A stretch of 64,000 bases of DNA from Snodgrassella alvi wkB2 (GTDB taxonomy: Bacteria > Pseudomonadota > Gammaproteobacteria > Burkholderiales > Neisseriaceae), in NCBI RefSeq assembly GCF_000600005.1, contig NZ_CP007446.1, forward strand, positions 1,390,894 to 1,454,893, given 5' to 3'. The notes beneath the pieces are model-generated. The model was not told where the DNA came from and searched no databases. It was given only the letters and a program-made list of their open reading frames with translations. Made by a program: the position numbers and the translations under genes. Positions 1 to 64,000 of the stretch are shown here, piece by piece. Within the stretch, counting starts at the first letter, position 1. Each line of letters starts with the position of its first letter.

Positions 1-3000
1 TTTCTAGCTTACGATATTGATTAGGTTTTTTATATTTACTTTTAGATTGGAAATAATTTTTTTCCTTTGAATTATATTTACTTTTACCAATTTTGTTATG
101 TCGCCTTATATGACGATTTGGTACATGTTTAGTACGTTTAGGTGTACAACTACGGCGCAATCCCCATGGATCAATCCACATTAGCGGATTAGGCGCATAT
201 TGATAAAGATTAAAGCCACCGGCTAACCCAATCGGGTCAGGCTGGGTAAAGCGTCCTATATCCGGATCATAATACCTGAAAGTATTGTAGTGCAGCCCGG
301 TTTCTCTGTCTAAATACTGTCCTTGATACCTCAGGTTCTGTTGTATCTCTGTATGAGCAATCTCCCGTATCGGTTTGCCCCACAGCTGGTATGAGCATTC
401 CCAGACGATTTCACCGGCTTCATCCGTCAGCTCCTCCGGCATGCCGTTCAGGTCGGTATGGAAGTAGTAGATGTGTTGTTCCTGATTACCGGTCCGGTCT
501 ATCCGCGCCAGCGGTTCATAGCTGCCTTCGTCAGTATACAGATACAGGCTCTGCCGTTTGTCTGCGCTGCTTTCCTGAATCATCTGCATCCTGTCCCACA
601 GGAAGGTGGTGCGGTTGCATGGCTTACCGTCACGATCCAGCCGGTGTTTTTCAATCCGCCGGCCAAGCGCATCGTAGACGTAGCCGTAGCGTTCAGTATG
701 GTTTAGCTGTTCGATACGCACTTCGGTCAGGCGGTGTTCGGCATCGTAATGGTAATACTGGGTACCGCTGGCGGTTTGTTTGCTGCGGGTTCGTCCGTGT
801 TCGTCGTAGCTGTATTTCAGTTCGCGGAAGCTGAGCAGCTGATTAAAGCGGATCAGGTTCTGATTGCTTTCTTCTTCACCGCGTCTTCTATCCAACAGGT
901 TGGCCGCAGCATCGTACTGCAGGGTTTCCCAGTACGCTTCGTTGCGGCAACTTTCGATGCGTCCGGTTACGTCGTAGCGGTAATCACTTTGTCCCTGTCG
1001 GTTGTGTTTTTTGCTTACCAGCCGGTCCAGATTGTCGTAACTGTAGCTGCGATCCAGTATGATATCCGGCAGGATGCCCGCTCCGGGACGTTTGGTCTGT
1101 TTGCCGGTCAGGCGGCCGGTGCGGTCGTATTGAAAACTGGTATTCATTCTGCCCTGGCTGCGCAGGGTTTCCCGATGCAGCAGGTCACGCTCGATGTCGC
1201 TGATAATCTGGCCGTCCAGGTTAATCTGGTGCAGATGGCCGGAACCATAATACAGTTTATTGATGGTACGTCCGTCCGGCAGGGTGGTGGCGATGCGGTT
1301 GCCCAGTTTGTCATACTGATGCTGCAGAACACCCTGTGCAGTGGTTTCGCTCAGCAGGTTGCCCATTATGTCGTAGCTGAAGCTGATCAGTTCCGGTTCG
1401 GCTTCCGGCAGTAAACCGGCGGCTTTAAAGCCGACTTTGAGTAGATTGTCGACTTTGTCATACTGGTAGGCGGTGGTGCCGTCGGGGGTGTATTTGCCAA
1501 TTAAGCGCCCGACAGCATCGCGTTTGAAGCGGTGTTCAAGCTGATGCGGGCTGCCGGCAGCAAAGCGTACGCTGCTGACGTTGTCGAGCAGGTCGTAGCT
1601 CAGCTGCTGTTTACGCCCGTCCAAATCGGTCTGTTCGGTCAGGCGGTCGCCGGCATCATACTGAAACCGGTACTGTTCGCCGTTTTCGTTGGTCAGGGCG
1701 GTAAGACGTCCGTAGGCGTCGTAGCTGAAGCCGAGCTGACGGCCGGCAGCATCGATGCGGGTATGCACCAGTCCGCGCTGGTCGCGGCGGTAGCGGGTAG
1801 TGTGGCCGGCCGGATCGGTATAGCTTTGTAGCTGGCCGGCGGCATTGACGTTGTAGTGTTCCTGCCGTCCGTCCGCTAGGGTGGCGCCAATGAGCTGGCC
1901 GGCTGCGTTGTACTGGTATTTGCTACTGTTACCGATGGCATTGGTGATGCTGGTGAGGTTACCAGCGGTATTGTAATAGAAATGGGTGATGGAGCCGGAA
2001 CAGTCTACATGCTGGATAAGCTGGCCGTTTTCGTTCCAGCGCAGGTATTTGTTGCCGCCGCGTACATCGGTGATACAGACAACCTGGCCGTGTCGGTCGT
2101 ACTGGTAACGGGTATGCTGCTGTAACGGGTCGGTAACGGTGAGCAGGTTACCGCGCTCGTCGTAGTAATAGCGCCAGCTGCTGCCGTCGGGGTCGACGCT
2201 GATGGTCGGCAACGCCCAGTGCGGCAACCACTGGGTCTGGGTAGTTCTGCCCAGTGGGTCGATTTCTGCAGTTTCGCGTCCTTGTTCATCATAGCTGTAG
2301 CGCCATTGTCCGCCCTGCGGATCGGTCATGCAGACCAGCTGCTCATATTCATTCCATTCAAATTCGGTGGTCTGACCAAGGGCATCGGTGTAGCGGGTAA
2401 TCTGGTAAATTTCATTCCAGTAATGTTCGCTAACACGACCCAGGCTGTCCTCTACTGTGGTCAGGCGTTTATCTAAATCATAATGGAAACGATAGTCTTC
2501 CTGTCGCTGACCGTCGGCTTCGCTCCAGTGCCGGGTTACCCGCCATGCGGTCTCTGCCGCTACTGTGCTGAAGTAGCTCCACTGATAATAACACTGCAAG
2601 CCAGTGGGCAGGCGGTGGTAGATCATGCGCCGGTCGGTGTTGTAGGCAAATTCTCGGGTCTGGCGGTTCTCGGCATCAAAGACCTGTTGCAGGTCACCCT
2701 GTTCAGTGTACTGGTAACGGTTCAGTAAGCGGCTGCTGCCGTCGCTCAGCTCCTGGCGGATTTCGGTCACGCGCTGCGGATGGCGCTGATCCTGATAGTG
2801 CAGGCTGATGCGGGCGGCGTTGTCGTTATCGGCAATTTCGACGATGCGGCTATGGGAATCGCGGTAGATAAGTAACTGGTTATCGTTGCGGTCCTGCAGC
2901 ATGCTAAGCAGCAGACGTTTGGGGTTGCCGGGATCGGGCTCGAACAAACGGTACAAACCATCATCATCTTCAATTACCCAACGGTCCTGCCCGCCACGAT

Positions 3001-4150
3001 AGATGGATAGATTTTCGTTAAGACCACGCATATTCTCACCCGGCTGCATGGGCTCGATTTCCAGCCGCCTACCTTGTTCGTCGGTAAAGACGGCGGCGCA
3101 GGAACCGTCGGGCTGCGGGTCGATTTCCATTTCGATTTCATAGCCGACACTCCAGCCGGCACCGAACATGTTGTGGGTGCGGGTATCGACGCTGCTGTAG
3201 AAACGCTGCCATTCGAAGGACAGGTGAGCCGACAGGGAGAAGTCCAGTTCTTCGGGACCGCCAAGCATTTTGGCACCGGTTGGCAGGTGGACAGGATTAC
3301 CTTTATTCAGAGCTGCTGCTATTTTAGATCCAGTATAGCTAGCGGCAGAATCGAGCATAAATCCCAGTCCGAAACAGCCAAATGAACTACAGATTTTTTT
3401 GCGATTAAAAATTAATGTAGCTAAAGAAATTAATTGACCTATAGGATGTTTACCGCTTCTAATTTCACGTACGACAACCGATTCGCCCCCAATGCGTACA
3501 TTATTAGAAACTTTGATACCACCTTCACAGTCATCAGTGACTTTGGCTTCGCAGGTACTGCGGTCATTGCTGCGTACTGCCGGCTGGCTGTTAATGTAGA
3601 CTTTTTTAGAACCTTCGGCCAGATATTCAGGTGAGGAAACAGGGGAAGGATGTTTGGCACAGGTAATGGTATCTTCGTTTTGAGGTATCACCGGTTGCTG
3701 TGGTGAATCTACGGTTGGCCTCATGAATTCCTGAGCAGCTTTTGTGATTGACTGTACAGGATTTTCACCGAAATTCTTTAAGATGTTTTTTGCGGTATCG
3801 ATAAAGCTTTCAGGTTGTTCAGGTTCGCCGGCAACTTCTTCAATTAAAATACCCGCAGCCCGGGCTGCCGGCTTACTATTGGTATGAGTATTGGCTGAAC
3901 CTGTAAAAATTATTCCGTCTTCCACCGGCGGAAATAGCCCGCTGACTGCATCTGCCAAATCTGATATGACAGAACCAAGCCCGGATAGTTCAACAGCCAC
4001 TCCGACCAGAGCAGACACTATCAAACCACCGGGTATCAAACTTATAGCTCCGTAACAAGCTAGCTCGACTGCTGCGCCTGCTATATCAGCCCATATTGAA
4101 GTATGTAAAAGAATATCATCCTTCCTGGCAGCCCAGTATGCTTCCCCCAT
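1..4150 (-). CDS. PAAR-Rhs polymorphic toxin, partial (C-terminal tip beyond window)
   Basis: The frame is open from an ATG at 4150 to the left edge, about 1383 codons, with no stop seen. The N-terminus (about residues 1-130) has hydrophobic segments followed by a PAAR-like stretch ending SANTNSKPAARA. A second such segment (about 190-270) contains CAKHPSP and YINSQPAVRS. The middle is a long series of YD repeats of the type YDxxGRL. The Rhs core ends at about residues 1310-1332 with DPIGLAGGFNLYQYAPNP and DPWGL. The last 50 visible residues are Lys/Arg-rich and represent the start of the variable toxin tip. PAAR-Rhs proteins cap the VgrG spike of type VI secretion systems and deliver the tip into rival cells; that role is from family knowledge. 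The toxin activity and the immunity gene lie outside the window. A weak AGGGATG ribosome site precedes the start. The plus-strand frames here are shadows. Confidence 0.93.
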   Translation of the reverse strand, partial: MGEAYWAARKDDILLHTSIWADIAGAAVELACYGAISLIPGGLIVSALVGVAVELSGLGSVISDLADAVSGLFPPVEDGIIFTGSANTHTNSKPAARAAGILIEEVAGEPEQPESFIDTAKNILKNFGENPVQSITKAAQEFMRPTVDSPQQPVIPQNEDTITCAKHPSPVSSPEYLAEGSKKVYINSQPAVRSNDRSTCEAKVTDDCEGGIKVSNNVRIGGESVVVREIRSGKHPIGQLISLATLIFNRKKICSSFGCFGLGFMLDSAASYTGSKIAAALNKGNPVHLPTGAKMLGGPEELDFSLSAHLSFEWQRFYSSVDTRTHNMFGAGWSVGYEIEMEIDPQPDGSCAAVFTDEQGRRLEIEPMQPGENMRGLNENLSIYRGGQDRWVIEDDDGLYRLFEPDPGNPKRLLLSMLQDRNDNQLLIYRDSHSRIVEIADNDNAARISLHYQDQRHPQRVTEIRQELSDGSSRLLNRYQYTEQGDLQQVFDAENRQTREFAYNTDRRMIYHRLPTGLQCYYQWSYFSTVAAETAWRVTRHWSEADGQRQEDYRFHYDLDKRLTTVEDSLGRVSEHYWNEIYQITRYTDALGQTTEFEWNEYEQLVCMTDPQGGQWRYSYDEQGRETAEIDPLGRTTQTQWLPHWALPTISVDPDGSSWRYYYDERGNLLTVTDPLQQHTRYQYDRHGQVVCITDVRGGNKYLRWNENGQLIQHVDCSGSITHFYYNTAGNLTSITNAIGNSSKYQYNAAGQLIGATLADGRQEHYNVNAAGQLQSYTDPAGHTTRYRRDQRGLVHTRIDAAGRQLGFSYDAYGRLTALTNENGEQYRFQYDAGDRLTEQTDLDGRKQQLSYDLLDNVSSVRFAAGSPHQLEHRFKRDAVGRLIGKYTPDGTTAYQYDKVDNLLKVGFKAAGLLPEAEPELISFSYDIMGNLLSETTAQGVLQHQYDKLGNRIATTLPDGRTINKLYYGSGHLHQINLDGQIISDIERDLLHRETLRSQGRMNTSFQYDRTGRLTGKQTKRPGAGILPDIILDRSYSYDNLDRLVSKKHNRQGQSDYRYDVTGRIESCRNEAYWETLQYDAAANLLDRRRGEEESNQNLIRFNQLLSFRELKYSYDEHGRTRSKQTASGTQYYHYDAEHRLTEVRIEQLNHTERYGYVYDALGRRIEKHRLDRDGKPCNRTTFLWDRMQMIQESSADKRQSLYLYTDEGSYEPLARIDRTGNQEQHIYYFHTDLNGMPEELTDEAGEIVWECSYQLWGKPIREIAHTEIQQNLRYQGQYLDRETGLHYNTFRYYDPDIGRFTQPDPIGLAGGFNLYQYAPNPLMWIDPWGLRRSCTPKRTKHVPNRHIRRHNKIGKSKYNSKEKNYFQSKSKYKKPNQYRKLE

Positions 4151-4442
4151 AGCCGCATCCCTTTTTTAATTGAGTATTTATCGCTGCGAATATTACATTT
4201 AAATAGTTGAAATCTAATAAGTAATATTATATTATTTTTACTATAAATTACATATATAATTATTATATTTTATATTGTATTTTTTTGTATATTATTAAAA
4301 TAATATGAAAATAATTTTAATCAATTCCAATTTAATTACAAATACCATAAAATTACTTATTTAAATAACATATCTATTGAAATTTATTATTTTTTATGTT
4401 TAATTTTTCAATAATAAATAAAAACGCAGAAAGCGGAATTTA
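4151..4442. other. AT-rich divergent intergenic region
   Basis: This 292-base, very AT-rich stretch separates the rhs start from a small exported protein on the other strand. It must hold both promoters, but runs of A and T give many possible -10 boxes and none can be singled out. Confidence 0.5.
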
Positions 4443-4787
4443 ATGAAGAAAAACATATTATTTTTAACATTATTATTTTCTGCAATTGCACGGGCTGAAT
4501 TTATTCATCCGATGGATTACGATGGTTCTCTGGGACAGAAAAAAGCAGTAAAACAATTTATTAAACAGCAGGTACAGCGTGATTATTGTCAGGAATTGAA
4601 TATTTGTAATAAATCTGCTCTGCGTAAAATGGAAAAGAAAAATTTCCGGGCATTTATGAAGGCAACGCATGCAACTGACAGAAAAGTCATGGATGAAGCG
4701 ATAGACCATTGTATGCATTATATGGATATGTGCGAATATTCTATTATTGAACTTAAATATTCAGATATTAAGAAATCTGAAAATTAA
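4443..4787 (+). CDS. small exported protein, unknown function
   Basis: 114 residues. Residues 1-18 form a signal peptide (MKKN, a Leu/Phe core, then a likely cleavage after ARA), so the protein should reach the periplasm or beyond. The mature part is charged and has four cysteines in two close pairs, CQELNIC and CMHYMDMC, which could form disulfides after export. I do not recognise a family. A purine-rich AGCGGAA lies just upstream of the ATG. It is transcribed divergently from the rhs gene, which may or may not be meaningful. The clean signal peptide and good start make a real gene likely. Confidence 0.75.
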   Translation: MKKNILFLTLLFSAIARAEFIHPMDYDGSLGQKKAVKQFIKQQVQRDYCQELNICNKSALRKMEKKNFRAFMKATHATDRKVMDEAIDHCMHYMDMCEYSIIELKYSDIKKSEN

Positions 4788-5056
4788 ACCAAGCTAATAA
4801 ACAAAACCTGACTAGCTTTATTATGCTACTAATCTGGTTAGCAAACTGTATATAAAGTAATCAGATTAACAATTTAAGTTGCAGCTATCTGTTTTAATTG
4901 TCCTATTCTCTTTAGCCAACTTAATTTATTCTTAATTAAGTTATTTCTTTTATTATTTTTACATTGAATAACTTAGCTCTGGTATGACTGCCTGCTTTAT
5001 CGCGCTACTATGAAAAAGCCAAATACTTGATTTTCAGGCCAACTATGGAGGCAAAC

Positions 5057-5506
5057 ATGAAATTTATTGAACAGTTTAAAGCTTTTTTATTACGAGGCAA
5101 TGTTATTGATCTGGCTGTCGGTATGGTAGTGGGTACTGCTTTTACTAATATGGTGAAATCACTGGTAGATAATGTCATTATGCCACCAATTGGTCTGCTG
5201 ATTGGCGGGGTAGATTTTTCCAATTTATTTATCACTTTACGCAGTGGTTCTAAATATCCGGGCCCGTATGAAACACTGGGTGCGGCACAGGCTGCTGGTG
5301 CGGTAACACTCAATATTGGTTTATTCATCAATACTGTTATTAGTTTAGTAATCATTGGATTTGCGATTTTTTTGGTTGTCAAAGGAATCGACAAACTGCA
5401 TAAAAGCCCTGCCCCGAAAGCTACTACAAAACAGTGCCCGCAATGCTGTACAGATATTCCGATTCAGGCAAAACGCTGCCCGAATTGCACATCTGAGTTA
5501 AATTAA
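5057..5506 (+). CDS. mscL: large-conductance mechanosensitive channel MscL with C-terminal zinc ribbon
   Basis: 149 residues. MscL opens under membrane tension to release solutes during hypo-osmotic shock. The N-terminal amphipathic helix and TM1 are typical (FKAFLLRGNVIDLAVGMVVG), followed by VDNVIMPPIGLL. A periplasmic loop with KYPGPYETL leads to TM2 near residues 85-112. The start at 5057 is chosen because GGAGG lies 6-11 bases upstream; an ATG ten codons earlier has no such site. The C-terminus, about residues 126-149, holds two CPxC-type knuckles (CPQC and CPNC), a zinc-ribbon pattern absent from the E. coli protein. A clear terminator follows at 5587. Confidence 0.95.
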   Translation: MKFIEQFKAFLLRGNVIDLAVGMVVGTAFTNMVKSLVDNVIMPPIGLLIGGVDFSNLFITLRSGSKYPGPYETLGAAQAAGAVTLNIGLFINTVISLVIIGFAIFLVVKGIDKLHKSPAPKATTKQCPQCCTDIPIQAKRCPNCTSELN

Positions 5507-5586
5507 TTTAAAACATTATTATGTTTTAAATCGTGGTGTACACTACAAGTTATCAAACTAAATCTGAGTTTTTGAGACGATTGATA

Positions 5587-5615
5587 AAAGCTACAAATTG
5601 TATGTAGCTTTTTTT
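5587..5615 (+). terminator. rho-independent terminator after mscL
   Basis: AAAAGCTACA and TGTAGCTTTT pair as a 10-bp stem around a 7-base loop and run into a T tract. Confidence 0.85.
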
Positions 5616-5722
5616 GCGCCAGCGAATTATATATATATTTTCAGGCAGGCAATGGATAAGTGTGCGTATTAAATATTTACTCAATATGCCACAGAAAATA
5701 ATTTAAACTAACAGGAATAACA

Positions 5723-6784
5723 ATGCAAAATAGCCCGACTCCGTTTTATAACCCTTTATTAAGCTATGAAGATAATTATCATCAAGGGCCTTTCGGTGAT
5801 TTCAGAAATTTAAATGTATCTGCTGATATTCAAAGCCAGCCTGAACGTTTTCTGAATATGGAGGTTAATTTACCTTTTGGTATTCCTGCCGGACCTTTGT
5901 TAAATGCAAATTTTATTCGGGCTGCATTTAAGCATGGTTTTGATTTATGTGTTTATAAAACTGTCCGAAGCCGAGCTCAGGCCAGCCACCCGTTGCCTAA
6001 TGTACTATCTATTCATCCTGCCGGTAAGCTTTCTGCTAATGTGGATACTGTTCTTGCTGATAATCAGTACACTCAGCCTTTATCTATAACAAATTCTTTT
6101 GGCGTACCTTCTTATAATCCCGATATCTGGCAGGCTGATATGGCAGAAGCAATTCAGTCTGCGCAGAAAGGTCAATATGTTATCGGCAGCTTTCAGGGAA
6201 CACCAGGTAATGAATCCAGTATAGAAAAAGATTATGCCCGAACGGCCGTTCTGGTAAATGAAACAAAGGCACCGATACTGGAAGCTAATTTAAGCTGTCC
6301 GAATGAAGGTGTAAATAAATTATTGTGCTTTGATTTTGACAAAGTGGAGCGGATAGCTAAAGAAATTAAAAATGTTGTTCCGGATAAACCTTTGTTTCTG
6401 AAACTGGCGTATTTTGCAGATGATAATGCTATCTTCCCCTTATTAAGTAAGCTAGACGGAGTAATTGACGGCTACAGTACTATAAATACGTTATCAGCCA
6501 GACCGGTTGATGCAGATGGTAAACCTGCTTTAGGCACAGACCGGCCTACCGGTGGTGTTTGTGGTGATGCCATCCGCTGGGCTGGATTAGAAATGGTAGA
6601 ACGTCTGGCCAGATTAAGAGCCCGTCTGCAAAACCATTTTGCGATTATTGGTGTTGGCGGTGTAAGCTGTACTGAACATTATCAGGCTTACCGTGCCGCC
6701 GGAGCTGATGCTGTGATGAGTGCCACTGGTGCCATGTGGAATCCGCAGCTGGCCATTGAAATTAAGAAAAGTCTGAATAAATAA
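5723..6784 (+). CDS. dihydroorotate dehydrogenase-family flavoprotein (class 1-like)
   Basis: 353 residues. Landmarks of an FMN-binding TIM barrel are visible: GIPAGPLLNANF near the start, the flavin-contacting Lys in YKTVRS, TNSFGVPS, NLSCPNEGVNKLLCFD with a Cys in the class 1 catalytic-base position, FLKLAY, and a late IGVGGV phosphate-binding loop followed by GADAVMSATG. The family oxidises dihydroorotate in pyrimidine synthesis or, in relatives, reduces pyrimidines. The sequence is class 1-like and lacks the N-terminal membrane helix of class 2 PyrD, so the physiological substrate and electron acceptor are not settled. AGGAA precedes the ATG. The gene is bounded by terminators, so it is probably transcribed alone. 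Confidence 0.85.
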   Translation: MQNSPTPFYNPLLSYEDNYHQGPFGDFRNLNVSADIQSQPERFLNMEVNLPFGIPAGPLLNANFIRAAFKHGFDLCVYKTVRSRAQASHPLPNVLSIHPAGKLSANVDTVLADNQYTQPLSITNSFGVPSYNPDIWQADMAEAIQSAQKGQYVIGSFQGTPGNESSIEKDYARTAVLVNETKAPILEANLSCPNEGVNKLLCFDFDKVERIAKEIKNVVPDKPLFLKLAYFADDNAIFPLLSKLDGVIDGYSTINTLSARPVDADGKPALGTDRPTGGVCGDAIRWAGLEMVERLARLRARLQNHFAIIGVGGVSCTEHYQAYRAAGADAVMSATGAMWNPQLAIEIKKSLNK

Positions 6785-6788
6785 TATA

Positions 6789-6826
6789 AAAGCAGACAGC
6801 CAGAAGTTGATCAGGCTGTCTGCTTT
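6789..6826. terminator. bidirectional terminator between convergent genes
   Basis: A perfect 13-bp stem (AAAGCAGACAGCC with GGCTGTCTGCTTT) around a 12-base loop sits between the DHODH-family gene and the minus-strand GST gene. Confidence 0.85.
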
Positions 6827-6843
6827 AAATGTAAAGAATTTTT

Positions 6844-7530
6844 TCATCGCTTTATGCGATAAGGTTCATCCATAGCAATAAAATCTTTTTCTTCAAGTGC
6901 CTGGGCAATCCATGCTGCTACTGCTTCATTGACACATAATGCATTTATATAATCAGTCAGGATTGCTGAAGTATGAATTTGGAAACCTTTTAATCTTAAA
7001 CACATGGGTGCATAAAAAGCATCGGCAATACTGAATTTACCAAACAGAAACGGCCCTTCAGATACAGCCAGAAATGATGACAAATGCTGATCAAGGAAAT
7101 CAATTTCTTGTTTTACATTGGGAAAATCCCGCAGGATAATCTGGCCGATTTCAGGCAGCACTGCCTCAATATTCATGGGTAAATGCCGGCGTATATGATT
7201 ATAACCATTATGCATTTTAGCCACTATACTTCTTGCTCTGGCACGGACTTTATAGTCTTGCGGCCATAATGCCAGTTCCGGATGTTGTTCTGCAAGATAT
7301 TCACAAATTGCCAGAGAATCATTAACAATCAGATCATCATCTATTAATACAGGCACAGTACCATAAGGATTGAGCGGCAGTATGGTTTGTTTAAAAACCG
7401 AATCGGGTGCAAAACTGTCAAAGCGTACCAGATGCTCAGTAAAATCTATCTGAAAATGCTTCATGACTACCCATGGCCGCATTGACCAGGTAGAATAATT
7501 TTTATTGCCGATATAAAGTGTGTAATTCAT
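6844..7530 (-). CDS. glutathione S-transferase family protein
   Basis: 228 residues. The N-terminus (MNYTLYIGNKNYSTWSMRPW) is a thioredoxin-fold GST domain with the Ser/Trp-rich turn of this bacterial subfamily; GTVPVLIDDDLIVNDSLAICEYL is the usual cis-Pro and glutathione-contacting segment. An all-helical C-terminal domain follows (FLFGKFSIADAFYAPMCLRL). The likely role is glutathione-dependent detoxification or reduction; the substrate cannot be read from sequence. I start at 7530 rather than an ATG eight codons upstream because that one lacks a ribosome site while purine-rich AAAGAGAAAAG precedes MNYT. It is divergent from rlmJ. Confidence 0.9.
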   Translation of the reverse strand: MNYTLYIGNKNYSTWSMRPWVVMKHFQIDFTEHLVRFDSFAPDSVFKQTILPLNPYGTVPVLIDDDLIVNDSLAICEYLAEQHPELALWPQDYKVRARARSIVAKMHNGYNHIRRHLPMNIEAVLPEIGQIILRDFPNVKQEIDFLDQHLSSFLAVSEGPFLFGKFSIADAFYAPMCLRLKGFQIHTSAILTDYINALCVNEAVAAWIAQALEEKDFIAMDEPYRIKR

Positions 7531-7715
7531 TCGCTTTTCTCTTTTAGTAGTCATATTTTATAATTGATTAAGCATAGTATCAGCTTAATCTTGTGTAATC
7601 TAGCGCACGGAAAAGATAAATCAGAAAAGTGCTTTAATACAGATTTTTTTGCCCGTGCCGGTAAATTCGGTACAATAACAGGCTAAATTAATCAGTCCTA
7701 CAGCAGTTATTGCAC

Positions 7716-8564
7716 ATGCTCAGCTATCGCCATGCTTTTCATTCCGGTAATCATGCCGACATTCTTAAACATTATTGTCTGATGACAGTACTGGAATATT
7801 TCAAACTGAAAGACAAACCTTTTTGCTATGTTGATACTCATGCAGGTGCAGGGCTATATAGTCTGATCAGTAAAGAAGCTCAGAAGGTTGGTGAATACAG
7901 GGAGGGAATCGGGCGACTTCTGGCTGCAACTAATCTGGATAATAGTTTAAAACAATTCCGTAATGCTGTTGTCTCCTGCCTGCCAGATGATACAAATCTT
8001 TATTGCGGCTCTCCATGGCTGGCTCAGGCTCTGGCTCGCGAACAGGATCGTCTGCGCCTTTTTGAATTACATCCCGCGGATGCAGAACTATTGCGTAATA
8101 ATATGCGTAATATTAAACAGCCAAACCGTGCTCAAGTGTTTTGCGATGATGGCTTTAAAGGTCTGCTATCTATGCTACCCCCGCCAAGTCGACGTGCAGT
8201 AGTGTTAATTGATCCGCCATATGAATTAAAGCAAGATTACCAACAATTAACAGACACGCTTAAGACCGCCCTGAAAAAATTTGCTAGTGGCTGTTATTTA
8301 ATATGGTATCCATGTCTGAGCCGTGGTGAAAGTCTGAAATTACCCCAAAATCTGCAAAAACTGGCTCCCGATAATTTTGTTCAGGCAGAATTGTATGTAC
8401 ACGCACCACGCCCGGATGGTTTTGGTATGCACGGCAGTGGTATGTTTATTATCAATCCGCCGTACACATTGCCCGGGATACTGGAAAAGGTATTACCGGC
8501 AATGACTCGGCTACTGGCTCAGGATGACAGCGCACATTTCGTTCTTAACTCTGTTATTGCCTGA
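7716..8564 (+). CDS. rlmJ: 23S rRNA (adenine-N6)-methyltransferase RlmJ
   Basis: 282 residues, close to the E. coli length. The opening MLSYRHAFHSGNHADILKH is diagnostic of RlmJ, which N6-methylates A2030 (E. coli numbering) of 23S rRNA. A SAM-binding segment follows (YVDTHAGAGLYSL), and the N6-adenine methyltransferase catalytic motif DPPYE is in VVLIDPPYELKQDY. The C-terminal HGSGMFIINPPY is also typical. I start at ATG 7716, matching the family start; a TTG two codons earlier is less likely. The gene stands alone, divergent from the GST gene. Confidence 0.95.
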   Translation: MLSYRHAFHSGNHADILKHYCLMTVLEYFKLKDKPFCYVDTHAGAGLYSLISKEAQKVGEYREGIGRLLAATNLDNSLKQFRNAVVSCLPDDTNLYCGSPWLAQALAREQDRLRLFELHPADAELLRNNMRNIKQPNRAQVFCDDGFKGLLSMLPPPSRRAVVLIDPPYELKQDYQQLTDTLKTALKKFASGCYLIWYPCLSRGESLKLPQNLQKLAPDNFVQAELYVHAPRPDGFGMHGSGMFIINPPYTLPGILEKVLPAMTRLLAQDDSAHFVLNSVIA

Positions 8565-8840
8565 ATATAAATAAGGTATGGTTGGCAGAGTCTGTTATTT
8601 AGTCTGGAAAAGTTAAAGCTATTCTGTAAGCTTTCATGCTGGGTGTATCCGGTCTGTAATAAAGAAATCAGAAGGTCGGATTAAAGTGGAAATCCGCAAT
8701 CATTAGCGCTGAATAATTTCATTGATTTTCTGAAAAAACCATTCAAAGATAAATACAATCTAATGTACATAGTGATTAAACGAGCTGAATAATACTTAAG
8801 AAATGTATAATAATAGTGAGTTTTAAAAGGGAGTATTCGC

Positions 8841-9821
8841 ATGTCTGTTTTAATGTCTGATTATCTGCAACAGCAGCAGCAAAAATATGCTGTTACACCG
8901 CATTTGCCTGATGTGATTACTAGCATTAGTCAGGCCTGTCTGCACATTAATCGTGAAATACGTCTGGGCGCTCTGGATAATATTCTGGGCAGTGCTCATA
9001 CAGGTAATATACAAGGTGAAGAGCAGAAAAAACTGGATGTTTTATCCAATCAAATTATGATTGATACCCTCTCTGCTAATCCGGCTATTGCCGGACTGGC
9101 CAGCGAGGAAGAGGATTCATTTGTTACAGCTAGTCAGAATGGACAATTTCTGGTGTTATTCGACCCACTGGATGGAAGTTCCAATATTGATGTGAACATA
9201 TCCATCGGGACTATTTTTTCAGTATTGGCTAAACCAGATGGTGCGCTTACTACAGAAAGCTTTTTACAATCCGGCCGGCAACAGCTTGCCAGTGGTTATG
9301 TGCTGTACGGACCGCAAACCATTCTGGTACTGACATTGAAACATGGTATTGCCATGTTTACTTTGAATGAACATAACCAGTTTCAACTGACTCAGGAAAA
9401 TCCGCAGATACCAGTATCTACAGCTGAATTTGCTATTAATATGTCTAATCAGCGCCACTGGCAGCCAGCTATGCAAAATTATATTGCTCAGTTGCTAGCA
9501 GGTAAAAGTGGCTGTCGCGGAAAAGACTATAATATGCGCTGGGTGGCATCGATGGTAGCCGAGGTGCACCGGATTCTTATTCGTGGCGGTATCTTTACTT
9601 ATCCGCAGGATAATCGCAACCCTGATAAACCTGGTAAGCTACGCTTAATGTATGAAGCAAATCCTATGAGTTTACTGGTTGAGCAAGCTCAAGGGGCTGC
9701 TACAAACACCCGTCAGAACATTCTTGATATTCAGCCAGAAGGCCTGCATCAGCGTGTAGCCGTTGTACTTGGCAGCAAGGAAGAAGTAGACTACGTTACT
9801 GCTATGCATAATGCAGACTAA
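8841..9821 (+). CDS. fbp: class 1 fructose-1,6-bisphosphatase
   Basis: 326 residues. It hydrolyses fructose 1,6-bisphosphate to fructose 6-phosphate, the committed step of gluconeogenesis. The metal-binding motif [12 protein letters not shown] is present, as are SEEEDSFV (metal ligands), [15 protein letters not shown] and [12 protein letters not shown] near the C-terminus, all class 1 signatures. The start has a strong AAGGGAG site. A Gln run near the N-terminus ([10 protein letters not shown]) is probably a harmless low-complexity stretch. A terminator begins three bases after the stop. With the complete TCA gene set in the window this fits growth on organic acids. Confidence 0.96.
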
Positions 9822-9823
9822 CC

Positions 9824-9849
9824 ATTGCAGATCCTTCTGCAATTTTTTT
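9824..9849 (+). terminator. rho-independent terminator between fbp and ppiB
   Basis: An 8-bp stem ATTGCAGA/TCTGCAAT with a 4-base loop is followed by six or more T, directly after the fbp stop and before the ppiB ribosome site. Confidence 0.85.
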
Positions 9850-9873
9850 ATTTTACTCCCTCAGGAGATTTTA

Positions 9874-10365
9874 ATGATTAAATTAACTACAAATTTTGGT
9901 GTTATCGGTATTGAGCTTAACCATGAGAAAGCACCCAAAACTGCTGAAAATTTCGAACGCTATGTTCGTGAAGGCTTTTATGATGGAACCATTTTTCACC
10001 GGGTTATCGATGGTTTTATGATTCAGGGTGGCGGCTTTGATAAAGATATGCAACAAAAACCCACTCATGAACCGATTGAAAATGAAGCCAATAATGGTTT
10101 GAAAAATGATCGCTATACTATTGCAATGGCTCGTACCATGCAGCCTCATTCAGCCAGCGCACAATTTTTCATCAATGTAAAAGATAATGATTTTCTGAAC
10201 CATACTAAACCGGATTTACACGGCTGGGGATATGCTGTATTTGGTAAGGTAGTTGAAGGACAGGATGTAGTTGATAAGATTAAAGGCGTCAAAACCGGTA
10301 ATCATGGCCCGCATCAGGATGTACCAGTTGAAAATGTGATTATTGAAAAAGCTGAAATTGTTTAA
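9874..10365 (+). CDS. ppiB: peptidyl-prolyl cis-trans isomerase B (cyclophilin)
   Basis: 163 residues, the full length of cytoplasmic PpiB. It catalyses cis-trans isomerisation of Xaa-Pro bonds during folding. The active site motif [13 protein letters not shown] with its catalytic Arg is clear, followed by [20 protein letters not shown] and the C-terminal [12 protein letters not shown]. There is no signal peptide from this start. ATG 9874 is chosen because CAGGAG lies just upstream; a longer reading would overlap fbp and cross its terminator. Confidence 0.96.
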
Positions 10366-10465
10366 ATAACATTAAAATAAATGCATTAGATAATCCTGAT
10401 GCATTTTAAAACAGCAATTAACTGCTTTTTTAACTCTTTTTTGTATAATTAATGAAGTCTTCATA

Positions 10466-10497
10466 AGCAAAATTTTTCGGCAATGAAAAATTTTGCT
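10466..10497. repeat. perfect 13-bp inverted repeat upstream of a decayed gene
   Basis: AGCAAAATTTTTC and GAAAAATTTTGCT pair around the loop GGCAAT, 40 bases before the ATG of the broken YciI-like gene. On the plus strand it lacks a long T run beyond the stem. It may be a terminator for ppiB or an operator. Confidence 0.6.
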
Positions 10498-10536
10498 AAA
10501 GATTTACTTCAATAATTAAAATACAAGGAAGACTTA

Positions 10537-10690
10537 ATGAATATAGTAACTTTCAAACTTAAAAAACGTTGGAAGAATTAGTAGCTAAATTTGAAGAACA
10601 TAATAAATTTTAGATTAATATTTTGCTAAAAATGGGTTTATAGCATCAGGTCCTTTAGACAATAAAACTGGTGATATTATTAACGTAAAG
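10537..10690 (+). pseudogene. YciI-like gene, N-terminal part, frameshifted
   Basis: An ATG with an AAGGAA site upstream opens MNIVTFKLKK and stops after 14 codons. The match continues in a second frame (TLEELVAKFEEHNKF) and a third (YFAKNGFIASGPLDNKTGDI), so at least two frameshifts are present. The joined pattern of a conserved His followed by ASGPLxxxTGDI resembles the small ferredoxin-like YciI family. The C-terminal half, with the family DPF motif, seems to lie at 11485-11613. The family call is by eye. Confidence 0.55.
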
Positions 10691-10827
10691 AACAAAATCA
10701 TTATTATTGCAAATATATTAATATTATTTGTGGTAAAAATGATGATTAATTTTAATGTTATACTTAGTTATGCCGCTGCGTTATTAATATATTTAGCAAA
10801 CAATAATGATAATAAGGAGATGAGAAC

Positions 10828-11259
10828 ATGAAAAATCTTAGAATGAAATATTTTGACTTATCACCAGAACTCATGAGTGGTTTTAGAGCCGTGAAAGTCG
10901 CCCTTGAGAAAAGCGTTGTAGATCAGAATTTTATTGAGTTAGTCTATCTCAGAGTTTCTCAAATTAATGGATGCGCATATTGCCTGAATCTACATACAAA
11001 TTCCCTGCTAAAAGCTGGTGAAACGCAACGCCGCATATCTGAAGTGGCAGGATGGCGTGTTAGTGATCAATTTTCTAAAAAAGAACAAGCGGCATTGAAC
11101 TGGGCAGAACAGTTAACGCTAATATCGACAAGCCACGCCGATGATGAGTCGTTTGAGTTATTAAAAAATTTCTTCAATGATACAGAGATATCTGACCTTA
11201 CATTTGCAATATCGCTGATGAATGGAATGAACAGACTTGCCATTTCTATGCGGCAATGA
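10828..11259 (+). CDS. AhpD/carboxymuconolactone decarboxylase-family protein
   Basis: 143 residues. The segment INGCAYCLNLHT carries the CxxC...H redox motif of the AhpD-like alkylhydroperoxidase family, preceded by LVYLRVSQ as is usual. The helical C-terminal part has KEQAALNWAEQLTLIS. Such proteins act as small peroxidases or disulfide reductants. A good AAGGAG lies 8 bases before the ATG. It is intact but sits inside a patch of gene debris (10537-11613), and its base composition is AT-rich like that debris. This suggests recent acquisition or a locus under decay. Confidence 0.88.
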   Translation: MKNLRMKYFDLSPELMSGFRAVKVALEKSVVDQNFIELVYLRVSQINGCAYCLNLHTNSLLKAGETQRRISEVAGWRVSDQFSKKEQAALNWAEQLTLISTSHADDESFELLKNFFNDTEISDLTFAISLMNGMNRLAISMRQ

Positions 11260-11316
11260 GGTGCATTATGGGCAATGTTGAATAGTTGACTTAAGTAAGG
11301 TGTAGTTTTTAGGAAT

Positions 11317-11445
11317 CAGAGTTTAGGTGCTGGTAATTTCTTTTTTAAGGCCTTAAGTACTTATCCAAATAGTGATGCAGACTATAACTATCTTGAAAAA
11401 GAATTTATTATACCTAAGGGAAGGACTACAAAAGCTTTTCATTAA
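11317..11445 (+). pseudogene. gene remnant of unknown family
   Basis: A 42-codon open stretch without a credible start ends GRTTKAFH and a stop. It reads like ordinary protein (ALSTYPNSDADYNYLEKEF) but has no ribosome site. I do not recognise it. It lies between the AhpD-like gene and the YciI C-terminal fragment. Confidence 0.35.
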
Positions 11446-11484
11446 ATTTTTATATAAAGTCATTAAAAGCGTTGCGGCATAGTA

Positions 11485-11613
11485 ATGAGTGATTCAATTG
11501 AAGAAGTCAAAAACATTATGAAGTCAGATCCATTTTGTGTTTATGATCTTGTTGATTTAGAATTTACTTTATTTCAGGCTGCTAAAATCTCACCTAACTT
11601 ATTAAGTAATTAA
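11485..11613 (+). pseudogene. YciI-like gene, C-terminal fragment
   Basis: 42 codons starting MSDSIEEVKNIMKSDPFCV. The EEV...SDPF...L..F pattern corresponds to the last third of YciI-family proteins. There is no ribosome site at the internal ATG. Together with 10537-10690 it may be the other half of one split gene. Confidence 0.5.
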
Positions 11614-11632
11614 GTTCATTTTTTCACAGCAG

Positions 11633-11658
11633 GCAGTCTTTTAAAGGCTGCTTTTTTT
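11633..11658 (+). terminator. rho-independent terminator after the debris patch
   Basis: GCAGTCTT and AAGGCTGC pair (one G-T pair) around TTA and are followed by seven T. Confidence 0.75.
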
Positions 11659-11693
11659 ATGCTAACAAATAAAACTGTATCTATGAATAAAAC

Positions 11694-11725
11694 AATACCC
11701 TGCTAAACTATTTTGGCAGGGTATT
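11694..11725 (-). terminator. terminator for the minus-strand lipoprotein gene
   Basis: A 10-bp stem AATACCCTGC/GCAGGGTATT lies 18 bases past the lipoprotein stop; on the minus strand it runs into a T-rich stretch. Confidence 0.7.
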
Positions 11726-11742
11726 TAGCTATATAAAATGAT

Positions 11743-12237
11743 TTATTGAAGTGGCTTCATATTCATTACTTCCATCAGGAAATTAGTGAATGCCGGATTA
11801 GCCGGTTTGGAGCGCATTACCGGCCAGCGCTGCTGCCAGCCTGATAAGGCATTCTGAATATATGCTTTCGACTGGGCTGTATCAATTGAACCTTGCTGAC
11901 TTTCGACCACACTGCGTAAATAAATGGCATACATGTCATCATCTACCATGTTATGTCCTACCTGAGCAATGCGGAACTGATCCAGTAATTGCGCAGCCTG
12001 AACTTTGGTCATGCTTCCCTGTGAAACCTGAAAGCTCAGGCGGGTAGCTTCATCACGAATTCGAGCCACATCAGACCAATGACTGCTGGCTAAATGAAAT
12101 TCGTTATTTGCAGTACCGTCTACTACCTGTACTGGTTTAACTTCTTTATTATTCTTAGCCGTTAAAGGGTTATTAACAGATGAACAACCACCCAAAAAGG
12201 CTGCAACGACACATAATGCTAATGTTTTTTTCATCAT
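11743..12237 (-). CDS. putative outer-membrane lipoprotein, unknown function
   Basis: 164 residues. The N-terminus MMKKTLALCVVAAFLGGC is a lipoprotein signal with lipobox LGGC and acylation at Cys18. The residue after Cys is Ser, not Asp, so outer-membrane sorting is expected under the usual rule. The mature part is mostly helical and Gln-rich, with no motif I can name. It has a terminator of its own and probably its own promoter in the 170-base gap to cysK. The start may be either of two adjacent ATGs. Confidence 0.85.
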   Translation of the reverse strand: MMKKTLALCVVAAFLGGCSSVNNPLTAKNNKEVKPVQVVDGTANNEFHLASSHWSDVARIRDEATRLSFQVSQGSMTKVQAAQLLDQFRIAQVGHNMVDDDMYAIYLRSVVESQQGSIDTAQSKAYIQNALSGWQQRWPVMRSKPANPAFTNFLMEVMNMKPLQ

Positions 12238-12360
12238 TTGTTTACTCAGTATATTGCTTGAAAATATTGCTTAAAACAAAATTAAAAGCCAGCTAGCTTA
12301 AGCGTGTGGCTGTACATATATCGTTTACAATTGTAACACAGCCATGACTGTAATAAAAAA

Positions 12361-12385
12361 CCGAACCAGTTGTTTTCTGGTTCGG
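12361..12385 (-). terminator. cysK terminator
   Basis: CCGAACCAG/CTGGTTCGG with a 7-base loop; on the minus strand a run of six T follows. Confidence 0.88.
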
Positions 12386-12407
12386 CATTATTCAGACAAA
12401 TAAATTA

Positions 12408-13340
12408 TCAAGCTAGATCTGCAAATAGTGGTGTAGAGAGATAACGCTCACCATAAGAAGGAATTAAAACTACAATCAATTTATTTTTGTTTTCCGGTTT
12501 AGCTGCAAGCTGCAGGCCAGCCCATACGGCAGCACCGGAAGATATACCGACCAGAATACCTTCTTTAGATGCCATGTCACGAGCGGTATCAAAACAAACT
12601 TCGTTTGGCACTTCAATAATACCATCATATATTTTGGTATTCAGAGTTTTGGGGATGAAACCCGCGCCAATACCCTGAATCGGGTGAGGCCCCTTGCAAC
12701 CACCGGACAATACCGGAGAAGCTTCGGGTTCAACTGCATAAATTTCTACTTCAGGTTTCTTCTCTTTCAATACTTCCCCTACCCCGGTTATGGTACCTCC
12801 TGTACCGACACCGGCTACGAAAATATCGATTTTGCCATCGGTATCATGCCATATTTCCTGCGCAGTAGTTTCACGGTGAATCTCAGGATTAGCCGGATTT
12901 TCAAACTGTTGCGGCATAAAATATTTTTTCGGGTCTGAATCAACGAAAGCCTGTGCACGGGCAATGGCACCAGACATGCCTTCTGCTCCGGGCGTTAATA
13001 CCAGCTCAGCGCCAAAAGCACGCAATAACATACGCCGTTCTTTACTCATTGTTTCCGGCATGGTAATAATCAGTTTATATCCGCGTGCAGCGCAAACCAT
13101 AGCCAGCCCAATACCGGTATTACCGCTTGTCGGCTCTACAATCACTGTATCAGAATGAATTTTACCGGCCTTTTCTGCAGCATCAATCATACTGGCTGCT
13201 ATTCTATCCTTAACACTATTGCCCGGATTAAAAAATTCCAGTTTGACTACAACTTTACCCGGTAAACCCGCACTTAGACGATTCAACTGTACCAGTGGTG
13301 TATTACCAATTAAATCGGTGATGCTAGAGGCGATATTCAT
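12408..13340 (-). CDS. cysK: cysteine synthase A (O-acetylserine sulfhydrylase)
   Basis: 310 residues, typical length. It makes cysteine from O-acetylserine and sulfide using PLP. The PLP lysine is Lys44 in NPGNSVKDR, the substrate loop is [12 protein letters not shown], and the phosphate loop [13 protein letters not shown] is present. [13 protein letters not shown] near the C-terminus also fits CysK. GAAGGAT precedes the ATG closely. It is monocistronic between its own terminator and that of acnB. Confidence 0.96.
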
Positions 13341-13667
13341 TTATTATCCTTCGTCATGAGAAACTATCTTTGTTATCTTAGATGAAAATTGTGACCAGCC
13401 TAAATAATTTATATGCGGATAGATACAATTAATATTTATATAGGCGTACTAAATATATATGATGTAGGCTTAAAATATTAATATTATTGCTAAAATGCTA
13501 TCAATTATTATAACAGTAATCTGAAAAATTATTTAATCTTAACATTTTGAAAACTACTCAAACAGAAAGTTTATTCAGGTTTGATATTGCCATAAAAAAT
13601 TTAAGCCAATAAAAAGGCTGTCGTTACCGGCAGCCTTTTATAAAGCAATCAGTATATATGTTACATC
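13341..13667. other. cysK promoter region and acnB 3' end
   Basis: 327 bases. The left part is the AT-rich region upstream of cysK on the minus strand; no promoter or cis-element stands out. The right part holds the acnB terminator at 13612-13639. No gene is seen. Confidence 0.5.
13612..13639 (-). terminator. acnB terminator
   Basis: AAAAGGCTG and CAGCCTTTT pair as a 9-bp stem around a 10-base loop with an inner ACCGG; a T tract follows on the minus strand. Confidence 0.8.
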
Positions 13668-16253
13668 TTAGGCATCTACTTTAGCCGCTACATCTACATA
13701 TTCCTGAATTTCATTGAAGTTCATATAACGATAAATTTCAATACCTTTATCATTGATAATGGCAATATTTTCGCGATATTCATCGATATTCGGAATATGT
13801 CCCAGTTTTGAACAGATGGCTGCCAGTTCGGCTGAGCTTAGATATACCTTGGTATTTTTACCCAGTCGATTCGGAAAATTACGGGTAGAGGTTGAAACGA
13901 CAGTTGATCCCTCTCTTGCCTGTGCCTGATTACCCATACATAAAGAACAGCCTGGCATTTCCATACGCGCACCTACCCGACCCAGAATACCGTAATACCC
14001 TTCATCAGACAGCTCTTTGGCATCCATCTTGGTAGGAGGAGCTACCCACAGCCGGACTGGCAGATCAGATTTACCATCCAGTAATGCTGAGGCGGCACGA
14101 TAATGACCAATATTTGTCATGCATGAGCCGATAAATACTTCATCGATATGTGTACCAGCCACGTCAGACAAGGTTTTCACATCATCCGGATCATTCGGGC
14201 AAGCTAGAATAGGCTCTTTAATCTCATCCATATTGATATCGATAATGGCAGCATATTCTGCATCTGCATCAGCTTCAAGTAATTTCGGTTCTGCCAGCCA
14301 TTGCTCCATTTTTTCAATACGGCGTTTCAGTGTGCGTGCATCCTGATAACCATTGGCAATCATGTTTTTCAGCAATACGATATTGGATTTGAGATACTCC
14401 TCAATAGGTTCTTTGTGCAGTTTTACCGTACAGCCGGCAGCTGAACGCTCTGCAGAAGCATCTGTGAGCTCAAAGGCCTGTTCAACTTTCAAATCCGGTA
14501 AACCTTCGATTTCCAGAATTCGGCCAGAGAAAATATTCTTTTTACCTGCCTTGGCAACGGTAAGTAAACCCTCTTTGATAGCCTGTAAGGGAATAGCATT
14601 AACCAAATCACGCAAAGTAATACCCGGCTGCATTTTACCGGAGAAGCGTACCAGTACTGACTCCGGCATATCCAGCGGCATAACACCGGTTGCAGCAGCA
14701 AAAGCTACCAGACCGGAGCCTGCGGGGAATGAAATACCCAACGGAAAGCGTGTATGCGAATCACCACCAGTACCTACCATATCGGGTAGCAGCATGCGGT
14801 TCAGCCATGAATGAATAATGCCGTCTCCCGGACGTAGTGCCACACCACCGCGTGAAGACATGAATACCGGCAATTCTTTATGGGTTTTAACATCAACTGG
14901 TTTCGGATAAGCGGCGGTATGGCAGAAAGATTGCATCACCAAATCCGCACTAAACCCCAGACAGGCCAGATCTTTCAGCTCATCACGGGTCATAGGACCT
15001 GTAGTATCCTGTGAACCGACTGTGGTCATACGTGGTTCACAATAAGTACCCGGGCGAATACCCTGACCTTCCGGCAAACCACAAGCGCGGCCAACCATTT
15101 TTTGTGCCAGAGTAAAGCCGGCAGTGCTTGGCGCCGGAGACTGTGGCAAGCGGAAAACTTCTGAATGCCCCAGATTTAATGCATCTCTGGCTTTAGCAGT
15201 CAGACTACGACCAATAATCAGATTAATACGGCCACCCGCCTGAACTTCATCCAGAATTACCTGAGATTTCAATTCAAATTCAGCAACAGTTTCGCCGTTT
15301 TTGATAATTTTGCCTTCATAAGGCAAAATATCAACTACATCGCCCATTTCCAATTTGGATACATCAACTTCGATAGGCAATGCACCTGAGTCTTCCTGTG
15401 TGTTGAAGAAAATCGGAGCAATTTTGCCACCAAGACATACGCCTCCGAAGCGTTTATTCGGTACATAAGGAATATCTTTACCGGTATGCCAGATTACGGA
15501 ATTTGTTGCTGATTTACGTGACGAACCTGTACCAACCACATCACCTACATAGGCAACCAGATTACCTTTAGCTTTCAGTTCAGCCAGTTGTCTGATTGGT
15601 CCTACCTCACCCGGTTTATCGGGTTGAATACCTTCACGCGGATTTTTAAGCATAGCCAGTGCATGCAAAGGAATATCCGGACGGCTCCACGCATCAGGTG
15701 CAGGTGATAAATCATCGGTATTGGTTTCACCTACTACTTTAAATACGGTAACCGTGATTTTTTCCGGAACTTTTTCACGCGCAGTAAACCATTCTGCATT
15801 AGCCCATGATTCAATGACTTCCTTTGCATACTGATTACCAGCACGCATTTTTTCTTCTACATCGTGGAATGCATCAAACATCAGTAAGGTATGTTTTAAG
15901 GCATTGGCTGCAGTAGAAGCCAATTCTTCATTATCAAGAAATTCTATTAAAGGCTGGACGTTATATCCACCCAGCATGGTACCCAGCAATTCAACAGCGA
16001 AAGTCGGTGTAATTAACGGACTGGTAATTGTTTTCTCTGCAACTGCGCCCAGAAAGGATGCTTTTACTTTAGATGCATCATCTACACCCGGCGGTACACG
16101 ATGCGACAGCAGCTCAACCAGAAATTTTTCTTCTCCTTTGGGAGGATTTTTCAGCAATTCAACCAACTCTTCTGTTTGCTTAGCTGTAAGCGGCAATGGC
16201 GGAATACCCAGTGCTTCGCGTTCAGCAGCGGCTGCGCGGTAGGCTTCTAACAT
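13668..16253 (-). CDS. acnB: bifunctional aconitate hydratase 2 / 2-methylisocitrate dehydratase
   Basis: 861 residues, the AcnB length. It interconverts citrate and isocitrate in the TCA cycle and can act on 2-methylisocitrate. The N-terminal HEAT-like helical domain is followed by the swivel domain ([15 protein letters not shown]). The [4Fe-4S] ligands are a Cys in VFIGSCMTN and two in [24 protein letters not shown] is also an aconitase signature. AAGGAC precedes the ATG. It is transcribed alone on the minus strand, away from the main TCA cluster at 29.5-41 kb. Confidence 0.97.
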
Positions 16254-16410
16254 CTTGAATGTCCTTAATGTAATGGTTTTTTAAATTTTTCTTGTAAATT
16301 TATTATGCATTCCCAATGCAATAATATGAATGATAACCGAAAACAGGGACGATTGAAACAATTTGTAGTCGAATGTAGTCAGGATAAGAAAATGTAAAGA
16401 TTAAAATAAA

Positions 16411-16431
16411 AGCAGCCTCAGACAGGCTGCT
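16411..16431 (-). terminator. terminator for the M48 peptidase gene
   Basis: AGCAGCCT/AGGCTGCT, 8 bp with a 5-base loop. On the minus strand it is followed by TTTTATTTTAA. Confidence 0.75.
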
Positions 16432-16486
16432 GAAAATAATATAGGACAGAATTTAATCTGAAGAAATCAATCTTATTTATTTAAAT

Positions 16487-17386
16487 TCAGGAACGACTTT
16501 TCTTTTTAGTGGTTCCTTTTCGCGCACCACTTCCCTGTGTGTTTTTACTTTGACTAATCCCGGTTTTTTGCATTGTCAGATTATTTTGTTTTGCCTGTTC
16601 ATAAACAGGTAATACCTCTGGCAGCATTTTCTTCAGTGCATTAATACGGGCATCATTGCTCGGGTGAGTAGAGAGTAAGCTTGTACCACGGTTGTTACCC
16701 ATAACTTTATTCATTTTTTCCCATACCGTAATGGCTGCATGCGGATCATATCCAGCCTGTGCCATTAGTTTCAGCCCGCCGGCATCTGCCAGACTTTCCT
16801 GATGACGTGAGAAAGGCAGAGTTAGCCCAAACTGATTTAAAACATCTTTATAAATACCTACATTGTTGGCACTGGCACCTGTTTTTGACTGTAAGGCAGA
16901 ACTACCTATTTCAAGAGCAACACTAGTCAGAATTTGCTGACCGGCAGCTTTTTTGCTGTGCTCCTGAAGAGCATGCGTCATTTCGTGACCAATAATTGCC
17001 GCAATTTCATCATCACTCAGATTCAGACGATTAACAATACCGGTATAAACCACCATTTTTCCACCTGGCATTGCAAAGGCATTTGGTATTTCACTATTAA
17101 TTACATTAAGCTGCCAGTCAAATGGAACTCCTGTCTGATTAGCTTCATTAGCATAAGGTACTAATCGCTGAAATATTGTATTTACACGCTTCGCAACAGG
17201 AGTATTAGTTTCAACTTCACCGTTGGCTTTAGCCTCCCCTATCATCTGAGTATAACTTTTGGCAGCAGCGGCATTTAATGTCTGAGTATCATAACCCATT
17301 ACTTCTGCAACCTGAGCGCAACCACTCAAAGCCATTAAAACAGATGCCAGAGTAATTAATTTCGGTTTAAGCCTGATTAAATTCAT
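16487..17386 (-). CDS. M48-family zinc metalloprotease lipoprotein
   Basis: 299 residues. A lipoprotein signal ends in ALSGC (acylated Cys23). The zinc motif HEMTH at about residues 134-138 and a downstream ESLAD supplying the third ligand mark an M48 peptidase of the LoiP/YcaL type, lipid-anchored and facing the periplasm. NAFAMPGGKMVVYTG is the conserved strand before the active-site helix. Family members degrade misfolded outer-membrane or envelope proteins. The C-terminus ends in a very basic tail (ARKGTTKKKSRS), unusual for this group. It is divergent from trkA across a 364-base gap. Confidence 0.93.
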   Translation of the reverse strand: MNLIRLKPKLITLASVLMALSGCAQVAEVMGYDTQTLNAAAAKSYTQMIGEAKANGEVETNTPVAKRVNTIFQRLVPYANEANQTGVPFDWQLNVINSEIPNAFAMPGGKMVVYTGIVNRLNLSDDEIAAIIGHEMTHALQEHSKKAAGQQILTSVALEIGSSALQSKTGASANNVGIYKDVLNQFGLTLPFSRHQESLADAGGLKLMAQAGYDPHAAITVWEKMNKVMGNNRGTSLLSTHPSNDARINALKKMLPEVLPVYEQAKQNNLTMQKTGISQSKNTQGSGARKGTTKKKSRS

Positions 17387-17750
17387 AATTTATCCAAGTA
17401 TAAAAGTAAATTGAAAATTAACACTTTTAAATGTCTTACATTTAGCTAAAAATGTAATAATGGGTTTTATTGTATTGTATTACATTAATTTATATATGAT
17501 TAATTTAACTTAATAATACATTGAAGTATTCCATACTGCAATTTTCAACCGCCATCCGTGTTCGTCTGAATTATTATTAATACATAGATTCAATTATTTA
17601 AATATTATTCTTATCAGTTTTAAATCTATTTGGATTTTCTGCTATCTTTAATATTTAATTAACATAAGTGTCGTAGTTTTACACCAATATTTCCACCATT
17701 CAGCACAAAGGCTACAATAAAGAAGGTACCACTGAAGTGATGTAAATAAC
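17387..17750. other. AT-rich divergent promoter region, M48 peptidase / trkA
   Basis: 364 bases with no convincing gene. It must contain the promoters for both flanking genes. It is AT-rich, with many TAATA-like boxes; I cannot pick one with confidence. Confidence 0.5.
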
Positions 17751-19148
17751 GTGAAAATCCTGATACTCGGTTGCGGGCAGGTTGGTTCAACTATTGCCAG
17801 TAATCTGGCCAGAATGACCAATAATGATGTTACTATTATTGATATCAATGAGAGTGCCTTGCAGCAAATTAACCAACGCCTTGACGTACAAACTATTGTA
17901 GGCAATGGTGCCTGGCCTTCTGTATTGTCCGCAGCCGGTGCACAAGATGCAGACATGATATTAGCATTAACTCAGAATGATGAAACCAATATGGCAGCCT
18001 GCCGGATTGCCTATGCTCTATTCAATACACCTAACCGTATAGCCCGGGTTCGATACAGCGATTTTGTTGAATTCGAAACCGGTAATAATAATTACAAAAC
18101 TAGTCTGGACTTATTCAATATCACTGAAGCCATTAGTCCAGAGCAACTGGTAACAGAGCAAATTGTCAATTTATTACTACATTCCAGTGCGCTGCAAATT
18201 CTGCGATTTGCACACGACAAAATTCGTTTACTGGTAATTCGTGCTCAGAATGGCGGTATGCTGGTCAATCAGCCCATCAGTAATCTGAAACAGCATCTGG
18301 AAGAAGGTGTAGATTGTCAGATTTGTGCTATCTACCGCAACAATCATCTGCTCGTTCCCACCGGAAGTACAGTCATACAGGAAGATGATGAGGTTTTTGT
18401 TCTTACACCCACAGCCTATCTAGAAAACATCATGCGTGAGCTGCGTCCGATTAATAAACGCACTCGCAGGATTATGATTGCCGGTGGCGGAAATATTGGC
18501 TATCGCGTTGCCAAACAACTGGAAACCAAGCTGGATATCAAGATTATTGAACGGAAACAAAACCGTGCCGAATGGCTGGCAGAAAACCTGAACAATACTC
18601 TTGTGCTGGTAGGTAATGCATCTGACGAAAGTCTGCTGGAAAACGAATATATCGATGAAATAGATGTGTTCTGTGCGCTTACTAATGATGATGAAAATAA
18701 TATCATGTCGGCAATGCTGGCTAAAAATCTCGGTGCAAAAAGAGTAATGGCGATTATTAATCGCTCCAGCTACGTTGATTTATTGCAGGGAAGTGCCATT
18801 GATATTGTGATATCTCCGCATTTAATTACGATTGGTTCTATCCTGACTCATGTACATCTGGGCGATATTATGGCAGTTTATCCGTTACGCCGCGGTTCTG
18901 CAGAAGCGATTGAAGTAGTGTTACACGGTGATCGCCATACATCTAAGTTAATCGGTCGTACCATGACTCAGCTGCGACTGCCAGCCGGCTGTTATTTTGG
19001 CGCAGTCATTCGCAATGAAAAAATAATTATGTATCATCAGGATACAGTTCTTGCAGATGGAGACCATGTTATATTTTTTATCGCTCGGCGTAAGGCTGTT
19101 CAGGATCTGGAAAAAATGATTCAGGTCAAACTGGGCTTTTTTGCTTAA
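17751..19148 (+). CDS. trkA: Trk potassium uptake regulatory subunit TrkA
   Basis: 465 residues. TrkA is the cytoplasmic NAD(H)-binding ring that gates the TrkH channel. Two RCK modules are visible: the first opens MKILILGCGQVGSTIA with an acidic strand end IIDIN, the second begins at about residue 240 with RIMIAGGGNIGYRVAK. Each is followed by a TrkA-C domain. The start is GTG; the upstream ribosome site is weak. trkH follows after 12 bases, so the two are one operon. Confidence 0.96.
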   Translation: MKILILGCGQVGSTIASNLARMTNNDVTIIDINESALQQINQRLDVQTIVGNGAWPSVLSAAGAQDADMILALTQNDETNMAACRIAYALFNTPNRIARVRYSDFVEFETGNNNYKTSLDLFNITEAISPEQLVTEQIVNLLLHSSALQILRFAHDKIRLLVIRAQNGGMLVNQPISNLKQHLEEGVDCQICAIYRNNHLLVPTGSTVIQEDDEVFVLTPTAYLENIMRELRPINKRTRRIMIAGGGNIGYRVAKQLETKLDIKIIERKQNRAEWLAENLNNTLVLVGNASDESLLENEYIDEIDVFCALTNDDENNIMSAMLAKNLGAKRVMAIINRSSYVDLLQGSAIDIVISPHLITIGSILTHVHLGDIMAVYPLRRGSAEAIEVVLHGDRHTSKLIGRTMTQLRLPAGCYFGAVIRNEKIIMYHQDTVLADGDHVIFFIARRKAVQDLEKMIQVKLGFFA

Positions 19149-19160
19149 GGCTGCCAGACT

Positions 19161-20666
19161 ATGAGCCATTTTACCAATCGCTTTGTTTTGCATCACAAGG
19201 AATCAGGTTTTCTAAATAAAATTGCGCCTACGGCACATATTGTGGCTAAAACCGGTTTTCTGTTTTCCTTGTTACTGCTTGCTCCGACGATTGTTTCTTT
19301 AATCTATATGGATCATGTGTTTCCAGCCTTTGCTTTTACTGCCGGCATTTGCATGAGTGTATGTGTAGTAGCATGGTTATTAACCATGCGCTATAACCGT
19401 GAATTGCGACCGCGTGATGGTTATACACTTGTATTTATGCTGTGGATTGGCTTTGCGCTGATCGCCTGTCTGCCCTTTTATATTTATTTACCCGGACTAG
19501 GCTTTACTAACGCCTATTTTGAAGCTATTTCAGGGCTGACTACTACCGGTGCTACCATTATTACCAGTCTGGATTCACTTGCGCCATCATTGAATTTCTG
19601 GCGACACATGCTTAACTGGCTGGGTGGCATGGGTATTATTGTACTGGCTGTTGCGGTGATGCCAATGCTAGGAGTAGGAGGTACACAGCTATTTAAAGCA
19701 GAAATACCCGGTGTAAATAAAGACAGTAAGATGGCACCGCGTATTTCTGAAACGGCTAAACGTTTATGGGGTGTCTATGTTTTATTTACTATAGTCGCTT
19801 TACTGGCGTTGCGTCTGGCCGGAATGAGTTGGTTTGATGCTGTCTGTCATGCCATGTCCGCTTTTTCACTGGGCGGATTTTCTACCCACGACAACAGTAT
19901 TTCCTATTTTCATTCCGTTCCGATTGAAATAATTCTTAGTATTGCTACCTTATTAGGCGCAATCAATTTCAGTAATCATTTTAATGCATTACAGAAAGGC
20001 TCATTACGTTATTACTGGCGTGATGAAGAGGTAAGAGTTTTATTATGTGTACTCTTATTCAGCATTGTCGGTATCAGCCTGTATCTGTGGTGGCATAGCT
20101 TTTATTCTTTTTCAGAAGCATTTCGCTACACCAGTTTCAATCTGATTTCAATCGGGCTGGCAAACGGTTACTCAAATACCGATTTTGCTAAATGGCCTTT
20201 AATTGCTTCATTATGGATGTTTTTTCTGTCCAATATACTGTCTAATGGCGGTTCAGCCGGTGGTGGTATTAAAACGGTACGAGCTATTGTATTATTTAAA
20301 TTCAGTCTGAGAGAAATGCTGCTGATGCTGCATCCAAATGCTGTCAGTATGGTTAAAATAAACGGCAGCAACATTCCTGACCGGCGTGCACTGACAGTAA
20401 TGGCATTTGTATTTGTATATGTGCTGACTATTATTTTATTCAGCTTTGCACTGATGATCAGCGGACTGGATTTTCTGTCTGCACTTACCGCTGCCATAAG
20501 TTGTATTACTAATGCCGGCCCCGGACTGGGTGCTGTAGGACCGGCCAATAATTTTGCTTTTCTTTCAGACATTCAAAAGTGGTTATGTATTATGATTATG
20601 CTACTTGGCCGTCTGGAAATTTTTACTGTTTTTATACTCTTTACGCCAGCTTACTGGAAAAAATAA
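19161..20666 (+). CDS. trkH: Trk potassium uptake transmembrane subunit TrkH
   Basis: 501 residues, polytopic. TrkH forms the K+ path in the inner membrane. The four pore-loop filter segments can be seen: SGLTTTGATI, FSLGGFSTHD, NGGSAGGGIKT and NAGPGLGAVGP. The conserved LNWLGGMGIIVLAVA and LLGRLEIFTVF near the C-terminus are also typical. It directly follows trkA and precedes slt with a gap of about 30 bases, so all three may be cotranscribed. Confidence 0.97.
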   Translation: MSHFTNRFVLHHKESGFLNKIAPTAHIVAKTGFLFSLLLLAPTIVSLIYMDHVFPAFAFTAGICMSVCVVAWLLTMRYNRELRPRDGYTLVFMLWIGFALIACLPFYIYLPGLGFTNAYFEAISGLTTTGATIITSLDSLAPSLNFWRHMLNWLGGMGIIVLAVAVMPMLGVGGTQLFKAEIPGVNKDSKMAPRISETAKRLWGVYVLFTIVALLALRLAGMSWFDAVCHAMSAFSLGGFSTHDNSISYFHSVPIEIILSIATLLGAINFSNHFNALQKGSLRYYWRDEEVRVLLCVLLFSIVGISLYLWWHSFYSFSEAFRYTSFNLISIGLANGYSNTDFAKWPLIASLWMFFLSNILSNGGSAGGGIKTVRAIVLFKFSLREMLLMLHPNAVSMVKINGSNIPDRRALTVMAFVFVYVLTIILFSFALMISGLDFLSALTAAISCITNAGPGLGAVGPANNFAFLSDIQKWLCIMIMLLGRLEIFTVFILFTPAYWKK

Positions 20667-20698
20667 ATTACATTATGAGAAAAAGTGAAGGAAAAAAA

Positions 20699-22585
20699 TT
20701 GATAAAACATTTAATGATGCTGAAATCAAAATTATTAGTTCAACGGCATCGTCTGATTTCTGGTACTGTGCTTTTAATAACAGCATGCAGCAATCAGCAT
20801 GAAGTAGCTGTCCAGCCAATCAATACTAATACAGGTAATGCGGTTCTGCCGGGAACTCAGGCTAGCGAAACACCGGATAAAATTATCAGCAGCTTCCAGC
20901 AATATCAGAATGCCCTTAAGGCAGTTAAAGACGGAGATGATGTATTACCTGCTCAATTCCTGGCCCGTCAGCCGGACAGTGCAATGAGTAACAGTATTCG
21001 TAATAACTGGTTACAGCAATTGGGGAAACGGGGAAACTGGGCTGTTTTTCGTCAGCAATATGCTTTACTGGATAAAAATGCCCGTGATATGGAAACCCGT
21101 TGCTATGCGGTACAAGGCGGTATAGAAAGTGATTCCAGCCTGATCGCTAGTCTGAGCCAGGAAACGGGTAATCTGCCGACAGGATGCAATCGCCTGCTTG
21201 TACAAGCAGCTGCCAGCCAGCAAATTAATGCACAAAATGGCTGGCGGCGTGTACGCTATCTGCTTGCACTGAATCAAATTACAAATGCACGTAATCTGGC
21301 TCAGGCTTTGGGCAGTCCTTTACCTGATCCGTTGAATGCCAGCGCAGGAAACAGCCAAGGCGCACAGGAAGCTTTGTTATATCAGGTAACTAGCAAAGAA
21401 AACCGCAGTAAAGACAGTGCTGCAAACACATTAATGCAAATATCAGCCAGTCTGACTAAAGAACAAATCGGTTTTGGCTGGGGGCAATTGGGATTGGCTC
21501 AGGCTTATAGTTTGAATTCAGTAAATGCACTGACATATTTCGACCGTGCCGATCCGGCTCAGATGAATAATGAAATGTGGGAATGGTATGCCCGTTCTGC
21601 GCTGCGGTTACAACGCTGGCAGAAACTGAATAATATTATTCGTAGCATGCCGGAAGCTTTGCAGCAACAGGTTACATGGCAGTACTGGCTGGCACGCAGC
21701 TACCGTGCTTTAGGGCAAAATAATCAGGCACGGGAAATATTCGAACAAACTGCCAAACGCGGACACAATTTTTATTCTCTGCTTGCAAAAGAAGCACTCG
21801 GGAGCAAAGCAAGTGTTCAAAACACTGTTGCTAAAAGTAGCCAGCAAATTCAAAGCAAAATAGCAACTGATGGCAATATTGACCGCTCCCTGACTTTATT
21901 TAAAACTGCACAGGCTGAAAACAACTGGACAATGCGGCGTCAGGCTCAGCAGGAATGGCGCTATGCGACACGTAATTTCAATGATGACACCTTAATTGCT
22001 GCCGCAACATTAGCCGAAAACAATGGTTTTTATGAAATGAGTATCTATAGTGCAGACCGGGCTGATAACCAGCTTAATTATGAATTGCGCTATCCGGCAC
22101 CATTTAAAGAACTGACTGTTCCGTTTGCTCAGCAAGTCGGCATCGATCCTGCCTGGGTATATGGCTTAATCCGGCAGGAAAGCCGTTTTATGATAGGTGC
22201 ACGATCCAGTGTTGGCGCGACCGGACTGATGCAGGTTATGCCGGCTACAGCCCGTGATATAGCCAAACGTCTGGGCATGGACAGCAGTGAGCTGTATACC
22301 ATGAGCGGAAACATTCGCATGGGTACATGGTATATGAGTAGCGTACGTAAACAATTTGCCGATGAAGTACTGGCTACAGCCGGCTACAATGCCGGCCCTG
22401 GACGTGCTCGTCGCTGGCAGGCCAATACGCCTCTCGAAGGAGCAATTTATGCGGAAACGATACCTTTTGATGAAACGCGAACTTATGTTAAAAATGTAAT
22501 GGCCAATACAACTTATTACGCCAATCTGTTTGGTGAACCCAGAACCACCCTGACAGAACGCATGGGTACCGTTCCCGCCCGCTAA
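20699..22585 (+). CDS. slt: soluble lytic murein transglycosylase (Slt70-type), predicted lipoprotein
   Basis: About 628 residues. It cleaves peptidoglycan glycan strands with formation of 1,6-anhydro ends. The long N-terminal part is a helical solenoid. The C-terminal catalytic SLT domain has the catalytic Glu in GLIRQESRFMIGARS (near residue 493), then ATGLMQVMPATA and GYNAGPGRARRW. I favour a TTG start at 20699 because AAGGA lies six bases upstream and it gives a normal lipoprotein signal ending LLITAC (Cys30). An ATG at 20675 has no ribosome site. The protein may thus be membrane-tethered rather than soluble. Confidence 0.9.
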   Translation: MIKHLMMLKSKLLVQRHRLISGTVLLITACSNQHEVAVQPINTNTGNAVLPGTQASETPDKIISSFQQYQNALKAVKDGDDVLPAQFLARQPDSAMSNSIRNNWLQQLGKRGNWAVFRQQYALLDKNARDMETRCYAVQGGIESDSSLIASLSQETGNLPTGCNRLLVQAAASQQINAQNGWRRVRYLLALNQITNARNLAQALGSPLPDPLNASAGNSQGAQEALLYQVTSKENRSKDSAANTLMQISASLTKEQIGFGWGQLGLAQAYSLNSVNALTYFDRADPAQMNNEMWEWYARSALRLQRWQKLNNIIRSMPEALQQQVTWQYWLARSYRALGQNNQAREIFEQTAKRGHNFYSLLAKEALGSKASVQNTVAKSSQQIQSKIATDGNIDRSLTLFKTAQAENNWTMRRQAQQEWRYATRNFNDDTLIAAATLAENNGFYEMSIYSADRADNQLNYELRYPAPFKELTVPFAQQVGIDPAWVYGLIRQESRFMIGARSSVGATGLMQVMPATARDIAKRLGMDSSELYTMSGNIRMGTWYMSSVRKQFADEVLATAGYNAGPGRARRWQANTPLEGAIYAETIPFDETRTYVKNVMANTTYYANLFGEPRTTLTERMGTVPAR

Positions 22586-22692
22586 TACAGCCAGCGAGCA
22601 TCATTGCTCTGATTAACCTGTGTTTACCTTAAGCTACATATAAATACTGCATAATTTACATGCAGATTATTTAACCTTTCTGAAAGCACATT

Positions 22693-23235
22693 ATGTTGTT
22701 AGACAGTAAACGTTCCGCAGTATTAATGATTGATTTACAAACCCGCCTGTTGCCTGCTTTAAACAACACTGAAGAATTGCTGGCCAATAATATCTGGCTG
22801 GCCGGTCTGGCGCATGATATGGCGATTCCTACCCTAATCAGTGAACATTGTGTCGATAAAATCGGTGCAACTCGTGAAGAAATCATCACTGCTGCACCAC
22901 AAGCAAGAATCGTCCAGAAACAAAGTTTTTCTGTATATGCTACCGGTGTGCTGAATGAAGACAGCTTGCAACAGGCTAACCAGATCATCATATCTGGCAT
23001 TGAAGCTCATATCTGTGTGCTGCAGACAGCCCTGGATCTGCGCGCACATGGCTATGAGGTATTCGTGGTTGCTGATGCCGTCAGCTCTCGCAAACCGGAA
23101 GACGTTAAATTAGGTCTGGCACGTATGCAGGCGGCCGGTTGTGAAATTGTCAGCCGTGAAATGATTGCATTTGAATGGCTGGGTAGTGCCAATAACCCGC
23201 TATTCAGAGACATTCATAAAAAATATATTCGCTAA
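22693..23235 (+). CDS. isochorismatase-family cysteine hydrolase (YcaC-like)
   Basis: 180 residues. The Asp of VLMIDLQTRL near the N-terminus and the nucleophile Cys in SGIEAHICVLQTALDL (about residue 117) are two parts of the Asp-Lys-Cys triad of this fold. Short length, GIEAHICV and VADAVSSR resemble YcaC-type hydrolases rather than nicotinamidase, whose metal-binding His cluster is not evident. The substrate is unknown. It is followed by a terminator at 23293. Confidence 0.9.
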   Translation: MLLDSKRSAVLMIDLQTRLLPALNNTEELLANNIWLAGLAHDMAIPTLISEHCVDKIGATREEIITAAPQARIVQKQSFSVYATGVLNEDSLQQANQIIISGIEAHICVLQTALDLRAHGYEVFVVADAVSSRKPEDVKLGLARMQAAGCEIVSREMIAFEWLGSANNPLFRDIHKKYIR

Positions 23236-23292
23236 ATTGCCAGAATACTTTTAAGTTATTGTGCGGTTAATGCAATTCAGATAAATAGCTAA

Positions 23293-23331
23293 AAAGCTGA
23301 ACCCGATTTGATACGGATTCAGCTTTATTTT
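23293..23331 (+). terminator. terminator after the isochorismatase-family gene
   Basis: AAAGCTGAA/TTCAGCTTT stem with a loop that can pair further (CC with GG), followed by TATTTTT. Located between convergent genes. Confidence 0.75.
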
Positions 23332-23371
23332 TCATCTGTGACTTTATACTTAATTCATAAAATCAAACTAT

Positions 23372-23842
23372 TTAACTTTCACTTTTGGATTCACTGCGAA
23401 TAATCAGTAACGGCAGATTAGTTTCACGCATGACAGTTTCGGCAAAACTACCCATTAATAAATGCATCAGGCCACTGCGTCCGTGAGTACCGAGAATAAT
23501 CAGATCACTGCCATGTCCGTCAGCGTAATCAACCAGCATCTGAGCCATTTCTCTTGCCCCTTTATTGGCAATCAGCAAATGCCGGTGAATTTTATTTTCC
23601 GGTAAAGCTGCTTTTGCTTTTTCGATTGCTGCATCCAGTACAGTATTGCCTTCTGACAACGCAGCAGCTTCATAACTTTCATGTTGCAGAAATTCAGGAG
23701 CCAAAGCCATATATTCAGTCGGATTGGCAACATTCACGACAGTTAATTCTGCATCCTCCCCCTTAGCCAGACCAATAGCATGATCTAAAGCATTTTCTGA
23801 AGTATGGCTGCCATCTACCGCTACCAGTAAATGTCTATACAT
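23372..23842 (-). CDS. universal stress protein UspA family
   Basis: 156 residues, one Usp domain. The first strand and loop LLVAVDGSHTSENAL and the ATP-binding motif GTHGRSGLMHLLMGSFAE (GxxGRxG-x9-GS type) are intact, so it belongs to the nucleotide-binding branch. Family members are induced by starvation and other stresses; the specific role is not known. AGGAGGG gives a very strong ribosome site. It is a single-gene unit divergent from tcdA. Confidence 0.93.
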   Translation of the reverse strand: MYRHLLVAVDGSHTSENALDHAIGLAKGEDAELTVVNVANPTEYMALAPEFLQHESYEAAALSEGNTVLDAAIEKAKAALPENKIHRHLLIANKGAREMAQMLVDYADGHGSDLIILGTHGRSGLMHLLMGSFAETVMRETNLPLLIIRSESKSES

Positions 23843-23935
23843 GAAACCCTCCTATCTTTTTAGCAATTCGAATCACTTGGCAGATACAGTATAATACCAC
23901 TACCTGCCTAAAACAGCTTTACGGATTTAATTCAC

Positions 23936-24718
23936 GTGTCGCAAATACTCACTTTTTCTGCAAATTATCAACGTCGCTTCGGCGGCATTGCCAGATTGTA
24001 CGGTGAAGATTGTCTTCAGCGTTTTGCCTCGGCTCATGTTTGTATAGTCGGAGTGGGCGGCGTCGGCTCATGGGCAGTAGAAGCTCTGGCACGAAGTGGT
24101 ATTGGTTATCTAACTCTGATTGATCTGGATAATGTAGCCGAATCAAATATCAATCGCCAGCTTCCGGCCTTAATCAGCCTGATTGGCAAGCCCAAAGTCG
24201 AAGCTCTGGCCGAACGTATTGCTGATATTAATCCAGATTGTCAGATTAACTGCATTGAAGATTTTGTGGAAGCAGATAATATCGAACATATATTCAGCCG
24301 GCCGTTTGATTTCGTAATAGATGCTATTGATCAGGTACGCGTAAAAGCGGCTATGGCTGCATTTTTTACCTCCCGAAACCAGCCTTTTATTGTTTCCGGT
24401 GGAGCAGGCGGACAAAAAGATGCCGGTTTGATTCAATGCGCTGATTTAAGCAGAGTAACCCATGACCGCATGCTGGCAAATATGCGTTATACATTACGTA
24501 AACACTATGGTTTTAGCCGTCAGCCAGCAGATAAAATGCACATCCCCTGTATTTATTCCAGCGAAACTATAACTCTGCCTCAGTCCGGTATCTGCCTAAC
24601 AGAACAAACTGCTCCGCAAGGTCTTTCCTGCGCCGGTTATGGTGCCTCTATGGTAGTAACAGCCAGCTTCGGTTTGCGCTGTGCTCAGGCTTGTCTGGAA
24701 TATCTGTGCAAACACTGA
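23936..24718 (+). CDS. tcdA: tRNA threonylcarbamoyladenosine dehydratase TcdA
   Basis: 260 residues. It is an E1-like ATP-dependent enzyme that cyclises t6A37 to ct6A in tRNAs. The Rossmann loop VGVGGVGSWAVEALARSG is followed by LIDLDNVAESNINRQ, the E1-family adenylation segment. The Cys region TAPQGLSCAGYGAS matches TcdA/CsdL. A GTG start is used, with no obvious ribosome site. The N-terminal YQRRFGGIARLYG also fits. Eight bases separate its stop from scpA. Confidence 0.94.
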   Translation: MSQILTFSANYQRRFGGIARLYGEDCLQRFASAHVCIVGVGGVGSWAVEALARSGIGYLTLIDLDNVAESNINRQLPALISLIGKPKVEALAERIADINPDCQINCIEDFVEADNIEHIFSRPFDFVIDAIDQVRVKAAMAAFFTSRNQPFIVSGGAGGQKDAGLIQCADLSRVTHDRMLANMRYTLRKHYGFSRQPADKMHIPCIYSSETITLPQSGICLTEQTAPQGLSCAGYGASMVVTASFGLRCAQACLEYLCKH

Positions 24719-24726
24719 ACCATAAC

Positions 24727-25560
24727 ATGAGTAAAGAAAGTATAGCGGATAAAACCGTTGCTATGCTTTTCGGGCAGCCTGTTACCGAAATTCCACAGGA
24801 TCTGTTTATTCCCCCGGATGCACTTCAAGTGGTATTACAAAGCTTTGAAGGTCCGCTGGATTTATTACTGTATCTGATTCGTAAGCAAAATATTGATGTA
24901 CTGGATATTCCTATGCTTACTGTTACTGAGCAGTATCTATCCTATATTCATCAGATGCAACAGCATGAGCTGGATTTAACCGCTGAATATTTGCTAATGG
25001 CTGCGGTGCTGATTGAAATTAAAACCCGTTTACTTCTCCCTGCTCCGCCCGCCAGTGAAGAAGAAGTAGCCGATCCGCGTGCTGAATTGGTTCGCCGTCT
25101 GCTTGCCTATGAGCAAATGAAGCTGGCTGCAGCCGGTCTGGATGCTTTACCCCGTGCCGGACGTGATTTCGGCTGGGCATGGTTACCAGTTGAACTGGTA
25201 GCCGTAACGCAACCACCGCATGTACAAGTAGCTGATTTATCCCGGGCATGGCTGGCGATACTTGCCCGCTCTCAGCACAATCGGAGCCATAATGTGGTCA
25301 AAGAAACATTATCAGTACGGGCTCAGATGACCGTTGTCCTGCGCTTTCTGCAAACCCGGCAGCACTGTTATTTCACAGAACTCTTTAAGCATAACGACAG
25401 TATGGCATTGGTTGTAACCACTTTCATAGCATTACTGGAACTGGCCAAAGAAGGGCTTGTATTTATTACCCAGCATAGTACCGGAGATCCGATCTCTATC
25501 CAGACTGCCTGTATCGAATCCGGCAACAATCAAGAATTGATTAATAAACCAGCATTCTAG
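24727..25560 (+). CDS. scpA: segregation and condensation protein A
   Basis: 277 residues. ScpA is the kleisin that bridges SMC heads and recruits ScpB in chromosome segregation. The N-terminal SFEGPLDLLLYLIRKQNIDV is diagnostic; AEYLLMAAVLIEIKTRLLLP follows. The C-terminal winged helix has TVVLRFLQTRQHCYFTELF. The start at ATG 24727 (MSKES) avoids overlap with tcdA. scpB is not in this window. Confidence 0.94.
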   Translation: MSKESIADKTVAMLFGQPVTEIPQDLFIPPDALQVVLQSFEGPLDLLLYLIRKQNIDVLDIPMLTVTEQYLSYIHQMQQHELDLTAEYLLMAAVLIEIKTRLLLPAPPASEEEVADPRAELVRRLLAYEQMKLAAAGLDALPRAGRDFGWAWLPVELVAVTQPPHVQVADLSRAWLAILARSQHNRSHNVVKETLSVRAQMTVVLRFLQTRQHCYFTELFKHNDSMALVVTTFIALLELAKEGLVFITQHSTGDPISIQTACIESGNNQELINKPAF

Positions 25561-25618
25561 TGACAATAACTGTAAAAAACCCTAATATAACAGTTAATAT
25601 TCCAATCAGGATAATCTT

Positions 25619-26098
25619 ATGCCTGCTAACCCTGTATTATTTCAAACTCTGTTTAATCATTACTTAAATATTCCGCATTGCCGCTGGTTAAAAATCTACG
25701 GTGACAGTAGTTCTGATGAACCTGTTATTTCGGTAGACTGGCGCGACGAATTGCTGGAAAGTCCGAAAACCGGCAATATTCATGGCGGCGTTATTACTAC
25801 TCTGGTAGATATGGCTTCCGCCTGTACATTAGCAGCATTGTTTCAACAGTTTGAAACAACTGCTACACTGGATATGCGCATAGATTATCTGATGCAGCCA
25901 GTGCCTGATCAGCCTATACATGTACGTGCACACTGTTACCGGCAGGAAGGTTCAATTGCCTTTATCCGCAGCCATTGCTTTCAAAATGATGAAACCCGGC
26001 CATTTGCACTGGGAATGTCTACTTTTATTCATAACCCGTTAACCCAAGCAGAACAGCAAGCATTACAGGCGTATCTGCAACAGGAGCAGGCAAAATGA
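25619..26098 (+). CDS. PaaI-family hotdog thioesterase (first of a pair)
   Basis: 159 residues, single hotdog domain. The active-site helix segment GNIHGGVITTLVDMASACT and the strand DMRIDYLMQPV are PaaI/DUF4442-type features, so acyl-CoA thioesterase activity is likely. TCAGGAT lies upstream of the ATG. Its stop overlaps the start of the next hotdog gene by four bases (ATGA), implying translational coupling and perhaps a heteromeric enzyme. Confidence 0.88.
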   Translation: MPANPVLFQTLFNHYLNIPHCRWLKIYGDSSSDEPVISVDWRDELLESPKTGNIHGGVITTLVDMASACTLAALFQQFETTATLDMRIDYLMQPVPDQPIHVRAHCYRQEGSIAFIRSHCFQNDETRPFALGMSTFIHNPLTQAEQQALQAYLQQEQAK

Positions 26099-26532
26099 AC
26101 CCAACAATTTTTCAACTGGATGAACAGCTAACTATTCAAGCTCATCAGTGCATACCGTACTGTGCAGCAATCAATCTGCAAATTGGTACGGATAGCCTTA
26201 ATAAACGTCTGTACAGCTTGCCTTTTGCCAGACAAAATATTGGTAACATTTTCCTGCCTGCACTGCATGGGGGGCTGATTGGCGGCTTTTTACAGAGTTG
26301 TATCAGCTTATATCTGATGGAGCAGCAAAACCTGCAAGAATCTGCCCAGATTATTGACTACTCAACGGATTATTTATTAAGCGGTAAGCCTGTAGACAGT
26401 TATGCACAATGTGAAATTATGCATGCCGGAAAGCGCATTTCACATGTTACTGCAACTATGTGGCAGGCTCAGTCAGATAAACCCATTGCTTTTGCACGAG
26501 CACATCTGCAAATGCCAGCAATTGCTAACTGA
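26095..26532 (+). CDS. PaaI-family hotdog thioesterase (second of a pair)
   Basis: 145 residues, hotdog fold. The helix segment LPALHGGLIGGFLQSC parallels the HGGV region of the preceding gene, and IDYSTDYLLSGKP corresponds to the following strand. The acidic residue present after HGGV in its partner (TLVD) is replaced here by GGF. This copy may therefore be less active or structural. It overlaps its neighbour by four bases. Confidence 0.85.
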   Translation: MNPTIFQLDEQLTIQAHQCIPYCAAINLQIGTDSLNKRLYSLPFARQNIGNIFLPALHGGLIGGFLQSCISLYLMEQQNLQESAQIIDYSTDYLLSGKPVDSYAQCEIMHAGKRISHVTATMWQAQSDKPIAFARAHLQMPAIAN

Positions 26533-26903
26533 TAAAAAGCTTTTCAAAAGTAAACAGTATTAAATCTCGGCTGAACATGAAATGAAGTTCAATCCCAGTT
26601 TAAGCAAATCCAAAGCAGATCAGAAACAATACTGATAGTAAATTATATTCAAGCAACGCAACTGTAATAATAAATCATGTTACAGTTATTCAAACGAACT
26701 GCACAGCAGCCGGGTAAAGATTACAACTATGCTGATAAAACCCATTTCTCAAATGGAAACAGAAGCGGAAAGTTTAGACCCGAATAAATGAGGATTGTTA
26801 AATGAATGAGCTCAAATTTTGAGATGCGGATAAAAAATTCTGTAACAATCCTGAAACAGAATTCAGTACATATATTTCTGCATAATACATATTAATTATT
26901 TTT
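26533..26903. other. intergenic region, no gene recognised
   Basis: 371 bases before pncB. It contains one perfect short palindrome, CTCAAATTTTGAG at about 26811-26823. A 36-codon open frame from about 26677 has no ribosome site and no recognisable content. Confidence 0.5.
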
Positions 26904-28160
26904 ATGAATTGCTCCAGCAATATGACCATAGATACCAACCGTCCGCCCATTATCCAGTCTTTACTGGATACAGATTTATATAAATTCACTATGCTTCAGG
27001 TAGTATTGCATCAATTCCCTCAGGCAACCGGTGTCTATGAGTTTCGTTGCCGTAACAATCATGAAACAGCCTACCCGCTTGGTGAAATTTTAGAAGAACT
27101 TGACTGGGAGCTTGACCGACTATGCCAGATGAAATTCACTGAAGATGAATTGCAATATTTGCGCAGCCTGCGCTTTATTAAAAGTGATTTCGTCGACTAT
27201 ATGGAGCTGTTTCAACTAAAACGGCGTTTTATCAAAACATCTGTAGATGATAATCAATACCTGAATATCCGCATTGAAGGACCGATTATTCAAGCGATGT
27301 TTTTCGAAATATTTGTGCTGTCTATTGTTAACGAATTGTACTTTCATCGGCTGGAATCTCCGGAAATACTGGCAGAGGGAGAGCGTCGACTACAAGCAAA
27401 GGCCGAACTGATTCACCACTATGCTAATGAACAGCACCATTACAACTCTCCTTTTGTTGTTTCCGATTTTGGTACCCGGAGGCGTTATCGTTATTCATGG
27501 CAAAAACATGTGATTAAAACCCTTCATGAGGCGGCTCCTGGCGTTTTCAGAGGAACTAGCAACGTACATATCGCCAAAGAACTCAATCTGATTCCGATTG
27601 GCACTATGGCTCATGAATTTTTGCAGGCTTTTCAGGCTTTAGATGTCCGATTACGTGATTTTCAGAAAGCGGCACTGGAAGCTTGGGTACATGAGTATCG
27701 TGGTGATTTGGGTATTGCCTTAACAGATGTAGTCGGCATGGATGCATTTTTGTGTGATTTCGATCTGTATTTTGCCAAATTATTTGATGGGCTGCGCCAT
27801 GATAGCGGTGATCCGTATATCTGGGGTGAAAAAGCCTATGCCCATTATCAGAAACTTAAAATAGATACCCGTACCAAAATGCTGACTTTCAGCGACAGTC
27901 TGGATTTACAACGCGCGTGGGACTTATATATTCATTTTAACAGCCGTTTTAAAACCAGCTTTGGTATCGGCACCAATTTTACCAATGATATGGGTTTAAC
28001 CCCGTTGAATATCGTATTAAAACTTGTTGAATGTAATGGTCAGTCTGTGGCCAAAATATCGGATTCGCCGGGTAAAACCATGACAGATAACAGCACTTTT
28101 TTGGCTTATTTACGTCAGGTTTTCAATATAACCGACAAAATTTCTGTTAAACCGGATTAA
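26904..28160 (+). CDS. pncB: nicotinate phosphoribosyltransferase
   Basis: 418 residues. It converts nicotinate and PRPP to nicotinate mononucleotide for NAD salvage. Signatures include [12 protein letters not shown] at the start, [17 protein letters not shown], the [22 protein letters not shown] region with the catalytic-site His, [12 protein letters not shown] and GIGTNFTND. The start may be ATG 26904 or 26922; neither has a clear ribosome site. Confidence 0.95.
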
Positions 28161-28268
28161 ACTGATACATTTCGCGCAAAATCTGCTTTAAATAAGCTAA
28201 ATTATTTAATCCAACAATTATCAGCAACTAAAATAAATAAAGATTACAAGCAGGAATATATAAATTAT

Positions 28269-28679
28269 ATGAATAACAGCAACAATATCAGCACAGTAGC
28301 AATGCGTCTGGATAAATGGCTTTGGGCTGCAAGATTCTTTAAAACCCGCGCACTGGCTCAAAAACACATCGAATTGGGACGGGTACAGGTCAACGGCGCC
28401 AAAGTCAAAAACAGTAAGAATATTCAGATTGGTGATACCATTGATTTAACTCTAAATTCTCTTCCTTATAAAATTCAGGTAAAACGATTAAATCATATGC
28501 GCCGCCCTGCTCCTGAAGCCCGTTTACTTTATAGCGAAGATAACAACAGCATCGCTAAGCGTGAAGAGATTAGGGCTTTAAATCAGGCAAGTCAGATAAC
28601 TGCTGCATATCCGGACGGCAGACCCACCAAACGTGATCGCAGAGCACTTGATAAAATAAAAAAACACTGGCAGGAATAA
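28269..28679 (+). CDS. hslR: heat-shock protein Hsp15, S4-domain RNA-binding protein
   Basis: 136 residues. An S4 RNA-binding domain (MRLDKWLWAARFFKTRALAQK ... GRVQVNG) occupies the N-terminal half and a basic helix (GRPTKRDRRALDKIKKHW) the C-terminus, as in Hsp15. Hsp15 binds 50S subunits carrying stalled nascent chains and helps recycle them. It lies convergent with the TIR-like gene. Confidence 0.93.
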   Translation: MNNSNNISTVAMRLDKWLWAARFFKTRALAQKHIELGRVQVNGAKVKNSKNIQIGDTIDLTLNSLPYKIQVKRLNHMRRPAPEARLLYSEDNNSIAKREEIRALNQASQITAAYPDGRPTKRDRRALDKIKKHWQE

Positions 28680-28756
28680 ATCCTTAACCTTGATAAGTAA
28701 TAATATTCAGATTCTAAAATACATTGAAATTTATAACGACTTAAAATAATTATATT

Positions 28757-29317
28757 TTAATCATTAAGCATATAATTATTCGGACTGAGATGACTATTTT
28801 TAACAAAATTATTTTTCTTTAAGGCTTTAGATACCATTTCTTTGTTTAGCGGTACATGCAATACAGGAACTTGCGATTTCAATTGTTTGAATAAGGGTAA
28901 CTTATTTATAAAATAATGTACCTTAAAACTCATGTCTTTTTTCCCTTCTACCATCATAAATTTTTTATCCTGTATATCTGCATACAGCACAATAACCGGT
29001 AATTTCAGATATCCTATACCATACTCCAGTTCTTCTCTTACCCCTCTGGACTGAAAAGTATTTTCACTCAAAAACAAAATTATATTATCAGCTTTGTCCA
29101 GACGCTCTTTAATACGAGGTTTTAACACACTGTCCCAGTCGCTACCGTCACGGACATCATATTTTTTATGATGTATATCATTAAAAGGAAAAAGTTCATC
29201 CTTAAATTTCCATGTTCTTAACTGATTATAATAATAATAGTCCTTTTGAGCTAAAGCGCCCGCAGATAGCTCATTGAACGGTTCTTCAACATGAAAAATA
29301 CTGTAATTATGCGCCAT
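28757..29317 (-). CDS. TIR-like domain protein (ThsB / MTH538 type)
   Basis: 186 residues in AT-rich DNA. After a Tyr-rich N-terminus, the segment YDVRDGSDWDSVLKPRIKER, the strand DNIILFLSENTFQSRGVREE with a conserved Glu in REELEYG, and LPVIVLYAD match the TIR-like fold of the DUF1863/MTH538 group. That group includes ThsB of the Thoeris anti-phage system. TIR proteins of this kind make nucleotide signals or degrade NAD. No effector such as ThsA lies beside it: the neighbours are hslR and lpdA. Function is inferred from fold only. It stands where sucCD would follow lpdA in Neisseria. Confidence 0.75.
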   Translation of the reverse strand: MAHNYSIFHVEEPFNELSAGALAQKDYYYYNQLRTWKFKDELFPFNDIHHKKYDVRDGSDWDSVLKPRIKERLDKADNIILFLSENTFQSRGVREELEYGIGYLKLPVIVLYADIQDKKFMMVEGKKDMSFKVHYFINKLPLFKQLKSQVPVLHVPLNKEMVSKALKKNNFVKNSHLSPNNYMLND

Positions 29318-29416
29318 ATTTCTTCCCTGATTTAGTTTTTTCTAATGAATAAAATAGCAATATTACAGATATTACAATAAAACAAAACAAAAACATACAA
29401 AAATAATTATATAATA

Positions 29417-29466
29417 CAAATAGATAGGACAAATAAATAGGATAAATAGATAAATAGATAAATAAA
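29417..29466. repeat. short tandem repeat, ATAAATAG units
   Basis: Imperfect copies of ATAAATAG/ATAGATAG run for about 50 bases between the TIR-like gene start and the lpdA terminator. Probably slipped-strand low-complexity DNA. Confidence 0.7.
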
Positions 29467-29492
29467 GCAAAACAAAATAATCCACTAAAAAA

Positions 29493-29514
29493 CCCGTATC
29501 CTCACGGATACGGG
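29493..29514 (-). terminator. lpdA terminator, end of the TCA operon
   Basis: CCCGTATCC/GGATACGGG, 9 bp with a 4-base loop, then TTTTTT on the minus strand. Confidence 0.92.
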
Positions 29515-29538
29515 CTGTTTTTGGACATTATTTAAAAC

Positions 29539-30951
29539 TTATTTAACTGAAGATGCTGCTTCATGAGTCACTTCAGATAAAGTAGGATGAGCGTGAACAA
29601 TTCGGGTAATATCTTCGCTGGAAGCTTTGAAATCCATAGCCATAACGGCTTCGGCAATCAGTTCTGATGCAACAGGTCCAATAATATGCACACCCAGTAC
29701 ACGATCAGTATCTGCATCAGCCAGAATTTTCACAAATCCCTTAGCCTGCCCCATACCCAGCGCGCGGCCGTTGGCAGCAAAGCTGGACTGACCTTTTTTG
29801 TATTTTACACCGGCAGCTTTTAGCTGTTCTTCGGTCTGGCCAACCCATGCAATTTCCGGATGAGTATACATAGCTGCAGGAATAGTGTTCATATCTACAA
29901 AAGGTTTCTGACCGGCAATTCGTTCAGCCACAGCAACGCCTTCAGCGGAAGCTTTATGCGCCAGCATCGGACCACGAACCACGTCACCAATCGCCCAGAC
30001 GTTTGGCAAACTGGTGCGGCATTCATCATCAACAACAATAAAGCCACGTTCATCTTTTTGCAGACCAACAGCTTCAGCATTCAGACCGTTAGTATTGGGA
30101 ATACGACCGATAGCAATAACCAGTTTATCAAAAGTTTCAGTTTTTTCTTCACCAGCAACTGTATATTTAACAGTGACATTGTTTTCACCTTTAACAATTT
30201 CATTAACTGTTACACCAAGGTGAATATTAAGACCTTGTTCTTTGGTGAAGATTTTGAAAGCTTCTTTCGCTACCTGCTGATCTGCTGCAGCAAGGAATGT
30301 CGGCATTGCTTCCAGAATAGTCACCTCAGAACCGAGACGATTCCAAACAGAACCCATTTCAAGCCCGATGACACCGGAACCAATCATGCCCAGTTTAGCC
30401 GGCACCGCTTCCAGATTCAGCGCACCCTCATTATCCAGTACATTAACATTGTCAATTTCAGTTAAAGGCAGCGGACGAGGTAAAGATCCTGTCGCCACAA
30501 TTACATGTTTGGCAGTTATCTGTTGCTTGTTACCATTGGTATCAACTTCAATCTGCCATAAACCATCAGCCTGCCCTTGCAGAGAACCCCGGCCAAAAAT
30601 ACTTTCTACTTTATCTTTTTTAAACAGAAAACCGATACCATTAGTCAGTTTACTTACAATGGCATCTTTACGTTCAATCATTTTTTTTGCATCAAAGCCT
30701 TTAACCTGAACATCAATACCATGTTCGGCAAATTCAGTTTGCGCTGCATGGTAATTTTCACTGGTCTGTAATAAAGCTTTAGAAGGAATACAGCCAACAT
30801 TCAGACAGGTACCGCCCAATGCCGGTGCATCACCCTGTTTATTCAAGCCGGCATCAACACAAGCAGTTTTAAAGCCCAGCTCAGCTGCACGAATAGCAGC
30901 GACATAGCCGCCAGGACCTGCACCAATTACCACAACGTCAAATTGAGACAT
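29539..30951 (-). CDS. lpdA: dihydrolipoyl dehydrogenase (E3)
   Basis: 470 residues. It reoxidises the dihydrolipoyl group of 2-oxoacid dehydrogenase complexes with FAD and NAD. The FAD loop VVIGAGPGGYVAAIRAAELG, redox disulfide GGTCLNVGCIPSKALL, NAD-binding MIGSGVIGLEMGSVWNRLG and active-site His in HAHPTLSEVTHEA are all visible. ATG 30951 (MSQFDV) is preferred because AAAGGA sits just before it. As last gene of the TCA cluster it most likely serves the SucAB complex. There is no lipoyl domain fused at the N-terminus. Confidence 0.97.
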   Translation of the reverse strand: MSQFDVVVIGAGPGGYVAAIRAAELGFKTACVDAGLNKQGDAPALGGTCLNVGCIPSKALLQTSENYHAAQTEFAEHGIDVQVKGFDAKKMIERKDAIVSKLTNGIGFLFKKDKVESIFGRGSLQGQADGLWQIEVDTNGNKQQITAKHVIVATGSLPRPLPLTEIDNVNVLDNEGALNLEAVPAKLGMIGSGVIGLEMGSVWNRLGSEVTILEAMPTFLAAADQQVAKEAFKIFTKEQGLNIHLGVTVNEIVKGENNVTVKYTVAGEEKTETFDKLVIAIGRIPNTNGLNAEAVGLQKDERGFIVVDDECRTSLPNVWAIGDVVRGPMLAHKASAEGVAVAERIAGQKPFVDMNTIPAAMYTHPEIAWVGQTEEQLKAAGVKYKKGQSSFAANGRALGMGQAKGFVKILADADTDRVLGVHIIGPVASELIAEAVMAMDFKASSEDITRIVHAHPTLSEVTHEAASSVK

Positions 30952-30993
30952 TAAAATTCCTTTCAATCATGAATATTTCTGACTGATAAAATA

Positions 30994-31049
30994 AACCGTA
31001 ATGCGGCACAAACGCCATTTGATAATGTGTGGCGGCCATCATTACGGTT
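30994..31049. repeat. nested inverted repeat between sucB and lpdA
   Basis: An outer 10-bp stem AACCGTAATG/CATTACGGTT encloses an inner CGCCA/TGGCG stem. No T run follows on the minus strand, so an mRNA-processing or stability hairpin is as likely as a terminator. Confidence 0.65.
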
Positions 31050-31102
31050 GTTATTATTGCCTGCCAGATAAAAATACTAACTATAGCAGCCAGTTTATTT
31101 GC

Positions 31103-32320
31103 TTACAGTTCAAGCAGCAGACGGGCAGGATCTTCCAGAGCATCCTTAATCGCTACCAGAGTCAGTACGGCTTCACGTCCATCAATCAAACGGTGGTCGT
31201 AAGAAAGAGCCAGATACATCATCGGACGTACAACAACCTGACCATTTTCTACTACAGCACGTTCTTTAGTCGCATGCATGCCTAAAATAGCAGATTGAGG
31301 CGGATTAATAATCGGTGTAGACATCATAGAGCCGAAAGTCCCGCCATTAGTAATACTGAAGGTACCACCAGTCAGGTCTTCCAGTGCCAGCTTGCCGTCT
31401 TTCGCTTTAACTGCATAATCATGAATAGCCTGTTCGATATCGGCAATACTCATCTGATCTGCATCACGCAGAATCGGTACTACCAAACCGCGCGGGCTGC
31501 CAATCGCGATACCAATATCAAAATAACCATGGTATACAACATCAGTACCATCAATAGAAGCATTAACAACCGGATATTTTTTCAATGCGGCAACAGCAGC
31601 TTTAACAAAGAAAGACATAAAGCCCAGTTTAACACCATACTCTTTCTGGAACTGTTCTTTATAACGGTTACGTAAATCCATAACCGGCTTCATGTTCACT
31701 TCATTAAATGTTGTCAGAATAGCATTTTCGTGCTGTGACTGTAATAAGCGCTCAGCAACACGAGAACGCAGACGCGACATAGGTACACGCTGTTCCACAC
31801 GTTCACCGGCTGTAGAAGGTGCAGAAGCTTTGCCGGTTGCCATAACCGGAGCAGCAGCCAGAGCTGAAGCAGCAGCGGCAACATCTTCTTTAAGTACACG
31901 TCCGTCACGGCCTGAACCCTGAATATTAGCAGTATTCACACCTTTTTCTGCAGCCAGTTTGGCAGCAGCAGGCATTGCAACACCAGCCTGAGACTGATTA
32001 GCCGGAGCGGCAGTCTGAGTTGCAGCAGCTGCCGGAGCAGTTTCAGCAGCGGCTGCTTCTGGAGCAGCGGCTTCAGCAGTAGCTGAAGTATCGATTTTTG
32101 CCAGTAACTGACCGGCAGTTACGGTAGCACCATCTGCTTCAATGATTTCAACCAGTTTACCTGCCTGCTGAGCTGGTAATTCCAGTACAACTTTATCTGT
32201 TTCCAGATCAATCAGGTTTTCGTCACGCTGTACGAAATCACCCACTTTTTTATTCCAGGTCATCAGGGTAGCTTCGGTCACACTTTCCGGAAGCATAGGA
32301 ACGGTTACATCAATAATCAT
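31103..32320 (-). CDS. sucB: 2-oxoglutarate dehydrogenase E2, dihydrolipoyl succinyltransferase
   Basis: 405 residues. It transfers the succinyl group from E1 to CoA. The single lipoyl domain carries Lys43 in [12 protein letters not shown]. An Ala/Pro-rich linker follows, then the peripheral subunit-binding domain ([20 protein letters not shown]). The catalytic domain ends in [13 protein letters not shown] with the active-site His and Asp. AGGAG precedes the ATG. It is placed between sucA and lpdA, as in Neisseria. Confidence 0.97.
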
Positions 32321-32386
32321 GGATTACTCCTAAAAAAAGGGTATCGGCCACCACTACAGTGGCCAGTTATTCATAACAGATTCGGA

Positions 32387-35209
32387 TTACTTTAAGTCCA
32401 ACGCATCATCAACCAGCTGTTTAAGCTGGGCAACGTGTTTACTCATGTAACCCACTGCTGGTGAGGCACTAGCCGGACGGCCTGCAAAAATAACTTTTTG
32501 CTTGCTACCAGCAATCTTTTCAATGCGATGACGAATCTGGAACCAGGCACCCTGATTTCTCGGTTCTTCCTGAGCCCAAAGAATTTCAGTTGCATTAGGA
32601 TAACGGCTCAGTTCAGCAGCCAGCTGTTCGTACGGGAACGGATATAACTGTTCTACGCGGATAATCGCAATGTCTTTACCCAGATCACGTTCAAGACGTG
32701 CTTTATTGATATCGTAGTAAACCTGTCCGGCACACAAAATCACACGCTTAACACTATTTTCATTACCTTCAACCTGATCGCCGATAACCGGGCGGAAAGT
32801 GTGGCCTTCAGTAAAGTCACTGAGCTGGCTCATAGATTCATTAAAGCGCAGCAGACGTTTAGACATGAAAATAACCAGTGGTTTACGGTATGGACGTAAT
32901 ACCTGACGGCGCAGCAGGTGGAACATCTGAGAAGCCTCAGACGGCATGACAACCTGAATATTCTCTTCAGAGCATAATTGCAACCAGCGTTCCAGACGAC
33001 CAGAAGAGTGTTCCGGACCCTGACCATCGTAACCATGCGGCAGAATGACCGTCAGACCGCATAAACGTCCCCATTTGGTTTCACCGGAAGTGACAAACTG
33101 GTCAATGGCAACCTGAGCACCATTAGCAAAGTCGCCAAACTGCCCTTCCCAGATAACCAGCTGGTCTGGCGCACTGCAGGCAAACCCGTATTCATAAGCC
33201 AATACAGCTTCTTCATTCAGAATAGAATCAATTACTAAGAAAGAAGCCTGATTTTCGCTCAGATTACGCAATGGTACATAAGCACCGGCATCACTTTTTT
33301 CACGTTTCTGATCGTGCAGTACTGCATGACGATGTGAGAAAGTACCACGACCGGAGTCCTCGCCGGAAATGCGTACACCATTACCATTAGTTACCAGACT
33401 GGCATAAGCCAGAGTTTCTGCCATACCCCAGTCTACCGGCTGCGTACCTTCTGCCATCGCCATACGACCGGCCAGCATTTTTTTCACCGTATTATGCGGA
33501 GTAAACCCTTCCGGCAATGCAGTAAATTTTTCAGCAAGACGTTTAATATCAGCAGCAGGAATACCGGTTTCAACCGGATGATTCCAGTGAGTACCCATAT
33601 AAGGTGTCCAGTCTACTGCATACTTATGGTTATAATCAGTCAGAGTAGTCTGTTCAACATGCTCACCTTTATCCAGTGCATCACGATAAGCCTGAATCAG
33701 CCCTTCAGCCTGTTCTTTGGTAATGACATTTTCACTTACCAGACGATCAGAATACAGAGAACGGGTGCCCGGATGCTGATGAATTTTGTTATACATCATT
33801 GGCTGAGTCAGCATCGGATCATCACCTTCGTTGTGACCCAGTTTACGGAAGCAGACAATATCCACCACCACGTCTTTACCGAAAGACTTACGGTAATCCA
33901 TTGCCAGACCCATTACATAGCTAACAGCTTCAGGATCATCACCGTTCACATGGAAAATCGGCGCATCAACCATTTTAGCCAGATCTGTGCAGTAAACTGT
34001 AGAACGAGTGTCACGTAAATCAGAAGTCGTAAAACCAATCTGATTATTGATAACAATATGGATAGTACCGCCAGTAGTATAGCCGCGGGTTTGTGACAGA
34101 TTGAAATTAGCCTGATTGACACCCAGACCAATAAATGCAGAATCACCATGAATCAATACCGGCAATACCGCATTACGACCGGATTCACCGCGGCGTTTCT
34201 GCCGCGCACGTACTGCCCCTTCGACAACAGGGTTAACAATTTCCAGATGAGAAGGATTGAAAGCCAGTGAAACGTGTAAAGGCCCGTTACCTGTAGCCAG
34301 ATCAGAAGTGAAACCCATATGGTATTTCACATCACCACTTGGCAAAGTAGTTGTATATTTACCTTCAAATTCGCTGAATAAATCACGGGGTTCTTTACCC
34401 AGAATATTTACCAGCACATTCAGGCGGCCGCGATGTGCCATGCCAATCATAACCTCTTCAACACCCTGACTACCACAGTGTTGAATCAGATAATCAAGGG
34501 CGACAATTGTACTTTCACCACCTTCAAGCGAAAAGCGTTTCTGACCGACATAACGGGTGTGCAAATAGCGTTCAAGCGTTTCAGCCGCAGTCAGCTGTTT
34601 CAGAATGCGACGTTTGTGTTCAGGCGTATAACTGGAAACTGATAAATCTTTTTCCACCCGCTCCTGTACCCAGTTGCGTTCATCCGGCCGGGTAATGTGC
34701 ATATACTCCACACCCACGGTGCTGCAATAAGTCTGATCCAGGCGGTTAATAATTTCAGATAAAGGCAGTTTAGGACTGCTTCCAAAATCGCTGCCGGTAT
34801 AAAATTTAGTAGACATATCTGCCGCAGTCAGCCCGTATTGTGCCGGATCAAGTTCAGCCAGATATTCTTTAGGACGGCGTTTTAACGGATCCAGATTTGC
34901 ATTACGCGCACCGAGGATACGATAAGCGTTCATCAGATTTAATACTGATACCTGCTTTTGCAATACATTTAAATCAACACTACCCTGAGTAGCAGCATGC
35001 TGTCTGGACAGATTAACAAAAGATTCCTGAATCGGTAATTGCGGTATATCCTTGGCAACATAGCCCGGTAATGCAGCTACTTTGTCAAAATAATCTTTCC
35101 AGTATTCGTCAACTGAATCACGATCCTTTAGGTAGCTCTCGTAAAGCTCCTCAATATAAGGAGCATTGGCACCATATAAATAAGAAAGATTGGTTTGTTC
35201 TTCCATCAT
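32387..35209 (-). CDS. sucA: 2-oxoglutarate dehydrogenase E1 (thiamine-dependent)
   Basis: 940 residues. It decarboxylates 2-oxoglutarate with thiamine diphosphate and passes the succinyl group to SucB. The N-terminal YLYGANAPYIEELYESYLKD is the E2-binding leader. EEVMIGMAHRGRLNVLVN, FHVNGDDPEAV (cofactor region) and YGFACSAPDQLVIWEGQFGDFANGAQ-type segments follow. The last is split here only for description: FACSAPDQLVIWEGQFGD is seen in sequence. AAAGGA lies upstream of two adjacent ATGs. It lies 66 bases upstream of sucB. Confidence 0.97.
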   Translation of the reverse strand: MMEEQTNLSYLYGANAPYIEELYESYLKDRDSVDEYWKDYFDKVAALPGYVAKDIPQLPIQESFVNLSRQHAATQGSVDLNVLQKQVSVLNLMNAYRILGARNANLDPLKRRPKEYLAELDPAQYGLTAADMSTKFYTGSDFGSSPKLPLSEIINRLDQTYCSTVGVEYMHITRPDERNWVQERVEKDLSVSSYTPEHKRRILKQLTAAETLERYLHTRYVGQKRFSLEGGESTIVALDYLIQHCGSQGVEEVMIGMAHRGRLNVLVNILGKEPRDLFSEFEGKYTTTLPSGDVKYHMGFTSDLATGNGPLHVSLAFNPSHLEIVNPVVEGAVRARQKRRGESGRNAVLPVLIHGDSAFIGLGVNQANFNLSQTRGYTTGGTIHIVINNQIGFTTSDLRDTRSTVYCTDLAKMVDAPIFHVNGDDPEAVSYVMGLAMDYRKSFGKDVVVDIVCFRKLGHNEGDDPMLTQPMMYNKIHQHPGTRSLYSDRLVSENVITKEQAEGLIQAYRDALDKGEHVEQTTLTDYNHKYAVDWTPYMGTHWNHPVETGIPAADIKRLAEKFTALPEGFTPHNTVKKMLAGRMAMAEGTQPVDWGMAETLAYASLVTNGNGVRISGEDSGRGTFSHRHAVLHDQKREKSDAGAYVPLRNLSENQASFLVIDSILNEEAVLAYEYGFACSAPDQLVIWEGQFGDFANGAQVAIDQFVTSGETKWGRLCGLTVILPHGYDGQGPEHSSGRLERWLQLCSEENIQVVMPSEASQMFHLLRRQVLRPYRKPLVIFMSKRLLRFNESMSQLSDFTEGHTFRPVIGDQVEGNENSVKRVILCAGQVYYDINKARLERDLGKDIAIIRVEQLYPFPYEQLAAELSRYPNATEILWAQEEPRNQGAWFQIRHRIEKIAGSKQKVIFAGRPASASPAVGYMSKHVAQLKQLVDDALDLK

Positions 35210-35281
35210 GGTAAAAATCCTTTTTACCTCAAACTAATAAAACAGGAATATCACTATCCCCTACCAATAAAGAATCGATTG

Positions 35282-35326
35282 CCGATTCCAGATTACCGCA
35301 TATCAACATACCGATTCCAGATCACC
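35282..35326. repeat. 16-base direct repeat between gltA and sucA
   Basis: CCGATTCCAGATTACC at 35282 and CCGATTCCAGATCACC at 35311 differ at one base. They lie in the 187-base gap upstream of sucA on the minus strand; role unknown. Confidence 0.7.
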
Positions 35327-35359
35327 ACGTATAAGCATGGTGATGAAGCATCAGTATGC

Positions 35360-35385
35360 TTCAGGCAGCAATAAAGCTGCCTGAA
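35360..35385 (-). repeat. inverted repeat just past gltA, DUS-like
   Basis: TTCAGGCAGC/GCTGCCTGAA, a perfect 10-bp stem with loop AATAAA, begins 12 bases after the gltA stop. No T run follows, so termination would be weak. AAGCTGCCTGAA differs by one base from a DNA uptake sequence dialect of related Neisseriaceae (AGGCTGCCTGAA). Confidence 0.7.
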
Positions 35386-35396
35386 TACATAAATAA

Positions 35397-36680
35397 CTAG
35401 CGTTTATCCACCGGGAGATAATCGCGCCGAGCGGAGCCTGTATACAGCTGACGCGGGCGACCGATTTTCTGATTCGGGTCAGCTATCATTTCGTGCCAGT
35501 GTGATACCCAGCCTACTGTGCGTGCCAGTGCAAACAGCACGGTAAACATAGTTACCGGAATACCCAGAGCACTCAGCACAATACCAGAGTAAAAATCCAC
35601 GTTCGGATAAAGCTTGCGTTCAACAAAATAAGGATCTTCAAGCGCAATTTTTTCCAGAGCCATTGCCAGCTTGAATTTAGGGCTATCATGCAATCCCAGT
35701 TCTTTTAACACTTCATCACATGTCTGCTTCATGATTTTGGCACGCGGATCCATATTTTTGTACACGCGATGTCCAAAACCCATCAGACGATAACGCTTTT
35801 CTTTAACTCCCTGCATAAATTCTTCAACACGGGACATATCACCAATTTCATCCAGCATTTTCAATACTGCTTCATTGGCACCACCATGGGCAGGTCCCCA
35901 CAGGCAGGCAATGCCGGCAGCAATACATGCAAACGGATTGGCTCCGGAAGAGCCGGCAATGCGTACTGTAGAAGTAGATGCATTCTGCTCATGATCCGCA
36001 TGCAAAATGAAAATCCGGTCTAAAGCACGTTCCAGCACAGGATTAACAACATAATCCTCAGTTGGTTTAGCAAACATCATATGCAGGAAATTACCGGTAT
36101 AAGTCAGATTGTTCCGCGGATAATTAAATGGCAATCCTTTTGAGTAGCGGTAACACATAGCTGCGAGAGTCGGAATCTTGGCAATCATGCGGTATTCCGC
36201 AATTCGGCGGTGTTCTGGATTATTGATATCCAGACTATCCTGATAGAATGCAGCCAGTGCACCTACTACCCCGACCATCATTGACATCGGATGAGCATCA
36301 CGACGAAAACCCCTGAAAAACCAGGTTAATTGTTCATGCACCATATTATGGCGCAAAACACCCAGTTCAAATTTCTGTTTTTCGACTGCATCAGGTAATT
36401 CACCATATACGAGCAGATAGCATGTTTCCAGATAATCACTGTGTTCAGCCAGCTGCTCAATAGGATATCCCCGATAATATAACTGCCCCTTTTCACCATC
36501 AATGAAAGTGATTTTCGATTCGCAGGATGCGGTTGAAGTAAACCCGGGATCAAACATAAATGTCCCGGTCTCACCATACAGTTTACGAATGTCCACTACA
36601 TCCGGACCCAAACTGCCAGACAAAACCGGCATCTCAAAAGGCTCTTGCCCCTCAATGCTCAGTATAGCTTTCTTAGTCAT
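35397..36680 (-). CDS. gltA: citrate synthase
   Basis: 427 residues. It condenses acetyl-CoA and oxaloacetate. The catalytic His residues lie in [16 protein letters not shown] and [30 protein letters not shown] and the C-terminal [11 protein letters not shown] are typical of the hexameric, NADH-sensitive type I enzyme. ATG 36680 (MTKKAI) is chosen because AAGGAG lies six bases upstream; a reading seven codons longer lacks this. It follows sdhE after 78 bases and precedes sucA. Confidence 0.97.
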
Positions 36681-36758
36681 CCATAACTCCTTAATTTTCA
36701 ATTTTTCTATTTAAATAAACTAAACTTAAATACGTTAACAAAAGCAATGTGTTTACAG

Positions 36759-37010
36759 CTATTGAGCCTGCCTGATTTTAGCCAGAACAGACTCAAATTC
36801 AGAGTCAGTACAACCCTCAGACTGATTGATTAACGCCAGAATTTGCGGATCAGGCAAATCCATTAACGCCACAAACACAGCTAACTCTTCGTTAGATAAC
36901 TGATCAAAAGCATGTGTCATAAACCGGCCCAGAATAATATCCAGCTCCAGTAAACCGCGTCGGGTTAGCCAGCGTATGCGACGTTTGGCATTATCATCAA
37001 AATCCTGCAT
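36759..37010 (-). CDS. sdhE: FAD assembly factor SdhE (antitoxin CptB-like fold)
   Basis: 83 residues. SdhE promotes covalent flavin attachment to SdhA. The essential RGxxE motif is seen in TRRGLLELDIILGRF. The ATG overlaps the sdhB stop by one base (TGATG), so it is translationally coupled to the enzyme it matures. Confidence 0.93.
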   Translation of the reverse strand: MQDFDDNAKRRIRWLTRRGLLELDIILGRFMTHAFDQLSNEELAVFVALMDLPDPQILALINQSEGCTDSEFESVLAKIRQAQ

Positions 37011-37714
37011 CAGATAGCTCTTCTCAACATTAAATCTTTAATCTTACCAATAGCACGTGTCGGATTCAGATGTTTAGGGCAAACATCCACACAGTTCATG
37101 ATCGTATGACAACGGAACAGACGGTAAGGATCATTCAGATTGTCCAGACGTTCATTGGTGCGCGTATCACGAGTATCAGCAATAAAGCGGTAAGCATTCA
37201 GCAAACCTGAAGGACCAACAAATTTGTCAGGATTCCACCAGAAAGAAGGACATGAAGTAGAACAGCAGGCACACAGAATACATTCATATAAACCATCCAG
37301 CTCTTTACGCTCAGCCTGTGACTGCAAACGTTCACGTGTCGGAGCAGCTGTATCATTGATCACATAGGGTTTAATTGAATGATATTGATTGAAGAACTGA
37401 GTAAAATCGACAATCAGGTCACGGATAACCGGCAAAGCAGGTAACGGTTTTAACACTATCGGCTGTTTCAGACTGCGAATATCGGTCAGACATGCCAGAC
37501 CATTTTTACCATTAATATTCATACCATCAGAACCGCAAATACCTTCGCGGCAGGAACGGCGGAATGACAAACTGTCATCCTGCGCTTTAAGTTTAATCAG
37601 CGCATCCAACAGCTTCACATCAGTCGGTTCAATTTCGAGTTCATAATCTTTCATGTACGGCTTATCATCCACATCGGGATTATAGCGGTACACCTGGAAG
37701 CGGATTTTTTCCAT
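37010..37714 (-). CDS. sdhB: succinate dehydrogenase iron-sulfur subunit
   Basis: 234 residues. It carries electrons from SdhA flavin to ubiquinone. All three cluster-binding sets are present: CREGICGSDGMN with a later Cys in LACL for [2Fe-2S], CILCACCSTSCP for [4Fe-4S], and CHTIMNCVDVCPKHLNP for [3Fe-4S]. AAGGAA precedes the ATG, 12 bases after sdhA. Confidence 0.97.
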   Translation of the reverse strand: MEKIRFQVYRYNPDVDDKPYMKDYELEIEPTDVKLLDALIKLKAQDDSLSFRRSCREGICGSDGMNINGKNGLACLTDIRSLKQPIVLKPLPALPVIRDLIVDFTQFFNQYHSIKPYVINDTAAPTRERLQSQAERKELDGLYECILCACCSTSCPSFWWNPDKFVGPSGLLNAYRFIADTRDTRTNERLDNLNDPYRLFRCHTIMNCVDVCPKHLNPTRAIGKIKDLMLRRAI

Positions 37715-37726
37715 CTTGATAGTTCC

Positions 37727-39502
37727 TTAGTAAACGCGTTCAGCTGGTTTTATGTATTCCACACTCAGAGGTTTAGTGTGTACTGGTTTATATTCCAGAT
37801 GCTGATCTTCAGCGTAGTACAATGTGTGTTTCATCCAGTTTTCATCATCACGGTTCGGATGATCATCGGAAGCATGTGCTCCGCGTGATTCTTTGCGTGC
37901 CTCAGCAGAAACCAGGGTCGCCTGAGCCACTTCAATCAGATTATCCAGCTCCAGCGCTTCCAGCCGTGCAGTATTCCAAACCTTACTCTTATCATGAATC
38001 TGGGTTTTGGCTACACGTTCGGCAATTTCATTGATTTTTTCAATTCCTTCTTTCAGCAGAGCATCTGTACGGAATACCCCGGCATGTGACTGTACACACC
38101 GCTGCAAATCATTACGTACTTCAGATACCTCTTCACCATTAGTCTGATTTTCCAGACGGCTTAGACGTGCAAGTGTTTTTTCACCAACATCTGCCGGCAA
38201 CTCACGGTGTGCTACCTGCTTTTTGATGTAGTCAATCATATGATCGCCGGCGGCTTTCCCGAACACCACAAGGTCAAGTAAAGAATTAGTACCCAGACGG
38301 TTTGCACCATGCACTGAAGCACATGCACATTCACCTGCTGCATAGAAACCAGGAACCGGAGCTTCCAGATCATCACCTTTGGCCATTACCACCTGACCAT
38401 GATAATTAGTAGGAATACCGCCCATCATATAGTGGCAGGTCGGAACCACCGGAATCGGATCTTTAATTGGATCCACACCGGCAAACTGAATGGAAATCTC
38501 GCGGATACCCGGCAGTTTTTCCATAATTTTTTCTGCGCCAAGATGGTCCACTTTCAGCAGTACATGGTCTTTATTTTTACCTACACCACGGCCTTCATGA
38601 ATTTCAATAGCCATTGCACGGGACACCACATCACGACAGGCCAGATCTTTTACAGTTGGCGCATAACGTTCCATAAAACGCTCGCCTTCACTGTTGAGCA
38701 GAATACCGCCTTCACCACGCACACCTTCAGTAATCAACACCCCGGCACCCGCCACACCAGTAGGATGGAATTGCCAGAACTCCATGTCTTCCAGAGGAAT
38801 GCCTGCACGGGCAGCCATACCCAGACCATCACCAGTATTCATATAGGCATTGGTAGAAGAAGCATAGATACGTCCGGCACCGCCAGTAGCAAAAAGTACA
38901 GCCTTTGCATGCAAAATGAAAACTTCACCCGTTTCCATTTCCATTGCAATAACCCCGATTACCACACCTTCTGAATCCCGAATCAGATCCAGAGCAGCCC
39001 ATTCCACAAAAAACTGAGTTTCTGCATGCACATTTTGCTGATATAAGGTATGCAGCATTGCATGGCCGGTACGGTCTGCCACTGCACAGGCACGTTCTAC
39101 AGCACGTTTACCAAACTCAGCAGTATGTCCGCCAAACGGGCGCTGATAAATTTTGCCGGATTCAACCCGGTCAAACGGCATACCCATATGTTCAAGTTCA
39201 ACTACAGCATCAGGAGCGCGGCGTGTCATGAATTCGATTGCATCCTGATCACCCAGCCAGTCGGAACCTTTAACGGTATCGTACATATGCCAGTTCCAAT
39301 GGTCTTCCTGTACATTACCCAGCGAAGCAGAAATCCCGCCCTGGGCAGCTACCGTATGAGAACGGGTTGGAAAAACCTTAGACAGCACTACTGTATTTAA
39401 ACCTGCTTTAGATAATTGCAGAGCGGCACGAAGCCCTGCACCACCGCCGCCTACGATTACTGCATCAAAACGACGTACCGGCAAACTCTTGGGCATATTC
39501 AT
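37727..39502 (-). CDS. sdhA: succinate dehydrogenase flavoprotein subunit
   Basis: 591 residues. It oxidises succinate to fumarate. The FAD loop is [18 protein letters not shown], and the His for covalent FAD is in [28 protein letters not shown] and [15 protein letters not shown] contain substrate-site residues; [20 protein letters not shown] is a late FAD-contact region. ATG 39502 overlaps the sdhD stop as ATGA and has GGGG just upstream, so it is preferred over a TTG four codons earlier. Confidence 0.97.
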
Positions 39503-39846
39503 GCTACCCCCCAAATCACTTTAACAGAATAAATCAGACAGCCAACCAGCCACAGGATAGTGGCAACATGCAAAAACAGGCGCAAACCTGCTGGTTTGAT
39601 ATAGTCCATCCACAAATCACGTATACCAACCCATGCATGCAATACCAGTGCCAGCACAAAAATCTGTGTTATCAGACGAACCCACGTCTGAGCAAAGAAA
39701 CACTGCCATTCCTGATAACTGTGCGGTAAACAGATAATCATAATTAAAAACAAGACTGAGTACACCAGCATGATTACTGCCGTGATACGCTGCATAATCC
39801 AATCGCGCAGACCATAGTGCGCGCCAGCTAATTTACGATCAATCAT
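39499..39846 (-). CDS. sdhD: succinate dehydrogenase membrane anchor subunit SdhD
   Basis: 115 residues, three transmembrane helices. It helps bind haem b and quinone. [19 protein letters not shown] with its RxTAV region is characteristic; [19 protein letters not shown] holds the haem-ligand-type His and the quinone-site Asp-Tyr. The start at 39846 overlaps the sdhC stop (ATGA) and is preferred over a reading 16 codons longer inside sdhC. Confidence 0.93.
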
Positions 39847-40223
39847 GATAACAAGCACGCTCCATAAATAATAACGGACAATACAATTGCACAAATAACC
39901 ACCGCTTTAGCCGAAGCGCGTGCCGTTTTTAGTTCTGTACCTTTATGAATATCCATAAACAAAAAACGCACACCGGCCAGACTGTGGTAAACATATGCCA
40001 GCAAAAGAACAAAAAGAATGCACTTCACCAAAGGATGATGCACAAGCTCCTGATAAGTATTGAACGCAGATTCATGGGAAAGCGTACCTGAAAACAGCCA
40101 TAAAAACAGCGGAATACAGATAAATAGCGCGATACCACTAAAACGATGAAAAATAGACACAAGACCCGGAATGGGTAATCGTATCTTTTGTATATCCAGA
40201 TACACTGGCCTTTCTTTTTGCAT
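39843..40223 (-). CDS. sdhC: succinate dehydrogenase cytochrome b556 subunit SdhC
   Basis: 126 residues, three transmembrane helices. RPVYLDIQKIRLPIPGLVSI and FHRFSGIALF form the conserved N-terminal quinone-site region, and YHSLAGVRFLFMD carries the haem-ligand His. GAGGAG precedes ATG 40223; upstream in-frame codons have no such site. First gene of the sdh unit, 142 bases downstream of the gntR stop. Confidence 0.94.
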   Translation of the reverse strand: MQKERPVYLDIQKIRLPIPGLVSIFHRFSGIALFICIPLFLWLFSGTLSHESAFNTYQELVHHPLVKCILFVLLLAYVYHSLAGVRFLFMDIHKGTELKTARASAKAVVICAIVLSVIIYGACLLS

Positions 40224-40364
40224 CGGTGACTCCTCTTGTATTATTAGAAGATATAAACTCAAAACCAGCGGCCAAAGCCGCACCCAACCGAAATTTACTG
40301 CAATTGACCCAGTTTTTAACAAACAGGTAACATTACTACACACCAATTATTTACAATACCGGTA

Positions 40365-41129
40365 TCAGTACTCAGCAGAGCTGCCACTTAATTGCAAAGA
40401 CTGATTTCCAAGTTGTAAATAACGCCGGCGCCATTCATAAGGAACACCGTCGACACTTTGGCTCAAACGCCCGATACAAAGGGCATGCGAACCCATATCT
40501 GCCTTCAACAGTCTGGCAATCTCAGGACGCAAAACTGTCTGCCAAAGCCATTGTCGCGAAGTATCCATCAAAACATCATACTCAAGCAACAAAAAAGCAT
40601 AAAAACTACGGCGGCGGCGCATAAAACGTACATTTAAATCCTGCAATAACGCAACAGGTAAAAATAATTCATCCACCGCCACTTCAATATAACCGGTACG
40701 CCATAGCAGCATAATTTTCCATACCGGTTCTGCGATTTTTATACCTAACTGCATAGCAGTTTCTTCATCCGCAACAGCAACAGTCACACTCAGAACTTCA
40801 GCTACCGGCCAAACTTGTTCAGTTTTAGCCTGTTGCAATACCGGAATTTCAGTAAAAGGATAATATCCCCAGTCCCAGTTTTGCTGAGTAACAAAGGTTC
40901 CTACCCCTTGATAACGCTGTAAAATACCCCGCGCCGCCAGTTCACTCAAACCTTTACGCACAGTTCCCTGACTTACATTCCACTGCCTCGCCAGATCCCA
41001 TTCACTGGGCAAAGGCTGACCAGGCTTGAAATCACCATCAGCTAGCAAATGAAAAACCCGCTGCATTACAGACTGATATAAAGGAATGTGTCTTTTAAGC
41101 GAACTGATTTTAAATCTATTGTACGACAT
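40365..41129 (-). CDS. GntR-family (HutC/UTRA-type) transcriptional regulator
   Basis: 254 residues from this start. An N-terminal winged helix is clear: LYQSVMQRVFHLLADGDFKPGQPLPSEWDLARQ, with recognition helix VSQGTVRKGLSELAARG; in the protein these are contiguous. The C-terminal half, with RRRYL near the end, fits a UTRA-type effector domain. It lies immediately upstream of sdhC on the same strand and divergent from mdh, so control of TCA genes is a reasonable inference. I start at 41129 because the alternative ATG at 41165 would place the perfect palindrome 41150-41163 inside the gene. Confidence 0.88.
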   Translation of the reverse strand: MSYNRFKISSLKRHIPLYQSVMQRVFHLLADGDFKPGQPLPSEWDLARQWNVSQGTVRKGLSELAARGILQRYQGVGTFVTQQNWDWGYYPFTEIPVLQQAKTEQVWPVAEVLSVTVAVADEETAMQLGIKIAEPVWKIMLLWRTGYIEVAVDELFLPVALLQDLNVRFMRRRRSFYAFLLLEYDVLMDTSRQWLWQTVLRPEIARLLKADMGSHALCIGRLSQSVDGVPYEWRRRYLQLGNQSLQLSGSSAEY

Positions 41130-41149
41130 TTCAAACTCATGTAAATAAA

Positions 41150-41163
41150 GTCTTATATAAGAC
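41150..41163. promoter_or_regulatory. candidate GntR operator
   Basis: GTCTTATATAAGAC is a perfect 14-base palindrome 21 bases upstream of the chosen gntR start, with a third ATAAGA half-site directly adjoining at 41164-41169. GT...TATA...AC is the layout of GntR-family operators. The site could serve both gntR and mdh. Confidence 0.55.
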
Positions 41164-41349
41164 ATAAGATAACACAGAAAAACTCACTTAATATTCTCAA
41201 AAAAGCATCAATCTATTACTTCAATTAATTTAATTTTGAAAATAATTTTGCTATCATACAGCCCAAATTCTTGTAGTACAGACATATTAAATACCTTTAA
41301 GACAAGAAAAAATATTTATAGTCGTGTTTTTATTTTAAGAGGATATGTT

Positions 41350-42327
41350 ATGAAAAAACCTGTACGCATTGCCGTGACGGGTGCTACCGGTCAGATTGGT
41401 TATGCTTTACTGTTCCGGATTGCCAGCGGTGACATGCTGGGAGCTGATACTCCGGTTATCCTGCAATTGCTTGATTTGCCTCAGTCGCAAACTGCTGCCC
41501 AGGGGGTAATGATGGAATTACAGGATTGCGCATTTCCCCTGCTCACCGATATGTTTGCGACTCATGATCCTGAAGTGGCATTCAAAGATGCAGATATAGC
41601 TATCCTCGTCGGTGCACGTCCGCGCAGTAAAGGTATGGAACGCAGCGACTTATTACAGGCCAATGCCGAAATCTTCAAAACACAGGGTGCAGCACTGAAT
41701 AAAGTGGCCAGCCGCGATGTGAAAGTCCTTGTTGTAGGTAATCCTGCCAATACCAATGCTTATATCGCCATGAAGTCTGCCCCTGATTTACCGGCAAAAA
41801 ATTTTACCGCACTGATGCGTCTGGATCAGAACCGCGCACTTAGTCAGCTGGCAGAAAAAATTAATAAACCAGTAAGCAAAATAAAACAGCTGTGTGTATG
41901 GGGAAATCATAGTCCTACCATGTACACTGATTACCGCTTTGCCCGGATAGATAATGAAAACGTAGCAGAAATGATTAATGATCAGGACTGGTATGTAAAA
42001 GAGTATTTGCCTAAAGTAGGCAAACGCGGATCAGCCATCATTGAAGCCCGTGGTCTGTCTTCTGCTGCCAGTGCCGCCAATGCAATTATCGATCAGATTC
42101 ATGACTGGGTAATCGGCAGTAATGGAGAATGGGTTACTATGGGCGTACCCTCAGACGGTTCTTATGGCATCCCGGAAGAAATAGTATTCGGCTTTCCCAT
42201 GACTTGTGAAAATGGCGAGTACACTATTGTCCAGGATTTACCTATTGATGAATTCAGTCAGCAGCGTATTAATCAGACACTGGCTGAACTTGAAGAAGAA
42301 AAAGCAGAAGTGAGCAGCTTACTTTAA
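41350..42327 (+). CDS. mdh: malate dehydrogenase (NAD)
   Basis: 325 residues. It interconverts malate and oxaloacetate. [23 protein letters not shown] is the NAD-binding loop of the cytosolic-type/betaproteobacterial enzyme. [16 protein letters not shown] carries substrate-binding Arg residues, [13 protein letters not shown] the active-site Asp/Arg, and [11 protein letters not shown] the catalytic His. AGAGGA precedes ATG 41350; in-frame codons further upstream overlap the regulatory region. It is divergent from gntR and the sdh genes. Confidence 0.96.
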
Positions 42328-42345
42328 ATACTGAAAATATCTCTG

Positions 42346-42375
42346 GCCGGCCTGAAACATCAGACCGGCTTTTTT
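42346..42375 (+). terminator. mdh terminator
   Basis: GCCGG and CCGGC pair with an inner CTGA/TCAG stem and one mismatch, followed by TTTTTT. Confidence 0.85.
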
Positions 42376-42399
42376 ATCACCTGTTTGTATTAATGCTGA

Positions 42400-42582
42400 T
42401 TAATACAAGATAGATTTAAATACAAATATCAGCAATATTAGCGAACTAATTACTATCAACACCAGTGCCAGACAGTTTACCCAGTATCCGAGCGTCTGTT
42501 TTTGCTGCCTTCCGAGTAAATACTTAAGCAAAACACCCAATAACATTACAAAAAGAAACAGACGCAGCAAACGGCCTATCAT
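42400..42582 (-). CDS. small two-helix membrane protein
   Basis: 60 residues. Two hydrophobic helices (about 5-22 and 35-57) flank a polar linker GRQQKQTLGYW. No family is recognised. It is convergent with mdh and divergent from metX. The coding call rests on the regular two-helix pattern and Arg placement at the first helix end; no strong ribosome site is seen. Confidence 0.6.
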   Translation of the reverse strand: MIGRLLRLFLFVMLLGVLLKYLLGRQQKQTLGYWVNCLALVLIVISSLILLIFVFKSILY

Positions 42583-42663
42583 TTATTTTCCAAAACACGT
42601 TATATCTGTGCAAACCAGACAAAGTCGTTATAATGCCAGTTTTCTATTCTTTTAACTAATCCT

Positions 42664-43803
42664 ATGAAAGAAATAGACAGCATTGGCATTGTAACCCCGC
42701 AAAAGTGGTCTTTTGACAGCCCGCTCACCCTGCAAAACGGTTGTATTCTGCCCCGGTTTGAATTAATGATTGAAACCTACGGCACACTTAATGCAGACAA
42801 AAGTAATGCGGTATTAATATGTCATGCACTGTCAGGAAATCACCATGTAGCGGGTTACCATAGTAAAAATGATAAACACCCCGGCTGGTGGGATAATATG
42901 ATTGGTCCGGGAAAACCTGTTGATACCAATCGTTTTTTTGTTGTCGGCTTAAATAATCTGGGCGGCTGTCACGGCAGCACCGGTCCGTTGAGTATCAATC
43001 CGGACACAGGAAAAGCTTACGGTGCTGATTTTCCGATGGTAACCGTAAAGGACTGGGTAGAAAGTCAGTCTATGCTGGCCGACCGCTTCGGCATTGATAA
43101 ATGGGCTGCGGTTATGGGCGGAAGTCTGGGCGGAATGCAGGCATTACAATGGGCAATCGACAAACCGCAACGCCTGAGACATGCATTGATTATTGCCTCA
43201 GCTCCACGATTATCTACCCAAAATATTGCCTTTAATGATGTAGCCAGACAAGCCATTCTTACCGATCCGGATTTTTGTCAGGGACAATACGCGCAACAGC
43301 AGAAAATTCCGCGACGAGGTTTGCGTATCGCTCGTATGATGGGACACATTACCTATCTGGCAGAAGACGGATTAGGTAAAAAATTCGGGCGTCAGATGCG
43401 ACAACCAAACTACCAGTATGATTACAACGTTGAATTTGAAGTTGAATCCTATCTTCGCTATCAGGGCGATAAATTCGCTGAAGTGTTCGATGCCAATAGC
43501 TATTTACTGATGACAAAAGCACTTGATTATTTTGATCCGGCGCGTGATTATGATGGTAATCTGATAGCCGCAGTATCGGCAATTCAGGCAAAAATACTGA
43601 TAGCCAGCTTCAGCAGCGACTGGCGTTTTTCACCCAGACGCTCACAGGAATTACTGGATGCTTTGGTAGCAGCCAACAAATCCGTGCAATATATTGCTCT
43701 TAAATCAGCTCACGGACATGATGCCTTTTTAATGGAAGATGCTGATTATCAGGCAGCTATCCGCATTTATTTCAACAATATTGCCACTGAACTAACACAA
43801 TGA
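42664..43803 (+). CDS. metX: homoserine O-acetyltransferase
   Basis: 379 residues, alpha/beta hydrolase fold. It acylates homoserine for methionine synthesis. The nucleophile Ser lies in [15 protein letters not shown], the acid in SDWRFSP, and the His in [21 protein letters not shown] is the oxyanion region. Whether acetyl- or succinyl-CoA is used cannot be told from motifs alone. It overlaps metW by four bases. Confidence 0.95.
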
Positions 43804-44396
43804 ACATATCATCAGTACCACTGCGTGATGACCTGCAAATGATTTTCGACTGGATTACACCCAATAGTCGTGTACTGGATTTAGGCTGCGGAGACGGAGA
43901 ACTGCTGGCCGCACTAGTCAAACACAAAAATTGTCAGGGATATGGATTAGAAATTAATACCAATAGCGTATTAGCTGCTATGCAACGTGGCATCAACGTA
44001 ATACAGGCTGATCTGGAAGCCGGTTTGCAACATTTTAATGATAACAGCTTTGACATTATCGTTTTGAGCCAAACCATTCAGTCTATGCAAAATACCGAAA
44101 ACATCCTGCAGGAAATGAAACGAGTCGCCGCAGAAGCTATTGTCACCTTTCCCAATTTCGGTTACTGGCGCAACCGCCTGCAAATCGCACTGGGCGGACA
44201 TATGCCGGTATCCGAACGCATGCCCTATCAATGGTATAACACCCCGAACATTCATTGGTGCACCCTTCAGGATTTTGATAAATTATGTGCCAAAAATCAT
44301 TTAAAAATTTTGCAACGTGCGGTGATGAGTGGAAATAAACGCATTTCTCTTTGGCCAAACTTGCTTGGTAGTCTGGCCTTTTATCGCGTAGGCTGA
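43800..44396 (+). CDS. metW: methionine biosynthesis protein MetW
   Basis: 198 residues, SAM-dependent methyltransferase fold with [14 protein letters not shown] as the SAM loop. [21 protein letters not shown] and [14 protein letters not shown] are characteristic of MetW. MetW associates with MetX and is needed for its activity in several proteobacteria. The ATGA overlap with metX indicates coupled translation. Confidence 0.95.
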
Positions 44397-44406
44397 TCAT
44401 TACACA

Positions 44407-44443
44407 GTTAAAGTATACCGGCTGGTATCCGGTATACTTTAAC
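44407..44443 (+). terminator. long hairpin after metW
   Basis: A perfect 15-bp stem (GTTAAAGTATACCGG with its complement) around a 7-base loop. The T tract after it is poor, so it may act as an RNA-stability hairpin as well as a terminator. Confidence 0.65.
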
Positions 44444-44672
44444 AACATTATCCATTTATACACTAAAAACGCACAAATCATATTCAGCATAAATCAGCTA
44501 ATCTGATTGATAATTACCAATTCATTTATCTATATAGTATTCTTATATAGCCACAGAAAATTTTTCTTAACTAATTTAGGTATTATTCCCGTCAAGTCCG
44601 TTTATTCATTGTGCTGCGCTAATGCGATTTACGCTTATTTATGCGAAAATGAACCATTTTCCTATTGATTAG

Positions 44673-46400
<1,728 letters not shown>

Positions 46401-46425
46401 CTAAAACAAACATATCAGCAAAATA

Positions 46426-46466
46426 AAAATGCACCATTTAAATTTATATAATGGTGCATTTTTGTT
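46426..46466 (+). terminator. argS terminator
   Basis: A 13-bp stem AAAATGCACCATT/AATGGTGCATTTT with an 11-base loop, continuing into T. Confidence 0.88.
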
Positions 46467-46766
46467 TCAACTGACAAAGAAGCTCAAAATCAGTCAGACA
46501 ATATCTACAATATACTGTTTGGAATCTTACCTATTGATAAATATTATTTATCCGTAAACCATACCTTACGCATAAAATATATACCTGTATCAATACCTGT
46601 CAATGAAAGCTTACAACAGTATATATAGAATTAATTTAACTTCGAATTCAGGTAAATTCGAATATCATGCCAATGATAATTATACTTAAAATACAAAATT
46701 GACAGCAGATAAAAAATTTCTAAGTAGTTTTTAGTTAGTGTTCAGACAGACTGAGTAGAAATAAAA
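46467..46766. other. intergenic region between argS and the tRNA cluster
   Basis: About 300 AT-rich bases with no gene, repeat or signal that I can support. Confidence 0.5.
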
Positions 46767-46795
46767 AAAGATATCTTAACTTATAAGATATCTTT
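46767..46795 (-). terminator. tRNA cluster terminator
   Basis: A perfect 12-bp stem AAAGATATCTTA/TAAGATATCTTT, 5-base loop, then a T run on the minus strand, about 10 bases past tRNA-Leu. Confidence 0.85.
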
Positions 46796-46804
46796 AAAAT
46801 TCGA

Positions 46805-46889
46805 TGGTGCGGATAAAGAGACTCGAACTCTTACGCCTTTCAGCGCCAGAACCTAAATCTGGTGCGTCTACCAATTTCGCCATATCCGC
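46805..46889 (-). tRNA. tRNA-Leu (anticodon UAG)
   Basis: 85 bases including encoded CCA. Acceptor GCGGATA, D-arm with AATTGGTAGACGC, anticodon loop TTTAGGT giving UAG, a long class II variable arm, and GTTCGAGTC T-arm. Reads codon CUA and wobble partners. Confidence 0.96.
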
Positions 46890-47178
46890 AATCAATCAGT
46901 AAAAGATTGAGCGATGAATTATAGGTTAGTTTGCAAATTGTGCCAAGTGAAATATCTTAAGCATATACAGACAGATGCAAATAAGCTGTGAATGAACATA
47001 AATACCGGGAGGTTTCTTAGTGCCCAATATAAAATAATAACAGCCTGAATATTACAAACTGATTATCTGCCATGAATGCCACCAGCACAGATAGTTTGAT
47101 TGCATATAAAAAAAGCAAACAAATAGCTCACTAACAACCAAGAATTTAATTGAATCAGAAATCAGGAGAAAAAAATAT

Positions 47179-47254
47179 TGGTGGGTGATGACGGAGTCGA
47201 ACCGCCGACATTCTGCTTGTAAGGCAGACGCTCTACCAACTGAGCTAATCACCC
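47179..47254 (-). tRNA. tRNA-Val (anticodon UAC), copy near Leu
   Basis: 76 bases with encoded CCA. Acceptor GGGTGAT, D-arm TAGCTCAGTTGGTAGAGC, anticodon loop CTTACAA, T-arm GGTTCGACTCC. Identical to the copy at 47392. Confidence 0.97.
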
Positions 47255-47282
47255 CTAAGAAAGAAAACAGCAAATATGAAAT

Positions 47283-47359
47283 TGGCGCGGCGGACGGGGC
47301 TCGAACCCGCGACCCCCGGCGTGACAGGCCGGTACTCTAACCAACTGAGCTACCACCGC
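47283..47359 (-). tRNA. tRNA-Asp (anticodon GUC)
   Basis: 77 bases with encoded CCA. Acceptor GCGGTGG with a G-U pair, anticodon loop CTGTCAC, T-arm GGGTTCGAGCCC. Lies between the two tRNA-Val genes. Confidence 0.97.
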
Positions 47360-47391
47360 GCAAATTTTATGCAATGCATAAAACAGAAAAC

Positions 47392-47467
47392 TGGTGGGTG
47401 ATGACGGAGTCGAACCGCCGACATTCTGCTTGTAAGGCAGACGCTCTACCAACTGAGCTAATCACCC
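47392..47467 (-). tRNA. tRNA-Val (anticodon UAC), first gene of the cluster
   Basis: 76 bases, same sequence as the Val gene at 47179. First tRNA after the promoter at 47486-47514. The Val-Asp-Val spacing of 30 bases or so suggests one precursor transcript. Confidence 0.97.
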
Positions 47468-47485
47468 TGTGCTGTCGAGGCGCGT

Positions 47486-47514
47486 ATTTAATCACAGAGT
47501 AAGAAACACAGCAA
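47486..47514 (-). promoter_or_regulatory. candidate promoter of the tRNA cluster
   Basis: On the minus strand TTGCTG and TTAAAT are 17 bases apart, followed by a GC-rich discriminator (CGCGCC) and then tRNA-Val. This layout suits a stable-RNA promoter under stringent control. Confidence 0.5.
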
Positions 47515-48348
47515 GCCCTTTTTATTGCAATGTTGCACATTTTTTTTAGTTTACTGTTTTTTAAATTTAAATTTTAGGGCACTTGAAACTTGTTATTGAT
47601 TAACCAATAGCATGGGTTAGATGCCCTGTTTGATTCAGATATTCAATATATAAAATTCTGTTCCTTTCCCTATTATCTCTATATTGAAAGTGGAAAACGA
47701 TATTCTATATACCTGCAAAACAAACCAAGGCATATAGAACTTTTGTTATATCAAACAATACTTTCATATTCACCTAAAATTAAAAAAAATATATAAAACC
47801 AAATACAATATTTACAGCAACAAACGCTTATTATCATATTCTAAGCAATAAAATTGCTAAAAATCCATAAAATTAATTTTAAAATAAATTAATAACATTA
47901 AAATAATGATTTTAAATATTTATTAAATAGAAATAAAAAAATTATTTATATAAAATTAAATAACAGTTTACAATGATAAAAATAGATAAATAGCAATAAT
48001 TATAAATTTTACGCTAATTTATTAGCATAAACTAATCAAAGTTAATCAATCTTCTTCTAAAATAAACTATAAATTTTAATTTTTCAGATTCAAACATTAA
48101 TAGCATAAAATTGCTAAATAAGTTATTTGGCATATTAATGCCATCGGTATTGAATCAGAAGCATGACTGAGAGCTTTCCTGAGTAACTATCACCGGAAAG
48201 TTAAATATAACCCTTTATTTGAATCTTTATATTTTATCTGACAATCAGCTGCACATTCATATTTTATTTTCTGTCTGTCACATAAAAAGCTTAATTGCCT
48301 AAGAATTTACTAAAAGTAAGCAACAGAAGCTACTGAACAAGGAATTCC
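47515..48348. other. long AT-rich region upstream of the first pilC gene
   Basis: About 830 bases with no convincing gene. Most is extremely AT-rich. Nearer the gene there is a small hairpin, TGGCAT/ATGCCA, at about 48129-48144 and a CTTTCC/GGAAAG pair just after it. These may belong to the 5' leader of pilC. No homopolymeric G tract, the phase-variation device of Neisseria pilC, is present. Confidence 0.5.
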
Positions 48349-51300
48349 ATGAAAAAACAAAAAGATAAATTCCAAATTACCGGAACAAAACACATCACAT
48401 CCGGTCGAACTTTGTGCCGCACAGTCCTGGGCATTTTTAATCTTTTTGCTATTCCGTCAGCTTTGGCTGCGGCAAATATCTTTGCTGATATTCCGCTGCA
48501 TCTGCAAAGTAAATCCATTACTACTTCGTCATATAGCGTTAAACCCAATGTTACCTTTTACATCGATGATTCAGGCAGTATGTCTATGAACATCGTACCG
48601 ATTACCTATAAATGTCGAGTGAGTAAATGGATTCCCAATCCGGATGGTAAAGGGGGCAAATGGCCGCCATTTGGTAGTTATGAATACGGATTTACAAAAA
48701 AACCCAAAAATACCTCAGAAGTCAGATATAGCTGTGATACCTACCGGCGTATTGATTCCGTTAAAGAAGTACTGACAGATATCATCAAAAAATATCATGA
48801 TGATATGTACTTTGCATTTCGCCCGATGTGCGGCACCGGTGACCAGAAAAAATTCAATAAATTTTATGACACTTCTGATCCGGCCAATTATGAAAGCATG
48901 CTAAATAACATCAAAAAACTGGAAACACCATGCGACACCCCCACTACACGCCAGTTTCCTGTTATTGCGCGCAATCTGGTAATAAACAAACTGAAATATC
49001 GCTGCCAAAAATCTTATATTATTTTGCTAAGTGATGGTGAAGCTGATAATACATATTCTATTTCAGATAAAAATTTCACCAAAAATACAGATTCACGCTA
49101 CGACAGCTACTTTGATCGGGATTTTGAAACTAATAACGATCGCTTAAATTTTCTTGCCCGCAATCACAATACCAATAAACCGCTGCGTCTGAAATACTAT
49201 ACAGACAGGCTCAATAACTATAACTTTGGTGACTACATCTACACCAGTGATTACTATAGCTCAACCGGTAAATCCATTAATGCCTCACCAGTGCGAAAAA
49301 AAACTGATGATGCGGGTCAGCCATGGAATGAAGTTGATCCAAAAACAAAAAAACGTTTTCGCCAAACTGCACAAACATTCACCATCGGAGTAGGCCTCGG
49401 GCAGCGCAATACAAACGAAGCCAAAATCGCCATTCCTTATCTGGAAAATGCCGCAACGCCAAGTGGCGAATACAATGAAACAACCAATCCTAACGGACGT
49501 TTCTTTAACGCAAATTCCCGTGATGAAATTATCAGCGCTTTTGAAAAAATATTTAAAACCATCAAAGGAGAAATGACCGCATCAACCATTCAGACTACTA
49601 CAACAGCTCCGACTGTAGCCATTTCCAATACCAACCAGGGTAATCTGTCGATTACCGCCAAGGTTGAAACCGGTTCATGGAGCAGCAGGATTTGTATTTA
49701 CGATATCAATACCAAAAATGACAGCAGCTCATGCCCGATGCGGCCTACATACGGCAACCGGCAATTATTGCTTAATGATGGTAAATATACACATCTCTTT
49801 AACGAAAGCCTTAACAGCTTTAATAACAGCACATTTAAAATCAGCAACAATAATAAAAATCGTAATGAATGGCACGATGGCTTACTAGCATGGCTAAATC
49901 GTTCACTGACTGCTGATACTCAGAAAAAAAATGAATTTGTATTGGATTATCGTACCCGCCGCTCGCTGCCAGACTTCGGGAATACGCGGGATTTAGGAGA
50001 TATTATAGATAATCCGATTCTTACAGCCGGCAATATAGAAAATAACCGCCAGCGGTATCTGATTACATCAGCTAATGACGGAATGGTCTATGTTTTCCGC
50101 TCGAGTAATAATTCCAAATTTCCTTATGATTTAAAATTTAATTACATGCCAATGGGGATTGAAAGGCAGAGTAATGACGGTTCTGATCTGGTTGCTCACT
50201 ATTACAAGGATTTAACCAGCAAAAACTATGGTGCTAATGATAATTTTCCTCATCGTTTCCTGCTTAACGGAGGCATGACGGTACAACAGACAGATGGCAG
50301 CAACGGGCGACCACAGCAGATATTTATGGTTTCTACCCTCGGGCAAGCGGGACGAGGCGCATTTGCCATCAATATCGGCGGATACGATATTATTACCGGC
50401 AGGCCATTAGCCGGAGACAACATGCAATCGCCCAGCTGGTATGAAGATGTTTTCCTGTTCCAGACACCCAGCGGAAAAAACAATCAGTTTGGTTATACTG
50501 TCGGTACACCTGCCATTGCAAGAGTGCGGGTCAATTCAAATATTAATGCCTCAGATTCATCTATTACAGACCATATACGTCAGGCTGCATTTATCAGCAA
50601 TGGCTATAACTACTCCCCGTCCCTGGCTCAGGATATCACAGCCAAACCCTCACCTGAATCAGCTTTATATATTTACGACATACTGGGTATAGATGTAGGC
50701 ACTCAGGCCTATACTCATACCGGCAGCAAAAAAGGAGATTTAATTGCCAAACTGGTTGCTCCTAATGGCAGCGGCGGCCTTTCCAGCCCGACAGTTATCG
50801 ATATAAACGGAGACGGCGTAGCTGATATTGTCTATGCGGGCGATTATCAGGGTAATTTGTACCGGTTTGACTTACGTGCCCCTAATCCGTCAAACTGGAA
50901 AGTATATAAAATCTTTACTGCTGATGGCCCCATCACTTCAGCCCCCGGAGTATTTCTTCTTAAAGCAAAAGGAGCACAGCATACAAACAGCGAAATACCA
51001 ACAGCAATTGTTACTTTTGGCACAGGCAGCGATATTTATCAGTCAGACCTGACAAATAAAGCTCAGCAAAGTGTATACGGCATTTATGACGATCTGAGCC
51101 AGCAAGAAGTGCACGAAATCAGCAAAAGCAGTCTGGTAAAACAAGAATTTATCCAAGCCGGCAATTACCGTTTACTGAGTAACTATCCGCTAAACCCGGC
51201 AGTTCATCGAGGCTGGTATTTTAATCTCAAAGAAAACACCGGTGAGCGTGTTGTAACCAAACCGATAATTGTTTCTTATGCTGGCGCAGTGATATCGCGC

Positions 51301-51708
51301 ACTTATAATGTAGAAAAAGAAAATAAACTGCCTGATCCGTGCAAGATTACTTCTGTCGTCCAGCGTAATTCCGTTACCACCGGTAAAATTCAGTTTAATG
51401 TAAAAACCGGGGGCGCATTACAACGCACAGATCCGAATTTTGTATTTGATGAAGCAGCGCCAGCAGGCAGTAGCGTGAGTACGGAAGGACCTTTTGGTTT
51501 TACCGTTTCAGGCAATAATAATATCGATATCGGCGGCTCATATACCCAAAAACCATTAACTGAAAAATCTCCTCCGGTAGAAAACTGCTCGCGTGCCGCT
51601 GTGATAGCAGCGACAACAGACGGGAATAAATTAACTATTAATGTTCCGCGTTGTCCGATCATAATTCACCGGATTTCATGGCGTGAAATAAAAGAAAGTT
51701 ATCTTTAA
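48349..51708 (+). CDS. PilC/PilY1-type type IV pilus tip protein, copy 1
   Basis: 1119 residues. A long signal peptide ends near residue 38 (PSALAAA). A von Willebrand A-like region begins at about residue 66 with the MIDAS-type motif FYIDDSGSMS and continues through YIILLSDGEADN. The C-terminal half is a PilY1-type propeller; its calcium site is DINGDGVADIVYAGDYQGN near residue 818. It ends in CPIIIHRISWREIKESYL. PilC/PilY1 proteins sit at the pilus tip, promote pilus assembly, twitching and adhesion. AAGGAA precedes the ATG. A terminator follows, so copy 2 has its own promoter. Arg codons are mainly CGN. Confidence 0.95.
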   Translation: MKKQKDKFQITGTKHITSGRTLCRTVLGIFNLFAIPSALAAANIFADIPLHLQSKSITTSSYSVKPNVTFYIDDSGSMSMNIVPITYKCRVSKWIPNPDGKGGKWPPFGSYEYGFTKKPKNTSEVRYSCDTYRRIDSVKEVLTDIIKKYHDDMYFAFRPMCGTGDQKKFNKFYDTSDPANYESMLNNIKKLETPCDTPTTRQFPVIARNLVINKLKYRCQKSYIILLSDGEADNTYSISDKNFTKNTDSRYDSYFDRDFETNNDRLNFLARNHNTNKPLRLKYYTDRLNNYNFGDYIYTSDYYSSTGKSINASPVRKKTDDAGQPWNEVDPKTKKRFRQTAQTFTIGVGLGQRNTNEAKIAIPYLENAATPSGEYNETTNPNGRFFNANSRDEIISAFEKIFKTIKGEMTASTIQTTTTAPTVAISNTNQGNLSITAKVETGSWSSRICIYDINTKNDSSSCPMRPTYGNRQLLLNDGKYTHLFNESLNSFNNSTFKISNNNKNRNEWHDGLLAWLNRSLTADTQKKNEFVLDYRTRRSLPDFGNTRDLGDIIDNPILTAGNIENNRQRYLITSANDGMVYVFRSSNNSKFPYDLKFNYMPMGIERQSNDGSDLVAHYYKDLTSKNYGANDNFPHRFLLNGGMTVQQTDGSNGRPQQIFMVSTLGQAGRGAFAINIGGYDIITGRPLAGDNMQSPSWYEDVFLFQTPSGKNNQFGYTVGTPAIARVRVNSNINASDSSITDHIRQAAFISNGYNYSPSLAQDITAKPSPESALYIYDILGIDVGTQAYTHTGSKKGDLIAKLVAPNGSGGLSSPTVIDINGDGVADIVYAGDYQGNLYRFDLRAPNPSNWKVYKIFTADGPITSAPGVFLLKAKGAQHTNSEIPTAIVTFGTGSDIYQSDLTNKAQQSVYGIYDDLSQQEVHEISKSSLVKQEFIQAGNYRLLSNYPLNPAVHRGWYFNLKENTGERVVTKPIIVSYAGAVISRTYNVEKENKLPDPCKITSVVQRNSVTTGKIQFNVKTGGALQRTDPNFVFDEAAPAGSSVSTEGPFGFTVSGNNNIDIGGSYTQKPLTEKSPPVENCSRAAVIAATTDGNKLTINVPRCPIIIHRISWREIKESYL

Positions 51709-51744
51709 TCAAACTTATATTAATTACAACTTTTAATTTATTTA

Positions 51745-51778
51745 GCCGATTAAGCTATATAGTTTAATCGGCATTTTT
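51745..51778 (+). terminator. terminator after pilC copy 1
   Basis: GCCGATTAA.../...TTAATCGGC, about 12 bp with one G-T pair, then ATTTTTA. Confidence 0.8.
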
Positions 51779-52101
51779 ATAACAAATATACAAAATACCA
51801 ATAAATTCGGTTCAATCAGAAAACATTCCTTTTATGTAGCCAAATAAAATTAATATTTTTTTTAAAATTTTAATTTTTAGATACATACATAATTATATAA
51901 AGTCAATTTAAGAGAAATATTATATATATAAACCACAGATTTAATTACACAATGAAATACATTTCAATTTTATTGACTTATAGATTATTTTTACTTATAT
52001 TATCAAACAATATAACATTAAAATTCGTATGTTGATTTTAGCGAAATTTAATTTTCGCCTGAATCTATTTAACATCTATTATCAGCTTAGCAAGGTAAAG
52101 C
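51779..52101. other. AT-rich promoter region of pilC copy 2
   Basis: About 320 bases, nearly all A and T. No gene; a promoter for the downstream gene must be here, but cannot be singled out. Confidence 0.45.
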
Positions 52102-55100
52102 ATGAATACTGCGATTAAAAATAACAGGAAACCCAGATTTCCTAAAGGTAAAAAAGTTTTAGTTTCAGCTGTTACTGGAGCCTTAGGTATTCTTATGGCA
52201 CCATATACTTATGCTACAGCAAATTCTTTCGCGGATACACCTTTACGACTTCAGCAAAAATCTATTACTCAGGAAGCTTACAACGTAAAGCCTAATATTG
52301 CTTTATTTATTGATGATTCTGGTAGTATGCTGAAAGGATTAGTAAATGATCCAACTAGAAAACCAGCTAGAAAACGCTATTTTTATAAATGTATTCAAGG
52401 AAGAGCGAGTGATTTATGGGACGGCAGACCTGGCTGGAAATTGAATTTAACTTTCGATCAAAAAGAAGCACTTCTTGCTAAAAACGAAGGATGGAAGTGT
52501 AAGAGATACAAAAGAATAGATGCGGCTAAAGAAATTCTCAATACTATAGTTACCGACAATCGGGATAAAATGTATTTCGCATTACGTCCTTTATGCAGCG
52601 AAACAAACCAGTGGAATAATAGTTTTCATGATACTTCTAATCCATCTGAATTTAAAACAATGATTGAGAAAATAAATAAGTTAGATGCACCATGCGGTAC
52701 CCCAACTACTCAACAGTTCCCTGTAGTTGCAAGAAATCTGGTCATGAATCAATTGAAATACCGTTGTCAAAGATCTTATATTATCCTCTTAAGTGATGGT
52801 CTGGCTACTGCTGACTATTCAACTTCAGATAAAAACTTCACTAACAAACCAAACGAAGATTTAGATGAATTTTTTGACAAAAATTTCGCTACAAGTGCTG
52901 AGAGAGATACTTTTTTTAGAAAAAGAGATGCGCCTCAGATGATAGACAGACTGGGTTTTTATACAGATAAATTAGCAGACCCAAAAGCTCATACAGACAC
53001 TGGAAAGCCAGATGGAATTCCAGTTGGTTTTGGTCCGTATATATATAGCAAAAATTATTATTCAGGAAGTGGTGGTACTGTAACGCCGGGGATTTCAAAG
53101 TATTTGCGCACAACTGATGATGCAGGCAAACCGTGGAATTCAATAGATAATATTACAAAGAAACCCTTCTATCAAATTGCTGAAACATATACTATCGGAT
53201 TTGCACTTGCTAACATCGATCCGGATGATAAAATAAAAGATGATGATAGAGATGATCGTGCTTATTTCTATCTCGAAAATGGTGCAACACCAAAAGGACT
53301 TCATCCTAAAGGTAATTTCTTTAACGCAAATTCTAGAGATGAAATCATAGCAGCATTTAAAACTATTTTTGACAAAATTAATAAAGAAGTAAAAACTGAT
53401 GTAATTAATGTAACGACAAATGCTCCAAGTATGGGTATTTCAAGCTCATCAACAAATGATCTGGGCATTACAGCTAAAATTGAAACCGGTAACTGGAGTA
53501 GCCAGATTTGCTTACATGATTTAACTAATAAAAATTCAAAAGACAAAGGACAAACAGTCGATAAAAATGATTGTAAAGTGCAACCATCTTTTACTAATAG
53601 AAAGCTATTAATTAATAATGGCAAGACTACTTATTTATATTCAAATCTGACACCAGATCAAGGCCTGGATAATAACTCATTTGAAATTAGTACGAATGCT
53701 GATAAAAATAAAAAAGAATGGCTTGATGGTCTGCTCACTTGGTTGAGCCGTGCCAAAGATGATGACAAAATTAAGCAGGATGGCTTCGTTTTAGGTTATC
53801 GTAAGCGACCGGATAATGCCCGTAATATGGGTGATATTATTGATAATACTATTGTAACAGCAGGTGGAGTTGAGTTTAATAAACAGAAATATCTCGTCAC
53901 TTCGGCTAATGATGGAATGGTATATGTTTTCCGTGCAGCAGATAATTCGAATCATCCGTATGATCTTAAATTTAATTATATGCCAATGTCTATTGAACGG
54001 GACAGTAGTGATGGAAGTGATATAGTTGGTCACTATTATAAGGATATGCTAGATAATGATTATGGTAAAGATTCTAAACATCCTCACAGATATCTATTAA
54101 ACGGGGGGATCGTAGTAAGAGAAACCTCCGACAGAGATGACAAACCAGGCGTAAACCAAATATTTATGGTATCAACAATGGGACAGGCAGGGCGCGGAGC
54201 ATTTGCTATTAATATTGGCGGACAGGATATCGTTACTGGTAACAACATTGCTGCAGATAATATTGGCAGTGCTGGTTGGTATAACAATGTATCGCTGTTT
54301 CAGACACCAAGCGGTGCAAATAATCAGTTCGGCTATACTATTGGTAAGCCCGCAATTGCCAGAATAAGGGTAAACAGAGATACAGATGCATCAGATACAA
54401 CAATAACAGACCATCTTCGTCAAACAGCTATAATCAGTAATGGTTATAACTCTAAAGATTCTAATGATGAATCCGCATTGTATATCTATGATGCATTAGG
54501 TGTTGATGTAGGCATAGATAGTTATCAACAAACAGGTGATCAAAAAGGTACCCTAATTAAAAAAATGATTGCATCAAAAGATGGTGGCGGATTGTCCAGC
54601 CCTACAGCTGTGGATATCAATAGTGACGGGATTACCGATCTTGCATATGCTGGTGATTATAAAGGAAATCTTTATAGATTTGATTTCAGAAGCCCGGATC
54701 CAAACAAATGGACTGTAAAAAAGATTTTTTCAGCTAATGCACCTATAACGATTGCTCCGGCTGTCTATCGAGCTGCCGAAAACCTGAAAGATCCCTTAGC
54801 AAAAAACAAACTGGTCATTGTATTTGGAACAGGAAGTGATATTTATCAGTCTGATCGTGATAGTTTGCAGCAACAAACCATGTATGGAATTTACGATAAT
54901 TACAACGAACAAACAAATATGTTAATTAACAAAAGTTCGTTAGTGCAACAGGTTATGACATATAAGGATGATTATAGTTATCTGACCAACAAACCTTTTT
55001 CATCAGAAAAAGATAAGGGCTGGTATTTTAACCTGAATAAAGACGGAGAACGCGTAACAGAGTCAGTACAAAAATTAATAACAACAGGTATTGTAATGAC

Positions 55101-55530
55101 AAGATCATACTCCGTTAGCCAAAATGGTAAATTGAATGATCCTTGTGAAGATTCAACAATGGTTGAAAAAACAAATCTTGTTAGTCGTCTTACTCAGTTT
55201 AATGCACTTACAGGCGGAGCATTAACCGAAAACGACGCACACATTGTAGTAAACTCAGACTTTTCACTTGCTAACAGTTCTAAAATGGATGAAGCTACTG
55301 GAATGATGGTTTCAAATACAAATGATGGATTTGTTGATGCTTTGGATGCCGGAGGTTCGGGTAAAGAGGAAGATCCTAAAAAGCGAAGACAACCAAATAA
55401 TTGTTTTCGAAAAAAACCTATTGGGATGGATAATGAAGGTAATAAATTTGAGATTGAGGGGGTTGTTATGTGCCCTGTCAGCATCAATCGTTTATCATGG
55501 AGAGAAATTAAAACTGGTTATTTAAGCTAA
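52102..55530 (+). CDS. PilC/PilY1-type type IV pilus tip protein, copy 2
   Basis: 1142 residues, co-linear with the preceding gene. The signal peptide ends near residue 38 (YTYATA). The MIDAS-type motif LFIDDSGSMLKG lies near residue 70, YIILLSDGLATADYS follows, and the calcium site DINSDGITDLAYAGDYKGN is near residue 836. The C-terminus CPVSINRLSWREIKTGYLS matches copy 1. The segment after the MIDAS motif differs most, as expected for a surface-exposed head. The gene is visibly more AT-rich than copy 1 and uses AGA for Arg often. A ribosome site is weak (AAGGTAAAG). Different history or expression from copy 1 is likely. Confidence 0.95.
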   Translation: MNTAIKNNRKPRFPKGKKVLVSAVTGALGILMAPYTYATANSFADTPLRLQQKSITQEAYNVKPNIALFIDDSGSMLKGLVNDPTRKPARKRYFYKCIQGRASDLWDGRPGWKLNLTFDQKEALLAKNEGWKCKRYKRIDAAKEILNTIVTDNRDKMYFALRPLCSETNQWNNSFHDTSNPSEFKTMIEKINKLDAPCGTPTTQQFPVVARNLVMNQLKYRCQRSYIILLSDGLATADYSTSDKNFTNKPNEDLDEFFDKNFATSAERDTFFRKRDAPQMIDRLGFYTDKLADPKAHTDTGKPDGIPVGFGPYIYSKNYYSGSGGTVTPGISKYLRTTDDAGKPWNSIDNITKKPFYQIAETYTIGFALANIDPDDKIKDDDRDDRAYFYLENGATPKGLHPKGNFFNANSRDEIIAAFKTIFDKINKEVKTDVINVTTNAPSMGISSSSTNDLGITAKIETGNWSSQICLHDLTNKNSKDKGQTVDKNDCKVQPSFTNRKLLINNGKTTYLYSNLTPDQGLDNNSFEISTNADKNKKEWLDGLLTWLSRAKDDDKIKQDGFVLGYRKRPDNARNMGDIIDNTIVTAGGVEFNKQKYLVTSANDGMVYVFRAADNSNHPYDLKFNYMPMSIERDSSDGSDIVGHYYKDMLDNDYGKDSKHPHRYLLNGGIVVRETSDRDDKPGVNQIFMVSTMGQAGRGAFAINIGGQDIVTGNNIAADNIGSAGWYNNVSLFQTPSGANNQFGYTIGKPAIARIRVNRDTDASDTTITDHLRQTAIISNGYNSKDSNDESALYIYDALGVDVGIDSYQQTGDQKGTLIKKMIASKDGGGLSSPTAVDINSDGITDLAYAGDYKGNLYRFDFRSPDPNKWTVKKIFSANAPITIAPAVYRAAENLKDPLAKNKLVIVFGTGSDIYQSDRDSLQQQTMYGIYDNYNEQTNMLINKSSLVQQVMTYKDDYSYLTNKPFSSEKDKGWYFNLNKDGERVTESVQKLITTGIVMTRSYSVSQNGKLNDPCEDSTMVEKTNLVSRLTQFNALTGGALTENDAHIVVNSDFSLANSSKMDEATGMMVSNTNDGFVDALDAGGSGKEEDPKKRRQPNNCFRKKPIGMDNEGNKFEIEGVVMCPVSINRLSWREIKTGYLS

Positions 55531-55572
55531 GAAGATTCATAAACTTCATCTGAACATAAACATTACACTCAT

Positions 55573-55612
55573 CCCCTGAAATTTTACCTGTATAAAATTT
55601 CAGGGGATAATT
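55573..55612 (+). terminator. terminator after pilC copy 2
   Basis: A perfect 14-bp stem, CCCCTGAAATTTTA with its complement, loop CCTGTA, followed by a T-rich stretch. Confidence 0.85.
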
Positions 55613-55906
55613 TATTATTTATGGGTAATGATACTGATGAGTTGATTGTATTTGGTGATATCACCAGATGTGAATCAAAGAGTATTAACAGAATGATATG
55701 CTACATTCAAAAATAATTCAGATTGTGATTCACGTAATATTTAAAGCTTTTGAAACCGTTCAGCTGCAATTTTTGCCTTTATTTCATTTTCCGCACACAA
55801 TTGCAGTTTTCACAGTAACTGTTTTCTAAAATTTTAAATTTAATCCATAATATTTAACTAATTACAAAAATATTATGAAGAACATCCTCGATGTCATTTA
55901 ATCAGA
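55613..55906. other. intergenic region between convergent pilC and ribA
   Basis: About 290 bases; no gene or clear signal beyond the preceding terminator. Confidence 0.45.
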
Positions 55907-56530
55907 TTAATCCGCAAAATGTCCGAGTTTTTCCATTTTGGTATGCAAATAATGCCGGTTTTCAGGATTTTGTCCGACATGTAAGGGAACACGATTAGTT
56001 ACATGAATACCGAGTGCTTTTAGTGTATCGACTTTCTGCGGATTATTGGTCATTAACTGTACAGACTGTATGCCAAGATGATCAAGAATATGTTTGGCCA
56101 AAGAAAAATCACGGGCATCGATGGGTAAATTTAAAGCAAGATTTGCTTCTACGGTATCCAGCCCTTCATCCTGAAGTTTGTAAGCCCGGATTTTATTCAG
56201 TAAGCCTATACCCCGGCCTTCCTGACGTAAATAAATAATTACACCTTTTCCTGCCTCTTGTACTGCTTTCATCGCAGCTTCAAGCTGGGGGCCGCAATCA
56301 CAGCGTTTGGAAAATAAAGCATCACCGGTAAGACATTCAGAATGAATTCGTCCGAGTATATCTTCTCCTGTAGAAATATCACCTACAGTAAGAGCAATGT
56401 GTTCCTGCCTGTTGCGTACATCTTCAAATCCGTGCATGGTAAATTCACCCCATTGCGTTGGTAAACGGCAGGAAGCAATAAAGCGTACAGGACTATTATC
56501 TTGTATTTGGTTTTGATATATTTTTGACAT
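55907..56530 (-). CDS. ribA: GTP cyclohydrolase II
   Basis: 207 residues. It converts GTP to the first riboflavin precursor. The zinc cysteines are in HSECLTGDALFSKRCDCGP, the catalytic RQEGRGIGL follows, and the GTP-binding LALNLPIDARDFSLAKHIL region is complete. It is the stand-alone RibA form without a RibB domain. It lies five bases after a GAF-like gene, with GGGATAAA as ribosome site. No FMN riboswitch is visible between the two. Confidence 0.96.
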   Translation of the reverse strand: MSKIYQNQIQDNSPVRFIASCRLPTQWGEFTMHGFEDVRNRQEHIALTVGDISTGEDILGRIHSECLTGDALFSKRCDCGPQLEAAMKAVQEAGKGVIIYLRQEGRGIGLLNKIRAYKLQDEGLDTVEANLALNLPIDARDFSLAKHILDHLGIQSVQLMTNNPQKVDTLKALGIHVTNRVPLHVGQNPENRHYLHTKMEKLGHFAD

Positions 56531-56535
56531 AATAT

Positions 56536-57240
56536 TTATCCCTTGGTATATGTTGTGGCAGCGTTATGCAAATTATGCATCAGTGGTGTAATTACCATTG
56601 CCAGGGCAATCCAGTCGATAAGTTCTGTATCGGTAATGGCATCTTGCTGCTGATGAGCAGCAAACAATACACCCAGTACTTGCCCTTCTTCACCGGTAAC
56701 AGGAACAGCCAGCTGTGAAGCCCCGCTTTGCTGTCCTGTCAGACTGCTGTCATTAATCCACATTTGTACATTATTTATCTGATTCAGCCAGCCAGTAGAA
56801 GCTGTACGTGCAAACAAATACTGATTTACCTGCTGCTGATCGCAGTTTAATACAGCGGGAAAATGATACCCGCGTGCCAGTAGCCGGCATAACTCCCCTG
56901 CTTCATTATTTCCTTCATATAAATACAAAGCAAATACATCATTATGATGCCGGCTTGCTATTGAATCTAAAGCCAGATATAGCTGGCGCAAGGTATATGC
57001 ACTGTTCTCATTGGCTGTAAATAAGTCTGCCGGATGAATCTGGTATAGCGAATCTGGACTTAAATTGAATTTACGAGCCAGACTAAATCCGTTTTCTTCA
57101 TACCATAGCACAGACATATCGATTTCTGCCTGAGCAAGCTCCAGTACAGATTGCGCAACCAGCATTGCCATCCGGACTTCCTGCTCTGGTAATTCCAAGC
57201 CTTGCGTTTGCAAGTAATCACGCACCTGAGCGCATGTCAT
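56536..57240 (-). CDS. GAF-like domain protein upstream of ribA
   Basis: 234 residues. Late segments such as ASQLAVPVTGEEGQVLGVLFAAH and ELIDWIALAMVITPLMHN have the strand-turn-strand and final helix of a GAF domain. The N-terminus is helical. Ligand unknown; no output domain is attached. AAGGAAG lies just upstream of the ATG. Tight spacing to ribA (five bases) implies cotranscription. Confidence 0.75.
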   Translation of the reverse strand: MTCAQVRDYLQTQGLELPEQEVRMAMLVAQSVLELAQAEIDMSVLWYEENGFSLARKFNLSPDSLYQIHPADLFTANENSAYTLRQLYLALDSIASRHHNDVFALYLYEGNNEAGELCRLLARGYHFPAVLNCDQQQVNQYLFARTASTGWLNQINNVQMWINDSSLTGQQSGASQLAVPVTGEEGQVLGVLFAAHQQQDAITDTELIDWIALAMVITPLMHNLHNAATTYTKG

Positions 57241-57547
57241 ACACTTCCTTACTTTTTTCTTTGCAAACAGGTATTGTAACCGAAAACGATGCAGATACCG
57301 GATAGCAAAAGCTCAGGCATTTTAAAGCAATTTATATTTTTTATTCATTTTATCCGGTATAGGCAGCACCGACATTATTATGGCAGTATTGGCACTAAGT
57401 AATTTACTTTTCATTACCTAAATAGAATTTACTGTGTTAATTTAATTATAACTAATTAAATTATAGTTAAGTACTTGTATTATTTAAAATTTAAAAGAAT
57501 AATAAAGCTACCGTAGATTCACGGTAATTATTGAAAAGGAGTTGTAT
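57241..57547. other. divergent promoter region, GAF-like gene / YjzC-like gene
   Basis: About 307 AT-rich bases. No gene. Promoters for both directions are expected but not resolved. Confidence 0.45.
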
Positions 57548-57730
57548 ATGAGCAATCTTAAACCCGGCGATAACTCCGGAACCAATGGCGGGATTTATCA
57601 GGAAGTTGATCAGCATGGTCATGAGCTGGAAAATTTTGCCACGATTAAAGACCATGAAAAAGCACCTCCAACCCAGCATCCGGGTAATACCTGGAAATTA
57701 AAAAACAGGACTCCAGACGGTAAACATTAA
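57548..57730 (+). CDS. YjzC-like small protein
   Basis: 60 residues, hydrophilic, no signal peptide. The pattern LKPGDNSGTNGGIYQEVD followed by PPTQHPGNTWKL resembles the YjzC family of small conserved proteins (PG..xP.sG.Y.E then PPt..pG..w.L). Function unknown. The ribosome site AAGGAG is nearly ideal, seven bases from ATG 57548, suggesting high expression. A long-loop hairpin follows. Confidence 0.8.
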   Translation: MSNLKPGDNSGTNGGIYQEVDQHGHELENFATIKDHEKAPPTQHPGNTWKLKNRTPDGKH

Positions 57731-57745
57731 ATATTTTCTGTTATT

Positions 57746-57830
57746 AAGCTGCCTGATTATATGTATGTTTTTTTTTCGGATAAACTATATTTACAGTCTG
57801 TATCAATGTAATCAGGCAGCTTTTTTTTCT
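57746..57830 (+). terminator. long-loop terminator hairpin after the YjzC-like gene
   Basis: A 14-bp stem AAGCTGCCTGATTA/TAATCAGGCAGCTT encloses a 49-base AT-rich loop and is followed by TTTTTT. The stem core resembles the gltA-end hairpin. Confidence 0.75.
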
Positions 57831-58513
57831 TTAATCCTGATCATGTTACTTGATTATAAAAATCAAACTTATATCAGTTGATATTATTTGCCGCTTTTTT
57901 TCAGAAAAAAATCTTACAACAGACCGAATTGATTGAATACTTTGATATTAATCTGTTTATTTCGTTTTATCATAGTTCCGTCTGAATCATCAAATCTTCT
58001 TTGAATATCAAGCTGTTTTTATTCTCTGATTCAATATTTCCGCTTAAAACGATAAACTAAACTGGTTTTGCTCCGAATCCGGATAAACGTTCTGCATAAA
58101 TATGCAACACCGAAACTGATGTACTTTATTTTATTTTTATGCTTAGTTTATGTTTTTTATTAATAAATTTTAATATCCGATTTCAAACACTATCTGAATC
58201 AAAATTTAATTTTTAAGTTTGTCTGATAAATTACTTTACTTTACGGCTGTACAGATATTTAATACCTATATTAACTATAAGCATCAATATTGTTTTTATC
58301 ATTATTATTTTGGCTGAATAAAGCTAATTAATTGATAATAATATTTGTTATGGATAATAGTTATAAAGTTAAAGAAAAAATAATATATTGTTCACACACA
58401 TCGAAGGTATTGATCCATGAAGAAATACAGTACATGATTAATCTGATCCATTAAAACTTAAACATTTTAAATATTTAATTTATTAAATAAATTATAAGTT
58501 ACGGATTTTTTTT
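57831..58513. other. long AT-rich region upstream of the permease pair
   Basis: About 680 bases without a gene that I can support. AT-rich throughout; likely to contain the permease promoter and regulatory sites, none resolved. Confidence 0.45.
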
Positions 58514-59842
58514 ATGACTTTTCCACAAATACTATCTTTAGTATTGCTGGTACTGATATTGGTATTATCAATCTGGCGGCATGTAAATATTGGCTTACTG
58601 GGTTTTTGTGCAGCCGCAGTAATGGTTACAGCAACACAATTCTATGCGGTAACTGGTTCAGCGACAGCACCAGACCCGGCACTCCTACTGACTTCTAAAT
58701 CAGTATTCGAGCATTTTCCGGGTTCAATTGTTACTTTACTCATTGGTGTATCGCTGCTTTTTGGGCATTTCGAACGCAGCGGAAGTCTGAGCTGGCTAAC
58801 GGATAAAGTATATAAGGCAATTGGTGAACATACTTTACTGATTCCGTGGGTTGGCTACATGATTGGTTTGTTTATTTCTACTGCCGGCGCTTTTTCTACT
58901 GCGACAATTACATTACTGGTACCGGTTATTGCGGCTTTAGGCAGACGTATGCCAAAAATATTCTTCATCAGTGAAGTCGCTGCAATTGTAGGCGCCAATA
59001 CTGGTGCTTTATCTCCGATTAATCCGGTAGGTACGGTTATTCGTGACTCTGCAAATCATGCCCAGGTCAGTTTTAACGGATGGCTGTTATGGTTACTGGG
59101 CACAATAGTTAGTGTCAGTACTGTATTGGTATTGCAAATAATTTTTAGTCCTAGTCGCATGCAGGACAGTACGAATGGAAAAAAACCGGCTCGTGGTCTG
59201 GCTTTACTGAAACCAGTTGCTATTGATAATAATGATAAAGGACAACTAAATCCTGCCTATGCAATCTGCTCAACATTATCTGTATTGCTCTTTATCACTC
59301 TGGTGGTATTTGCAGGTACTGACGTGGGATTAACAGCAATTTCTCTGGCTGTATTATTGCTGTTACTGTTTCCGGAATATAGTAAAAATTTAGCCAGAAA
59401 TATCCCCTGGAATGCTGTGGTAGTAATCAGTGGTTTACTGGTGTTTATTGGTACGATGATGTTGGTACATACCATGGATGCATTAGAAAACCGTTTACTC
59501 GGTATGACTACCAATCAGATAATTTTATTATTCATTATTACGTATTTAACTACCAGTCTGAGTAATGTTGAATCTTCTACTATTGGTGTGATCAGTCTGA
59601 TGACACCTATGATTTTTACGATATTCGGCGGTTCAGCGCATATGTCGCTGATTCTGGCTGCCTGCGTAGCACCGGCTTTACTCAGTGTGATTAATCCGAT
59701 TCATATAGCCGGTACGCTGGTGGTAAGTTATACCGATGAAAAGCAGCAGGATGCAATGTTCAGGCGTCTGCTAACCATTGCTTTTTTCATTGTTCCGATT
59801 ATTCCGGGATTAACAATGATTTTGCCGGCAGTGATGCTTTAG
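58514..59842 (+). CDS. MatC-like/IT-superfamily organic-acid permease, copy 1
   Basis: 442 residues with about ten to twelve membrane helices. The start LVLILVLSIWRHVNIGLLGF resembles the MatC N-terminal domain of malonate/dicarboxylate carriers. GLFISTAGAFSTATITLLVP and GANTGALSPINPVG form the first hairpin-type motif, and SNVESSTIGVISLM with SVINPIHIAGTLVVS the second, the two-fold repeat of the ion-transporter superfamily. Substrate is inferred to be a di- or tricarboxylate. A homologue follows at 60181. No strong ribosome site is visible. Confidence 0.85.
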   Translation: MTFPQILSLVLLVLILVLSIWRHVNIGLLGFCAAAVMVTATQFYAVTGSATAPDPALLLTSKSVFEHFPGSIVTLLIGVSLLFGHFERSGSLSWLTDKVYKAIGEHTLLIPWVGYMIGLFISTAGAFSTATITLLVPVIAALGRRMPKIFFISEVAAIVGANTGALSPINPVGTVIRDSANHAQVSFNGWLLWLLGTIVSVSTVLVLQIIFSPSRMQDSTNGKKPARGLALLKPVAIDNNDKGQLNPAYAICSTLSVLLFITLVVFAGTDVGLTAISLAVLLLLLFPEYSKNLARNIPWNAVVVISGLLVFIGTMMLVHTMDALENRLLGMTTNQIILLFIITYLTTSLSNVESSTIGVISLMTPMIFTIFGGSAHMSLILAACVAPALLSVINPIHIAGTLVVSYTDEKQQDAMFRRLLTIAFFIVPIIPGLTMILPAVML

Positions 59843-60180
59843 CTTTAAGTTAAATGCTGCCGTTTGGCTCCTGTTAAAGCCGGTTACAGGATTCTCATGG
59901 CAGTACTGTATATAGATATCTGAATTCAGACTAACAAATTTATTCTCCTTGATTTAACATTAAAAAAGATATCTTATACTTTACTTTACATAAAAAGTGA
60001 TTTTTTATATTATTTTATAAAGAATATATATTTTTTAAATCTAATTATATGACAATTTAATGATATCCGTATATTAGCTGCAGGCTGAAGAGTTCTCTGA
60101 ATCCGAAATAAATACAAATGTTATTTATTGTGCGATTTTCAGCATATTCATTCTGAAACAATAACCATTCAGGACACTTT
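59843..60180. other. intergenic region between the two permease genes
   Basis: 338 bases, AT-rich, no gene. No terminator with a strong stem was found, so read-through or a separate promoter are both possible. Confidence 0.45.
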
Positions 60181-61494
60181 ATGAACTTACCACAAATTTT
60201 ATCGCTTATATTATTGGTTGTGATTTTGGTTCTGGCAGTATGGCGACACGTCAATATTGGTCTTTTAGGATTTAGTGCTGCGGCGATAATGGTTATGGCG
60301 ACAACTGCAATTGCTGATGGTTCTGATACAAATACAGTCTTGAGCAGCAAGGATGTACTCAGCCATTTTCCCGGAGCCATTGTAACGCTGTTAATCGGTG
60401 TGTCCTTACTTTTTGCTCATCTGGAAAAAAGCGGTGGCTTAAGCTGGTTTACAGATCAGATTTACGCAAAAATGGGGCATCGCACTAATATTGTTCCTTG
60501 GATTGGCTATTTTATCGGATTTGCGATTTCGACAGCCGGTGCCTTTTCTACGGCATCGATAACGTTGCTGGTTCCGGTTATTGCTGCTTTAGGCAGAAAA
60601 CATCCCAGATTATTTTTCATCTGTGAAATGGCAGCAATTATTGGTGCCAATACCGGTGCACTTTCACCTATTAATCCTACTGGTCAGGTTATTCTGGATG
60701 CAGCAAAAAAAGCACATGTTGAGTATAGTCCGTGGCTGGTCTGGTTTCTGGGAATGTTAATCAGTTTTGTGCTGGTTATTGCCCTGCAAATTGTATTTCA
60801 GGATAAAAGAGTAGTCGAAACAAGTGATTCTAAAGCGCCTGAAAAAGGCTTTGTACTGCTAAAACCAATTAAACAGGAAAATGGTGATAACCATCAGTTA
60901 CAGCCATTTTATGCAATCTGTTCTACTATTGCTGTATTGATTTTTCTGATATTAGTGATATTTGCTAAAGCCAATGTCGGTCTGACTGCTCTGACGCTGG
61001 CAGTAATTATGATGCTGTTTTTTACGCAGCAAAGTAAAGATTTTGTGAAAAAAATCCCATGGAATGCTGTAGTGGTTATTAGTGGTCTGCTGATTTTCAT
61101 CGGTACCATGATGCAGGTAAATACAATGAAAGCGGTAGAACAAGGTCTGCTCAGTATGACCAGCAGTAAAATTGCTTTATTGTTTATGCTCGCTTACCTG
61201 ACTACGTTCCTGAGTAATGTGGAGTCCTCTACTTTAGGTGTTATCAGCTTGATGATTCCGATGGTATTTACGATTTTTGGCGATTCTCCGCAAATCTCTT
61301 TGATTCTGACTGCCTGTGCGGCACCAGCTATGCTCAGTGTCGTTAATCCGATTCATATTGCCGGTACTCTGGTGGTAAGTGTGACCGAAGAAAAACAGCA
61401 GGAAATGATGTTCAAACGTTTATTGATTATTGCCTTTGCTACAGTACCGTTTTTTCCCGGACTAGCTATGATTGTTCCGGCTCTGATGATGTAA
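60181..61494 (+). CDS. MatC-like/IT-superfamily organic-acid permease, copy 2
   Basis: 437 residues, co-linear with the preceding permease and sharing most motif residues: WRHVNIGLLGF, STAGAFSTASITLLVPVIAA, GANTGALSPINPTGQ, IPWNAVVVISGLL, SNVESSTLGVISLM and NPIHIAGTLVVS. Differences cluster in loops and in the residue after NPxG (TV in copy 1, QV here), a position near the substrate in this superfamily. A tandem duplication with possible change in specificity is inferred. A terminator follows. Confidence 0.85.
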   Translation: MNLPQILSLILLVVILVLAVWRHVNIGLLGFSAAAIMVMATTAIADGSDTNTVLSSKDVLSHFPGAIVTLLIGVSLLFAHLEKSGGLSWFTDQIYAKMGHRTNIVPWIGYFIGFAISTAGAFSTASITLLVPVIAALGRKHPRLFFICEMAAIIGANTGALSPINPTGQVILDAAKKAHVEYSPWLVWFLGMLISFVLVIALQIVFQDKRVVETSDSKAPEKGFVLLKPIKQENGDNHQLQPFYAICSTIAVLIFLILVIFAKANVGLTALTLAVIMMLFFTQQSKDFVKKIPWNAVVVISGLLIFIGTMMQVNTMKAVEQGLLSMTSSKIALLFMLAYLTTFLSNVESSTLGVISLMIPMVFTIFGDSPQISLILTACAAPAMLSVVNPIHIAGTLVVSVTEEKQQEMMFKRLLIIAFATVPFFPGLAMIVPALMM

Positions 61495-61509
61495 TATCAA
61501 TATTATTTA

Positions 61510-61545
61510 AAAACGCTCTGCTTTAAAGCAGAGCGTTTTATATTT
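61510..61545 (+). terminator. terminator after permease copy 2
   Basis: AAAACGCTCTGC/GCAGAGCGTTTT, 12 bp, loop TTTAAA, then a short T-rich stretch. Confidence 0.88.
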
Positions 61546-61747
61546 CTGCACAGCAGATATTTATCTACCTGTTAAATATTCTTTAAGATGATTTGGATTC
61601 AGCCTGCTTTTTTCCAAAGGCTGTTTTACTTATTAATGCTGGCTGACGGAACAGACAGCTAGTCTGTTTGCAAAAAACCAGTTAACAAGCTGATTGGACT
61701 ACGGCACAATAATCATCTGTTTTCTGTTAATACTTTTTTATATTTCT

Positions 61748-62986
61748 ATGCAAATTTATTTGGTTGGTGGCGCAGTAAGAGATAAGTATCTGCAGCGTCC
61801 GGTGGTCGACCGCGACTGGGTAGTGGTTGGCGCAGATGCAAAAAAAATGCTGGAAGCTGGGTATCAGCCCGTAGGCAAGGATTTTCCGGTATTTCTGCAT
61901 CCGCAAACTCATGAAGAATATGCGCTCGCGCGTACCGAACGTAAAGTATCTGCCGGTTACAATGGTTTTACTTTTCATGCAGCGGCAGATGTGACGCTGG
62001 AGCAGGATTTACAACGACGCGATTTAACTATTAATGCTATGGCCGAAGATGCATCGGGTAATCTGATTGATCCGTATAACGGGCTGGCTGATTTACGCTG
62101 CGGTATATTACGTCATGTCAGCCCTGCTTTTGCAGAAGACCCGGTACGTATCTTGCGCATTGCCCGTTTTGCCGCGCGTTATGGATTTAAAGTAGCCGAT
62201 GAAACTATGGCACTGATGTGCCAGATGGTAAATAATGGTGAAGTAAATGCTCTGGTTGCCGAACGGGTATGGCAGGAACTGGCTAAAGGGCTGATGGAAA
62301 AGAATCCGCGGCTGATGATAGACGTTTTACGTGCCTGCGGTGCGCTGAAAGTAATTTTACCAGAGGTTGATGCGTTATTCGGCGTACCGCAACGCGCTGA
62401 TTTCCACCCTGAAATAGATACCGGTGAGCATACTTTACTGTGTCTGCAGTATGCTGCTGAAAATGATTATTCACTGGAAGAACGTTATGCTGCTCTCACT
62501 CATGATCTGGGCAAAGCACTGACTCCGGCAAATAAATTACCACGCCACCCCGGACATGATTATGCCGGAATAGAACCTGTAGAAGCGGTAAACCGGCGCT
62601 GGCAGGTACCCAAAGCCTGTGCGCAATTGGCATTACTGGTATGTGAATATCATATCAGGTTACATAGTGTCAGTCAGCTTAAACCCAAAACGACACTGGA
62701 TATTCTGAAAAAAACCGATGCATTGCGCCGTCCGGATCGATTTAGGCAGATTTTGCGTGTATGCCTCGCTGATATACGCGGACGCCTCAGATTTGAACAT
62801 CAGCCATATCCTCAGCAACAGCACTGGCTAAATTTACAGTCTGCGGCAATGGCAATTGATGCAGCATCAATTGCCCGGACAGTGGCTGAACCGCAGCAGA
62901 TAGCTCAGGCAATCGATCAGGCAAGGCTGAATCAGATTCGCCCGATACAAAATGCATATTGTCAATCTCAACTACACGGCTATTAA
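61748..62986 (+). CDS. cca: multifunctional CCA-adding tRNA nucleotidyltransferase with HD domain
   Basis: 412 residues. It builds or repairs the CCA end of tRNAs. MQIYLVGGAVRDKYLQRPV is the nucleotidyltransferase motif, with the DRDW metal site and LQRRDLTINAMA. The HD phosphohydrolase domain is marked by YAALTHDLGKAL and CEYHIRLH. Start at 61748 is where the family begins. The four tRNA genes in the window already encode CCA, so a repair role is expected. glnD follows after two bases. Confidence 0.96.
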   Translation: MQIYLVGGAVRDKYLQRPVVDRDWVVVGADAKKMLEAGYQPVGKDFPVFLHPQTHEEYALARTERKVSAGYNGFTFHAAADVTLEQDLQRRDLTINAMAEDASGNLIDPYNGLADLRCGILRHVSPAFAEDPVRILRIARFAARYGFKVADETMALMCQMVNNGEVNALVAERVWQELAKGLMEKNPRLMIDVLRACGALKVILPEVDALFGVPQRADFHPEIDTGEHTLLCLQYAAENDYSLEERYAALTHDLGKALTPANKLPRHPGHDYAGIEPVEAVNRRWQVPKACAQLALLVCEYHIRLHSVSQLKPKTTLDILKKTDALRRPDRFRQILRVCLADIRGRLRFEHQPYPQQQHWLNLQSAAMAIDAASIARTVAEPQQIAQAIDQARLNQIRPIQNAYCQSQLHGY

Positions 62987-62988
62987 TT

Positions 62989-64000
62989 ATGTCATCTTCA
63001 GCACTTATTACTCAGTTGTCGGACAAGCTACACAAGCACAAACAACAAGCGGCAGAAATATACCGGCAACGCAGGCATCCGTTTGTCTATTTTCGCCAGC
63101 ATACCGGAGTAATTGCTGATGTGCTGTCTACACTGTGGCAGGAGTTGTTTGCCGAAGAAGAAATGTGTCTGCTGGCAATAGGTGGATTCGGACGCGGCGA
63201 AATGTATCCGTATTCGGATATGGATATTGCTATTGTCAGCAGAAATCCGATTGATGACGATATTCAGCAGAAAATTGGTGCTTTTGTTCAAATATTATGG
63301 GATATCCATTTACAGCCCGCCCCTAAGGTGGGAACAATTAATGAGTTATGTGAAAGTGCCCGGGTTGATTTAACGGGTGATTCAGCCTTACTGGAAAGCC
63401 GGTATTTATGCGGCCGGCAGGATCTGGCTGCTGAATTGATTCATCAGCTTGATTTACAGCGGGATGTGGCTGCTTTTATCGAAGGTAAAATACTGGAACA
63501 GCGGCAACGTTATACCAAAGCGGCCGGTGAAGCCAGTCTGCTGGAAGCCAATGTAAAAACTACTCAGGGCGGTTTACGCGATATTCATACTTTATTGTGG
63601 CTGGCAAAAGTTCAGGGATTACCTCCTCAGATTCATCAGCTGATGAAAAATGCTATTCTGAACCGAACTGAAGCCAGGCTGTTACTGAGCTGCCAGAAAC
63701 AGCTGGCCAGAATCCGTATTGAGCTGCATCTGACTGCCAGACGGGCTGAAGACAGATTGATTTTTGATTTACAAACTCAGGTAGCACAGAATCTTGGTTA
63801 TCGCAATGATGCAAATTCCCGGGCCAGTGAAAAACTAATGCATGATTTTTATCGTGCACTAAAAGGCGTGAAACAACTCAGTGGTATTCTGGTACCTATG
63901 CTGCGCGACCGTGTTTACGCTTCTCTGCCGCGTGTGGTGGTTAATCTGGATCAGCATTATTATCAGGTAGGTAATATGCTGGCGGTGCATAATCTTGAAC
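62989..64000 (+). CDS. glnD: PII uridylyltransferase GlnD, partial (3' end beyond window)
   Basis: 337 codons are visible. GlnD uridylylates and deuridylylates PII in response to glutamine. The nucleotidyltransferase motif LAIGGFGRGEMYPYSDMDIAIV is present; only the part GGFGRGEMYPYSDMD is diagnostic. The following helical segment has VKTTQGGLRDIHTLLWLAK, typical of GlnD. The HD and ACT domains lie past the right edge. It starts two bases after the cca stop and is probably cotranscribed. Confidence 0.95.
   Translation, partial: MSSSALITQLSDKLHKHKQQAAEIYRQRRHPFVYFRQHTGVIADVLSTLWQELFAEEEMCLLAIGGFGRGEMYPYSDMDIAIVSRNPIDDDIQQKIGAFVQILWDIHLQPAPKVGTINELCESARVDLTGDSALLESRYLCGRQDLAAELIHQLDLQRDVAAFIEGKILEQRQRYTKAAGEASLLEANVKTTQGGLRDIHTLLWLAKVQGLPPQIHQLMKNAILNRTEARLLLSCQKQLARIRIELHLTARRAEDRLIFDLQTQVAQNLGYRNDANSRASEKLMHDFYRALKGVKQLSGILVPMLRDRVYASLPRVVVNLDQHYYQVGNMLAVHNLE

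Follow-up and report, generated by a model that had tools for sequence, protein, structure and literature searches.

A tandem pair of PilY1-family genes in Snodgrassella alvi wkB2: old paralogues with a possible head exchange in the second copy

The genome of Snodgrassella alvi wkB2 carries two genes of the pilC/pilY1 type side by side, and the locus raises the question of where the second copy came from and whether the pair could provide the type IV pilus with different tips. The DNA analysed here, called the window, is a stretch of 64,000 nucleotides (positions 1390894-1454893 of a single contig of 2,527,978 bases). An earlier reading made from the letters alone (the sequence-only reading) had recognized tandem paralogues, and this held: both open reading frames are intact, full-length and on the forward strand, and they match the Pfam PilY1 family PF05567 with 135.3 bits for copy 1 and 144.7 bits for copy 2, against a cut-off of 28.1. 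These are the only PF05567 matches in the 2.53 Mb genome. Scores with NCBIfam NF040838, the Neisseria equivalog for the PilC family type IV pilus tip adhesin, were 257.3 and 269.9 bits and lie below the cut-off of 350, so the copies are classed here as PilY1-family relatives only and not as equivalogs of Neisseria PilC. Globally the two proteins are 50% identical over 1082 aligned residues, with identity highest in the propeller and lowest in the head and far tail. Among the papers searched, none treated pilY1 in Snodgrassella and none gave an experiment on either gene. Features of the locus are collected in Table 1.

Table 1. Features of the tandem pilC/pilY1 locus and its flanks, in window coordinates.
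Feature	Coordinates	Strand	Basis
argS, left flank	44679..46400	+	NCBIfam TIGR00456; synteny
tRNA-Leu, tRNA-Val, tRNA-Asp, tRNA-Val, left flank	46805..47467	-	ARAGORN; found there in related genomes too
Copy 1, pilC/pilY1-type predicted pilus-tip adhesin gene	48349..51708	+	ORF of 1119 aa; PF05567; tree (copy-1 clade A6)
Copy 1 MIDAS DxSxS (DDSGS, residues 73-77)	48565..48579	+	Motif comparison
Copy 1 PilY1 beta-propeller	50035..51114	+	PF05567 at residues 563-922; Foldseek to 3hx6, E 2.5e-17
Copy 1 calcium loop DINGDGVAD (residues 818-826)	50800..50826	+	Aligned to P. aeruginosa PilY1 3hx6
Intrinsic terminator-like hairpin between the copies	51745..51772	+	12-pair stem followed by ATTTTTAT (T tract); folding z-score -5.6
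Copy 2, pilC/pilY1-type predicted pilus-tip adhesin gene	52102..55530	+	ORF of 1142 aa; PF05567; trees; AT-rich; private lineage
Copy 2 head, vWA domain (residues 60-435)	52279..53406	+	Structural match to pilus-tip adhesins; phylogenetically not B type
Copy 2 MIDAS DxSxS (DDSGS, residues 71-75)	52312..52326	+	Motif comparison
Copy 2 body, propeller and tail (residues 436-1142)	53407..55527	+	Z 26.7 to 3hx6; not A6 type
Copy 2 calcium loop DINSDGITD (residues 838-846)	54613..54639	+	Aligned to 3hx6
Intrinsic terminator-like hairpin after copy 2	55571..55608	+	Hairpin search
ribA-like gene, right flank	55907..56530	-	Synteny; adjoins copy 2 in most related tandem loci

Both proteins have the same layout: a start resembling a signal peptide, then a vWA head whose MIDAS is intact, and toward the C-terminus a beta-propeller, with its calcium loop, and the ending conserved in the family. 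The claim that both copies keep the MIDAS-type and calcium-site motifs was confirmed, and it extends to two further MIDAS residues, a Thr in the loop (PTT) and an Asp farther on (LSDG), which are also present in both. Such retention is not automatic, because the MIDAS or the calcium loop has been lost in several relatives. The AlphaFold model of copy 1 (pLDDT 64) matches the Pseudomonas aeruginosa PilY1 structure 3hx6, and its head matches the vWA domain of 7n1o weakly (E 1.7e-3). The model of copy 2 has a mean pLDDT of 57, with the head and parts of the body locally better; in this model the head aligns with the vWA domains of the solved pilus-tip adhesins Mfa5, SpaC, PilB, and RrgA at Z 15-17 (VIA-align Z 17.4 for Mfa5 and about 17 for SpaC/PilB), and the body has about 24% sequence identity to 3hx6 in the structural alignment. 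A shared C-terminal ending had also been remarked on. The SWREI-like ending is indeed present in both copies, but 62 of 63 long Neisseriaceae homologues fit the loose pattern and the sole exception ends in AWREV, so the ending says nothing special about this pair and was rejected as a signature of it.

Metal-site changes elsewhere in the genus take several forms. In several pilC copies of related species, with L031, L032, and L040 (genomes G001, G002, and G008) as the examples, either the calcium loop is altered (DGDDIAD or AAD, as against DGDGxAD/AGD) or the MIDAS is (DSSAS, DASAS, or DDSVS), and the pilC copies at L043 and L037 are without a MIDAS. Judged by these motifs, some Snodgrassella pilC paralogues appear to have changed or relaxed their metal use.

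The genomic setting places the pair in an old locus. In related genomes, one or two pilC genes occupy the same site between the tRNA genes and argS on one side and, on the other, a gene that from its sequence we take to be ribA. Tandem pairs are also found in G001, G002, G003, G004 (wkB298), G005, G008, and G012; in G012 the tRNA side matches, and ribA was not found adjoining. The window copies are old, long-separated paralogues, and the site they occupy is conserved in the order argS, tRNAs, pilC-pilC, ribA. The terminator-like hairpin between the genes suggests that copies 1 and 2 have separate transcripts. The tRNA block flanking pilC in G003 (L033 11-828) holds four tRNA-Val/tRNA-Asp pairs, compared with Val-Asp-Val in the window, and pilC is broken by an in-frame stop in G009 (L041 7685-10987) and split or truncated in G012 (L047 5922-8413), so copy loss also occurs in the genus.

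In trees of the family, all Snodgrassella copies form one clade (SH-aLRT 100). Copy 1 falls in a clade, A6, supported at 100*, together with copies from G004, G005, G010, G012, and G013, and is 81% identical to the copy of wkB298. The pairs of G001, G002, G003, and G008 make up A8, the sister clade of A6, and are the only ones that resemble a lineage-specific duplication, while most second copies belong to clade B. Copy 2 of the window has no clear membership in A6, A8, or B: it sits in an open fork of the full-length tree, on a long branch, and its full-length identity to any other sampled Snodgrassella copy, in 13 further species with one genome each, reaches about 51% at most. When tested with the core genes argS, sucA, and sdhA, the grouping that copy 1 shows is rejected (p 0.0007), which implies that sorting of paralogues or exchange within the genus has happened.

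A recent tandem duplication whose products are still undergoing gene conversion would agree with two copies lying next to each other on the same strand, but the trees and the DNA both speak against it. For the body region, the AU test rejects copies 1 and 2 as a sole sister pair (p = 6e-5), and in 50-codon blocks no tract between them exceeds about 71% DNA identity; we give this explanation next to no credence. Recent gene conversion between the two copies is ruled out on its own account, as a high-identity tract is absent. The sequence-only reading had named, as the outcome that would count against it, a recent duplication with equal composition; the copies do not group in that way, and they differ in third-position GC content (GC3).

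A difference in composition had been remarked on, along with the suggestion that copy 2 may have come from another lineage. Codon-usage statistics uphold the description itself, according to which copy 2 is more AT-rich and uses far more AGA for arginine. GC is 0.418 in copy 1 and 0.359 in copy 2, GC3 is 0.385 and 0.247, and AGA accounts for 2 of 54 arginine codons in copy 1 as against 26 of 50 in copy 2 (Fisher p = 1.6e-8). In a sample of about 864 kb of the genome, mean GC3 was 0.381 (sd 0.067) and AGA made up 10.6% of arginine codons. The GC3 of copy 2 lies within the lowest 4.4% of sampled genes, which is unusual, not unique. Genes of this genome with GC3 of 0.22-0.25 have a pooled AGA fraction of 0.45 (sd 0.13); AGA use tracks GC3, and the 26 AGA codons add nothing beyond AT-richness. 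The AGA excess was therefore rejected as independent evidence of foreign origin, and a false lead is removed, since AGA-rich codon use here marks AT-rich genes generally and not foreign ones. Third-position GC skew does not single out copy 2 as foreign either, because the outlier is copy 1 (-0.30), with copy 2 (-0.04) nearer the genome mean of 0.09. Across the eight tandem pairs compared, the downstream gene is in every case the more AT-rich, by a very small margin in G003, although these pairs are related and do not count as eight independent events. Elsewhere in the genome, large AT-rich genes with RTX repeats (L104 6794-19775 and L093 12095-17269, with more AT-rich ORFs between those in L104) belong to a low-GC3, AGA-rich class, like copy 2.

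Import of copy 2 from another genus, with its AT- and AGA-rich codon use being that of the donor, would account for its low GC3 rank and its AGA use relative to the genome. This explanation is nevertheless very improbable given the membership of every genus copy in one clade, the normality of such AGA use among AT-rich genes here, and the greater AT-richness of second copies in the other tandem pairs. The best match outside the genus, among 399 genomes of the order, is 40% identical, with none above 41%. A search of those 399 genomes, of GTDB contigs, and of viral contigs yielded no close donor outside Snodgrassella, and the matching loci in the GTDB contig scan came only from Snodgrassella and Neisseriaceae. 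Of the suggestion that copy 2 came from another lineage, what stands is that copy 2 forms a separate lineage; it probably arose within the genus clade and not from a foreign donor. Exchange by way of a DNA uptake sequence of the Neisseria type was considered too and rejected, as no 10- or 12-mer of that type is enriched in the 864 kb made up of L091-L130 and the window. The commonest 12-mers there occur just 14 times, as overlapping forms of the ATATTCTGAATG family, which is possibly a dispersed repeat.

If copy 2 arose inside the genus, its two halves may have done so by different routes. The proteins were divided into segments at copy-1 residues 430, 563, and 925, positions chosen ahead of the placement tests. 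Under LG+G4, the head of copy 2 fits best in A6, ahead of the A8 stem by 3.2 units and of B by 24.6; for the propeller B or the base fits best, with A6 behind by 29.6; and for the tail B does, with A6 behind by 50.2. Under the mixture model, the head is rejected from clade B (AU p = 0.008) and the body is rejected from A6 (AU p 5e-52). These placements qualify the earlier remark that the head regions diverge: the remark holds for raw identity, but in the trees it is the head of copy 2 that fits the usual copy-2 lineage worst, while the body is firmly excluded from that of copy 1. Twenty control copies each kept one placement throughout with no switch by segment, L050 coming to a near-tie in the head. 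A site-likelihood scan, whose result came after the boundaries had been set, has its cumulative peak at residue 435, where the vWA match ends; its shuffle p-values are not diagnostic, being low in several control copies also, and the change of placement alone is specific to copy 2.

The main competitor to a head exchange is a single undivided history, in which copy 2 is a deep branch, sister to all of clade A or to all genus copies, and its head has simply evolved faster. To this we give somewhat less than an even chance. It agrees with the position of copy 2 in the open fork and with the best full-length tree, which joins copy 2 to clade A with support of 13.9, and the mixture model does not reject a placement as sister of the whole of clade A, either in the head (A alone as a clade, p 0.145) or in the body and the tail (copy 2 + A, p 0.12 and p 0.21). 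Several observations pull the other way. With LG+G4 the head favors a place inside clade A over the A stem by 17 log units, and the body favors the B stem or the base. Diagnostic sites divide 7:2 toward A in the head and 0:5 toward B in the tail. In most stretches of 60 residues, the identity of the outgroups to A is close to their identity to B (at head residues 121-180 the values are 0.16-0.21 for A and 0.23 for B), which speaks against a mere artefact of rate for copy 2 and makes unequal rates a poor explanation for a head that leans to A and a tail that leans to B. On balance, the favored reading of the pattern is that the vWA head of copy 2 was exchanged at the point where head and propeller meet; because the mixture model does not reject copy 2 as sister to A in either head or body, the swap is suggested and not demonstrated. 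A more specific version, in which the second slot is an exchange site where a vWA head of the copy-1 clade was fused at the domain boundary to a propeller body of the copy-2 type, so that S. alvi gained a tip specificity of its own linked to its honey-bee host, is tentative and in our view rather doubtful.

Other bacteria offer several precedents for more than one such protein in a genome. Neisseria meningitidis and N. gonorrhoeae, also Neisseriaceae, have two paralogous PilC proteins, PilC1 and PilC2, that combine a propeller bearing a calcium loop with an adhesive N-terminal region, but these are described as highly homologous (PMC9000118), whereas the window copies are in tandem and 50% identical. 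Kingella kingae likewise has a divergent PilC1/PilC2 pair in one genome; there the binding specificities have been shown by experiment to be distinct (PMC9000118), and the overall identity of 7% is far below that of the tandem copies here. Myxococcus xanthus possesses PilY1.1, PilY1.2, and PilY1.3, which have a conserved C-terminus and a variable N-terminus and have been proposed to tailor the pilus tip (PMC13190605); those genes lie in separate minor-pilin clusters, unlike the window genes, which lie by housekeeping genes and tRNAs. Pseudomonas aeruginosa PilY1 (3hx6) shares the propeller fold and calcium loop, but is single-copy, belongs to a minor pilin cluster, and has low sequence identity to the window copies. 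Phase variation of Neisseria pilC by frameshift is the subject of a title cited in PMC2729722. A phase-variable homopolymer as in the pathogenic Neisseria was rejected for the window copies, in which no run of G or C exceeds 6 bases and the longest runs are of 7-8 A or T.

Work on PilC/PilY1 has the propeller half docking with minor pilins and the vWA head forming the tip (PMC13190605), and biofilm formation by S. alvi wkB2 itself suffers in the type IV pilus mutants pilF and pilG (PMC11389375). By analogy, the propeller half of each copy would dock on minor pilins and prime or stabilize the pilus, with the vWA head as the outermost, ligand-binding tip. We consider it likely that the two are paralogous type IV pilus tip proteins and that copy 2 arose inside Snodgrassella, with a head exchange as the favored but unproven route. 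If expressed separately, the two could let the cell make pili with either tip, which might bind different surfaces in the bee ileum. Copy 1 belongs to the well-supported copy-1 clade of an old tandem locus, and copy 2 appears to fill the usual second slot with a private, deeply divergent sequence originating within the genus; most likely that slot turns over by recombination among the genus paralogues, the putative exchange in copy 2 being an old one.

Different adhesion specificities for copies 1 and 2, as first proposed, are plausible by comparison with the Neisseria and Kingella pairs. Alternatively, the two tips could be redundant, the composition of copy 2 reflecting weaker selection on codons in a spare gene that is seldom expressed. 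Gonococcal PilC1 and PilC2 have been called functionally identical (PMC2729722), and the tendency of downstream copies in tandem pairs toward lower GC3 would fit; we nonetheless think redundancy unlikely, given that the MIDAS and calcium residues are kept in both copies at 50% identity and that the Kingella and meningococcal pairs differ in binding (PMC9000118). Two intact, long-diverged predicted tip proteins in one host-restricted symbiont, with a second slot that varies by species, make a small candidate set for host or niche recognition.

The window holds a second tandem paralogue pair a little way downstream, at 58514-59842 and 60181-61494. The two products, of 442 and 437 aa, are visibly similar and are, as we take it from their sequences, membrane-transporter-like.
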